Shown: positions 1 through 43,526 of the stretch, piece by piece
How the letters are laid out: each line of letters starts with the position of its first letter
Numbering within the stretch: position 1 is the stretch's first letter
NCBI RefSeq assembly: GCF_023223645.1
Contig: NZ_JALKBY010000020.1
Span: 1 to 43,526 of the forward strand
From: Natroniella sulfidigena
GTDB lineage: Bacteria > Bacillota > Halanaerobiia > Halobacteroidales > Halobacteroidaceae
Direction of reading: 5' to 3'
Length of the DNA stretch: 43,526 bases
Notes under the pieces: model-generated
What the model was told of the DNA's origin: nothing
The model's input: only the letters and a program-made list of their open reading frames with translations
Database searches by the model: none
Position numbers and translations under genes: made by a program

Positions 1-250
1 CTCCGGAACGAATAAGAGTTGCCTAATAATAGGTGCAAAAACTTAATTACTAAACTTCGTTCAAATCTTTCTAGTACTACATTGCTTTTTTAGGGTGTGC
101 GAAGTAAGAGAAGCCTCCGTTGCTTGTCTCGGAGGTGGTTCACCAGAAGCCCGAGGGGAACTATAAAAAGTATAATTGAGTAGGTTAAATTAGGGAGAAT
201 TGTTCTTGGGATTTGCAGGATATTTTTAACTGAGGCGGAATAATTATAGT
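1..250. other. Non-coding start of window
   Basis: I see no convincing gene here. Positions 114-157 hold a GC-richer block with self-complementary pieces (GCCTCCG, CGGAGG, CCCGAGG) that could fold into a hairpin. The block does not match the other repeats in the window well enough to be classed with them. A minus-strand frame through 90-338 is mostly a translation of repeat sequence and has no ribosome site. Confidence 0.4.
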
Positions 251-252
251 AA

Positions 253-442
253 AAGCGTATAATATAGTTTACAGTTGACAGTGTACAGTTTACAGTGGAT
301 AGAAAAAATCTAAAAAGATAAAGATTTTTGAGAAGCATTATACCTATAGGTTTAGAGTGGTTTTGAATTTAGGGTTTCAACTGTCAACTGTAAACCGTAA
401 ACTGTACACTGATATTTAGTGGCATTTTGCCACTAAATATCT
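253..442 (+). repeat. Heptamer-armed hairpin element, copy 1
   Basis: The left arm (about 265-298) is built of 7-bp units of the type ACAGTTT/ACAGTTG/ACAGTGT. The right arm (about 379-409) is its complement, ACTGTCAACTGTAAACCGTA. The element ends at 411-441 in a perfect hairpin with arms GATATTTAGTGGCA and TGCCACTAAATATC around a TTT loop. It stops just before the ribosome site of the methyltransferase at 461. No coding capacity is seen. It belongs to a family with about fourteen members in this window. Confidence 0.8.
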
Positions 443-460
443 ATAGGGAGGGAATTTAAG

Positions 461-1024
461 TTGAGATTACAGCAAGGGGTTGAATATTCTCACTCCATTT
501 TAACAGAACAGTTATTTGAAGGGGCCAACGTAGTAGATGCTACCGTTGGCAATGGTAATGATACTGAATTTTTAGCAGAATTGGTAGGAGATGAAGGACA
601 AGTTTGGGGCTTTGATATTCAACAGCAAGCAATTGAAACTACTAAAGATAAACTGGCAGAGTCTGGATTATTAAAGCAGGTAACTTTAATTCAAGATGGG
701 CATCAGAAGTTGGCTTCATACATAAACGAAGAAGTTGATGGGATCTTATTTAATTTAGGTTATTTACCTGGAGCAGATAAGAAGATTACTACAACAGTAG
801 AGACTACTTTACAAGCGGTCAAAGCTGGCTTGGAAATATTAACTAAAGGTGGAGTAATGATAATTGTAATTTATACTGGCCATCAAGCTGGAAAAAAGGA
901 AGCAGAAGTTCTCTTAGAGTATGCTCAAGACTTAAATTACAAAGAATATAATGTACTACACTACCACTTTATTAATCAGGCTAAGAAGCCACCAGAAACA
1001 GTAGTTATAAAGAGCAGAGAATAG
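461..1024 (+). CDS. mnmM: MnmM/YtqB-type tRNA wobble-uridine methyltransferase
   Basis: A class I SAM-dependent methyltransferase of 187 aa, the full length for the YtqB family (Pfam rRNA methylase, PF06962). Residues 24-30 (VDATVGN) form the SAM-binding motif I, FD at about 50 is the acidic end of strand 2, and FNLGYLPG at 98-105 is the family's signature. The B. subtilis homologue methylates nm5s2U to mnm5s2U in tRNA; this function is assigned by family. The start is TTG, set by GGGAGGG at 446-452. The TAG stop lies in the first unit of a 7-bp tandem array. In Bacillus ytqB is next to ytqA; here the ytqA homologue lies 0.8 kb on, beyond an insertion. Confidence 0.85.
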   Translation: MRLQQGVEYSHSILTEQLFEGANVVDATVGNGNDTEFLAELVGDEGQVWGFDIQQQAIETTKDKLAESGLLKQVTLIQDGHQKLASYINEEVDGILFNLGYLPGADKKITTTVETTLQAVKAGLEILTKGGVMIIVIYTGHQAGKKEAEVLLEYAQDLNYKEYNVLHYHFINQAKKPPETVVIKSRE

Positions 1025-1095
1025 TGAATAGTGAATAGTGAATAGTGAATAGTGAATAGTGAATAGTGAATAGTGAATAGTGAATAGTGAATAGT
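1019..1095 (+). repeat. Perfect tandem array of 11 GAATAGT heptamers
   Basis: Eleven uninterrupted copies of GAATAGT run from 1019 to 1095, starting inside the stop codon of the upstream methyltransferase gene. A complementary block, ACTATTCACTATTC, lies at 1741-1754 and continues as degenerate heptamers to about 1770. The array therefore looks like the left arm of a larger inverted structure that encloses the gene at 1163-1522. A perfect array of this kind should vary in copy number between strains. Confidence 0.95.
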
Positions 1096-1162
1096 GATCG
1101 GAGGAATAAAAACCCAAAGAAAGAAAATAATAATATAAAGATAACTTTGGGGGGGATTAGTG

Positions 1163-1522
1163 ATGAGAGAAAAAAGTATAGCTTATCAGAAGGCATTTGA
1201 TTTTTCAGTAGAAATTGTTGATTTGTATAAGTATTTGGTTAAAAATAAGAAAGAATATGTGTTATCTAAGCAGCTTTTAAGAAGTGGCACAAGTATCGCT
1301 GGAAATATCAAAGAAGGGATTTATGGTCAAAGTAAGAGTGACTTTATATCTAAATTATCTATTGCATTAAAGGAAGCTTCTGAGACTGAGTATTGGATTG
1401 AATTATTAGTAGAAACTGATTATTTGCAACAAGAAAAAGGGAGAGATTTAACTTCTGATGTAGTAGAAATCATAAAAATTTTAACTAAGAGTCTGAAAAC
1501 AGCAAAGAAAAGCAGAGGATAG
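1163..1522 (+). CDS. Four-helix-bundle protein (23S rRNA IVS / S23 family)
   Basis: A 119-aa protein of the four-helix-bundle family (TIGR02436). Family marks are AYQKAFDFSVEIVDLYKYL at the start, LSKQLLRSGTSIAGNIKEG at about 35-53, and the A-x-x-E-x-E-Y-W-I-E-L stretch at about 70-80. Such proteins are encoded by intervening sequences of 23S rRNA genes, and relatives include the Avd accessory protein of diversity-generating retroelements. Their role outside rRNA is unknown. ATG at 1163 is chosen, preceded by a GGGGGG run at 1149-1154; a GTG lies directly before it. The gene sits between repeat arms (1019-1095 and 1741-1770), and its TAG stop is inside a 60-bp direct repeat, so it looks like cargo of a repeat element. 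Confidence 0.85.
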   Translation: MREKSIAYQKAFDFSVEIVDLYKYLVKNKKEYVLSKQLLRSGTSIAGNIKEGIYGQSKSDFISKLSIALKEASETEYWIELLVETDYLQQEKGRDLTSDVVEIIKILTKSLKTAKKSRG

Positions 1523-1578
1523 AAAAAATCTAAGAGCGGATTTTTTCATCACGAAGGGTTCGAAGAACCCGGAGGGAG
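1519..1578 (+). repeat. 60-bp direct repeat, copy 1
   Basis: Identical over 60 bp to 1646-1705. It contains two hairpins: GAAAAAATC paired with GGATTTTTTC, which could act as a terminator, and GGGTTC-gaa-GAACCC. The stop codon of the four-helix-bundle gene (1520-1522) lies in its first bases. Confidence 0.95.
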
Positions 1579-1589
1579 AAGCTGGGAAA

Positions 1590-1625
1590 CAAATGTATAA
1601 TTTACAATGTACAATTTACAGTTAA
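1590..1625 (+). repeat. Solo heptamer arm between the 60-bp repeats
   Basis: Degenerate 7-bp units (ATGTATA, ATTTACA, ATGTACA, ATTTACA) like the arms of the hairpin elements elsewhere in the window. No complementary arm is seen close by. Confidence 0.6.
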
Positions 1626-1645
1626 AAACCAGGTGATAGAGAGTA

Positions 1646-1705
1646 ATAGAAAAAATCTAAGAGCGGATTTTTTCATCACGAAGGGTTCGAAGAACCCGGA
1701 GGGAG
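1646..1705 (+). repeat. 60-bp direct repeat, copy 2
   Basis: An exact copy of 1519-1578, 67 bp downstream of the first. No gene lies between the two copies, only a solo heptamer arm. Confidence 0.95.
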
Positions 1706-1737
1706 TGAATAGAGGTTTGTGTTAAAAGGTTTTGAAC

Positions 1738-1770
1738 TTAACTATTCACTATTCGTTATTAGTTATTAAC
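1738..1770 (+). repeat. Right heptamer arm complementary to the 1019-1095 array
   Basis: Read on the minus strand this is GTTAATA-ACTAATA-ACGAATA-GTGAATA-GTTAAG, a 7-bp period. Fourteen bases (1741-1754) are the exact complement of two GAATAGT units of the left array. It ends 12 bp before the ribosome site of the radical SAM gene. Confidence 0.8.
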
Positions 1771-1796
1771 TGCTTTTTACCGTGGGGGTTGAAAAA

Positions 1797-2741
1797 ATGG
1801 ATAAATATTATCGTTATTCTGATTACTTGAAGCATAAATATGGAACAAGGACTTATAAAATTCCAATTAATTTAGCACTGACCTGTCCTAATCGTGATGG
1901 GAATATAGCTGAGGGTGGTTGTATCTATTGTGGTGAGGGAGGAGCCAGTTTTTCTGAGGACCAAGAAGTAAATCGAGCTGAATTCTTAGAGAAAAAGGAA
2001 AGAATTGCTAAGAAGTATCGAGCTGAGAAGTTTATTGCTTACTTTCAAAATTTCACTAACACATATTTACCTTTAGAGCAACTAATGGGCAATATTAAGC
2101 AGGTGTTAGGAATAGATGAGGTTGTGGAGATTGCTTTGGCGACTAGACCAGATTGTACTAGTCAAGAGTATGTAGCCCAGATTATGGAGTTAATCGAGCA
2201 ATCAACTTCTGAACCTACCCTTACCTTTGAACTAGGATTACAGTCAACTAATTATCATACATTAGAAGAGATCAATCGAGGGCATACGCTTGCTGAATTT
2301 ATTGATGCAGTCTTGACTGCTCATCGCTATAATGCTGAAATAGGAGTCCATATCATACTGAATTTACCTGGTGATGATAAGCTAGATGCTAGAGAAGCAG
2401 CTAAGATAGTATCTTCATTAAAGGTAGAGAATGTAAAGTTACATGCGCTCTATATTAGAGAGGATACTCAGTTGGCTAAACAGTATCAGCAAGGACAGTT
2501 AGAGATGATCTCATTAGCTGAATATATTGATCGGGTGATTGAATTTTTGGAGTATTTAGATCCCAAGATAGCAGTGCAGAGATTGATTGGCAAAGCTCCT
2601 AGAGAAGGTACATTATTTGTAAATTGGGATTATAATTATGACCAGATCAATAATTTTATTATGGATGAGATGGAGCGAAGGGATAGTTGGCAAGGAAAGA
2701 AGTTTGATTATTTAGATGGTAAGGCTTTGTCTAAATTATAA
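1797..2741 (+). CDS. ytqA: YtqA-type radical SAM protein (TIGR01212 family)
   Basis: A 314-aa radical SAM enzyme. Its iron-sulfur cysteines are C30, C42 and C45, in TCPNRDGNIAEGGCIYC. This CX11CX2C spacing is typical of the YtqA/TIGR01212 family rather than the usual CX3CX2C. The SAM-binding GG-like stretch and the LGLQS and INRGHT motifs follow. The substrate is not established; its conserved neighbourhood with mnmM suggests a tRNA-related role, which is inference. An in-frame GTG at 1782 exists, but it overlaps GGGGG at 1784-1788, the likely ribosome site for ATG 1797. It is followed after 15 bp by a diguanylate cyclase gene. Confidence 0.85.
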   Translation: MDKYYRYSDYLKHKYGTRTYKIPINLALTCPNRDGNIAEGGCIYCGEGGASFSEDQEVNRAEFLEKKERIAKKYRAEKFIAYFQNFTNTYLPLEQLMGNIKQVLGIDEVVEIALATRPDCTSQEYVAQIMELIEQSTSEPTLTFELGLQSTNYHTLEEINRGHTLAEFIDAVLTAHRYNAEIGVHIILNLPGDDKLDAREAAKIVSSLKVENVKLHALYIREDTQLAKQYQQGQLEMISLAEYIDRVIEFLEYLDPKIAVQRLIGKAPREGTLFVNWDYNYDQINNFIMDEMERRDSWQGKKFDYLDGKALSKL

Positions 2742-2756
2742 AGGGGAGGCAGCTAA

Positions 2757-3803
2757 ATGGAGATTTTGGTTGTTGATGATTCTCGATTTATACGGTTGTT
2801 GTTGGCCCAGATTCTTAAGGAGGAAGGCTATCAGAAATTACACCTTGCCAGCTCAGCTCAAGAAGCATTTAAGATTTTAGGTTTAGAAGGGAAGAAGGTG
2901 ACTAAGAGTAAGATAGATTTGGTATTATTGGATATTGTGATGCCCCAAGTAGATGGAATTGAGGTTTGTCAGCGAATTAAACAAGATCCGGTTTTGAAGG
3001 ATATTTCTGTAATTATGGTTACCTCTAAAACTGATGTTGATTCTTTAGAACGAGCCTTTTCGGCAGGGGCTATTGATTATATAACTAAGCCGATTCAAAA
3101 AGTGGAGTTATTGGCTCGGGTTAATTCGGTGCTGAGACTTAGAAAAGAAATAAAAAAGCGTAAAAAACGGGAAAGAGAACTTGAAGAGAAGACGCAATTA
3201 TTAGAAAAGCTTAACCAAGAGATAGAAGATGCTAATAAAAAGTTGGAAAAGATGGCTTCGAGTGATGGTTTGACTGGGCTTGCTAATAGAAGGTTGTTTG
3301 ATAATAAATTAGAAGAAGAGTGGAAGAGAGCTAGACGTCAAGCAGCCTCATTGGCTTTGATTATGATTGATATTGATTATTTTAAGGAATATAATGATAC
3401 TTATGGACATCAAGCGGGTGATGAATGTTTACAAAAGATAGCTCACAAGTTTGAAGAGTTAGTACTGCGGCCTGCTGACTTGGTAGCTCGTTATGGAGGA
3501 GAAGAGTTTGCTGTGATTTTGCCTGAGACAGGATTGTATGGAGCTATTAAGGTTGCTGAGAGGATTAGAGTAGGGATAGAGGATTTGAAGTTGCCTCATC
3601 GCAGATCAGGGGTTTCCGAGTATGTAACAGTCAGTGCAGGAGTGGCTGCAGTTAAACCTGAGCGTGAAAAGGGTGCAGAAGAACTTATTGAAGCAGCCGA
3701 TGATGCTCTTTACTTAGCTAAAGAAGAAGGTCGAAATCGGGTTAAAGCAGAGTCTAGGTTGGTTAATATATCAAGCGGAAGATGGAACAGTAATAGAGTT
3801 TAA
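2757..3803 (+). CDS. PleD-like response regulator diguanylate cyclase (REC-GGDEF)
   Basis: A cytoplasmic diguanylate cyclase of 348 aa making c-di-GMP from two GTP. An N-terminal receiver (1-125) has the acidic pair D7/D8, phospho-acceptor D59 in LLDIVMP and TKP near 110. A coiled-coil linker (about 128-170) follows, then a GGDEF domain with active-site GGEEF in ARYGGEEFAVILPE. RPAD five residues before it is a complete inhibitory I-site (RxxD), so product feedback is expected. The protein closely resembles the REC-GGDEF protein at 27766, including the MEILVVDDSR-type start, so the two are probably paralogues. No partner kinase is adjacent. AGGGGAGG precedes the ATG. Confidence 0.93.
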   Translation: MEILVVDDSRFIRLLLAQILKEEGYQKLHLASSAQEAFKILGLEGKKVTKSKIDLVLLDIVMPQVDGIEVCQRIKQDPVLKDISVIMVTSKTDVDSLERAFSAGAIDYITKPIQKVELLARVNSVLRLRKEIKKRKKRERELEEKTQLLEKLNQEIEDANKKLEKMASSDGLTGLANRRLFDNKLEEEWKRARRQAASLALIMIDIDYFKEYNDTYGHQAGDECLQKIAHKFEELVLRPADLVARYGGEEFAVILPETGLYGAIKVAERIRVGIEDLKLPHRRSGVSEYVTVSAGVAAVKPEREKGAEELIEAADDALYLAKEEGRNRVKAESRLVNISSGRWNSNRV

Positions 3804-3849
3804 AAAGGAAAGTCATTAGGTATAATAAAATAGGAAGGAGGTGCAATAA

Positions 3850-3996
3850 GTGAAGAAGTTTGTTAGTTTTCTTTATAAGTTGGCTAGAGTGGCTAATGAT
3901 GTTGAGACATTATCTAGTGGTGATCCCAAAAGGGTGGCTAAGCGAGCTAAAAACAAGGTGATTGGTCGTAAATTAATCAAGAAATTAATGAAATAG
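3850..3996 (+). CDS. Small basic protein, 48 aa, with SGDPKRVAKRAKNK core
   Basis: GTG start 7 bases after a very strong site (AGGAAGGAGGTG at 3831-3842). The product is short, basic and helical: MKKFVSFLYKLARVAND, then the central SGDPKRVAKRAKNKVIGRK. Short proteins with an SGDPK-[KR]-x-A-[KR]-RAKNK core occur in many Firmicutes and phages as I recall; no function is known. The net positive charge suggests nucleic-acid or membrane contact, which is inference. It is followed after 12 bp by another small gene, probably in the same transcript. Confidence 0.75.
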   Translation: MKKFVSFLYKLARVANDVETLSSGDPKRVAKRAKNKVIGRKLIKKLMK

Positions 3997-4008
3997 GAGG
4001 AATGGATA

Positions 4009-4203
4009 ATGAAAATAATTGAAGAAAAAAAGATTGGTGAAAAATTAACTGTTGGTGTTCATAAGGAACATGGTGAAATTGGGATTTTTATAGCTTCTGA
4101 AGATGTATCAGCCAGCTGTGCTTTTAGACCACAAGAATGGGAGAAGTTTGTTGGAGTGATCAATGAAGCAGATCGGTTGCTTAAAGAGAATGAAGCAGAA
4201 TAA
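4009..4203 (+). CDS. Small protein of unknown function, 64 aa
   Basis: An acidic 64-aa protein with ATG after AGGAGG (3995-4000), in line with the 48-aa gene upstream. The first half reads as beta strands (EKLTVGVHKEHGEIGIFIAS) and the end as a helix (EKFVGVINEADRLLKENEAE). This resembles small PC4-like single-strand-binding folds only in outline; I do not recognise the family. A small hairpin (ATTGTC-aggt-GACAAT) follows the stop directly, then a strong bidirectional terminator. Confidence 0.6.
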   Translation: MKIIEEKKIGEKLTVGVHKEHGEIGIFIASEDVSASCAFRPQEWEKFVGVINEADRLLKENEAE

Positions 4204-4218
4204 AATTGTCAGGTGACA

Positions 4219-4350
4219 ATTTTAGTTTAAGGTTAAGTCTGAACTTAAAATTAAAATTAAATAATAAAAAACCCTTTTCTGAAATGTTAAATTAGAAGAG
4301 GGTTTTTTATTGGTTTTACTTAACCTTAAATTTGGACTCAGCCTTAGTTA
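4219..4350. repeat. Inverted-repeat element, copy 3, between convergent genes
   Basis: The left arm TTTAAGGTTAAGTCTGAACT and a diverged complementary right arm (TTAACCTTAAATTTGGACTC, then AGCCTTAGTTAA) enclose a terminator. The right edge contains the TAA stop (minus strand) of the DUF3786 gene. The arms use 6-bp units of the TTAAGG/TTAAGT type, like the element at 17239. The end motifs of the main family are not clear here. Confidence 0.55.
4265..4309. terminator. Bidirectional terminator
   Basis: AAAAAACCCTTTTCT pairs with AGAAGAGGGTTTTTT around a loop of about 12 bases. It has an A run on one side and a T run on the other, so it can serve both the plus-strand small genes and the minus-strand DUF3786 operon. 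Confidence 0.85.
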
Positions 4351-4998
4351 AAGGTTTTTAATAATTCCTTTGAAAGCCCAAACAGGTACACTAGCTACAA
4401 AAGCTAAATCTTCTGTAGGAAGATAAGAGATTACTGAAGCATCAAAGAGAACACTGCCTGATGGAGGTAACTCATCATCTCCTTCCCAGATTACATAAGT
4501 AACTGGGATCTTAGGAAAGACAGGAATAGTAACACTAGCATCACCTAGATCAGCTGACTTTCCCCCTAAGTATTTAGCAGCAGGAACCAATTTATCAGCA
4601 TTTTCACCAAATAATCTGACTAAAGGATTGGTTGCTCGCTTTTTAAAGGTGCTATAGTAAAAATCGCCTCCATTAGGCACTTCACGATAAGAGATCAATC
4701 TACCTTCAAGAGAAGCCCCGCTAGCTTGATTAAGATAATGCAAGATCAATACTTTGATTGGTAGTTGTACCTCTTGATCTTTAGCTGCAAAAGTTACCTC
4801 TCCTTCGGGATAGCTGATTAGATAATCTTCACCAGCCATGACTAACTTAAACTCCTGTTTAGCTTCATTATAGTCTGCTCCGCTGCGTTCAACTATTCCT
4901 TCAGGTTCGAGGGTAGTTAACTTTTCTTTTGCTTGCTTTAAAGCAGCAATGTAGTTGTTTTGCTTAATTTCAGTTTTAAATCTTTTCTCTTGAGCCAT
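4348..4998 (-). CDS. DUF3786 protein, paralogue A
   Basis: A 216-aa soluble protein of the DUF3786 family (PF12654), which is found mainly in anaerobes. Central and C-terminal marks are the KVLILHYL helix at about 82-89, then PVTYVIWEGDDELPPSGSVL and LFDAS..L.TEDLAF at about 165-205. It is clearly homologous to the product at 7698-8348, which shares PxxPxTYxxWxxDDELPxSxxxLFD and LxTEDLAF. No cysteine cluster is seen, although some family members are fused to ferredoxin-like domains. The function is unknown. It is the last gene of a minus-strand cluster with a MoxR ATPase and a VWA protein, 42 bp below the VWA gene, so it may be a client of that pair. Start ATG follows AAAGGAG. Confidence 0.8.
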   Translation of the reverse strand: MAQEKRFKTEIKQNNYIAALKQAKEKLTTLEPEGIVERSGADYNEAKQEFKLVMAGEDYLISYPEGEVTFAAKDQEVQLPIKVLILHYLNQASGASLEGRLISYREVPNGGDFYYSTFKKRATNPLVRLFGENADKLVPAAKYLGGKSADLGDASVTIPVFPKIPVTYVIWEGDDELPPSGSVLFDASVISYLPTEDLAFVASVPVWAFKGIIKNL

Positions 4999-5040
4999 TT
5001 TTTTAGCACACTCCTTTTATTTGATAATTGATTTATAATT

Positions 5041-6477
5041 TTAAAAGAATTTCATCTTTGCAAATTCTTGGAGATGTTTAACTGTATAACACTCAGTCAT
5101 TGTACTCATCTCTTTAAAGACTTGGACTGACTTTAAATCTTCCCATTCTGATTTTGGGAGAGTATTAAGCCAAATTAAGTCTTTAGTTTTATCTTTAATT
5201 TCCTTTAGAGTAGAAGCAGCATCATAGAGTTTGATTGTCTTTGTATCACTCATGATGATCAAATTAGTTTCAGGAGTTACTAATTCCATATAATTTTCCT
5301 TAAAGGTTTTTAATGATGTGTTAAGATCGGTTGCTGATCCCCATTGTTGGCTATTAGTAATGATTTGATTCATCGTAACTTCAAAAGATTCTGTACCAGT
5401 AAAGTAATCGGTGATACGTTCTAAATCTTCTGAAAAAATAAAGCTTTCAATATCCTTGACCACGCTAGAAATTCCATAAATAAATTGTAAAATAAAAGTG
5501 GCGTAACGAGCCATAGAGTCTGATGCATCACAGATCAATAAAAACTTTGGTTTTTGAATCTTCTTTTCTTTATATTTAAGCTCAAATAAATTTCCACCAT
5601 ATTTAATATTATTTCTGATCGTCTTTCTTAGGTCTATCTTACCTGTCTTTTTATTCTGGCGGAATCTACGAGAAATTTTAGTTGCTAATTTATAAGATAA
5701 ATCTTTAATTAACATTGTTACTTGAGGTAGATCCTCTTTAGGAATTGATTTAAAATCTTTAGCAGCTAAATTATCACTATTATTCTCAAGGTTAGAAATG
5801 ACATCTTCAATTACTCGATCCATCTCTAAATCACCAGTTACTTCATGCTGGATAGGTGGTTTAGCTTGATTATCATCATCTTCTTTTAACCTTCTTTGCC
5901 AATAGCTTAAGCTACCACCGATCAATCTCTCTAAAGCGGGTTTAGTATGAGATGAATGGCGTAGATGGCCCGGGAAACTATTTTCGATATAATTTTTAAT
6001 TTTTTCTTTGGTCTCTGGATCTAACTTGCTATAGATCTCTTTTTGTTTTTCAGTCAATTCTAACTCTACTTCTTCTGTTTCTACATCTTCTCGGACACTA
6101 TCTTTTTCAAACTTTAATTCTTCAGAAGCTTCTTGTTTGGCTGCTTCTTGTTCTTCAATCTTTTCTTGATGTTGGGTCTGTTTTTTTTCTTTAATCTCTT
6201 GAGGGATGAAAAATGAGTCGAAAGCTTGATCAAAGATCTCTTTTTCATGATGATTTTTGACCAGTAGTGAGCGTAAAGTAACTTTAAACTCTTCTTTATT
6301 AATGATATCTATTAATTGTAATGATTGCAAGGTCTCGATTGATTCAGCTAGGCTGATTCTGATGCCTAGCTTTCTTAAGATTTGAATAAATTTGACCAGA
6401 TTGTGTTCAATATGATTGACTTTTGCTTGACTAGTCATCTCTTGAATTTCTTCTTCTAAATTCTGCTGGGAGCTCAA
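5041..6477 (-). CDS. VWA (CoxE-like) metal-ion-dependent adhesion-site protein
   Basis: About 478 aa. The N-terminal half is charged and partly coiled coil (residues about 95-160 rich in E, K, Q). The C-terminal half is a von Willebrand A domain with a complete MIDAS: DASDS near 320, a threonine in GSATDLNTSL, and an aspartate in IIMSDTKT. Such proteins pair with MoxR AAA+ ATPases (CoxD/CoxE, NorQ/NorD, CbbQ/CbbO, RavA/ViaA) to remodel metalloenzymes, so the neighbouring MoxR at 6666 is its obvious partner. The frame opens at a TTG at 6495, but that codon overlaps the ribosome site AAAGGAGG (6486-6493). TTG 6477, seven bases further on, is the better start. Confidence 0.85.
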   Translation of the reverse strand: MSSQQNLEEEIQEMTSQAKVNHIEHNLVKFIQILRKLGIRISLAESIETLQSLQLIDIINKEEFKVTLRSLLVKNHHEKEIFDQAFDSFFIPQEIKEKKQTQHQEKIEEQEAAKQEASEELKFEKDSVREDVETEEVELELTEKQKEIYSKLDPETKEKIKNYIENSFPGHLRHSSHTKPALERLIGGSLSYWQRRLKEDDDNQAKPPIQHEVTGDLEMDRVIEDVISNLENNSDNLAAKDFKSIPKEDLPQVTMLIKDLSYKLATKISRRFRQNKKTGKIDLRKTIRNNIKYGGNLFELKYKEKKIQKPKFLLICDASDSMARYATFILQFIYGISSVVKDIESFIFSEDLERITDYFTGTESFEVTMNQIITNSQQWGSATDLNTSLKTFKENYMELVTPETNLIIMSDTKTIKLYDAASTLKEIKDKTKDLIWLNTLPKSEWEDLKSVQVFKEMSTMTECYTVKHLQEFAKMKFF

Positions 6478-6496
6478 AGTACTACCTCCTTTCAAA

Positions 6497-6665
6497 TGTA
6501 GTTGACAATGTATAATGAACAGTGTACAGTTAAAGAAAAAGACCTTAAAAGATTAAAATTCTTGAAAAAGTTTATAATTACACATGTAAAATAATTTAGA
6601 CTTTAAGGTTTAAATGTTTTTAATTGTTAACTGTAAACTGTAAATTGTAAACTATACACTGATAT
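6497..6665 (+). repeat. Heptamer-armed hairpin element, copy 4, inside an operon
   Basis: The left arm (6499-6535: GTTGACA, ATGTATA, ATGAACA, GTGTACA, GTTAAAG) pairs with the right arm (6622-6655: AACTGTAAACTGTAAATTGT and on). The right end ACTGATATTTAG is the family end and supplies the TAA stop (minus strand) of the moxR gene. The left edge touches the ribosome site of the VWA gene. The element therefore lies in the mRNA between moxR and VWA, where a hairpin could change their relative expression. Confidence 0.75.
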
Positions 6666-7544
6666 TTAGGCTCGCATTTTTTGAGTCAATTCTTTGGCCC
6701 CTAATTCTTTAAAGACATCAAGGTCATGTTTAGTCTTAAATAATAATGCTTGGGTTCTTTGAATCAACTCTGGACTTAATCGATCAGCATCTAAGCTTAC
6801 TAGAGCACGAGCCCAGTCTAAAGTTTCAGAGATAGATGGTTGTTTTTTGAACTCAAGGTTGGCCCGTAAGTAACTAACGGCTGCAGCTATATCGCGAGAT
6901 AACTCTTTTCCAATACTTGGAACCTTAGTTTGGATGATTTCGATCTCCTTTTCCATAGAAGGAAGCTCGACATATAAGAAGATACAGCGTCTTTTTAAGC
7001 CATCAGATAATTCACGATCAGCATTACTAGTTAGGATTACAATTGGTCGTTGTTTAGCTTTGATTGTTCCTAATTCGGGAATAGAAACTTGAAAGTCTGA
7101 TAATAACTCAAATAAGAAAGCCTCAAATTCTTGGTCTGTTTTATCGATTTCATCGATTAATAAGACAGGTCTTTTATCAGTTTGAATAGCTTTCAGAAGC
7201 GGTCTTTCTAGCAGATAATCTTCTGAGAAGATATCATCTGTTAGTTGTTCTTCTTCTGGATTATTCTTATTAAGTTGAATATTAAGTAACTGTTTTTGAT
7301 AATTCCATTCATATAAAGCTTTATTTTCATCTAATCCTTCATAACATTGTAGCCTAATTAACTCTGTATCGAAAGCATTGCTTAAGACTTTAGCAATCTC
7401 TGTTTTTCCTACTCCAGGTTCACCGGTGATTAAGATTGGTTTTTCTAATTCTAAAGCTAAATAGACGGGAATAGTGATCTCGTCACCACAGATATAATTT
7501 TCTTCTTTAAAACTCTTTTTTAAATCTTCTTTAGTAAGTTTCAA
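6666..7544 (-). CDS. MoxR-family AAA+ ATPase
   Basis: 292 aa. Walker A is [14 protein letters not shown] (about 41-54), Walker B is VLLIDEID (about 127-134), sensor 1 is ILTSNADRELSDGLKRR (about 170-186), and a C-terminal lid follows. MoxR ATPases are chaperones that insert cofactors into, or activate, enzyme complexes together with a VWA protein; here that is the next gene on the strand. The partners on both sides are DUF3786 proteins, which suggests these are the targets (inference). Start TTG at 7544 after AAGGAGGAG. The stop codon lies at the edge of a repeat element. Confidence 0.9.
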   Translation of the reverse strand: MKLTKEDLKKSFKEENYICGDEITIPVYLALELEKPILITGEPGVGKTEIAKVLSNAFDTELIRLQCYEGLDENKALYEWNYQKQLLNIQLNKNNPEEEQLTDDIFSEDYLLERPLLKAIQTDKRPVLLIDEIDKTDQEFEAFLFELLSDFQVSIPELGTIKAKQRPIVILTSNADRELSDGLKRRCIFLYVELPSMEKEIEIIQTKVPSIGKELSRDIAAAVSYLRANLEFKKQPSISETLDWARALVSLDADRLSPELIQRTQALLFKTKHDLDVFKELGAKELTQKMRA

Positions 7545-7697
7545 TTTTTACTCCTCCTTAAATTAGATGATAGCTGAAATTTTAGAATTTTTAAATTAAC
7601 AACTATATTATAACTAAAAGCTGGAAATAATTATATGAGCTAAATCACATTTATATAAGGGGCGTTTAACTTTTGTAGTTAATTTGATTGAGTTTTA

Positions 7698-8348
7698 TTA
7701 CTGTTCGCTATGTTTGAGTAATAAATAGGTTGTATACTCACCTAAAAAAGCTAGATCTTCTGTATGCAGTTTGGTAATTGCTGAAGAATCAAAGAGAATA
7801 TTGGATGATCCTGGTAATTCATCATCGCTTTTCCATAATATATAGGTTAGTGGAATGCTAGGTAATACTTCAATAGTAAAGCTTAGATCACCTTTAGTTA
7901 AAAACTTTGCCCCTAATTTTTGAGCAGCTGATTTTAACTGTTCAGGATCAGAGCAGAAATTATCACTGATCGGGTTGATTGCTTCACGCTCAAAAGCAGC
8001 ATTATAAGCAGTTCCACCAGGTAATTTGCGATAAGGTATTAATTTATCTTTGAGTGGCCAATCGTTGGCCCGTAATAGGTAATGTAGAATAACAATCTTC
8101 AACCCTGATTTTATTTCATTATCTGTAGGGCTGGTTATTTTACCAGTTGGATATTCGATGTAATACTGCTTATTCAATGCTGGAAGAATAAATTGTTTGC
8201 TATCTTCTATAAATTTAATTCCAGTTCTATCAGTAATTTCTTGAACTGGAGTACGGGCCAACCGTTGCTTAGCTTTTTCGATAGCAGGTTTATAACCTGC
8301 TGCTTGATCACTTTCAAAAGTTATTGATGAATCAGTTGGAGGCGTCAT
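7698..8348 (-). CDS. DUF3786 protein, paralogue B
   Basis: 216 aa, the first gene of the minus-strand cluster and a paralogue of the product at 4348-4998. Shared marks are KIVILHYLL (about 83-91), IPLTYILWKSDDELPGSS and LFDSSAITKLHTEDLAF in the C-terminal third. Residues 1-60 are more diverged. It has a clear promoter of its own at 8387-8415 and an AAGGAG site before the ATG. The function is unknown. The twin DUF3786 genes bracketing MoxR-VWA suggest that one may be a substrate and the other a regulator or second subunit, which is inference. Confidence 0.8.
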   Translation of the reverse strand: MTPPTDSSITFESDQAAGYKPAIEKAKQRLARTPVQEITDRTGIKFIEDSKQFILPALNKQYYIEYPTGKITSPTDNEIKSGLKIVILHYLLRANDWPLKDKLIPYRKLPGGTAYNAAFEREAINPISDNFCSDPEQLKSAAQKLGAKFLTKGDLSFTIEVLPSIPLTYILWKSDDELPGSSNILFDSSAITKLHTEDLAFLGEYTTYLLLKHSEQ

Positions 8349-8386
8349 TTGATCAACTCCTTCAAAATTAGATTTAATTCTCTTTA

Positions 8387-8415
8387 ATTATACCAATTAT
8401 AAGTAATATAATCAA
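8387..8415 (-). promoter_or_regulatory. Sigma-A promoter of the DUF3786-MoxR-VWA operon
   Basis: Read on the minus strand: TTGATT at 8415-8410, a 17-base spacer, then TATAAT at 8392-8387. It lies 39 bp upstream of the first DUF3786 gene. Confidence 0.75.
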
Positions 8416-8502
8416 TTAATCTAAATGTGAAGTTTTTAATTATTAAGAGAATTGTGAACTTTTAAGTTGGTTTTTGACGCCAAAAGATTAGGTAGGGATT
8501 TG

Positions 8503-8967
8503 TTAATAAGCGTGGCTATCCAATAATTCTGGTTCAGCAAGTTTAAGTGCAACCCAAGCAGTAAGAGGGCCAAAGATTGCATGTAAAATAAGATGGAACA
8601 TATATTCGGCAGTAGTAATCGGTTCAAGGGTAACCAAGGGTGTGTGGATAACTATTCCAAATACTAAGATCCACGCTGCTAAGCTGACAGCTAACCCTTT
8701 GATTAAGTAGTAATCAGTACCTGTTAAATATAGTAAATAGACTACAATTACACCTAAAAGGCCGATTGTAATATAATGAGTAACTAATCCAATAATAAAG
8801 CCATAGGGAGCATCTATTTCAGGAAAGTATAAAGAGGTAGCAATATCCCAGATGGTATAATGGTTAAAATTTAATTGATGGCCTATATACTCGATAATAT
8901 TTAAAGGAATACTAGCAAGTATAGCTGCTATAATACCTAATAAAAATTTATCGTTGATTTTGAACAT
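8503..8967 (-). CDS. Small integral membrane protein, 154 aa
   Basis: Four predicted membrane helices at about 9-28, 56-82, 90-110 and 122-143; a His-rich stretch, YMFHLILHAIFG, is in the last. I do not recognise the family. A second protein with the same outline (GIIAAI..NIIEY against GIISAI..NLILFY at the first helix) is encoded at 11008-11448, so the two may be distant paralogues. ATG after AAAGGAG. No operon partner lies close by; the intergenic repeat at 9041 is upstream. Confidence 0.7.
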   Translation of the reverse strand: MFKINDKFLLGIIAAILASIPLNIIEYIGHQLNFNHYTIWDIATSLYFPEIDAPYGFIIGLVTHYITIGLLGVIVVYLLYLTGTDYYLIKGLAVSLAAWILVFGIVIHTPLVTLEPITTAEYMFHLILHAIFGPLTAWVALKLAEPELLDSHAY

Positions 8968-9040
8968 ACTTTAACTCCTTTAATTATTTTTTTGAATATT
9001 GTTAACTTAATTAGAGTTACTTATTCAGAACACCTTAAGT

Positions 9041-9156
9041 TTAATTACAATATTGTATCAGTTATGTGTGCGAGTGTGAGTGAGGTCAAAAGCATAAGGA
9101 CTAAGGTTTTGCTTTTACTCACACACACTACTCACACTGACACTAAATATCAAAAA
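9041..9156 (+). repeat. Hairpin element with GTGTGAG arms, copy 5
   Basis: Left end AATTACAATATTGTATCAGT, then the arm TTATGTGTGCGAGTGTGAGT. The right arm ACTCACACACACTACTCACA leads to CTGACACTAAATATCAA. The middle (GGTCAAAAGCATAAGG..CTAAGGTTTTGCTTT) is shared with copy 6. A plus-strand reading frame through 8992-9195 is an artefact of this repeat. Confidence 0.75.
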
Positions 9157-9210
9157 CATGCAGGTGATCAGATAAGTTTAGTAAAAATATTATAGTAGAG
9201 TAAAAAGCTA

Positions 9211-9235
9211 AAAGCAGAGCCATTGGCTCTGCTTT
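9211..9235 (-). terminator. Terminator after ykuS-like gene
   Basis: A perfect hairpin, AAAGCAGAGCC-att-GGCTCTGCTTT. Read on the minus strand it is followed by a short T-rich tail; it lies 8 bp after the stop of the gene at 9243. Confidence 0.8.
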
Positions 9236-9242
9236 CTGTAAG

Positions 9243-9482
9243 TTAGATCAAGCGATTTTCTAATTGCTCTCTTACTTGTTCAGCTGACATACCTTGAGCA
9301 TTGATGATTTGAGCATTAGTTTCAGTGTCAGCGATATCCATTGTGTTATTATCTGCTCCAGTTAAGATGATTGCATCGGCATTTTGCATATTTTCTTGAG
9401 TTAAGTTTACTACGTCATGGTCAGTAGCTTGTAATTCTTCTTTAATATTGTTGAGATCACCTTCAATTGCAATTCTAGACAT
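9243..9482 (-). CDS. YkuS family protein (UPF0180)
   Basis: A 79-aa protein of the YkuS/UPF0180 family. It has IAIEGDLNNIKEELQATDH at the start, ADAIILTGADNNTMDIADTE in the middle, and INAQGMSAEQVREQLENRL at the end. The fold alternates strand and helix. The function of the family is unknown. AGGAGGT precedes the ATG. A short promoter-terminator unit and a repeat lie upstream and could form a leader for this gene. Confidence 0.85.
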   Translation of the reverse strand: MSRIAIEGDLNNIKEELQATDHDVVNLTQENMQNADAIILTGADNNTMDIADTETNAQIINAQGMSAEQVREQLENRLI

Positions 9483-9551
9483 ATTTATGTTACCTCCTAT
9501 AATTGTTCTTATTTATTAATAGTGTGGGTGTTAGTCGATTAAAAAATACAT

Positions 9552-9656
9552 GGGATTACAATAATGTGTCAGTTATGAGTGTGAGTGAGGTCAAAACCAT
9601 AAGGTCTAAGGTTTTGCTTTTACTTACACACATTACTCACACTGACACTTAATCTC
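9552..9656 (+). repeat. Hairpin element with GTGTGAG arms, copy 6
   Basis: Left end GATTACAATAATGTGTCAGT, right end ACTCACACTGACACTTAATC. The two ends pair as GTGTCAG..TGTGAGT against ACTCACACTGACAC. The centre is nearly the same as in copy 5 (GTCAAAACCATAAGG..CTAAGGTTTTGCTTTTACT). Confidence 0.8.
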
Positions 9657-9683
9657 AATTAATTTTTAAAATTAGATGTCAAT

Positions 9684-9751
9684 AAAAAAAGGCACCCCAA
9701 GTGGGGTGCAATTAAGAAAATTAATAAGACATTTACTGATCTATAATTATA
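9684..9751 (-). ncRNA. Candidate short RNA: promoter and terminator about 60 bp apart
   Basis: Read on the minus strand there is TTGATC (9775-9770), an 18-base spacer, and an extended -10 TGGTATAAT ending at 9746. About 40 bases later comes a strong terminator, GCACCCC-actt-GGGGTGC followed by seven T (9709-9684). No gene on this strand ends nearby and no reading frame longer than three codons fits. It could be a roughly 55-nt RNA, or an attenuated leader of the ykuS-like gene about 200 bp further along. Confidence 0.45.
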
Positions 9752-9847
9752 CCATACCAATTAACTAATGATCAACAGTTTTTACTAAAAAATAATTAGT
9801 ATGACAATTTTGAATAAACATAAGTATCTACAAAGGGGTGAATAAAA

Positions 9848-10996
9848 TTGAAAAAATATTCATTAGTGATCAAATTGGAAAAGCCAACACAGATGAAGGA
9901 GATTTTTGGAGAAAGTGTAATTGCAGAGGCGAATAAGAATTTAGAGCAATCATTACAAGAGTTAACAGCTAAGTTATTAGCTAGACATACTATTATTTCC
10001 CAAATTGAGAGTGAAGAATTTGGGATTTGGAGCCTTGAGTTTGCGATGGATGAACTTGATCCATTGATCGATGTAGAGGAACAATTAGAATCATTGACTA
10101 AAACAGGGATTGAGTTGATTCATCAAAACTTAAGGGAGGAGTTTGGAGCTGCTACTGGAGGTAGGATTGAGTTTGAAGTCTTAATCTCTTCTGTAGAAGA
10201 TGATAAGGGTTGTCAATTAAAAGAGGCAGAAAGGATTTCAGATTCCGATTTACTTTATAAAGATTTAATTACTAAACAAGAGTTTAAAGAGATAATTGAG
10301 TCTAAGCAATTAAATACTTATTTTCAACCTTTGCTTTCTTTAGCAGATAAAAAGGTTATAGGCTATGAAGCTTTGACTAGAGGGCCAATGGATAGTGAGC
10401 TCTTTTCAGCTGCAAATTTATTTGGAGCAGCAGCTTACTTTGATTTGACAGAGCAGTTAGAGTTAGCAAGTATTGCTCAGGCTTTAGAATGGGCTGAGCA
10501 GTTTGGGGATAGATATAAGATTGCTTTGAATGTTGGCCCTGAATTATTAAAGGCTGATAAATTTTATCAATTTATCAGCCAAGAAAAATTTAAACCTATC
10601 TTGCCAGCGGTAATTTTGGAGATTACTGAACATTTACCGGTAGAGAAGGTTAAGCAACTGCAAGAAAGAGTTGAGCAATTAAAGGAGCTAGGCATTGAAT
10701 TTGCGTTAGATGATCTAGGCTGTGGTTTTTTTGATCTAGAAACCGTTAAAAGATTAGAGCCAGCAATTGTTAAGTTATGTATTACAGTAATCAATAAAAT
10801 AGATCAAAGCCAGGACGTACAACAGAGTATTTATCAGACTGTCGAGCGAATTAAGAAGTTAGGAGCTCAAATTTTGGGTGAGGGGGTTGAACGAGAGGAG
10901 CAGGTTGAAGCTTTGCAAGAAGGAGGATTTGAGTTGGCCCAGGGGTATTATTTTGCTAAGCCTCAGCCGGCTGAAGAGATTGTAAATGAATTATGA
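9848..10996 (+). CDS. EAL-domain protein with degenerate N-terminal domain
   Basis: 382 aa. Residues about 1-125 look like a GGDEF-type fold without its active site (no GGDEF, only EEFGIW in that place). Residues 140-382 are an EAL domain with YEALTRGP, LNVGPE, EITEH, ALDDLGCGFF, LGEGVEREEQ and QGYYFAKP, so most metal and substrate residues of a c-di-GMP phosphodiesterase are present. The usual K-[IL]-D motif reads KLC, replacing the conserved aspartate with cysteine, so activity is uncertain. No membrane segment is seen. TTG start after AAAGGGGTG. The gene stands alone. Confidence 0.88.
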   Translation: MKKYSLVIKLEKPTQMKEIFGESVIAEANKNLEQSLQELTAKLLARHTIISQIESEEFGIWSLEFAMDELDPLIDVEEQLESLTKTGIELIHQNLREEFGAATGGRIEFEVLISSVEDDKGCQLKEAERISDSDLLYKDLITKQEFKEIIESKQLNTYFQPLLSLADKKVIGYEALTRGPMDSELFSAANLFGAAAYFDLTEQLELASIAQALEWAEQFGDRYKIALNVGPELLKADKFYQFISQEKFKPILPAVILEITEHLPVEKVKQLQERVEQLKELGIEFALDDLGCGFFDLETVKRLEPAIVKLCITVINKIDQSQDVQQSIYQTVERIKKLGAQILGEGVEREEQVEALQEGGFELAQGYYFAKPQPAEEIVNEL

Positions 10997-11007
10997 TTTG
11001 TTTAAGA

Positions 11008-11448
11008 CTACTCTTTCTTTTGTTCTAATCTATCTAAAATTGCTGCTAAAATTATTCCCCACAAAAAAGCAGAAGTTACATTTATCAGACTGGTTGTTGC
11101 CGAGATGTCATTAAGAGGGGCGATTTGATATAAAATAGCAATAGAGCGAAAAATAAAAGTAAGCAAAAAAGCATATAGTCCTCCTTTTAAAATATGTCCT
11201 TGTGAGCCTGAATAGGGGGTTGAAAGGCAGAAGAAAATACCTAAAGAACCTGTCCATAGAATTTGAATGATTAAGATATAAATTATTTCAAAAGTACTAT
11301 CTGGAATACGGCCGAGCATAACAAGGCTTGTCCAATCAATGAAACGGATTTCTGTTAAGTTAAAGATATAAAATAAGATTAAATTAAGTGAGTTCATAAT
11401 AATGGCACTGATTATTCCAGCAAATAATCCCCGATATGTTCTATCCAT
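11008..11448 (-). CDS. Small integral membrane protein, 146 aa
   Basis: Four predicted membrane helices at about 6-28, 48-72, 84-108 and 118-140, with a charged C-terminus (DRLEQKKE). I do not recognise the family. Its layout matches the protein at 8503-8967. Start ATG at 11448 after GGGAGG; its stop is 11 bp from the end of the convergent EAL gene. Confidence 0.65.
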   Translation of the reverse strand: MDRTYRGLFAGIISAIIMNSLNLILFYIFNLTEIRFIDWTSLVMLGRIPDSTFEIIYILIIQILWTGSLGIFFCLSTPYSGSQGHILKGGLYAFLLTFIFRSIAILYQIAPLNDISATTSLINVTSAFLWGIILAAILDRLEQKKE

Positions 11449-11527
11449 AAAAACTATCCTCCCTTATAATTCATGGTAATATTTTTAGCAGGGATGAAGT
11501 TAATTATGCAATAAATTTGATTAAGAT

Positions 11528-11564
11528 AAAAAAAGAGAAGATTAGCAATTGCTAATCTTCTCTT
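11528..11564 (-). terminator. Terminator with perfect 32-bp palindrome
   Basis: 11533-11564 is a perfect palindrome (AAGAGAAGATTAGCAA and its complement). On the minus strand it is followed by seven T. It lies 21 bp after the beta-barrel gene at 11585. Confidence 0.9.
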
Positions 11565-11584
11565 CACTCTAATTTATTCTTCTT

Positions 11585-12259
11585 TTAATAATCAACTTTT
11601 AAACCTAATGAAAATCCTAATTTTGCATCTCCAGCTGCACCAATTGCTCGATAAGCTATTTGCCCTCTGAAATTTCTTTTTAGATTGAACTCCATTCCGA
11701 CTTGACTATCAAAGAACCAACCACCTTCTTCGCCAGGTTCATAAGCTAAATTTAAATCAGAAAATAGATTATGATCATTCCATCTAGATCTACTTAAGAC
11801 TCCAAATACTAGATAGGTTTTATCCAAATGCCTATCTTCCTCAATTGGTCTTCCTTCTTCATCTCTATACTCTCCTCTATAATTTTTGAGACCTACTTGA
11901 ACAGCATTCAGAGCAGAATCAGTGACAAATAACCTATGTCGAGGTATGTACTGAGCTTTAATATCTAAAATAGGTCCGCCTAAATGAAAAAACTCTCCAG
12001 GTTTTTGATAAGGAATCAGAAAATCCATAGGTTCATCAGTATCATTGGGAATTGTTAATTTAAAGTTAAGAGAAGTCTGTTCATCAATTCCCAATCCAAC
12101 TAAAAAAGATTGTAATCTTATTCGTTCATCAACTCGGAAACTGTCTATTTTATAAGTCCGTTTTCCTTCCCCCGTTGTAAAAGTGGCAAATGCAGTTGTT
12201 GAAAAGCTTAACATTAATAATATCACTAATAATAGAGTTAACTTCTGTTGTTTAATCAT
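11585..12259 (-). CDS. Predicted outer-membrane beta-barrel protein
   Basis: 224 aa with a Sec signal peptide (KQQKLTLLLVILLMLSF, cleavage likely after AFA at about 26). The mature part consists of alternating strands (for example GLKVDY at the end) and closes with Tyr, the C-terminal aromatic signature recognised by the Bam complex. This fits a diderm Firmicute such as the Halanaerobiales. The substrate or role is unknown. It is divergently placed from a second such protein at 12548, with 288 bp between. Start ATG after GAAGGGAG. Confidence 0.7.
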   Translation of the reverse strand: MIKQQKLTLLLVILLMLSFSTTAFATFTTGEGKRTYKIDSFRVDERIRLQSFLVGLGIDEQTSLNFKLTIPNDTDEPMDFLIPYQKPGEFFHLGGPILDIKAQYIPRHRLFVTDSALNAVQVGLKNYRGEYRDEEGRPIEEDRHLDKTYLVFGVLSRSRWNDHNLFSDLNLAYEPGEEGGWFFDSQVGMEFNLKRNFRGQIAYRAIGAAGDAKLGFSLGLKVDY

Positions 12260-12547
12260 TATCTTGACTCCCTTCTTTCTGACTATAGTTTAAATAACTA
12301 GATATGTAATGATAAAGAGTTGAAAATAATTGAAACTACGACCTAATTGACTTTTTAATTTCTCAGCTATGTCTATAAGTACTATTCTAGATAATTGAGT
12401 AAGTTCCTTGTTAATAAGTAATTTAATATTAGTTTTAACTAGTTGAGGAGATCTAAGATAAATGATGCAGGAAAATAAGATTTAAGCAAGAATATATATT
12501 TTATACATAGTTATAGGATTAATTTTAAGATTTGGAGGAGAATATTA

Positions 12548-13147
12548 ATGAAAATAAAAAAAGTATTTATTTTAGTTTCTTTAATTCTACTATTAAGTAG
12601 CAGTAATCTTTTGGCTTCGACTTTAAATTTAGGAGAGAATGTTTATAGAGTACAGGTATTACGCTTTCAATCTGGAGAAGGTGATTTTATCACGGTTGAT
12701 TTGGGTTATGGAGTTAATAATTATTCAGGATATGGGCTCAGTTTTACTGCTCCTTATGGAGGAGATACAGATGGTTCTGGAGTAGCTAGTATAGAGTATC
12801 AATTTGTCCCAGAGAATATACGAGAAGCAGAACAGAATTTTAATTGGGCCCTTAAGGTGGGAGCTACTAGCGGAAATATTTTAGAAGAGGATGATGAAGC
12901 AAGTAGTGGAGGATTGAAATTTGGATTGATTATGGAACGTGAGTTTGATAAAGATGCAGAAGTTTATTTTGATTTAGATGTAACTTCTGATTTAGTTGGA
13001 ATTTCAGATTTTATAGTAAATGCTGAATTAGGGATTGGCAAAGAGTTAGCTGAAGGGATCAAAGGAGTAGTGGCTGCTAGAATGTTAGGGGGAGAAGATT
13101 TAGACTCGAATCATGGGACTACTTATGGTCTTAAAGTTGAATTTTAA
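12548..13147 (+). CDS. Predicted outer-membrane beta-barrel protein
   Basis: 199 aa. Signal peptide KIKKVFILVSLILLLSSS with probable cleavage after LLA (about 23). The mature protein has repeated amphipathic strands rich in G, Y, F and V (ITVDLGYGVNNYSGYGLSF, VYFDLDVTSD) and ends in KVEF, a C-terminal aromatic residue as in barrel proteins. It is of the same type as, but not closely similar to, the protein at 11585. It is followed after 30 bp by a DUF5714 gene. GGAGGAG precedes the ATG. Confidence 0.7.
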   Translation: MKIKKVFILVSLILLLSSSNLLASTLNLGENVYRVQVLRFQSGEGDFITVDLGYGVNNYSGYGLSFTAPYGGDTDGSGVASIEYQFVPENIREAEQNFNWALKVGATSGNILEEDDEASSGGLKFGLIMEREFDKDAEVYFDLDVTSDLVGISDFIVNAELGIGKELAEGIKGVVAARMLGGEDLDSNHGTTYGLKVEF

Positions 13148-13177
13148 ATAAGCTAATTAATAAAAAGGGGAGTTAAG

Positions 13178-13882
13178 ATGTCAATTAAAGTTGAAGAGAA
13201 AGTGGATTGTTTGATCTGTGGAGTAGAAGTTACATATTTAAAGCAAGCACGTGAAGTTAGTTGTTATTATTGTGGTGTTGAAGAAGAAGCTTATTTTTGT
13301 TGTGAAGACGGTCATTATGTCTGTAATCAATGTCATGCTCAAGATGCATTGGCAATTATAAAAAATACCTGTTTAGTTACTCATGCAAAGGATCCAATTG
13401 ACATTGCGGAAAGGTTGATGGAACATCCTCAAATCTCGATGCATGGGCCAGAACACCATGCTTTAGTTCCTGCTGTTTTAGTAACTGCCTATCAAAATTA
13501 TGTAGGACAACAAGATAAGAAAGCTATTACAGAAGCAATTAAGCGGGGGCAGGAAGTACCGGGAGGCTATTGTGGTCTGTATGGAGCTTGTGGTGGAGGG
13601 ATTGGAGCGGGAGTTGCCGTCAGTATCTTATTAGAAGCGACTCCACTAACAGCTGATGAACGTTCCCATGCTAATTGGATGACTGCTCAAGCTTTAGAGG
13701 CTATTGCAGATGCAGGAGGAGCTAGATGTTGTAAAAAAGCAACTCGGGTTGCTTTAGAAGAGGGGGTAAGTTATTTATCTGATCTTTTTGATCTAAATTG
13801 GGTACAAGAGTTGGATTTAGATGTGAAGTGTAATTATATTCAGTATAATCGGGAATGTGATCTTAGTTGTGATTATCGGTAA
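13178..13882 (+). CDS. DUF5714 cysteine-rich protein
   Basis: 234 aa. The N-terminal 55 residues carry two zinc-ribbon-like pairs (CLIC, CYYC) and then CCEDGHYVCNQC. The main domain has HGPEHHALVPAVLVTAY (about 88-105), PGGYCGLYGACGGGIGAG (about 127-145), GGARCCKK and a C-terminal CNYIQYNRECDLSC. This is the DUF5714 family, common in methanogens, sulfate reducers and Clostridia, where it is sometimes fused to a methyltransferase. The function is unknown; the conserved cysteines and histidines suggest metal or cluster binding. Its TAA stop is the first codon of the repeat end TAATTACAATAATGTGGCAC. Confidence 0.8.
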   Translation: MSIKVEEKVDCLICGVEVTYLKQAREVSCYYCGVEEEAYFCCEDGHYVCNQCHAQDALAIIKNTCLVTHAKDPIDIAERLMEHPQISMHGPEHHALVPAVLVTAYQNYVGQQDKKAITEAIKRGQEVPGGYCGLYGACGGGIGAGVAVSILLEATPLTADERSHANWMTAQALEAIADAGGARCCKKATRVALEEGVSYLSDLFDLNWVQELDLDVKCNYIQYNRECDLSCDYR

Positions 13883-14085
13883 TTACAATAATGTGGCACA
13901 AAAGTGCCACATTATTGAGTTGACAGTTTACGGTTTACAGTTGACAGTTAAGATCAAAATCTTAAAATCTTAAGAGCCATGAAAAGCCTTAGAATTATAG
14001 GTTTAGATTAGTTTTGGGTTTAAGTTTTAAATGGTTTTAACTGTCAACCGTCAACTGTTCACTGTCAACTGATATAAAGTGTAAC
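13880..14085 (+). repeat. Heptamer-armed hairpin element, copy 7
   Basis: The left end AATTACAATAATGTGGCAC forms a hairpin with GTGCCACATTATT. The left arm GTTGACAGTTTACGGTTTAC pairs with the right arm AACTGTCAACCGTCAACTGT. The end is CTGATATAAAGTGTAACTT, so the terminal hairpin is damaged. The 90-bp centre (AAGATCAAAATC to AAATGGTTTTA) is nearly the same as in copy 11 at 20977. Confidence 0.85.
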
Positions 14086-14101
14086 TTTTATTTATCATGA
14101 C

Positions 14102-14135
14102 AAAAAAATAAAAGCCTCGGAAAATTCCGAGGCTT
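14102..14135 (-). terminator. Terminator of the cold-shock gene
   Basis: AAGCCTCGG-aaaatt-CCGAGGCTT; on the minus strand it is followed by a T-rich run. It lies 27 bp after the csp stop. Confidence 0.9.
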
Positions 14136-14161
14136 GATAAAACATCGTAATCTATATTAAT

Positions 14162-14365
14162 TTATAGTTTGACGACGCTTTCAGCTTGAGGTCCACGATC
14201 TCCATCGACGACTTCAAACTCTACAGCTTGACCATCTTCTAAAGTCTTGAATCCATCTTCTTCAATTGCAGAGAAATGTACAAATACGTCGTCTCCTTCT
14301 GCTCGCTCAATAAATCCATAACCTTTTTCTCCATTAAACCACTTAACATTACCTTGTTCCTTCAT
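14162..14365 (-). CDS. Cold-shock protein (CspA family)
   Basis: A 67-aa single-domain RNA/ssDNA chaperone. RNP1 is KGYGFIE and RNP2 is VFVHFSAI; the N-terminal GNVKWFN and C-terminal [10 protein letters not shown] are typical. It is a standalone gene with its own promoter (14432-14460) and terminator. The leader of about 60 nt holds a possible ACTGA..TCAGT stem, in line with the structured leaders of cold-shock genes. AGGAGG precedes the ATG. Confidence 0.95.
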
Positions 14366-14431
14366 TTAAATAATTCCTCCTAAATAATTAAAAAATCAAA
14401 CTGACAAGTATGTTTTTTATCAGTCCTCTTA

Positions 14432-14460
14432 ATAATACCACATGATTTAAGATTTGTCAA
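14432..14460 (-). promoter_or_regulatory. Promoter of the cold-shock gene
   Basis: On the minus strand: consensus TTGACA (14460-14455), a 17-base spacer, and TATTAT (14437-14432). Confidence 0.8.
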
Positions 14461-14483
14461 TTGATTAACGGAAATAATTTAAG

Positions 14484-14537
14484 GTTTTAACTATACACTG
14501 CCAATTATAAATTGCACACTGATATTTATTGACATTT
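14484..14537 (+). repeat. Solo right end of a hairpin element, copy 8
   Basis: TTTTAACTATACACTGCCAA through TTGCACACTGATATTTATTG matches the right arm and end of copies 1 and 4. No left arm is seen. The end overlaps the -35 box of the clpB promoter. Confidence 0.65.
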
Positions 14538-14557
14538 GAGGTTTATTTTTTTATAAT
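14529..14557 (+). promoter_or_regulatory. Sigma-A promoter of clpB
   Basis: Consensus TTGACA (14529-14534), 17 bases, consensus TATAAT (14552-14557). The -35 box lies in sequence that matches the end of a repeat element (GATATTTATTGACATT here, GATATTTAGTGGCATT in copy 1). Confidence 0.9.
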
Positions 14558-14561
14558 ATTA

Positions 14562-14588
14562 TTAGCACTCACTCCTATCGAGTGCTAA
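14562..14588 (+). promoter_or_regulatory. CIRCE operator (HrcA binding site)
   Basis: A perfect CIRCE: TTAGCACTC-N9-GAGTGCTAA, extended by ATTA/TAAT on the flanks. It starts 4 bp after the -10 box, so HrcA bound here would block transcription of clpB. A perfect match of 18 conserved bases makes this call very safe. Confidence 0.98.
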
Positions 14589-14657
14589 TAATATTTGCTT
14601 GATAAGTGTATAAAGTTATAAAGGAAGAGGAAAAAATATATTTGGAGGTGCTTATCA

Positions 14658-17237
14658 ATGAAGATGGATAACTTCACTATTAAGGCTCGAGAAAGTTTGA
14701 TGGAGGCTCAGCAATTAGCAGAGGATTATCAAAATCAAGAAGTTTATCCTGTTCATTTATTGCTTGCTTTGTTGGAACAAGATGATGGAATAGTAAGACC
14801 GATTTTACAGAGGATGGAGCTAGATTTAGATAAATTAGAGTTGGGATTAAAAGAGAGAGTTGATAAATTTCCTCAAGTTTATTCTGAACAGGGGGAGTTA
14901 TATACTTCACAGCAGTTAGCTCGAGTTTTACGTCGGGCCAACAAAGAAGCTAAAAAGTTAGAAGATGAGTATGTCTCTACTGAACATTTTTTACTGGCTA
15001 TCTTAGCTGATGGCAAGAGTAAAGCAGCTAAGTTGTTAGAAGAGAAAGGAATTGGAAAAAATCAAATTAAAAGAGCAATTGAGAAGATTCGAGGTGGAGA
15101 AAAAGTGACCAGTCAAAATGCTGAGGGCCAATACCAAGCTCTAGAAAATTATACTATTGATCTAACTGAGTTAGCTAGGGAAGGTGAGCTTGATCCAGTC
15201 ATTGGGCGTGATGAGAAAATTAGAAGAATAATGCAGGTCTTATCCCGAAGACGAAAGAATAATCCAGTCTTGATTGGAGAGCCGGGAGTAGGAAAGACTG
15301 CGATTGTTGAGGGATTGGCCCAGCGGATTATTAATGGTGATGTACCTGAACCTTTAAAAGAGAAGAGAGTAATCTCTTTAGATATGGGTTCATTAGTAGC
15401 AGGGACTAAGTATCGTGGTGAATTTGAAGATCGTTTAAAGTCTGTATTAAAGGAGATCAAAAAAGCAGAAGGTCAGATTATTCTCTTTATTGATGAGATG
15501 CATACTTTAGTAGGAGCAGGTGCTACGCAAGGGGCAATGGATGCTGCCAACTTATTAAAGCCGGCTTTAGCTAGAGGAGAATTACATTGTGTTGGTGCTA
15601 CTACTTTAGAAGAGTATAAGCAGCATATTGAAAAGGATGCTGCATTAGAGCGAAGATTTCAGCCGGTATTAATTGAAGAGCCATCTATTGAAGATACGAT
15701 CTCAATCTTACGGGGGTTGAAAGAAAAGTATGAAATTCATCATGGAATCAAGATTCAAGATAGTGCTTTAGTAGCTGCAGCTCAGCTATCGGATCGTTAC
15801 TTAACTGAACGCTTCTTACCAGATAAAGCAATTGATTTAATTGATGAAGCGGCCTCTAAAATAAGAATTGAGATAGATTCAATGCCGATTGAGATTGATG
15901 AATTGGATCGAAAATTAAGGAGACTCGAGATTGAACGTGAGGCATTGAAGAAAGAAGAGAATCAAGGTTCACAGGAGAGGTTAGCAGCCCTTGAAGAGGA
16001 GATAGCTGAGTTGAAAGAAGAGATTAATCCATTGAAAGCAAAATGGGAAAATGAAAAGGAGCTTGTTCAAAAGATCCAAGATCTAAAAGAAGAGGTTGAA
16101 GAGACCAAGATTGCTGCTGAAGCTGCTGAAAGAGAGGCAGATTATGAAGAGGCAGCTCGGTTGAAGTATGGTAAATTACATCAATTACAACAGAAGTTAG
16201 AGGAGACTCAGCAAAGATCAGAAAAGCTAAATCAAGAACGCGATCTGGTTAAAGAAGAAGTTCAACGTGAAGATATAGCGGAGATAGTAGCATCCTGGAC
16301 AGATATTCCAGTGACTAAGGTAATAGAAGAAGAACGAGAGAAGTTAGTACAATTAGAAGATGAATTATCTAACCGAGTAATAGGTCAAGGTGATGCAATT
16401 GAAGCAGTCAGTAATGCCATTCGTCGCTCTCGAACTGGGTTACAAGATGAAGATCGTCCTTTAGGTTCCTTTATCTTCTTAGGGCCAACAGGTGTTGGTA
16501 AAACAGAATTAGCTAAAACATTAGCTGAGTATTTATTTGATGATGAGCAAGCAATGGTTCGTTTGGATATGTCAGAGTATATGGAACGCCATGCTGTTGC
16601 TAAATTGATCGGTTCGCCTCCAGGATATGTTGGATTTGAAGACGGAGGACAATTAACTGAACAGATCAGACGGAAACCTTATGCAGTTGTTTTATTAGAT
16701 GAGATAGAGAAGGCTCATCCTGATGTCTTTAATATCTTATTACAGCTTTTAGATGATGGATTGTTGACCGATAGCCATGGAAAAGAGGTTGACTTTAGAA
16801 ATACAGTAATTATTATGACTTCTAATCTCGGTTCACATTATATTCAAGATCTAACAGAAGAAGCTGAAATAGAAGAGAAGGTAACTGAAGCATTGAAGGA
16901 GCACTTTAGACCGGAGTTTTTAAATCGAATTGATGAACAGATTATCTTCCACTCTTTGACTAAGGAGCATTTAGATCAGATTATTGAGATCAAATTAGCT
17001 GAATTGGAAGAGAAGTTAGCTAAGCAGAATTTAACACTAGAATTGACAGCAGATGCTAAAGCTCAAATTGGAGAGTTGGGCTATGATCCAGCCTATGGTG
17101 CCCGTCCACTACAGAGGGTGATTCAAAAATATATTAAGGATCGCTTAGCAATGATGTTACTTGAAGAGGAGTTAGAAGAGGAAGATAAAATTGTAGTTGA
17201 TTATACGGAAGATGAATTTCAATTTGAAGTAAGTTGA
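14658..17237 (+). CDS. clpB: ClpB disaggregase
   Basis: 859 aa, normal for ClpB. The N domain (1-150) has two Clp-N repeats. AAA1 has Walker [19 protein letters not shown] (about 204-221) and Walker [10 protein letters not shown]. The middle coiled coil (about 410-530) marks ClpB rather than ClpC or ClpA. AAA2 has Walker [16 protein letters not shown] (about 606-620) and [14 protein letters not shown]; the D2 small domain ends with [13 protein letters not shown]. With DnaK it rescues aggregated proteins. It is preceded by a consensus promoter and CIRCE, so it is under HrcA heat-shock control. GGAGGTG precedes ATG 14658; an in-frame ATG at 14664 is less well spaced. Confidence 0.98.
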
Positions 17238-17238
17238 A

Positions 17239-17353
17239 GTTAATTACAATTTAGTTTAAGTTTGAGTTTGAGGCTAAGCCAACCGTTAAAAGCATAGGGG
17301 TTTAGGATTTACTTAAACTTAGACTTAGCCTTAAACTTAAGCTTTATATCAAT
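17239..17353 (+). repeat. Hairpin element with hexamer arms, copy 9
   Basis: Left end TTAATTACAATTTAGTTTAA, then 6-bp units TTTAAG/TTTGAG/TTTGAG/GCTAAG. The right arm CTTAAACTTAGACTTAGCCT pairs with it, ending TTTATATCAATAA. It follows the clpB stop directly. Confidence 0.75.
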
Positions 17354-17364
17354 AAATTTCAGCC

Positions 17365-17402
17365 AGGCAGTCTAATTGGTTAAGATTAGGTTGCCTTTTT
17401 CT
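17365..17402 (+). terminator. Terminator of clpB
   Basis: AGGCAGTCTAAT pairs with ATTAGGTTGCCT across an 8-base loop (one mismatch), followed by T5CTATTTTTT. Confidence 0.75.
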
Positions 17403-17430
17403 ATTTTTTATGGAAAAATTGAATTTATAG

Positions 17431-17459
17431 TTGAATATTGTAATTTATTACTATATAAT
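17431..17459 (+). promoter_or_regulatory. Promoter of the Spo0E-like gene
   Basis: TTGAAT (17431-17436), a 17-base spacer, TATAAT (17454-17459), 66 bp before the ATG. Confidence 0.7.
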
Positions 17460-17525
17460 ATAGAAGAATTTATCACTAATCATATCTAATAAGTAGAAAT
17501 TAACTTTATAAAAGGAGTGTTAATC

Positions 17526-17699
17526 ATGGATTTGGATTTATTAAAAGAAGAGATTGAAAGAAAGAGAAGAGAGTTAAATTCTACAATGAAAAATGGTAAT
17601 CAAAAAGCAGCTTTAAAAGTAAGTCGCGAATTAGATCAATTGATTTGTGAATATATGTCATTGGAAAATAATGATACTGTAATGGTATCTTACGCATGA
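17526..17699 (+). CDS. Spo0E-like aspartyl-phosphate phosphatase
   Basis: 57 aa: a helix-loop-helix with the signature SRELDQLICEYM (S-x-E-L-D-x-L-I) at about 38-49 and a first helix LLKEEIERKRRELN. Spo0E-type proteins remove the phosphate from Spo0A and delay sporulation, which implies a spore-former. The frame opens at GTG 17517, but that codon is part of the AAAGGAG ribosome site; ATG 17526 is the proper start. It has its own promoter and terminator. Confidence 0.85.
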   Translation: MDLDLLKEEIERKRRELNSTMKNGNQKAALKVSRELDQLICEYMSLENNDTVMVSYA

Positions 17700-17750
17700 A
17701 TTATATGACTAGTAAAAATATTATAAAAGAGGTTTTCTTTGTGCCATAGT

Positions 17751-17793
17751 AAAGAAGCACTAGTAGATTTAAATTTGCTAATGCTTCTTTTTT
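17751..17793 (+). terminator. Terminator of the Spo0E-like gene
   Basis: AAAGAAGCACTAG pairs with CTAATGCTTCTTT around a 14-base loop, followed by T6. Confidence 0.8.
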
Positions 17794-17812
17794 ATTTTAT
17801 AAGGTGTAATTA

Positions 17813-18120
17813 TATTACAATATTGTGTCACTTTCGATATGCTATTAACATGAGGAAAGTTTCTCGTTCGGAAAGATTTTTTCTGAGTTTCTAAGACTCA
17901 CCTCCAATCAAACAAGAGCAAGTTAATTTTAAAATAGGAAAATTAACTAATTCATGCTCTGATTTGATTTCCGGTTCATCAAGAAACTAAACGAAAAAAT
18001 CTAGATGTCACTGCGAAACATTCCTCATGATAGTTTGGATTTGTTTTAATGATTTTAACTGTCAACTGTACACTGTAAACTGTCAACTGATATAAAGTGG
18101 CAAAGTGCCACTTTATATCA
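17813..18120 (+). repeat. Large nested-hairpin element, copy 10
   Basis: Left end TATTACAATATTGTGTCAC. The core (17849-18030) folds on itself throughout: CATGAGGAA with TTCCTCATG, AGATTTTTTC with GAAAAAATCT, AGTTTCT with AGAAACT, AATCAAA with TTTGATT, GAGCA with TGCTC, TTAATTTT with AAAATTAA. A right heptamer arm (AACTGTCAACTGTACACTGT) and the end hairpin GATATAAAGTGGCA-aag-TGCCACTTTATATC follow. It is nearly identical to copy 12 at 25798. Confidence 0.9.
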
Positions 18121-18281
18121 ATTAATTTTAAGAAAGGCTCCTTTTTATTGCTAGCTTAATCTTAGATTTAAATTTTCACTAAAATAAAGGAATTTAGAAT
18201 TAATTGTCGAAGTATAACTTAGAAGGATAATTATGTAAAAATGAAAGAGTTTGCTTATGCACAGAGAGAGGAGATAAAATT

Positions 18282-19754
18282 ATGGATGAGATCAGTAGTG
18301 GGAGGGAGCTTGTTGATAGGTTTGGAGTAAATGTCGAAAAATTCAAATATATTATGGTTGGCCCGTTAATATTTTTCTTGATTCTAGTTTTACCAGTTTT
18401 AGGGATGGAGTGGCAGGCACGAGGAGGACTTGGGATTTTAGTTTGGATGGCTTTGTGGTGGACGAGTGGACATATTGCTGTTGCAATTACAGCTTTGGTA
18501 CCATTTGTAGTAACGACCTTTATTCCAATTGCTCCAGTAGAGGAGCTAGTAACAGTTTTCAGTCATCGGATTGTATTTTTAATTTCTGGTAGTTGTGCAA
18601 TTGGAGCTGCTTGGCAAAGGTGGGGTTTGGCTAAGCGGGTTTCTTTAAAGATCTTAACAGTGGTAGGAAATAGTGCTCGGAAGCAGATCTGGGTCTGGTT
18701 TTTATTATCTACCGTGTTAAGCTCAATTATAGCTGATACGGTAACTGCTGCTGTCTTTATTCCTGTGGCAGTTACCTTATTATCTTATTTAGGGTTTGAA
18801 AGTAATTCAGAACGATGGGAGAGTCCTGTAGCAACAAATATTTTATTGGCTATTGCCTGGGGTGCTTCGATAGGTAGTTTACCGACTCCATTAGGGGGAG
18901 GGCAGAATCTACTTATTTACGAATTTTTATCTGAAGCAGTAGGTCGAGATATTTACTTTTATGAATGGACATTGAGGATGTTACCCTTTACCTTGGTTTT
19001 CATTCCAATTATTGGGTTGTATCTAACTTATATCCTACAGCCACAGGATGAAAAATTACCAGGAAGTAAGGAGTTTTATCAAGAAAAGTTGGATGAATTA
19101 GGGGGATTAAGTAAAGGAGAACTCTTTTCAGGGGTGATCTTCTTAATAGCTGTACTGATTGCTTTTACAGAGCCATTATATAGATCTTATCTACCCAATT
19201 TAGATCCTGCTTTTGTCTTTTTTAGTTTAGCGTTGTTATTATTCTTTATTCCAACAGAGACAGAGGAGAATGTTCTTTCTTTAAAGAGTATATCGTACTT
19301 TCCAATCACAATTTTAATAGTTTGGCCCAGTGCTTTAGCTTTGGCTAAGGTCTTAGAACATTCGGGATTTATTGATATTATTGGGGGGTATCTGACTGGT
19401 TTTGCTGAATATAATGGATTGCTAACCTTTTTAGTTTTTTGTGGGGTAATAGCTGTTTTGACCAATATTTCAACCAATACTGCTTCTGCTGCCTTACTGG
19501 TACCAGTTGTAATTCAGTTGTTTGTAAGTCAAGGGCTAAATCCAGTACCAATTGTCTTTGCTTTGATTACTGCAGTTAATTTATCTTTTGCTATAGCTTC
19601 AGGAAATGGGTGTTTAGCTGTTAGTGCAGGATATGGAGTTAATTTAAAGACGATGTTTAAACATGGGATGATTATTGCTGTTATAGGTTGGGTGATTTCA
19701 GCTGGATTAGCTTATTTTCTCAATAGTACCTTGCCCTGGTGGGGCGTAATTTAA
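18282..19754 (+). CDS. DASS-family sodium/anion symporter
   Basis: 490 aa, an integral membrane protein with about 11-12 helices. Family marks include GILVWMALWWTSGHIAVAIT near the N-terminus, the SSIIADTVTAAVFIPVAV hairpin at about 147-164, and TNISTNTASAALLVPV at about 401-416, the second SNT-like motif. Members of the divalent anion:Na+ symporter (SLC13) family import dicarboxylates, sulfate or phosphate with sodium; which one applies cannot be read here. AGGAG precedes the ATG. It is a single-gene unit, ending in a terminator shared with the convergent HD-GYP gene. Confidence 0.85.
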   Translation: MDEISSGRELVDRFGVNVEKFKYIMVGPLIFFLILVLPVLGMEWQARGGLGILVWMALWWTSGHIAVAITALVPFVVTTFIPIAPVEELVTVFSHRIVFLISGSCAIGAAWQRWGLAKRVSLKILTVVGNSARKQIWVWFLLSTVLSSIIADTVTAAVFIPVAVTLLSYLGFESNSERWESPVATNILLAIAWGASIGSLPTPLGGGQNLLIYEFLSEAVGRDIYFYEWTLRMLPFTLVFIPIIGLYLTYILQPQDEKLPGSKEFYQEKLDELGGLSKGELFSGVIFLIAVLIAFTEPLYRSYLPNLDPAFVFFSLALLLFFIPTETEENVLSLKSISYFPITILIVWPSALALAKVLEHSGFIDIIGGYLTGFAEYNGLLTFLVFCGVIAVLTNISTNTASAALLVPVVIQLFVSQGLNPVPIVFALITAVNLSFAIASGNGCLAVSAGYGVNLKTMFKHGMIIAVIGWVISAGLAYFLNSTLPWWGVI

Positions 19755-19764
19755 GATGTTATTT

Positions 19765-19797
19765 AAAAGGAGAAACCAAGATGGTTTCTCCTTTTGT
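19765..19797. terminator. Bidirectional terminator
   Basis: AAAAGGAGAAACC-aagat-GGTTTCTCCTTTT lies between the convergent symporter and HD-GYP genes. Confidence 0.88.
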
Positions 19798-19803
19798 TTC
19801 TAA

Positions 19804-20877
19804 TTAGCCAGTCTTAATTGCCGATTGATTATTAATTATGTAAAGGTCATTTTTATCTTGTAAATCGATAGTTCTATATGTTTTCAGTTCTTGTTTATTT
19901 TGATCACTGATTATTCTAACAATTGGTTTCATTGGTGACTGTTTATTTTGTTCTTTCACAATAGCTTCTTGCCCAGTATTTAGTGTAACTAGTGTGCCAT
20001 TAGGATAGAGGGCAATATTATCAATAAATTTATTAACTAAGTTTTGATCAAAGTGGGTATTGCTATGTTCATGCAAAAAATTTACTGCTTTATGCACGGG
20101 CCAACGTTGACGATAACACCTATTGCTAGTCAAAGCATCAAAGACATCAGTAATAGCTACAATTCTACCAAATTCATGGATATCTTTCCCTTTTAACCCT
20201 TCTGGATAGCCCGTACCATTTACTTTTTCATGGTGATTTAATATTGCAGCTCTAGATAGAGGGCTGATTTCATAATGATCTTTTAATTTTTGATAACCTA
20301 AAGTTGGATGCTCTTTAATCAATTTAAACTCTTCTTGTGTAAGTTGATCAGGTTTATTTAATACTTCTATGGGGATTTCTATTTTTCCAATATCATGTAA
20401 AACAGCTCCAATACCTAATTTAGTCAACCTTTTTTTAGGGTAATGGAGTTTTTGTCCGAGTGAAACCGATAAAATAGCGACATTTAGTGAGTGATTGAAA
20501 GTATAATTATCAGTAGTTTTGATATCAGTTAGATGGATTAAGGTAGTATTATCTTCTAAGATACTATTAACTATGGTTACAATCGATTTTTTAACTTTTT
20601 TGATATTAACTCTTTTTTGTGAAGTAATATCTTCAATAACTTCTTTAATAACTTTTTTGGTCTCTTCTCTAATTTCTCTATCTATAGTATGCTTTATCTC
20701 TATCCCTTCAGATTTTTTATCATTAATATAGACTTCTGTGATACCAAGGTCTAATAATCTATTCTTATACTTATGCAATTGTTGACAGTCAGCTTGCAGT
20801 AAAATTCTATTACCTTGGTAGATTGATTTTGCTAGTACCATATCAGGTTTTAAATTTTTTACACTTACTAATCTCAT
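19804..20877 (-). CDS. HD-GYP c-di-GMP phosphodiesterase
   Basis: 357 aa, cytoplasmic. The N-terminal 60 residues form a DUF3391-like lead (VKNLKPDMVLAKSIY). The HD-GYP domain (about 115-290) has FNHSLNVAILS, HDIGKIEIP, HHEKVNGTGYPEGLKG and ITDVFDALTSNRCYR. The full HD and GYP metal and substrate residues are present, so c-di-GMP hydrolysis is expected. A C-terminal extension (about 295-357) is beta-rich. AAGGAGGAG precedes the ATG. No operon partners. Confidence 0.93.
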   Translation of the reverse strand: MRLVSVKNLKPDMVLAKSIYQGNRILLQADCQQLHKYKNRLLDLGITEVYINDKKSEGIEIKHTIDREIREETKKVIKEVIEDITSQKRVNIKKVKKSIVTIVNSILEDNTTLIHLTDIKTTDNYTFNHSLNVAILSVSLGQKLHYPKKRLTKLGIGAVLHDIGKIEIPIEVLNKPDQLTQEEFKLIKEHPTLGYQKLKDHYEISPLSRAAILNHHEKVNGTGYPEGLKGKDIHEFGRIVAITDVFDALTSNRCYRQRWPVHKAVNFLHEHSNTHFDQNLVNKFIDNIALYPNGTLVTLNTGQEAIVKEQNKQSPMKPIVRIISDQNKQELKTYRTIDLQDKNDLYIINNQSAIKTG

Positions 20878-20976
20878 ATTTCTCCTCCTTGAAGTTCAAA
20901 CAGAGTCGTTTATTTAAATATTATTCTATATTAGTAATATTATTCCTAGATTTCATTGTTTTAATAAGTGTAATCG

Positions 20977-21169
20977 GATTACAATATTGAGTTGACAGTT
21001 TACAGTTTACAGTTAACAGTTAAGATCAAAATCTTAAGAGCTATGAAAAGCCTTAGAATTATAGGTTTAGATTGGTTTTGGGTTTAAGTTTTAAATGGTT
21101 TTAACTGTCAACCGTTAACTATTCACTGTCAACTGATATAAAGTGGCACTTTGCCACTTTATATCAATA
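20977..21169 (+). repeat. Heptamer-armed hairpin element, copy 11
   Basis: Left end GATTACAATATTGAGTTGAC. The left arm of ACAGTTT/ACAGTTA units (20994-21021) pairs with AACTGTCAACCGTTAACTAT (21103-21122). The end hairpin is GATATAAAGTGGCA-ctt-TGCCACTTTATATC. The final ATTGATATAA, read on the minus strand, contributes the last two codons and stop of azlD. The centre matches copy 7. Confidence 0.9.
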
Positions 21170-21458
21170 ACTCCCCAATAAAAGCCCCTACAATCCCTCC
21201 AATTACTATCAGTAACAGATTAGGAGCAATTAAAGCAATAATAATTGCTATAATCCCTCCTAGGATTGCTGATAATAAACTTCCTGTCGACGATAAAATT
21301 CCAGGAAAGATAAGAGCCCCTAAAGCAGCATACGGGATGAACTCTAAGAAACGATTGAGAAAAGGAGGTAAATTAAGTTCTTTAAGCAAGACCATTGGTA
21401 GGGCTCGTGGGATATATGTTACGGCGGTCATTCCTAAGATTAAGTAAAATAGATTCAT
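21159..21458 (-). CDS. azlD: AzlD, branched-chain amino-acid exporter small subunit
   Basis: 99 aa with three membrane helices; YIPRALPMVLL at about 15-25 and FLEFIPYAALGALIFPGIL are AzlD marks. With AzlC it exports branched-chain amino acids. Start ATG overlaps the azlC stop (ATGA), so the two are translationally coupled. The C-terminal codons TTG ATA TAA come from the end of repeat copy 11, so the original C-terminus may have been changed by its insertion. Confidence 0.9.
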   Translation of the reverse strand: MNLFYLILGMTAVTYIPRALPMVLLKELNLPPFLNRFLEFIPYAALGALIFPGILSSTGSLLSAILGGIIAIIIALIAPNLLLIVIGGIVGAFIGELLI

Positions 21459-22201
21459 TCTGCTTCAACCCCTTCTGGAAATAAAACTGTTCCTATTGCA
21501 GCTGCAATTGTAGTACTGATGATTACTTGCCAACCTGTAGATAGAGAACTGAAATTATAATCTAATAATGAATTAGAAATGATAGCAATTAAAGCAATAA
21601 TCAAGATCGGCGGTGATTTTTTTAGACTAGGTACTAATAGTCCAATGAACATAGCATAGAGACCAATTCCCATACTATTTTGAATCAATTCAGGAAGATT
21701 AGTTCCTAACAAAACACCTAAAATAGTACCAAGATTCCATGCTCCATAACTGATTAGATTTAGACCTAATAAAAATTGAGGACCTAAATTTTCATTGCTT
21801 TCCAAAGAAGCTACTGAGAATGTTTCATCAGTGACACCAAAAGCTAATAAACTACGCCATCTGTTAGATAATGCTGGATTCAATTTTTGGCTTAGTGAAG
21901 CTGACATTAGAAAGTGGCGTAAGTTAATAATTAAGGTTGTCAGAATAATTTCCCAAGCTCCAGTATGTAGCATAAGTAAATTGACAGCAATAAACTGGCT
22001 GGCCCCAGCAAAAACAAATAAGGACATCATGATACTGATATAATATGGAATGCCTGCTGAATTAGCCATTAAGCCGAAAGTGATTCCAATTGGAATATAG
22101 CCTAAGGCAATGGGAATCCCTTTTTTAATTCCTGCTAAAAAAGAAGGTTTGACTACGGTAGTAATTAGTTTGTGATTTAAAGTTTTGATTTTATCGACCA
22201 T
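21455..22201 (-). CDS. azlC: AzlC, branched-chain amino-acid exporter large subunit
   Basis: 248 aa, membrane protein. Family marks are PIALGYIPIGITFGLMAN (about 30-47), FVFAGASQFIAVNLL (about 62-76), NLRHFLMSASL (about 92-102) and FGVTDETFSVA (about 120-130). It pairs with AzlD directly downstream. AAGGAGAG precedes the ATG. Confidence 0.93.
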   Translation of the reverse strand: MVDKIKTLNHKLITTVVKPSFLAGIKKGIPIALGYIPIGITFGLMANSAGIPYYISIMMSLFVFAGASQFIAVNLLMLHTGAWEIILTTLIINLRHFLMSASLSQKLNPALSNRWRSLLAFGVTDETFSVASLESNENLGPQFLLGLNLISYGAWNLGTILGVLLGTNLPELIQNSMGIGLYAMFIGLLVPSLKKSPPILIIALIAIISNSLLDYNFSSLSTGWQVIISTTIAAAIGTVLFPEGVEAE

Positions 22202-22261
22202 ATCTGTCTCTCCTTATATAAATTATTAAAGTGATTGATTTAGTTTTATCTGTCTTCTTTG

Positions 22262-23179
22262 TTAAACTAGGGAATTAAAAAGATAACCAATTATAGTAGC
22301 AGTTATAATAATACTAATTCCATAAGCAACTAACAACTTTCTTTCAAAGAGCTTAGCAAGGATAATAAAGTTAGATATGCTGATTCCGGAACCACCTATA
22401 ATTAATGCTATTGCAGCTCCTAAACCCATTCCCATTTGAAATAGAGTAAAGGCAATCGGAATCATAGCTTCTAAACTGAGATAAATTGGTGCTCCTATTA
22501 AAGCAGCAAGCGGAACTGCTAATGGATTATCAAGGCCAACTATCCAAGTAATAAAGTTTTCAGGTACAAAGCCATATAATAAAGAGCCAATAATCATACC
22601 AGCCATTAAGAAAGGAAAGAAGTCCTTGAAAAAGAGTAGAGCAAAGCGTAGCACACTCTTGGTCTTTGATTTAAAGAATTCGAACTTATTAGCTGTTGTT
22701 AGTTCTTCCCTGTGTGGAAGCTTTCTTTCTCCTACAGCTGTCACTTCTTTTAGATGTTCTTCTAGACCCATCTTTTCTAGAATAATTCCTCCTATCATAG
22801 TAGCAATTAGTGTAGCTATAACATAGACAACTGTAACTTCCCAGCCGAATAAAATGCTCAATAAGATAATAGCTACATAATTAATCAGTGGTGAAGCAAG
22901 TAAGAAGGACATAGAGCTACCAAAAGGAACCCCATCTTTGAGCATTCTTACTAATAAAGTAATAGTAGAAGGGGCACGAAATGGTGTCAAGGATCCAAAG
23001 GTACTGGCTAAAAAGTGACTCATTACAGTATTTCTATTGCAGAGAGATCTTTTTATTCTCTCAGGGCTGAGATATTCTTGAATTAAGCCTACGAAAAAAG
23101 TTGATAAAATAAAGAGTGGGAGTAAATAAAAGGCCAAACCAACAAAATAACGTCCACTATCAATTAACGATTCTAAAAT
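22262..23179 (-). CDS. ArsP/SO_0444-type permease, probable AUU start
   Basis: An integral membrane permease of the DUF318/ArsP (PF03773) group, which includes SO_0444-type Cu/Zn exporters. Marks are RNTVMSHFLASTFGSLTPF, APSTITLLVRMLKDGVP, SFLLASPLINYVAI, and the second half's LAALIGAPIYLSLEAMIPIA with GGSGISISNF. The first usual start codon is a TTG at 23137, but it has no ribosome site. AAGGAGG (23187-23193) points to ATT at 23177-23179, seven bases on, adding ILESLIDSGRYFVG, the expected first-helix lead. No ATG, GTG or TTG lies between the upstream stop and 23137. The substrate is not known. A structured leader precedes it. Confidence 0.8.
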   Translation of the reverse strand: MLESLIDSGRYFVGLAFYLLPLFILSTFFVGLIQEYLSPERIKRSLCNRNTVMSHFLASTFGSLTPFRAPSTITLLVRMLKDGVPFGSSMSFLLASPLINYVAIILLSILFGWEVTVVYVIATLIATMIGGIILEKMGLEEHLKEVTAVGERKLPHREELTTANKFEFFKSKTKSVLRFALLFFKDFFPFLMAGMIIGSLLYGFVPENFITWIVGLDNPLAVPLAALIGAPIYLSLEAMIPIAFTLFQMGMGLGAAIALIIGGSGISISNFIILAKLFERKLLVAYGISIIITATIIGYLFNSLV

Positions 23180-23186
23180 GATAAAA

Positions 23187-23362
23187 CCTCCTTATAGATT
23201 ACTAGTGCTCTCAGCAAATTAAAGCCTGCTACTATAGTGCTTTGCAGATAACTAAATTTCTCTGTCTTCCGTCTAATTGACACAAATACTTAAACCATCA
23301 ATAGTTGCAAAGCATCTTAAGACTAAATATTAATTCTTTCAATATTTCCTTTTAGCTGAGAG
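23187..23362 (-). promoter_or_regulatory. Structured leader of the permease gene, candidate riboswitch
   Basis: On the minus strand an outer stem CTCTCAGC (23362-23355) pairs with GCTGAGAG (23215-23208). Inside it TGCTTTGCA (23314-23306) pairs with TGCAAAGCA (23246-23238). The ribosome site follows 15 bases after the outer stem. It does not match any riboswitch consensus I know (cobalamin, SAM, TPP, M-box, NiCo, yybP). The pairings are exact, but no covariation can be tested from one sequence. Confidence 0.4.
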
Positions 23363-23659
23363 TATTCATTATTTAAAACTTCAACTTTAAATTACAGATA
23401 TAAGTTGTTTTCTCCTGCTCTAAAATTAAGATGATTTTATAACAAGGGTTGTGCAGTTGATTACATTATAAGTGATTATTAGTAATATTACAATATCAAG
23501 TTGACTGATTAGGATAAAAGTATTAATTTTTAGAGGGATAATTAGTATTAATGTAGAATATTTTCCATAAGGCACAGTAAGCTTAATAATATTTAAATAA
23601 TATTCATATGATTTAATGTGGTTTAGAAATGGCTAATAAAGGCAGGAGGGGTTTTAATT
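23363..23659. other. Non-coding gap between divergent genes
   Basis: AT-rich, no gene seen. A fragment TATTACAATATCAAGTTGAC (23487-23506) resembles the left end of the repeat family with no matching right end nearby. A promoter for the permease leader probably lies here (TTATAA at 23435-23440 is a weak candidate). Confidence 0.4.
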
Positions 23660-24913
23660 ATGATTTCTAAAGAAAGAAGAGTATTGGTTGTAGATGATGA
23701 AGCAAGAAATAGAGAGAAATTAGTTGAGATATTAGATGAATGGGAATTAATAATGGCTAAAGATGGGGAAAAAGCTTTAGAGGTTGCTAAAGCTGAACTG
23801 CCAGAGCTTATTTTATTGGATATTAAAATGCCTAGAATTGATGGGTATGAAGTTTGTAAAAGGCTTAAAGCATCAGAAACTACAAAAACTATACCTGTTA
23901 TTTTTATGACAGTTGATGATGATAAAGAAGATGAAGTTTATGGTTTGGAATTAGGAGCAATTGATTATATTAGCAAGCCTTTTAATTCGAGGTTGACTAA
24001 AAAGAAGGTCAAAAATCATATTCAACATCAACGAGCAAAAAAGAAGTTAAGAAGATTTTCTAAGGTTGTTGAGCAGAGCCCTATCAGTATCATTATTACA
24101 GATCTTGCTGGTAGGATTGAATATGTAAATCCTAAATTCACAGAACTTACAGGTTATAGTTTGGAGGAAATAAAAGGAAAGAACCCACGGATATTAAAGA
24201 CTGGCTATCACCCTGATTCACATTATGAAGAATTATGGAAGACGATTACTTCGGGTAAAGTTTGGGAAGGTGAACTTTATAATAGAAAGAAGGATGGCAA
24301 TTATTATTGGGAAAAGGTTAAAATAACTCCTTTATTCAACCAAGCAGATCAGATTGAAGCCTTCATAGCTATTAAAGAGGACATTACAGAGGAAAAGAAA
24401 AAAGAGAGCAGACTTGAATATTTGGCGGATATTGATAAAATGACTAGGGTATATAATAGACGGGCTGGTTATGAAATATTAAAGGATTTGAAAAAAAGAG
24501 TAGATGATGAAGGAGGTTCTCTTGCAATAGCCTTTATTGATCTTAATAACTTAAAATTAGTTAATGATCATTATGGACATAATGCAGGTGATGAATTTAT
24601 AACAACTGTAGTAGAGGCAACTAAGAACTCTATTCGTGAAGAAGATACAGTTGCTAGATTTGGAGGGGATGAATTCATAATAATCTTTGAAGATATAGGA
24701 GTAAAGGATGCTCAAAAAATATTGGAGCGCATCCAAGATAGGCTTCAAGAAAAAGAGCAAGAAGCTAGCTACCAGATGAGTATTAGTTATGGAATAGAAA
24801 AATATGAACAAGGTAAAGAGATGGATCTAGATCAATTGATATCTGCAGCGGATAATAAGATGTATAAGTTTAAAGAGGAATATAAGAAAGAACATGGTTT
24901 GTCGAATAGATAG
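23660..24913 (+). CDS. Response regulator diguanylate cyclase (REC-PAS-GGDEF)
   Basis: 417 aa, cytoplasmic. The receiver (1-125) has D12/D13-type acidic residues, LLDIKMPRIDG with the phospho-acceptor near 55, and SKPF. A PAS domain (about 135-250) opens with VVEQSPISIIITDLAGRIEY and ends in an ITEEKKKE linker typical of PAS-PAC. The GGDEF domain (about 262-410) has DHYGHNAGDEF, the intact active site ARFGGDEF, and REED five residues before it, an RxxD I-site. It should make c-di-GMP under phosphorylation and a second PAS-sensed signal. GCAGGAGGGG precedes the ATG. Single gene; no kinase adjacent. Confidence 0.93.
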   Translation: MISKERRVLVVDDEARNREKLVEILDEWELIMAKDGEKALEVAKAELPELILLDIKMPRIDGYEVCKRLKASETTKTIPVIFMTVDDDKEDEVYGLELGAIDYISKPFNSRLTKKKVKNHIQHQRAKKKLRRFSKVVEQSPISIIITDLAGRIEYVNPKFTELTGYSLEEIKGKNPRILKTGYHPDSHYEELWKTITSGKVWEGELYNRKKDGNYYWEKVKITPLFNQADQIEAFIAIKEDITEEKKKESRLEYLADIDKMTRVYNRRAGYEILKDLKKRVDDEGGSLAIAFIDLNNLKLVNDHYGHNAGDEFITTVVEATKNSIREEDTVARFGGDEFIIIFEDIGVKDAQKILERIQDRLQEKEQEASYQMSISYGIEKYEQGKEMDLDQLISAADNKMYKFKEEYKKEHGLSNR

Positions 24914-25018
24914 ATTAAAATTATATTGTTGAAATTGTTATAAATTAACATGGACTAGCTTTAGAAATTGAGTTAAGATAAGAAGTAGATACTATAAATA
25001 AATGAAGGAGAGTAAACA

Positions 25019-25744
25019 ATGAAGCTCAAAATGATGGTAATTATTAGCTTGTTTCTTATCTTAGCTGTTGGTTGTAGAGGGCAGGAAAGTTATGAGCTAT
25101 CTGGTCAAGTAGTAGATGGAACAGAAGTAGGAGTTGAGGATGTATCATTACATATTGGAGCTGATGGCTTAGTAAGGACTGATCAAGAAGGTAGATGGTC
25201 TAAGGTAGTTGAAGAAGAGCAATTAACTAAAGGAGAGGTCTTAATCAGACCTGCTAAGGAAGGTTATCACTTTATTCCTCAAGAAAAGAAGATAACTTCA
25301 TTAAGGCAGGATATAGAGTTTGAAGCAGTCAAAAGTAGTTATTTTGAGGGAGATAATAAGATTTATGCGATAGAGTTGCAATCTCAAAAGAGGATTTTGC
25401 TTGAAGAGGTTCTGCCGGGGGAAGAGTATAAGATTTTATTTGATTTAGCAGCAACGGTCGAGAATGAAGAGCTAGCAAGATATTTAAGGGCTTTAGAGTT
25501 AGAGTATATTGATTTAGCAGTAATTAATAGTCCTTATCCTGGTGAAATAGAAAGGTTGATTGGAAAGTTTGAAGAGGTTGATCCAGAAGATGTAGTTGAT
25601 CCAGCTATAGAAGGTACAGTAACTATTGTAGAGGATTATTTAGTTGAGTTAGCTGAAGATAACATTGAATTGATTGAAGGTAGATTTAATGAGCTTAAAT
25701 GGTTGATTTCTAATGAAGAAGTTTTAGAGGAAGTTATAGAATAA
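25019..25744 (+). CDS. Lipoprotein with carboxypeptidase-regulatory-like domain
   Basis: 241 aa. Signal peptide MKLKMMVIISLFLIL with lipobox LAVGC (Cys19 would be lipidated). Residues 25-105 form an Ig-like beta sandwich (YELSGQVVDGTEVGVEDVSL..RTDQEGRWSK), like carboxypeptidase regulatory domains. The C-terminal half is acidic and helical. It probably sits on the cell surface or in the periplasm; the function is unknown. AAGGAGAG precedes the ATG. A terminator follows. Confidence 0.7.
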   Translation: MKLKMMVIISLFLILAVGCRGQESYELSGQVVDGTEVGVEDVSLHIGADGLVRTDQEGRWSKVVEEEQLTKGEVLIRPAKEGYHFIPQEKKITSLRQDIEFEAVKSSYFEGDNKIYAIELQSQKRILLEEVLPGEEYKILFDLAATVENEELARYLRALELEYIDLAVINSPYPGEIERLIGKFEEVDPEDVVDPAIEGTVTIVEDYLVELAEDNIELIEGRFNELKWLISNEEVLEEVIE

Positions 25745-25758
25745 GTGATAGTTTGATT

Positions 25759-25797
25759 AAGCAGATCTCATTTTTTATGGGGTCTGCTTTAATTTTT
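25759..25797 (+). terminator. Terminator of the lipoprotein gene
   Basis: AAGCAGATC pairs with GGTCTGCTT (one G-U) around a 13-base loop; TTAATTTTTT follows. Confidence 0.8.
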
Positions 25798-26112
25798 TAC
25801 AATTATGTGTCACTTTCGATATGCTATTAACATGAGGAAAGTTTCTCGTTCGGAAAGATTTTTTCTGAGTTTCTAAGACTCACCTCCAATCAAACAAGAG
25901 CAAGTTAATTTTAAAATAGGAAAATTAACTAATTCATGCTCTGATTTGATTTCCGGTTCATCAAGAAACTAAACGAAAAAATCTAGATGTCACTGCGAAA
26001 CATTCCTCATGATAGTTTGGATTTGTTTTTATGGTTTTAATGATTTTAACTGTCAACTGTACACTGTAAACTGTCAACTGATATATAGTGGCAAAGTGCC
26101 ACTATATATCAA
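25798..26112 (+). repeat. Large nested-hairpin element, copy 12
   Basis: The same as copy 10 at 17813 over its length, apart from one 9-bp insertion (near 26027), the left-end base changes and the terminal hairpin. There GATATAAAGTGGCA..TGCCACTTTATATC has become GATATATAGTGGCA..TGCCACTATATATC, a paired change that keeps the stem. It fills most of the gap between the lipoprotein and zinc-ribbon genes; the rest (26113-26203) has no gene. Confidence 0.92.
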
Positions 26113-26203
26113 TTCAGTGTAACTTTTGCAGGTATCTAGTTGATTATCAAGAAGAAGTTAATCATAGTCAAGATTCTTCTTATTGAGAAAAGGAGGAAGT
26201 TAA

Positions 26204-26449
26204 ATGCTAACCATTAAATGTGCTAAATGCAAAGATAAGCTTTTGAAATATAAAAAGATTGGTCAAGGTAGAGTTTTGAGATGTTGGGAAGAAAAGATTA
26301 GCAGAATTTATGGTCAACTTGAAGATGATAAACTTTTATGTAATAATTGTGGTAACCTAATTGGTGAGGTTAAGACTAGAGCAGGAAGAAATTATATAGA
26401 TATGAACCAAGAAGAGTTTACCTACAGTGGACGAAAGATTCCTAAGTAA
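26204..26449 (+). CDS. Small zinc-ribbon protein
   Basis: 81 aa with two CxxC pairs, CAKC near 6-9 and CNNC near 46-49, forming a zinc ribbon. KYKKIGQGRVLRCWEEKI (about 15-32) is a conserved stretch I recall from other small bacterial zinc-ribbon proteins. Function unknown; a nucleic-acid or protein adaptor role is possible. AAAGGAGGA precedes the ATG. It may be co-transcribed with the DUF2721 pair 31 bp downstream. Confidence 0.7.
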   Translation: MLTIKCAKCKDKLLKYKKIGQGRVLRCWEEKISRIYGQLEDDKLLCNNCGNLIGEVKTRAGRNYIDMNQEEFTYSGRKIPK

Positions 26450-26480
26450 GGTTAAATAAAATTTTAGGGTGTGATAAATC

Positions 26481-26864
26481 TTGGAACTTACGACTCCGTC
26501 TATTTTATTTTCTACTATTTCTTTATTAATGGCATCTTATATGATCAGGTTTTCAAGGGCTTATGAGCTAATAGATAATTTGCTTGTAAAGCTTAATGAT
26601 AAAGAAGGGAAAGAGCAGAAGTGTATTAGAGAACAGATAGATTTGTTATCAAAACGAATTATCTATATTAGACGATTACAATACTTTGCTATCTTTTCTT
26701 TAATAGCTTCGACAGTATCTATTTTTTTGTTATTAGCTCATAGATTAGTTATGGCTCGAATAGCTTTTGGTTTAGCAATTATATTCTTCTTATGCTGTAT
26801 TCTAATAGTATTGATTGAAATTTATTATTCTGTAAAGGCAATAGATATTAATTTAAAAATATGA
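26481..26864 (+). CDS. DUF2721 membrane protein, first of a tandem pair
   Basis: 127 aa with three membrane segments: LTTPSILFSTISLLMASYMIRF at the start, then helices at about 63-85 and 90-115. A cytoplasmic loop with LSKRIIYIRRLQYFAIFSL is typical of DUF2721 (PF11026). Function unknown. TTG start after AGGGTGTG. It ends 8 bp before its paralogue. Confidence 0.75.
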   Translation: MELTTPSILFSTISLLMASYMIRFSRAYELIDNLLVKLNDKEGKEQKCIREQIDLLSKRIIYIRRLQYFAIFSLIASTVSIFLLLAHRLVMARIAFGLAIIFFLCCILIVLIEIYYSVKAIDINLKI

Positions 26865-26872
26865 GGTGATAA

Positions 26873-27334
26873 ATGATGGAATTTGATTTAACAACTCCGG
26901 CTTTGATATTTTCGATGACTTCACTATTACTGCTAGCATATACAAATAGATTTTTGGCTTTAGCAAAGTTGATCAGAGAGCTTCATAGTAAAGCAAAGAA
27001 GAATGGAAAGGATCGAATTATTGACTCTCAGTTGGCTTCATTGAGAAAGAGGGTTAAAGTGATTAGAAATATGCAATTTTTAGCTATTTTATCACTTTTC
27101 TTTTGTGTTCTTTCTATGCTGCTATTATTTTTTGGTAGCCAAATAGGTGGCAAGGTCTTCTTTGTAATAGGGCTTGCAACTTTACTTGTTTCTTTAATCT
27201 TTTCAGCTATTGAGATAAATCTATCAGTAAATGCTTTAAATATTCAGCTCAGTGAGAGTGTAGAGTATAATTCAACAGTTGATAAAGGGGATGAATTAGA
27301 AATCATTTCTTCCGATTCAACAATAGAAGGCTGA
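26873..27334 (+). CDS. DUF2721 membrane protein, second of a tandem pair
   Basis: 153 aa, the same architecture as its upstream neighbour: LTTPALIFSMTSLLLLAYTNRF, then LRKRVKVIRNMQFLAILSLF and two more helices. It has an added acidic C-terminal tail of about 25 residues. It probably arose by tandem duplication. Two ATGs (26873, 26876) both follow GAGGTG; either could be used. Confidence 0.75.
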   Translation: MMEFDLTTPALIFSMTSLLLLAYTNRFLALAKLIRELHSKAKKNGKDRIIDSQLASLRKRVKVIRNMQFLAILSLFFCVLSMLLLFFGSQIGGKVFFVIGLATLLVSLIFSAIEINLSVNALNIQLSESVEYNSTVDKGDELEIISSDSTIEG

Positions 27335-27765
27335 GCTTTAAATTTGACATTTTAAGGTTGATTTTATGGAAATCTGTTTACTTAGTAAATCTGGAATCCA
27401 GCATTAGCAGGTAATTTTAAAAAACAGAAATACTATAAAAGTTCAAAAAACAGAAATATTATTATTACAGAGATTACTACAGAGACTACAACAGAGATTA
27501 CTGTACAAAGAAGAAGAAAAAGAGGGCTTGAAATTTTTAAAAAATTATATTATTGACCAGCGTCTTAGGATGCTGGTCTCTTTTTAATTAAGTAAGATTA
27601 TAAGGAATTAGGAGTTTAAAAGTTGTAAATATGTTTTTGTCTATTTAAGGTTGTTAATAAAAAAACAAGTGGTTTTATGTAGGAATTTTTTTGAATTTAT
27701 AGAAATATGGTATTAAACTAGGTTGAGATTAGGTATGAGAGAAGTCTTATTAAAAGGAGGAAAAG
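27335..27765. other. Non-coding gap before the phosphorelay operon
   Basis: It contains a doubled AAAAAACAGAAATA (27417 and 27445 regions), three 12-bp tandem units ACAGAGATTACT/ACAGAGACTACA/ACAGAGATTACT at 27467-27502, and a terminator at 27555. From 27587 to 27765 it is AT-rich, with no clear promoter. No reading frame with a ribosome site is seen. A small RNA ending at the terminator is possible but unsupported by a good promoter. Confidence 0.45.
27555..27586 (+). terminator. Terminator
   Basis: GACCAGCG-tcttagga-TGCTGGTC followed by TCTTTTT. It is 220 bp after the second DUF2721 gene. Confidence 0.85.
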
Positions 27766-28716
27766 ATGAAGATTCTGATTGTTGATGATGTAGAAAGTAT
27801 TAGGAAATTATTACTTCATATTTTAAAAGAAGAAGGATATAAGAGGTTATTTTCTGCTCAGTCAGCAGAAGAGGCTTTTGAAATTTTAAAGGCGGAAGAG
27901 ATAGATTTAATTTTAATGGATATTATGATGCCTGATTTGAATGGAATTGAAGTTTGTAGAATTATAAAGAATGATTTAGGATTGACAGATATTAAGGTGA
28001 TTATGGTTACAGGCAAGACAGATACTGATTATTTAAAAGAAGCTTTTGAAGCTGGAGCAATGGATTATATTGAGAAGCCGATTAATAAGGTAGAACTTTT
28101 GGCCCGAGTGAATTCGGTTGTTGAATTAATTAAGAAGGAACAGGAGTTACAACAGACGGTCGAATTATTAGAGGAGGCTAATAAAGAACTAGAGCGGATG
28201 GTCTCTATTGATGGTTTGACTCAAATTGCTAATAGAAAGTTTTTTGATAATACTTTAAAAAAAGAATGGGGTCAAGCTAGGCGTAGAAAGAGTAAATTGG
28301 CTTTATTGATGTTGGATATTGACAACTTTAAAGACTATAATGATACTTATGGTCATCAAGGAGGAGATGAGTGTTTAAAAGAGTTGGCAAAGTTATTTGA
28401 AAGGTTGCTCTTTCGTTCGGGAGATTTAGTAGCACGTTATGGAGGGGAAGAGTTTGCTATTATTTTACCAGAAACTGATTTAAAGGGGGCTAAAGAAGTA
28501 GCAAATAGGGTAAGAGAAGGAGTAGAAGGGTTGCAATTAGAACATAAAGCTTCTAAGGTTTCTGATTATGTGACAGTCAGTGTAGGGGTAGCGGTAGCAG
28601 AGCCGAAATCTAAAGATGGAGAGAAGGACTTAATTGAAGCTGCAGATAGAGCATTGTATAAAGCTAAGGATGCTGGAAGAAATAAAGTTAAGGTGGCTTC
28701 AGAAATTATCAGCTAA
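27766..28716 (+). CDS. PleD-like response regulator diguanylate cyclase (REC-GGDEF)
   Basis: 316 aa. The receiver (1-122) has D7/D8, phospho-acceptor D52 in LMDIMMPD and EKP near 105. A short coiled coil leads to the GGDEF domain, whose active site is ARYGGEEFAIILPE with I-site RSGD before it. It closely resembles the protein at 2757. It heads a three-gene set with an HPt protein (32 bp on) and a hybrid kinase, so its receiver is the likely end point of that phosphorelay and c-di-GMP the output (inference). AAAGGAGGA precedes the ATG. Confidence 0.93.
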   Translation: MKILIVDDVESIRKLLLHILKEEGYKRLFSAQSAEEAFEILKAEEIDLILMDIMMPDLNGIEVCRIIKNDLGLTDIKVIMVTGKTDTDYLKEAFEAGAMDYIEKPINKVELLARVNSVVELIKKEQELQQTVELLEEANKELERMVSIDGLTQIANRKFFDNTLKKEWGQARRRKSKLALLMLDIDNFKDYNDTYGHQGGDECLKELAKLFERLLFRSGDLVARYGGEEFAIILPETDLKGAKEVANRVREGVEGLQLEHKASKVSDYVTVSVGVAVAEPKSKDGEKDLIEAADRALYKAKDAGRNKVKVASEIIS

Positions 28717-28748
28717 ATAGAATTTTAATTGGAAAGGGGTTATTAAAA

Positions 28749-29048
28749 ATGAAAGGTGATAAGGTATATGTTGATCGGGATTTAAAGGCTTTAATTCCAC
28801 AGTTTATGAATAATCGTAAAGAAGAAGTGAAGCAATTAAAGGAATTATTTGCTACTGATAACCTTGAGGAGATTGAAAGTTTGAGTCATGCAATTAAGGG
28901 TACTGGTGGAGGTTATGGTTTTGATAAGGTGACTGAATTAGGACGTAAGATTGAACAGGCTGCTGCTCAAGAAAAGAGAGAGCAGATCAAAGAGTCTATA
29001 ACAGAGTTGGAAGAGCACTTAGAGATGGTAGAGATTATTTATAAATAG
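28749..29048 (+). CDS. HPt phosphotransfer protein
   Basis: A 99-aa four-helix HPt protein. The phosphorylatable histidine is H47 in SLSHAIKGTGGGYGF, matching the H-x-x-K-G-[TS] pattern. It lacks any kinase domain. It lies between a REC-GGDEF gene and a hybrid kinase gene, so it should pass phosphate between the kinase's receivers and the cyclase's receiver. AAAGGGG precedes the ATG. Confidence 0.9.
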   Translation: MKGDKVYVDRDLKALIPQFMNNRKEEVKQLKELFATDNLEEIESLSHAIKGTGGGYGFDKVTELGRKIEQAAAQEKREQIKESITELEEHLEMVEIIYK

Positions 29049-29079
29049 ATTAGTGTACTTAAAAAAGGGGGGACATGAT

Positions 29080-31092
29080 ATGGCTGAGCTTAGTTTTGAG
29101 CAGGAGTATGAAACTATATTTAATAATACTCAGGATACTTTATATTTAATTAAGGTTAAAGAGACAGGAAAGTTTGTTTATATTAAATTGAATGATACTG
29201 CTCTAAAAATGTCTGGATTGAGGAGAGAAGAGGTAATGGGTAAGACCCCTGAGGATTTATTTGGGCAAGAAGCAGGGCAGTCTATAACAGAACAGTGTCA
29301 AAAATGTGTAAAGAAAGAGCAAGAAGTTTCCTTTGAACTGCAGTTAAAGTTCCCGAGCGGACAAAAATACTTGGCTAATAAATTTAAACCTATAACTAAT
29401 GATGGTCGAGTAACTCATATTGTTGGTTCTAGTGTTGATATTACTGATCATAAGGCAAAAGAAAAGGAATTAAGGATTAAAAATATTGAACTTGAACAGG
29501 TTAAAAATGAAGCAGTAGAGGCTTCCCGGGCCAAATCTGACTTTTTAGCTACTATGAGCCATGAAATCAGAACTCCTATGAATTCAATTATTGGTATGAC
29601 TGAATTACTATTAGAAACAGAATTGGATAAAGAGCAGGAGAAGTATATTAAGATACTTCAAAATTCAGGTGATAATCTGCTTACTTTGATCAATGATATT
29701 TTGGATTTATCTAAGATAGAAGCAGGGAAGATTCAGTTGGAGGAAGTAGCTTTTAACTTGATAGAAACGATAGAGGATATAGCTGAAATAATGTCGGTGA
29801 AAGCTTATAAAAAAGGGCTTGAACTGCCAGTTAGAATTACCCCTAAAGTTCCAGAGTATGTCTTAGGAGATAAGACAAGACTGAAACAGGTTTTAATTAA
29901 TTTGATTGGAAATGCTATTAAATTTACTGAAGAAGGGGAGGTAGTGGTTCAAGTTGATGCAAAGCAGGAATTAGAATTAAACTCAGGTGTAGAACTTATT
30001 TTTAAGATTAAAGATACAGGAATTGGTATAGTAAAAGATAAACAGAAAAAGATATTCTCCAGCTTTACTCAGGCTGATTCATCTAGTACCCGTAAGTATG
30101 GTGGTACAGGCTTAGGGCTGACCATTACCCAAAAGTTGGTTGAGTTGATGGGTGGCAATATAGGGGTAGATAGTAAACCTGGTGAAGGAAGTATATTCTA
30201 TTTTACTATTCAACTACCAATTCAAGAAGAAATGAAGGTTGAAAAGAAAACTTTTAACTGTAGATATAAATTTGAAGATTTAAAGATACTTGCTGTTGAT
30301 GATAATTCGACCAACCTATTGATTTTAGATGAGATATTGACTGCTAAAGGGGCCAAAGTAACTTTAGTAGATAATGTTGATTCAGCCATAACTAAGTTAA
30401 AGAAGAGTGTTGAAGAGGATGACTTCTATCAACTTGTATTATTGGATTATATGATGCCCATAAAGGGCGGTTTTGCATTGGTTGAATATATTCGAGAAGA
30501 CTCTAAATTAAATCAACTCAAGATTATAATGTTATCATCAAATTTTGAGCGTCAAGCTAAGAAATCTTCTCTCAGCCAAGAAGTAGACGAGTTTTTAATG
30601 AAGCCAATTCGTAAAAAAGAACTTTTAAATAATATAGCTGAGGTAATGGGAATTGAATACTTTGAAGGGGCCAAAGAGGATAGAATAGAAGATAAGGATG
30701 CAAAAAGTGATAATGTTGATGATAAACAACTTAAGATTTTAGTGGTAGAAGATGTTAAGGATAATCGATTGTTAATTAATGCTTATCTTAAGAAGACTGT
30801 TCATCAATTAAAGATGGTAGAGAATGGAGCTGAAGCAATAAAGGAGTTTAAAGAGGATGATTATGATCTAGTATTAATGGATATCCAAATGCCTGTAATG
30901 GATGGTTATCAAGCTACTAAAAAGATAAGAGACTGGGAAAAGGAGCAGAATTTAGAAGAAACCCCTATAGTAGCTCTTACTGCTTATGCTCTTGAAAAGG
31001 ATATTAAAAAGTCATTAGAGGTTGGTTGTAATCAACATCTATCTAAGCCAATTAAGAAAGAGGAATTGTTTGATTTGATAGCTAGTTTCTAA
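29080..31092 (+). CDS. Hybrid histidine kinase (PAS-HisKA-HATPase-REC-REC)
   Basis: 670 aa, no membrane helix. A PAS domain (about 5-125: NNTQDTLYLIK.., MSGLRREEVMGKTPEDLF); HisKA with SHEIRTPMNSIIGMTE (about 160-175); a HATPase with the N box (INLIGNAIKF), G1 (DTGIGI) and G2 (GTGLGLTI). Receiver 1 begins at about 405 with DD and LLDYMMP; receiver 2 is at about 545-670 with LMDIQMP and SKPI. It has no HPt domain of its own, and the HPt is encoded just upstream. The open frame starts at GTG 29053, but the GGGGGG site (29067-29072) points to ATG 29080. Confidence 0.93.
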   Translation: MAELSFEQEYETIFNNTQDTLYLIKVKETGKFVYIKLNDTALKMSGLRREEVMGKTPEDLFGQEAGQSITEQCQKCVKKEQEVSFELQLKFPSGQKYLANKFKPITNDGRVTHIVGSSVDITDHKAKEKELRIKNIELEQVKNEAVEASRAKSDFLATMSHEIRTPMNSIIGMTELLLETELDKEQEKYIKILQNSGDNLLTLINDILDLSKIEAGKIQLEEVAFNLIETIEDIAEIMSVKAYKKGLELPVRITPKVPEYVLGDKTRLKQVLINLIGNAIKFTEEGEVVVQVDAKQELELNSGVELIFKIKDTGIGIVKDKQKKIFSSFTQADSSSTRKYGGTGLGLTITQKLVELMGGNIGVDSKPGEGSIFYFTIQLPIQEEMKVEKKTFNCRYKFEDLKILAVDDNSTNLLILDEILTAKGAKVTLVDNVDSAITKLKKSVEEDDFYQLVLLDYMMPIKGGFALVEYIREDSKLNQLKIIMLSSNFERQAKKSSLSQEVDEFLMKPIRKKELLNNIAEVMGIEYFEGAKEDRIEDKDAKSDNVDDKQLKILVVEDVKDNRLLINAYLKKTVHQLKMVENGAEAIKEFKEDDYDLVLMDIQMPVMDGYQATKKIRDWEKEQNLEETPIVALTAYALEKDIKKSLEVGCNQHLSKPIKKEELFDLIASF

Positions 31093-31154
31093 ATACAGCT
31101 TTCTATTAATATCAAAAAGATTTAACTCTTTAAAGTTTTATAGGAGGAGAGAAA

Positions 31155-31598
31155 ATGAAGTATACTGAAGCAAATCTTGGTAGAATATTCATATTACGCC
31201 TTGAAGATGGTGATAGCATTCCAGAAACAATTGAAGAATTTGCAGTTAAAAAGGATCTTAAAGCAGCAACTGTATTATTTATTGGTGGAGTTGATAAAGA
31301 TAGTAAGATTATCGTTGGCCCAGAAGATGGAACTGCTCAAACCCCAGTAAAGATGGTAGAAAATCTAGTAGGTGTTAGTGAGGCTTTAGGGGTAGGAACT
31401 ATCTTCACTAATGAAACAGCTGAACCTAAATTGCATCTACATTCTGCTTGTGGTCGTAGCAAGGAAACAATCACTGGTTGTACTAGAGATGGAGTTGATA
31501 TTTGGAAGATTGGTGAGGTGATAATACTAGAGTTGCTTAATTCTTCTGCTCGCAGAGAGATTGATCATGAAACAGGTTTTGAATTATTAGAAGTTTAA
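31155..31598 (+). CDS. PPC/DUF296 domain protein
   Basis: 147 aa, a single PPC domain (PF03479), the fold named from plant and prokaryote AT-hook-linked proteins. Marks are FILRLEDGDSIPETIEEF at the start, ATVLFIGGVD at about 38-47, the HLHSACGR metal-binding-like stretch with histidines at about 95-102, and GEVIILELL near the end. Bacterial members form trimers of unknown function. AGGAGGAG precedes the ATG. It may be co-expressed with the membrane protein 46 bp downstream. Confidence 0.85.
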   Translation: MKYTEANLGRIFILRLEDGDSIPETIEEFAVKKDLKAATVLFIGGVDKDSKIIVGPEDGTAQTPVKMVENLVGVSEALGVGTIFTNETAEPKLHLHSACGRSKETITGCTRDGVDIWKIGEVIILELLNSSARREIDHETGFELLEV

Positions 31599-31643
31599 GA
31601 TTTCAATCTACAGTCTGTTTTTTACTATAAGGAGGAGGAGTAA

Positions 31644-32246
31644 ATGGAAGCTAGTGCAAAGATAAAGTTGCTCAGGACTTCTCAAGCTGTTAATAGTGGT
31701 AGGGATTATGAAATTTATCTTAATGGTGAACAGGAAGGTGAGATTGCTAATGGAGAAGAAGAGATAATTGAAGTTAGGCCTGGGGAGCATGAGATTTATG
31801 TCAAAATTGATTGGTGTAAGAGTAAGAAGATGATATTAAATTTAGATGAGGATGAAGAGGTCAAATTGATCTGTGGTAGTAAGCTAGTAGGATGGAAACA
31901 GTGGTTAACTCTTTTTTATTTCTTTACTACAGATAAATTCGTTTATCTAGATTATTATAGTCAAGATCTGACCCTAGATTATGATGAAGAGACTTGGGGA
32001 GAGATTAGAGAAAAAGGTTTCTTGTATTTTATAATCAAGGAGGGAGTTATAGGTTGGGGATTACCAGTTGGAGGTTTGGTTGTACTGGTTGATATTCTAA
32101 CCAGCTTAGGAGAGATTACATTCTATGAAATTATATTAGAGATTTTAAATACTTTGGCTATCTTTTCAATTGGAGGAATTATCTTTGGGGTAATTATGTG
32201 GGTGCTTTCTACAAGAGAAGAAGAGAAGAAAGAGATCTCAAATTAA
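31644..32246 (+). CDS. Membrane protein with N-terminal beta domain
   Basis: 200 aa. Residues 1-75 form a beta-rich domain resembling PEGA-type repeats (YEIYLNGEQEGEIANGE..VRPGEHEIYVKIDW), which are usually surface-linked. Two membrane helices follow at about 135-158 and 168-190, with a short charged tail (STREEEKKE). I do not recognise the family beyond this. AGGAGGAGG precedes the ATG. A bidirectional terminator lies between it and the convergent CheX gene. Confidence 0.6.
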   Translation: MEASAKIKLLRTSQAVNSGRDYEIYLNGEQEGEIANGEEEIIEVRPGEHEIYVKIDWCKSKKMILNLDEDEEVKLICGSKLVGWKQWLTLFYFFTTDKFVYLDYYSQDLTLDYDEETWGEIREKGFLYFIIKEGVIGWGLPVGGLVVLVDILTSLGEITFYEIILEILNTLAIFSIGGIIFGVIMWVLSTREEEKKEISN

Positions 32247-32284
32247 GCAAGAATGGAATATTAGTTACTTAGTGTTAAGAAAAG

Positions 32285-32316
32285 AAAAAAGCTACGGGCC
32301 AACCCCATAGCTTTCT
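32285..32316. terminator. Bidirectional terminator
   Basis: AAAGCTACGGG-ccaac-CCCATAGCTTT (with one bulge), with A and T runs on either side. The loop contains a GGGCCAA word. Confidence 0.8.
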
Positions 32317-32319
32317 TTC

Positions 32320-32784
32320 TTAGCAGTTACAAAGGCCGATATTAACTTCAAAAGCTCCAAAGTCAGTCTCAAGTGGCATAATAGAGATCTCTTCACTTGA
32401 TAGTGAAATCTTATTATCAACTCCAATAATCACTTGAGGGGGAGTAATATCACAACAGTAGTCATTTTGGTTAAGTTCTGTCATGGCATTACCACAGATA
32501 ATATTTCCTAATTCACCGACAGCAGAGGTAACGAACTTATCGATCCCTGTTATTTCCATACCGGACATTTCTTGGACTATCTTAAGTGCCATCTCCTCTG
32601 AAAAGCTGAAGATAATAGCTCCTTCTAGCTCACCTGTTACACCAATCGAGATATTGACCTTCTTAGCTGAGATCAACTCTTCAGTGACGGTCGTTGGCCC
32701 TTGTTCGATCTCTTCTAATTGAAGAATATTATTTAAGACCTTATTAGTAGCAGTAAAGATCGGTTCTATATAATCAGTTGTCAT
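32320..32784 (-). CDS. cheX: CheX-like CheY-P phosphatase
   Basis: 154 aa of the CheC/CheX/FliY family. SFSEEMALKIVQEMSGME (about 62-79) and SAVGELGNIICGNAMTEL (about 87-104) hold the E-x-x-N catalytic pair of CheX. It dephosphorylates CheY-P and ends chemotactic signals. It lies 20 bp after the hemerythrin gene on the same strand, so an oxygen-linked chemotaxis role is possible (inference). AAAGGAGG precedes the ATG. Confidence 0.85.
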   Translation of the reverse strand: MTTDYIEPIFTATNKVLNNILQLEEIEQGPTTVTEELISAKKVNISIGVTGELEGAIIFSFSEEMALKIVQEMSGMEITGIDKFVTSAVGELGNIICGNAMTELNQNDYCCDITPPQVIIGVDNKISLSSEEISIMPLETDFGAFEVNIGLCNC

Positions 32785-32804
32785 TTTAAATCCTCCTTTA
32801 AAGA

Positions 32805-33209
32805 TTAATTTTGAACATAATCAGCAATTCTTTGGTCCTCATCAGCAACGTGATTGATCAGCCACGTCAATAACTTACCGCTAAATTCCATGATCAGATC
32901 TTCATTGCATTTATCCGCTTCAAACTCTTCTTTAAACTTTAGAATCTCTGCTTTGAATCTCTCATGGACTTCTTTGTGCTCTTCATAATCTGGATAATTA
33001 TACTCTTGTTGTACCTTTTCTTCAGAATCAAAATGGACTACAACATACTCGCCCATAAAATCAAGTGTCTTTTCGATCTCTTCGATCTTATTTTCAATTG
33101 GCTCATCATTACGAACAATAGTTAAAAAACTGTTCAAGCGGTTGAATAACTCTTTGTGCTGTTGGTCAACCTGATCGATACCTATTTTGTATTGTTCCTT
33201 CCATAACAT
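32805..33209 (-). CDS. Bacteriohemerythrin
   Basis: 134 aa, single hemerythrin domain. Iron ligands are seen in order: DQQHKELF, HFDSEE, HKEVHERF and INHVADED. The di-iron centre binds O2; in an anaerobe it may store, sense or remove it. An in-frame GTG at 33218 overlaps the AAAGGAG site, so ATG 33209, eight bases after it, is the start. It is followed by cheX on the same transcript. Confidence 0.92.
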   Translation of the reverse strand: MLWKEQYKIGIDQVDQQHKELFNRLNSFLTIVRNDEPIENKIEEIEKTLDFMGEYVVVHFDSEEKVQQEYNYPDYEEHKEVHERFKAEILKFKEEFEADKCNEDLIMEFSGKLLTWLINHVADEDQRIADYVQN

Positions 33210-33218
33210 GGCGTTCAC

Positions 33219-33562
33219 TCCTTTTTAATAATAATAATGATTCCTGTTATTATATTGATATTCAATAAACTTTAAGAAAATCCTTTAAATTATGGAATTT
33301 AATTTATTATAATTATGAAATGTTTTTTCATAGAAAGCTTAAATACGTTGCATGATAAAACAAATTGTTTAATTATGCAACATTTAATTTTGTTTAGTAA
33401 TTAAAGTTAATTTAGTAGAATCAACGATTAAGGTTACTAGATGCTTATAATTAAGACTTTGGCTTAAAGTGAATCTTATGGCATAGTTATTGCATTATTA
33501 AATTCTATGAAGTAGAGAATTACTAGAGGTTGATTATATATAACTAGCGTAGGAGGGATTAG
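33219..33562. other. Regulatory gap between hemerythrin and the sugar-acid operon
   Basis: 344 bp, no gene. It holds a sigma-54 promoter (33479-33494) and, upstream of it, an inverted pair GTTGCAT (33347-33353) and ATGCAAC (33375-33381), about 100-130 bp before the promoter. That distance suits an upstream activator site. This role is inference. Confidence 0.5.
33479..33494 (+). promoter_or_regulatory. Sigma-54 promoter of the kinase-pdxA2 operon
   Basis: TGGCATAGTTATTGCA: GG at 33480-33481 and GC at 33492-33493 with exactly ten bases between, matching the -24/-12 pattern (TGGCAC-N5-TTGCA). It lies 69 bp before the kinase ATG. A sigma-54 activator gene lies nearby at 37685. Confidence 0.8.
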
Positions 33563-34867
33563 ATGGCGATAAAGTTAGCAATAATTGCAGATGACTTTAC
33601 TGGAGCTAATGATACAGGGGTTCAATTCAGTAAGAAGGGACTTAAGACATTAGTAATATCTCAACTTGATAGGATTAAAGAGCTAGATTATCAAGCTGAT
33701 GTAATCGTTGTTGATACAGATAGTAGATTTGATAATCCACAAGAAGCTTATGACAAGGTTTTTGAAGTTAGTAAGAGTTTGAAAGATTTAGGAGTCAAGC
33801 ATATCTATAACAAACTAGACTCTACTTTACGAGGAAATATTGGTTCTGAGATAGAAGCTGCTATGCAAGCAGGTGATTATGAGGTAGCAATAGTTGCTCC
33901 AGCACTTCCTTCTAATAGTAGATTGACGATTGGAGGAATTCAGTTGGTTCATGGGGTAGCATTAGAGCAGACTGAGATTGCTGATGATCCAGTAACTCCA
34001 GTTAATCATTCCTATATTCCGGATATTATCAAAGAACAGACTGCTAAGAAGGTGGGGGTTATTAATTTAAAAGACCTGCTTAAAGATAAAGCTAAGTTGC
34101 AAGATAGGTTGAAAAAAGAGATTAAAGCAGGGTCTGAAGTGATCGTGATAGATGCAGTGACAGAACAAGATTTAGATCTGATTGCTAATACTGCTGTAGA
34201 ATTAGAAGAGGAATGTCTGTGGGTTGGCTCGGCTGGTTTAGCAGAGGCCCTGCCGACAAATCTAGATTTGGTTAAGCCAGAGGTGGCTAGTCAAAAGGAA
34301 GGTGGGGTAGTAGGTATCGCAGGAAGTGTCAGTGATGTAACTAGACAGCAGGTTGCTTATGCTGAACAAGACTTAGATCATTTAGAGATAGTTGATCTTA
34401 AGGTCGATGATCTATTGCAAGGAAGATATGAAGAGGAATTAAACAGAGTCTTAGAGCAGACTAATAAATTGCTAGTCAAGGGTAAGAATATTATTATTAG
34501 ATCGGCTAAGAATAGAGAGTTGGTAGCTCAAGCTAGAGAGATTGGTCAACAGAATCAATTGAGTAATTTTGAGGTCAGCCAAAGAATTGCTCAATTTTTA
34601 GGAGAGGTTACGCGAGAGCTTTATCTAGCTGGTCAGCTTAAAGGGTTGTTGTTGACTGGTGGAGATATTGCTGTCAAAGCTGCTTCATTGATCGGAGCCA
34701 ACGCTACAGTCATCGAAGATGAAGTTTTACCAGGAATTCCAGTAGGATTCTTTAAAGGTGATAATTTGCCTAAGGTACCTGTAGTTACGAAAGCAGGGGC
34801 GTTTGGGGAGCAAGAAGCTATAGTTGAAATAATTAATTTTTTAGCTAGGAGGAATAATAATGAATAA
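33563..34867 (+). CDS. Four-carbon acid sugar kinase (OtnK/DtnK family)
   Basis: 434 aa, DUF1537-type kinase. The N-terminal domain has IIADDFTGANDTG (about 7-19), DTDSR and YNKLDSTLRGNIG (about 84-96). The C-terminal nucleotide-binding domain has WVGSAGLAEAL, LLLTGGDIAVKA (about 353-364), and the end PVVTKAGAFGEQEAI. Members phosphorylate D-threonate, L-threonate, erythronate or related C4 sugar acids at O4. Its stop overlaps the next gene's start by 8 bp; with PdxA2 this forms the known route from threonate or erythronate to DHAP. Sigma-54 promoter upstream. Confidence 0.9.
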   Translation: MAIKLAIIADDFTGANDTGVQFSKKGLKTLVISQLDRIKELDYQADVIVVDTDSRFDNPQEAYDKVFEVSKSLKDLGVKHIYNKLDSTLRGNIGSEIEAAMQAGDYEVAIVAPALPSNSRLTIGGIQLVHGVALEQTEIADDPVTPVNHSYIPDIIKEQTAKKVGVINLKDLLKDKAKLQDRLKKEIKAGSEVIVIDAVTEQDLDLIANTAVELEEECLWVGSAGLAEALPTNLDLVKPEVASQKEGGVVGIAGSVSDVTRQQVAYAEQDLDHLEIVDLKVDDLLQGRYEEELNRVLEQTNKLLVKGKNIIIRSAKNRELVAQAREIGQQNQLSNFEVSQRIAQFLGEVTRELYLAGQLKGLLLTGGDIAVKAASLIGANATVIEDEVLPGIPVGFFKGDNLPKVPVVTKAGAFGEQEAIVEIINFLARRNNNE

Positions 34868-35849
34868 TAATGAGGGAATAATTGGGATAACTATGGGTGA
34901 TCCAGCAGGGATTGGCCCGGAGATTATACTAAAAGCGATTAAAGATGATAGGATTCAAGAGTTTAGCAATCATGTAATTATTGGGGATGCTAATGTATTG
35001 GAGACTGTAAATCAGAAGTTAGATTGTGGCTTAAGGATAGAGGTTGTTGATTCAATTACAGAAGTTACTAATGAGTTTGGTATAGTCAATGTACTGGACT
35101 TGGATAATATTGCAGTAGAGAGTATTACTCCTGGAGAAGTGCAGGCTTCTTGTGGGAAAGCTGCAGTAGAATACATTATGCAGGCGATTGATCTAGCTAA
35201 AGAGGGTACAATTGATGCTGTAGTAACAGCACCGATTAATAAAGCGGCACTTCATCAGGCCGATTTTAAGTATCCTGGACATACTGAGATATTGGCTGAA
35301 CAGACTGAGACTGATGATTTTGCGATGATGTTACATTCTAAGGATTTGGATGTGATCCATGTTACTACTCATATGAGCTTGAAGCAAGTCTGTGAGACGA
35401 TAGATCAAGAGCGGGTTGGGAAGGTAATTGAATTAGCAGATGAGACATTAAAGATGATGGGCCAACAGAATCCTAAGATTGCAGTAGCCGGTTTGAATCC
35501 TCATGCAGGGGAGAATGGAATCTTTGGTGATGAAGAGATAAAAGAGATTGGCCCTGCAGTTGAAGCAGCTAAAGAGGCAGGGATTGATGTTGAGGGTCCA
35601 ATACCTCCTGATACAGTCTTTGTCAAGGCAGTAGCAGGTCAATATGATATTGTTGTTGTAATGTATCATGACCAAGGACATATTCCATTGAAGTTATTAG
35701 GATTTGATAGTGGAGTTAATATCACGACAGGACTTCCTATTATTCGAACCTCAGTCGATCATGGGACGGCATTTGATATTGCCTGGGAGGGAGTAGCGAA
35801 GGATATCAGCTTGGTTGAGGCTGTTAAAGCAGCGTGTAGTTTAATTTAA
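34860..35849 (+). CDS. pdxA2: PdxA2, 4-phospho-sugar-acid dehydrogenase
   Basis: 329 aa, full length for PdxA-type enzymes. Marks are ITMGDPAGIGPEI (about 8-20), VTAPINKAALHQA (about 122-134), GHTEILAEQT, HVTTHMSLKQV with metal-binding histidines, GLNPHAGENG, and VMYHDQGHIPLKLLGF (about 266-281). PdxA2 proteins oxidise D-threonate or erythronate 4-phosphate, with decarboxylation to DHAP, rather than making vitamin B6; the overlap with the kinase gene supports this. AGGAGG before the ATG lies inside the kinase gene. Confidence 0.9.
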   Translation: MNNNEGIIGITMGDPAGIGPEIILKAIKDDRIQEFSNHVIIGDANVLETVNQKLDCGLRIEVVDSITEVTNEFGIVNVLDLDNIAVESITPGEVQASCGKAAVEYIMQAIDLAKEGTIDAVVTAPINKAALHQADFKYPGHTEILAEQTETDDFAMMLHSKDLDVIHVTTHMSLKQVCETIDQERVGKVIELADETLKMMGQQNPKIAVAGLNPHAGENGIFGDEEIKEIGPAVEAAKEAGIDVEGPIPPDTVFVKAVAGQYDIVVVMYHDQGHIPLKLLGFDSGVNITTGLPIIRTSVDHGTAFDIAWEGVAKDISLVEAVKAACSLI

Positions 35850-35851
35850 AG

Positions 35852-36312
35852 CAGTGAATAGATAACAGTGAATAATAAATAGTGGGAAGAGCAAAGATTA
35901 ATTACAATTATGTGGCACTTTCGTGCCACAAAGCTGTGAGTCATGAGTAAACGATTTTTGTTACGGAGAGTCTTTTTAAGACTCGTAGGGTGTGCTATGA
36001 GCTAAAATCATTAAAAACATAGAAATTAAATATCATAGCCATATGTTTTAACGTATGGCGGTCGTTGTTAAAGGAATCTTTAAAAGGCATGAGCCACAGG
36101 TTTTAACCACTCCAAGAGTATTTCTTCATTCAGAAAAAACACTTCACTCAGGGCGCTGTAGCTTGGATTTAATGATAAAATAAGGATTTGTTTTTATGAT
36201 TTTGAACTCTTACGGGTCTTATCAGACCCTTCATGAAAATCATAAAGACCATATCTGCTCACGACTCAAAGCTCATAGCTCAAAGCTAGTGTCATAAAAT
36301 GACACTAGCTTT
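35852..36312 (+). repeat. Composite repeat element, copy 13
   Basis: It begins with a solo heptamer arm (GCAGTGAATAGATAACAGTG). The left end TAATTACAATTATGTGGCAC has a GTGGCAC-tttc-GTGCCAC hairpin. Further on are AGCTGTG-AGTCATG heptamers (35930 region) and complementary AGCTTTG/AGCTATG units at 36262-36288 (minus strand). It ends in a perfect 14-bp stem (AAAGCTAGTGTCAT-aaa-ATGACACTAGCTTT, 36282-36312). The centre shares GCCATATGTTTTAACGTATG and CCACAGGTTTTAACC with copy 14. The end holds the TAG stop of the DUF3231 gene. It fills the whole gap; no gene is seen. Confidence 0.75.
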
Positions 36313-37300
36313 GTTTATGTCTTAAAGTTAAACGGCTCCAGCCTTTTGTTTTTCCATATTTAATTAACTTATTGAAGATATCAACTTCTTCTTGATATAG
36401 CTGGTTAAGGAAAGTTCTTAAATCATCATTTGTTATTGTTTCTATGATCGATCTAATGTGTAAAGTTATTGACTCTCTAATTCCTTGCAAAATTGTTCGA
36501 TAGATAAAGATATCGGTTATGGCTTCCGGATCTATGTTTAATTTTTGATGAGCAGGTGCTGCATCAGGTAGTGGAACTTCAAATTTTTGTGCTTTCTTTT
36601 CAAGTGTTTTAATCTGTTTTTGAAGTGTTGACTTACCACTTTTGATGATTTGCTTAAAATCTGGATCATGAACAAATCCTAAAAAGAGTGCAGTCAGTTG
36701 TTGTTGGTCATACCTTAAAGCAAGAAGTTGAGATAAATGAGATCCCTCACTTGTTGCTAATTCTTCTTTAGTGGTTGGTTTATAAGTTTTTAAGCTAGGA
36801 GCTACATCTGTCCAACCTTTTAATTTAGCATATTTATGAAGTTTATTATAATCTTTCAAATGACTACTGACAAAGTTTACAAATTGATTTCTTAAATTAT
36901 CATTAAATGTACTGCTAGCTATAGTTCGATTTAATGAATATAATTCAGCTATCATATCTGAATTAATTCTTCTGAAGATATGTTTATCAGTTATTGCATC
37001 AATCTGAGCAGAAAATTTTATATCTTTTGGCGGTTTAGAGGGTACAGGAACATTAAATTTTTCACTCAGTTGTTCTAGAATTTTTATTTGGTTGTTATAC
37101 TTTCTGATATGGTGATCAAGTAATAACTCAAGATCACGATCATGAACAAAATTTTTATAAAGTTGGTTAGTCTCTCTACTTGTATATCTGACCCTTAATG
37201 AATCCCATAAATTATAAGCTTCCGCTGTAGATAGTTCTGGTTGATTGGTAATTGATTTTTTGAATAATCTTGTTGGATGTAAAAAATCGGAAAATTCCAT
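36305..37300 (-). CDS. DUF3231 protein with two tandem repeats
   Basis: 331 aa, all helical, made of two homologous halves (about 20-165 and 180-325). Each has a YKNFVHDRDLELLL-like or FLGFVHDPDFKQII-like segment, a QIKILEQLSEKFNVPVP-like or QIKTLEKKAQKFEVPLP-like segment, and a final KGW. This is the DUF3231 family, ferritin-like bundles seen in spore-forming Firmicutes. The role is unknown; a spore-related function is inference. It is opposite to its neighbours and inserted between the two parts of the sugar-acid locus, flanked by repeat elements on both sides. The stop lies in the end hairpin of copy 13. GGGAGG precedes the ATG. Confidence 0.8.
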   Translation of the reverse strand: MEFSDFLHPTRLFKKSITNQPELSTAEAYNLWDSLRVRYTSRETNQLYKNFVHDRDLELLLDHHIRKYNNQIKILEQLSEKFNVPVPSKPPKDIKFSAQIDAITDKHIFRRINSDMIAELYSLNRTIASSTFNDNLRNQFVNFVSSHLKDYNKLHKYAKLKGWTDVAPSLKTYKPTTKEELATSEGSHLSQLLALRYDQQQLTALFLGFVHDPDFKQIIKSGKSTLQKQIKTLEKKAQKFEVPLPDAAPAHQKLNIDPEAITDIFIYRTILQGIRESITLHIRSIIETITNDDLRTFLNQLYQEEVDIFNKLIKYGKTKGWSRLTLRHKQS

Positions 37301-37368
37301 TTAGAATTCCTCCCATCGAATACTAGTATTCCTTAATTGAAAGAATAAATGTAAGCTTTCTTTAGTTT

Positions 37369-37673
37369 AATTACAATATTGTGGCAGTTATGTGTGTGAG
37401 TGTGGGTAAAAATAATTTTGTAGGGGCAGGTCTCCGTGCCTGCCCGTGAAACAGAAATTAGCCATATGTTTTAACGTATGGCGATCGGTTGGTAAAATAA
37501 GATTTATTAAGGCTCGAGCCACAGGTTTCAACCTGTGGTGGGATTTCGGAAGCCCGATTGGACTACAGGTTAAAACCTGTAGCTTGGACTTAAAAATAAA
37601 GGGCGAACACAGAGATTCGCCCCTACACAAACACATTATTGCACGAATGAAAAGTTACACTATATATCAATAA
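37369..37673 (+). repeat. Composite palindrome cluster, copy 14
   Basis: Left end TAATTACAATATTGTGGCAG; right end GTTACACTATATATCAATAA. Between them is a chain of separate palindromes: GGGGCAGG..CCTGCCC, GCCATATG-ttttaa-CGTATGGC, CCACAGGTT-tc-AACCTGTGG, CTACAGGTT-aa-AACCTGTAG and GGGCGAA..TTCGCCC. The GGGCGAA/TTCGCCC and ACAGGTTNNAACCTGT types also occur in unrelated anaerobes and cyanobacteria as I recall. It fills most of the gap 37301-37684; no gene is seen on either strand. Confidence 0.8.
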
Positions 37674-37684
37674 AGGAGGGACTT

Positions 37685-39568
37685 ATGAAGGATAAAATAT
37701 ATTTTATCGCTCCGTATCAGAAGTTAAAAAGAATTGCTGATCAGGTAATTGCTAAAAACGATTTAGCAGTATCGACAGTTATGGGAGATATGCAAGGAGG
37801 AGTAGAGCAAGCTAAGAGATTAGTAGAGCAAGGAGCTGAGGTGTTGATCAGTAGAGGTGGGACAGCTTCTTTGATCAAAGATGAAGTTGATATACCGGTA
37901 GTGGAGATAATGGTAACTGGTTATGATTTATTGAAAGTTCTTTATAAATATCGAACAAAACAGACTGAAGTTGGGATTATAGGATACGAGAGTATAATCT
38001 CTGGTACCAGAACGATTGCAGAGATCTTAGATATTTATATTGATTATTATACACTGGTCAAGGAGCAGCAGGTAGAAGAAAGAATCCAAGAAGCTATGAA
38101 CAACGGAATTAAGACTATCATTGGGGATACAGTAGGGGTTAAGGCAGCTAAAAAGTATGGATTGAAGTATGAATTGATCAAATCTGGACGGGAAGCCATC
38201 TTAAATAGTATTCAAGAGGCGGAAAAGATCTATGAAGCGACCTTGTTAGAAAGAGAAAAGAAGGAGAAGTTGGATACGATCTTAGACTCTGCTCATGAAG
38301 GAATAGTAGCTGTTGATGATAAGGGAATTATAACAGCATTTAATCCTAGAGCACAGAGGTTGTTTAATAAAAGGAAGGGGCAGGCATTAGGAAAGAAGGT
38401 AGAAGAGATAATTCCTAATACTAAATTAGATGAAGTGATTAAGACAGGAGAAGAGCAGCTAGGTAGTATTCAGAATGTAGGTGAGGTCAAGATTGCTACT
38501 AACAGGGTTCCAATTAAGGTTGGAGAGGAGATTAAAGGGGCTGTTGCTAGCTTTCAGGATGTTACCAAGATTCAAAAATTGGAGCAAAAGATTAGACAAC
38601 AGTTAAATAAGAAGGGTCTGACTGCTAAATATACCCTTGCTGATATTATTGGTAATAGTAGGAAGATAAAACAGATCAAGAATTTAGCCAAGGAGTATGG
38701 TGCAGTCAACTCTACTGTCTTGCTTAAAGGTGAGAGTGGAACCGGTAAGGAGTTATTTGCTCAAGGAATTCATAATTGTAGCCAGCGAGAGGGAGGGCCT
38801 TTTGTAGCAATCAACTGTTCAGCCTTGCCGACCAATCTATTGGAGAGTGAGTTATTTGGATATGAAGAAGGAACCTTTACCGGGGCCAAAAAAGGAGGCA
38901 AGAAGGGGTTGTTTGAGTTGGCCCATAATGGAACAATCTTCTTAGATGAGATCGGTGAAATGGATAAAGCTTTACAAGCTAGGTTATTACGAGTGATTCA
39001 AGAGCGAAGGATCATGAGGCTTGGAGCTAGGAAGGTGATTCCGATAGATGTCCGGATTATAGCTGCTACTAATAGGGATTTGCAAGCAGAGATCAAGCAA
39101 AGTAACTTTAGAAAGGATTTATATTATCGATTGAATGTATTAGATTTAACTATTCCTCCATTAAGGGATAGAAAAGAAGATATCGAGTTGATTGCGGAGT
39201 TTTTACTTAATAAGAAGAGTCGAGAATTGAATAAAAGTATTAGAGAGATAGATGATCAGCTAATGGAACTTTTGATTGATTATAGTTGGCCCGGGAATGT
39301 TAGAGAACTTGAAAATATAATCGAAAAGATGATTGTTATTGCAAAGTCAGAAGTTATTAAGAAGGATGATGTAGATTTTATAGTAGAGAGATTGGATCAG
39401 GAACAAGAGTTTAATGAGACTGGAACTTTGATCAATTTAGATGCTCCTTTGGAGGTAATAGAGCAGGAGATAATTAAAAAAGTGGTCGAACGGGAGGAGA
39501 CTAAGACTGCTGCAGCTGAAAGATTAGGGATTACTAGAAGTACATTATGGAGGAAATTGAATAACTGA
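37685..39568 (+). CDS. PrpR-type sigma-54-dependent transcription activator
   Basis: 627 aa. An N-terminal PrpR sensor domain (1-180: [33 protein letters not shown]); a PAS domain (about 197-300: [18 protein letters not shown]); an AAA+ sigma-54 interaction domain (about 318-545) with Walker A GESGTGKE, the sigma-54 loop GTFTGA (a variant of GAFTGA), Walker [12 protein letters not shown] and an arginine finger in YYRLNVLDL. The C-terminal Fis-type HTH has [20 protein letters not shown]. It should activate the GG-N10-GC promoters at 33479 and 39746. The effector is unknown; the sensor domain suggests a small organic acid. AAAGGAGGG precedes the ATG. Confidence 0.93.
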
Positions 39569-39578
39569 TTAAAAAATG

Positions 39579-39614
39579 AAACAGACTGTTTAAAAATAAA
39601 ACGGTCTGTTTTCT
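39579..39614 (+). terminator. Terminator of the activator gene
   Basis: AAACAGACTGTTT pairs with AAACGGTCTGTTT (one G-U) across an 8-base loop, followed by TTCTTCTTT. Confidence 0.8.
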
Positions 39615-39745
39615 TCTTTAGAAAGATAGATAAGCTCAGTAAAAATAAATAATTTAAAGTTAAGAATTTATAACTTACTTAAATTGCTAGGCTTAAGAGA
39701 GGTTTTAAAAGATTTATAAATTTATTTTTAAAAAATAATCAGAAT

Positions 39746-39761
39746 TGGTATATGACTTGCA
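39746..39761 (+). promoter_or_regulatory. Sigma-54 promoter of the lyase-permease operon
   Basis: TGGTATATGACTTGCA: GG 39747-39748 and GC 39759-39760 with ten bases between. It lies 61 bp before the UxaA-type small subunit. CTTGCA..TGCAAG (39757-39780) forms an inverted repeat over the start site. Confidence 0.8.
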
Positions 39762-39821
39762 ATATTATATAACTGCAAGCACCAACAAGATAACTAATAA
39801 ATTATCATAAGGGGGATTACA

Positions 39822-40115
39822 GTGAAGAATAAGAGTTTAGTAATGAATAGTAAGGATAATATTGCTACTGCTATTAAGGCGATTGAAGCAGGAGAAGAGG
39901 TTAAGGTTGAGGTTGATGGCCAAGTAGAAGAGGTTGTAATCAAGCAGGATGTACCTTTTGGTCATAAGTTTGCTTTGAGTGCAATTAAGAAAGGTGAAGA
40001 TGTAATTAAGTATGGAGAGAGCTTAGGAGCAGCCAGTCAAGATATTGAGGCTGGAGATTATGTTCATGTTCATAATTTAGAGAGTAAACGTGGTCGAGGA
40101 GATCTAATTAAATAA
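39822..40115 (+). CDS. UxaA/SuyA-type lyase small subunit (SAF domain)
   Basis: 97 aa SAF-domain protein: DNIATAIKAIEAGEEVKVEV at the start, VPFGHKFALSAIKKGEDVIKYGESLG (catalytic His and Lys of the family) and GDYVHVHNLESKRGR at the end. It is the N-terminal part of altronate or galactarate dehydratase, or the SuyA subunit of sulfolactate sulfo-lyase. It works with the large subunit 19 bp downstream. The substrate cannot be told apart by sequence here. GTG start after AAGGGGG. Confidence 0.88.
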   Translation: MKNKSLVMNSKDNIATAIKAIEAGEEVKVEVDGQVEEVVIKQDVPFGHKFALSAIKKGEDVIKYGESLGAASQDIEAGDYVHVHNLESKRGRGDLIK

Positions 40116-40134
40116 AAATTTAGGAGGAATAATT

Positions 40135-41292
40135 ATGAAAATAAAAGCTTATCGAAGAGAAAATGGAGAAGTTGGAATCAGAAAACATCTAGTCATATTA
40201 CCTACATCTGTTTGTGCTAGTGAGACTGCAGTCAGGATAGCAGAGCATATTACCGAAGCTATACCTTTACCTCATCAGCATGGCTGTTGTCAGGTAGGAG
40301 CAGATGCTGACCAAACTGTTGATACATTAGTTGGATTAGGTAAGAATCCTAATGTTGCAGCAGTATTAGTTGTAGGTCTAGGTTGTGAAGGAGCAGAACC
40401 AGCAGAAGTGGCAGACAGAATTGCTCAAACTGGTAAAGCAGTTGAAAAGATAACGATTCAAGACTGTGGTGGAACATTAAAGGCGATTGAAGAAGGTACT
40501 AGAATAGCGAGAGATTTGGCTAATGACGTTGTGTTGATGGAGAAAGAAGAGGTAGATATCAGTGAAATTACATTGGCTATTGAATGTGGTGGTACCGATG
40601 CTACTTCAGGAATTGCAGCTAATCCAGCTGTAGGAGGAGCTTCTGATAAACTTATTGAACTGGGTGGAACTTCTATGTTATCTGAAACGACTGAGTTGAT
40701 TGGAGCAGAACATGTTCTAGCTAAGAGAGCAGCTAGTGAAGAGGTAGCGGATCAACTTTTAAAGACAGTAAAGCATATTGAAGACAAAGCGATGCGGCTA
40801 GGAGTTGACATTAGAGGGGGCCAACCAACACCTGGTAATATAGAAGGTGGAGTGACAACGATTGAAGAGAAATCTTTAGGATGTATGTATAAGGCTGGAA
40901 CGGCTACTATCGAAGGTGTCTTAGAGTATGCAGAAGCACCGACTAAGAAGGGGTTCCATATTATGGATACGCCGGGCCAAGACATTGAATCAATTACTGG
41001 AATGTTGGCTGGAGGAGCTCAAGTAGTAATCTTTACTACTGGTAGAGGTACACCGACTGGTGCACCGTTGGCCCCAGTAATTAAGGTAACTGGAAATTCT
41101 GAGACTTATCAAAATATGATCGATAATATTGATATTAATGCAGGAAAGATTATTGATCAAGGCTTGACACTAGAAGATCTTTCTGAAGAGATCTTTGCTA
41201 CTATGGTTGATGTCTGTAATGGTAAAAAAACTAAGGCAGAATTATTAGAGCATCATGAATTTGGAATCCACAAATTAACTTCAACTTTCTAA
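40135..41292 (+). CDS. UxaA/SuyB-type lyase large subunit
   Basis: 385 aa, the C-terminal domain of the altronate dehydratase/sulfolactate lyase family as a separate chain. Marks are HQHGCCQVG (about 44-52), VGLGCEGAE (about 82-90), IECGGTDATSGIAANPA (about 148-164), GGQPTPGNIEGGVTTIEEKS (about 228-247), and GAQVVIFTTGRGTPTG..APVIKVTGN. Conserved cysteines may bind iron. The neighbours are an OtnK kinase, PdxA2 and a KdgT-type permease, which suggests a hydroxylated sugar acid; a sulfonate is less likely because no sulfite-handling gene is seen. AGGAGG precedes the ATG. Confidence 0.88.
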   Translation: MKIKAYRRENGEVGIRKHLVILPTSVCASETAVRIAEHITEAIPLPHQHGCCQVGADADQTVDTLVGLGKNPNVAAVLVVGLGCEGAEPAEVADRIAQTGKAVEKITIQDCGGTLKAIEEGTRIARDLANDVVLMEKEEVDISEITLAIECGGTDATSGIAANPAVGGASDKLIELGGTSMLSETTELIGAEHVLAKRAASEEVADQLLKTVKHIEDKAMRLGVDIRGGQPTPGNIEGGVTTIEEKSLGCMYKAGTATIEGVLEYAEAPTKKGFHIMDTPGQDIESITGMLAGGAQVVIFTTGRGTPTGAPLAPVIKVTGNSETYQNMIDNIDINAGKIIDQGLTLEDLSEEIFATMVDVCNGKKTKAELLEHHEFGIHKLTSTF

Positions 41293-41414
41293 ACTGAGTC
41301 TTGATTTAGTTAGATGGTAGCTATGCTGCCATCTAAATTTAAAAGATGAGTTTTCACAATACTTTTAATATGCTAATAACTATTTTCAGCAAATTAATAA
41401 GGGGGAATATATTA

Positions 41415-42362
41415 ATGAAGATTAAAGAATCAATCGAAAAAATACCTGGCGGAATGATGGTTGTCCCATTGATCTTTGGAGCTATTGTAAATACTTTTTT
41501 TCCACAACTTTTTGATATTGGTGGATTTACGACTGCTCTAACTAGAGATGGAGCCTTACCTTTGATTGGTGCATTCTTGGTCTGTATGGGAGCAGGGATT
41601 GAGCTTAAAGCAGCACCAGAAGCTATAAAGAAGGGTGGAGTTATTACATTAAGTAAGTTTTTAGTAGGTGTATTACTTGGGTTATTGGTAGCGAGGGTGA
41701 TGGGAGATAACTTCTTAGGTCTGTCTTCTTTAGCAATAATTGCAGGGATGACCAATACTAATGGTGGTCTATATGCAGCTTTAGCAGGGGAGTTTGGAGA
41801 TGAAACTGATATAGGGGCGATAGCTATTATCTCTTTAAATGATGGACCATTTTTAACGATGATTGCTTTGGGTACAGCAGGAGTTGCTACGATTCCATTA
41901 TTAGATTTAGTAGCAGTAGTATTACCAATTGCAGTAGGGATGCTGTTAGGAAACCTTGATCCTGAGATGAGAAAGTTCTTAACCAGTGGCGGTTCAATGT
42001 TAATTCCTTTCTTTGCTTTAGCATTAGGAGTAGGCATTGACTTTGGAATGTTAGTTCGAGCTGGGATTCCTGGTATTATATTAGGTGTAATAACTAGTAT
42101 TATTGGTGGATTCTTTAATATTATGGCTGATAAGGCAACAGGTGGTTCTGGTGTGGCAGGAGCAGCAGCTTCTAGTACAGCAGGTAATGCAGTAGCTACA
42201 CCTGAAGCAGTGGCAGTAGCTGATCCTTCATTGAGTTCAGCAGCAGCGGCAGCAACTCCTCAGGTAGCAGCTTCAACGATAGTAACAGCACTTTTAACTC
42301 CAATAATTACAGCTTATATGGCTAAAAAGGTAGATAAGTCTGAAAAAGAAATAACTAGTTAA
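41415..42362 (+). CDS. KdgT-like 2-keto-3-deoxygluconate permease
   Basis: 315 aa with about ten membrane helices, of the KdgT family. Marks are [22 protein letters not shown] near the start, [20 protein letters not shown] (about 113-132), [14 protein letters not shown], and [20 protein letters not shown] (about 252-271). It imports KDG or a similar sugar acid with a cation. The frame is open from ATG 41346, but AAGGGGG at 41399-41405 sets ATG 41415 as the start, and the family begins there. It is the last gene of the sigma-54 operon, 122 bp after the large lyase subunit. Confidence 0.88.
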
Positions 42363-42414
42363 AAGGTTAAGTTTAAGTAAGAGCTAAATACGAGGGGAAA
42401 TAAGTTGATTTAGT

Positions 42415-42444
42415 AAAAAAAGCCAGCAGAGTGCTGGTTTTTTT
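42415..42444 (+). terminator. Terminator of the lyase-permease operon
   Basis: CCAGCA-gag-TGCTGG flanked by A and T runs, with seven T after the stem. Confidence 0.88.
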
Positions 42445-42471
42445 ACTGACAAACCCAGAAATTAATGGAAT

Positions 42472-42491
42472 ATAAGTATATATATACTTAT
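42472..42491. promoter_or_regulatory. 20-bp perfect palindrome upstream of ssb
   Basis: ATAAGTATATATATACTTAT, 45 bp before the ssb start. It could be an operator or simply AT-rich promoter sequence. No paired -35/-10 is clear. Confidence 0.35.
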
Positions 42492-42536
42492 GATGGTTAA
42501 AATAATAAAGAATCTTGAAAAAAGGAGTTGAGAGTG

Positions 42537-42878
42537 ATGTTAAACCAAGTTAATTTGGTCGGAAGGTTAGCAAGGGATCCTAAGTTAGTTGAGATGGAAA
42601 GTGGTAGTAAGAGAGTGAATTTAGTTGTAGCTGTGGAACGTGATTATAGGAACAAAGATGGTGAGCGGAAGACAGATTTTATTTATGTAACAGTCTGGAA
42701 TCGATTGGCGGAACAGTGTGACGAATTTTTATCTAAAGGAAGATTGATTGCAGTTCAAGGTCGAATTGAGGTCAGTAGTTGGAATGATCAAGAGACAGGT
42801 GATAAGAAGTATAGAACTGGTATTATTGCTAGGGAAGTTAAGTTTTTAGATAGTCCACGGGAGGAAGTAAGTGCTTAG
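42537..42878 (+). CDS. ssb: Short single-stranded DNA-binding protein
   Basis: 113 aa: the OB fold only (MLNQVNLVGRLARDPKL, VAVERDYRNKDGERKTDFIY, GRLIAVQGRIEVSSW). It ends SPREEVSA and lacks the acidic DDDIPF-type tail that recruits partner proteins, so it is probably a secondary SSB rather than the main replication one (inference). The open frame starts at TTG 42528, but that lies against the AAAGGAG site; ATG 42537 is the usual SSB start. Own terminator at 42885. Confidence 0.92.
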   Translation: MLNQVNLVGRLARDPKLVEMESGSKRVNLVVAVERDYRNKDGERKTDFIYVTVWNRLAEQCDEFLSKGRLIAVQGRIEVSSWNDQETGDKKYRTGIIAREVKFLDSPREEVSA

Positions 42879-42884
42879 AAATTA

Positions 42885-42918
42885 GATCAACCCTGTTTTT
42901 ATGGGGTTGATCTTTTTT
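42885..42918 (+). terminator. Terminator of ssb
   Basis: GATCAACCC pairs with GGGTTGATC across a 10-base loop, followed by TTTTTT. Confidence 0.92.
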
Positions 42919-43101
42919 AGTAGAAAGATAATTATAAAAGATTAAAAATATTGAAAAAATTAGTATATGTTTTATAATAATAGTAACAAGTAATAAATAG
43001 GTAATAAAGGAAATCAAACGGACTAATAATTAAAAAAGGTAATTGACCACCTCTATTAACTAACTTATGGTATCCAAGAACAGTTAGGAAGGGGGAGAAA
43101 A

Positions 43102-43236
43102 ATGAAAAAGAACTCTAAGTCTAACAGTAAACAGGTTAATAAGCAAGATAAAACGAAGTATAATGAACTCTCTTTTAGGAATGATGATTTAGGGCCAACG
43201 ATGAATTACTTATTGGATTTAATTTGGGGTAAATAG
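43102..43236 (+). CDS. Small protein of unknown function, 44 aa
   Basis: ATG follows AGGAAGGGGGAG (43085-43096). The first 20 residues are basic and polar (KKNSKSNSKQVNKQDKTK). The end is DDLGPTMNYLLDLIWGK, a short amphipathic helix. I do not recognise it. The strong ribosome site and the terminator 6 bp after the stop support a real gene. Confidence 0.6.
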   Translation: MKKNSKSNSKQVNKQDKTKYNELSFRNDDLGPTMNYLLDLIWGK

Positions 43237-43242
43237 ATAAAA

Positions 43243-43268
43243 AAGTTGCCGTTAGGCAACTTTTTTTA
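43243..43268 (+). terminator. Terminator of the 44-aa gene
   Basis: AAGTTGCC-gtta-GGCAACTT followed by a T run. Confidence 0.9.
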
Positions 43269-43292
43269 TGCTCTGCAATTTTGAACTAATTA

Positions 43293-43460
43293 TTAATGTT
43301 TTGCTGTAATAAACTTCAAAAAATGATAACCTAAGTCATTTTCAAGGTAGTCATCAGCAGTTTTTTTAGTAATTAAATTATAAAAGTCCAGTTTATTAAG
43401 GGATTGTTGAACCATTTCAGTTTGAGTATTACTTGTAAAAAAATCCTTATCGGTGTTTGT
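43293..43460 (-). pseudogene. Possible coding remnant at the window edge
   Basis: On the minus strand a frame ends at 43293 with DDYLENDLGYHFLKFITAKH and is open upstream to about 43480, but it has no ATG with a ribosome site. A second frame enters from the window end (VLNEKYSKKFLIKCDNLL) and stops at about 43450, overlapping the first. The two together look like one gene broken by a frameshift. The family is not recognised. Confidence 0.3.
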
Positions 43461-43526
43461 CAAGTAAGTTGTCGCATTTAATTAAAAATTTCTTTGAATA
43501 CTTTTCATTCAGAACTCCAGTTAGGA

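Follow-up and report, generated by a model that had tools for sequence, protein, structure and literature searches.

A four-helix-bundle gene between inverted heptamer arms in Natroniella sulfidigena: a likely copy of a widespread minimal mobile element

Between the tRNA modification genes mnmM and mnmL of Natroniella sulfidigena lies a gene for a four-helix-bundle protein (IVP), enclosed by inverted arrays of a heptamer. Are the gene and its arms one unit, and can such a unit move? We analysed the whole 43,526-nt stretch of DNA that carries the locus (the window) and compared the locus with IVP genes of other bacteria. The feature is probably (about 0.72) one copy of a widespread minimal mobile element of the form arm, IVP gene, inverted arm, whose protein would recognise its own arms. 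The unity of arms and gene and their mobility are well supported; protein-arm binding and the chemistry of insertion are inferred. The overall interpretation in the original prediction, made from the letters of the window, was supported in part.

The locus and its relatives

The IVP gene exceeded the curated cut-offs of Pfam PF05635 (23S_rRNA_IVP; E 5e-31, 107.4 bits against 33.8) and TIGR02436 (E 7e-33, 113.1 bits against 24). With a profile of the window IVP clade, its nearest solved relative was 2RLD (E 3e-45). Allowing one mismatch at most, the window contains 11 occurrences of GAATAGTGAATAGT, where 0.04 would be expected: 10 inside the left array and one on the minus strand at 1741-1754. 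The left-arm rotation TGAATAG agrees with the family consensus TKVAYAR. The right arm is an imperfect inverted counterpart of 34 nt, 79% complementary to the left, and the two arms pair in the folded transcript (z = -5.8 versus shuffles). The stop codon of mnmM (1022-1024) lies within the first heptamer, so the array begins inside the last mnmM codons. The analysis confirmed what had been read from the sequence, a perfect 11-unit GAATAGT array and its inverted counterpart around a four-helix-bundle gene.

Table 1 Parts of the locus and its two neighbours, in window positions
Feature	Position	Strand	Evidence
mnmM (tRNA U34 methyltransferase), upstream neighbour	461..1024	+	NF053511, E 1e-71
Left arm, perfect GAATAGT x 11.3	1019..1097	+	TRF, 100% match
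IVP / four-helix-bundle protein gene, 119 aa	1163..1522	+	PF05635, TIGR02436
60-bp core of gene-less heptamer hairpins, copy 1	1519..1578	+	
Short heptamer array of another flavour (TTTACAA/TTTACAG), between the 60-bp copies	1591..1627	+	
60-bp core, copy 2	1646..1705	+	
Right arm, inverted degenerate GAATAGT heptamers	1738..1771	-	
mnmL/ytqA (tRNA modification radical SAM protein), downstream neighbour	1797..2741	+	TIGR01212, E 2e-88

The IVP gene is the sole gene within the element, which encodes no Y1 or other transposase. No reverse transcriptase or template/variable repeat adjoins it; the neighbours are mnmM and mnmL. Rfam matched no family in the window, and the element lies between these two genes, outside 23S rRNA. 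The left arm is long and perfect and the right arm short and degenerate, and these unequal arms suggest that the window copy may be decaying or expanding by slippage. A window-like left arm, grown to a very long, near-perfect TAATTGA array, was seen in an mvaD-mvk gap (L368, genome G079). The arms seem prone to slippage.

Two 60-bp direct repeats had also been assigned to the element. They are identical to each other, but the repeat is dispersed (40 matches in the source genome): it adjoins the inner side of the arms in gene-less heptamer hairpins, and 18 other IVP loci of the relatives tested lack it. It is therefore a secondary module, and its assignment to the IVP element did not hold. Together with a spacer, the 60-bp core forms a 127-bp unit, and window positions 1519-1705 hold two copies of the core. 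About four tandem copies of this unit follow a diguanylate cyclase gene in a same-genus relative, G001 (L190, reverse complement about 4120-4580).

In G001, the mnmM-mnmL gap holds a gene-less GAATATT hairpin and no empty site; its IVP closest to that of the window (68% identical) is found at another site, between GAATATT arms (L073). Two further members of the family have a 95-bp spacer without arms (G004) and an unrelated gene (G002) in the gap. The original prediction had proposed a search for a precise empty site between ytqB and ytqA (mnmM and mnmL); with a hairpin, an arm-free gap and an unrelated gene in the three genomes, the insertion junction could not be fixed here. The closest case to the window came from Cloacimonadota (L113), with GAATAGT in both arms and an IVP 64% identical to the query. 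No relative carried an armless IVP gene at the window's site, and other arms of the repeat family do accompany IVP genes.

Heptamer arms accompany IVP genes and change with them

The source genome has four PF05635 genes, and each has heptamer arms of a different flavour. A wide sample of 80 more loci, chosen for their similarity to one IVP clade, covered bacteria of many phyla; another 25 came from relatives, and 104 loci were counted. Period-7 arrays lay within 300 bp of 92 of these PF05635 loci, across phyla, and periods 5, 6 and 8-12 gave 0-3 at the same loci. Control windows of the same geometry elsewhere in the loci had arrays on either side in 9.7% and on both sides in 0.3%. Left and right flanks matched in the inverted sense at 80/104 loci, versus 0.6% of control windows and 8% of flanks taken from different loci, and the two arms of one locus agreed in that sense at 6-7 of 7 positions in 60 of 70 cases. 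About one locus in ten lacked a clear array, and on inspection many of these have imperfect arms. A broader PF05635 set from ten genomes, in which single Flavobacterium genomes hold 10 or 11 IVP copies, had an array on at least one side in 22 of 30 cases. Other four-helix-bundle genes with heptamer arms, which the original prediction proposed to look for, are numerous, and its view that gene and arms are one unit outside rRNA was supported. No report of a general IVP-arm association was found in the open-access literature, to which the search was confined.

Read in the sense of the gene, the heptamers have the consensus TKVAYAR (4.16 bits versus 3.04 +/- 0.10 for shuffled letters), and their strand polarity is fixed (4.39 versus 3.67 +/- 0.09 when strands were flipped at random). 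The arms comprise about 4-6 heptamers, and the stem has a median length of 34 bp (quartiles 31-40). Heptamer similarity rises with the identity of the IVP proteins (Mantel r 0.25, p < 0.0005), also for pairs under 60% identity (r 0.14, p 0.017). The solved relatives 2RLD and 2GSC have five chains each, and PMC4990558 describes the ring of five subunits. With a stem of about five heptamers, one heptamer per subunit is therefore a natural hypothesis.

Variation at one site in Alcanivorax allowed arm pairing to be followed in detail. The element lies between glyA and nrdR in 16 of 17 species, with four arm flavours (TTGACAG, TTGATAA, TTAACAG and TTAATAA) and both arms altered in concert. In the 31-pair stem, 13 pairs changed on both sides, and 49 cells were compensatory against 22.4 +/- 3.7 in shuffles (reached in 0/500). 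The compensatory signal was lost when the register was slid by 1-3 columns. Arm pairing is under selection, and the IVP itself is under purifying selection (median dN/dS 0.12). Phylogenetic analyses revealed that the IVP tree sorts by flavour; the flanking tree, built from the genes glyA and nrdR, supports other groupings, for example G057+G054, G058+G056 and G053+G063. In AU tests, flank data reject the flavour groups (p below 1e-28) and IVP data reject the host groups (p below 2e-5), a conflict that could come partly from recombination of glyA/nrdR and not of the element. Arms and IVP are inherited, transferred and replaced as a unit, so that each IVP keeps its own heptamer flavour.

Movement of the element and what might drive it

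Clostridium carboxidivorans holds three copies, 93-95% identical over about 650-700 bp, in unrelated surroundings. Their ends coincide with the arms or lie just beyond them (AGAGGACA...TGTCCTCT), and a fourth near-identical copy lies between unrelated flanks in C. muellerianum. At one C. carboxidivorans locus (L247), the flanks outside the arms are themselves inverted (TAAGCATAATGCGAAGCA) and related to the flanks of L137 and L261, perhaps as an outer element layer or nested hairpins.

Empty sites without arms were found in relatives, as predicted, in the mvaD-mvk gap of Flavobacterium. The element is present there in 6 of the 29 species inspected, and G118 and G080, with flanks 88-89% identical, have a 64-65-bp spacer and no arms. 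The insertion replaced the last codons, the stop codon and the spacer. IVP and arms are associated across mvaD-mvk sites (Fisher p 0.0003), with one filled site below the array threshold. Neither the Clostridium copies nor the comparison of empty and filled Flavobacterium sites showed a target duplication, but the target spacers are short and diverged. Plasmid and phage collections yielded distant IVP relatives only, too remote to supply near-identical empty/filled pairs; IVP genes are common on plasmids of Nostoc and other cyanobacteria (records H1-H30).

Both neighbours are co-directional with the IVP gene in 69 loci and both opposite in 3. We interpret this sense bias as pointing either to a life at the RNA level (hairpin, excision by RNase III, binding of the own transcript) or to selection against antisense copies.

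Gene-less heptamer hairpins occur alongside the IVP elements. In the window, hairpins or arms of the TTGACAG/TTTACAG flavour are seen at 262-413, 13880-14081, 18053-18093, 20985-21030 and 26044-26084, several of them ending beside a small GTGGCA/TGCCAC palindrome. The window also holds an ACTTAA-like six-mer array (17311-17344) and an AGCTCAA-like seven-mer array (36258-36287). Comparison of other window hairpins with G001 gave no clean junctions, the intergenic DNA being too diverged.

These hairpins raise the alternative of an independent repeat family, moved by another enzyme such as a Y1 transposase (RAYT), in which the IVP gene is a captured passenger. Genomes of the window's genus do carry many gene-less hairpins (about 30 arrays per 100 kb), and the 200-bp type at 13880-14081 is present in G001 in at least 40 copies. 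Small GTGGCAC palindromes terminate some of the hairpins, and Y1 transposases were detected in 27 of 31 genomes tested. However, in most IVP genomes arrays outside IVP loci are near background, which makes the arms mainly a feature of IVP loci. The arms also accompany IVP across phyla and track its identity, and the IVP genomes G004, G045 and G049 have no Y1, so a Y1 transposase was rejected as universal partner. G051, a genome without IVP, has almost no arrays. We therefore regard a passenger role as unlikely. Arm flavour bears on a possible dependence of gene-less hairpins on IVP. In 243 kb of the source genome, 50 of 72 arrays match its four IVP flavours, versus 21.7 +/- 10.1 when four heptamers were drawn at random from other loci. 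Two results weigh against the mobile-element reading: in Alcanivorax the flavours of IVP genes and dispersed hairpins match only weakly (p 0.076, with part of the sampled regions biased), and several Halanaerobiales genomes that carry IVP are not rich in gene-less hairpins. The gene-less hairpins would depend on IVP in trans, for which flavour evidence is good in the window genome, weak in Alcanivorax and helped by G051.

Could the armed cassette instead serve the host, as an operon regulatory or mRNA-processing module (an RNase III site, attenuator or stabiliser)? Purifying selection on IVP, the nearly constant presence at the Alcanivorax site and the sense orientation between cistrons would fit such a role. 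Set against it are a patchy distribution in which close relatives have empty sites, several nearly identical copies in unrelated places, horizontal replacement, a copy in 23S rRNA and diverse neighbours, and we consider a cellular function very unlikely.

Least probable of all is that a reverse transcriptase working in trans copies the hairpin RNA with IVP into DNA, in the manner of Avd and its enzyme: IVP-Avd homology, sense insertions, the lack of a visible target duplication and RVT_1 in all nine Halanaerobiales IVP genomes tested speak for it, but RVT_1 was not found in 13 of 34 genomes, including the IVP-rich G044 (11 IVP) and G050 (10 IVP) as well as G041, G058 and G064, and Avd loci have no heptamer arms. 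Such an enzyme was accordingly rejected as general mover.

The minimal mobile element remains our preferred reading. Neither RVT_1 nor Y1 is universal, and the element may be inserted by the replication and repair machinery of the host, acting on single-stranded hairpins.

Relation to rRNA intervening sequences and a model of the element

The original prediction connected the gene with the intervening sequences (IVS) of 23S rRNA. One locus shows this relation directly: at L067 (1440-1801, genome G013), an IVP gene lies in helix 45 of 23S rRNA between inverted heptamer arms, and is broken by a second, internal heptamer array of the same flavour. The Coxiella IVS is reported to carry the heptamer GACAGAT, repeated three to four times, immediately ahead of the S23 ORF, and to be removed from the RNA by RNase III (PMC4990558). 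Rotated, GACAGAT reads TGACAGA, which differs in a single letter from the common TGACAGT flavour. Given L067 and the Coxiella heptamers, the rRNA and intercistronic forms are most simply one kind of element. The IVS of Leptospira, Coxiella and others share with it the protein family, terminal inverted repeats that form a stem around the ORF, fixed sites and a sporadic spread. The difference is that almost every copy in this analysis, that of the window included, is found between protein genes, with a heptamer flavour that varies per copy and, in some genomes, gene-less relatives that have spread.

A hint at diversity-generating retroelements did not carry over. Avd genes match PF05635, IVP and Avd are homologous, and both are four-helix-bundle proteins with a small nucleic-acid partner. 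At L068 (90-2977, minus strand; genome G016), a target with a variable C-terminus, Avd and a reverse transcriptase follow in order. This locus and a second Avd locus, L075, were clear negatives of the arm scan, serving as negative control, and had template/variable-repeat-like sequence beside them. Armed IVP elements, in contrast, have no reverse transcriptase of their own, and RVT_1 is missing from many IVP-rich genomes.

REP/REPIN-RAYT (Y1) systems and bacterial MITEs resemble the element in having one gene between hairpin repeats and many gene-less hairpins of the same flavour. The IVP element differs from them in its lack of Y1, its arms of tandem heptamers, its sense bias and the absence of a visible target duplication. 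The TAACTGA repeats of marine Beggiatoaceae are likewise dispersed intergenic heptamer arrays of partly similar sequence. Their description presents them as direct repeats that may have a part in regulation, in a text without four-helix or S23 proteins (PMC4679880).

Gene and repeats are gained, lost and altered together, which gives them the look of a single, hitherto unrecognised type of very small mobile element. In the model that we propose, the arms pair and the element sits in sense between cistrons, often giving the upstream gene its stop codon; when it occasionally lands within 23S rRNA, it would be a classical intervening sequence. The IVP ring would recognise the polar heptamers of its own element, as RNA or single-stranded DNA, perhaps with each subunit taking one heptamer; five of them (5 x 7 = 35 nt) would nearly equal the stem in length. 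Such recognition could drive retention or spread, and the flavour matching agrees with the suggestion that the protein promotes the spread or maintenance of the repeats. Gene-less hairpins with the same arms, including others in the window, would be non-autonomous derivatives. By analogy with the Coxiella rRNA form (PMC4990558), RNase III probably removes the hairpin from the transcript, so that the insert would do almost no harm.

A broader claim would be that these copies form a phylum-spanning class of minimal elements, in which a ring-forming IVP is the sole coded part and meets one polar heptamer per subunit, homing between cistrons proceeds without an own transposase or reverse transcriptase, and the 23S IVS are a special case. 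We put this forward tentatively, at somewhat short of even odds.

The function of IVP/S23 and the spread of rRNA intervening sequences have been described as unresolved (PMC4990558). The present analysis links the IVP protein with the heptamer arm as a nucleic-acid partner that can be recognised, in matched protein-arm pairs. It gives a context to many genes annotated merely as 'four helix bundle protein', and offers an origin for some dispersed heptamer hairpins.
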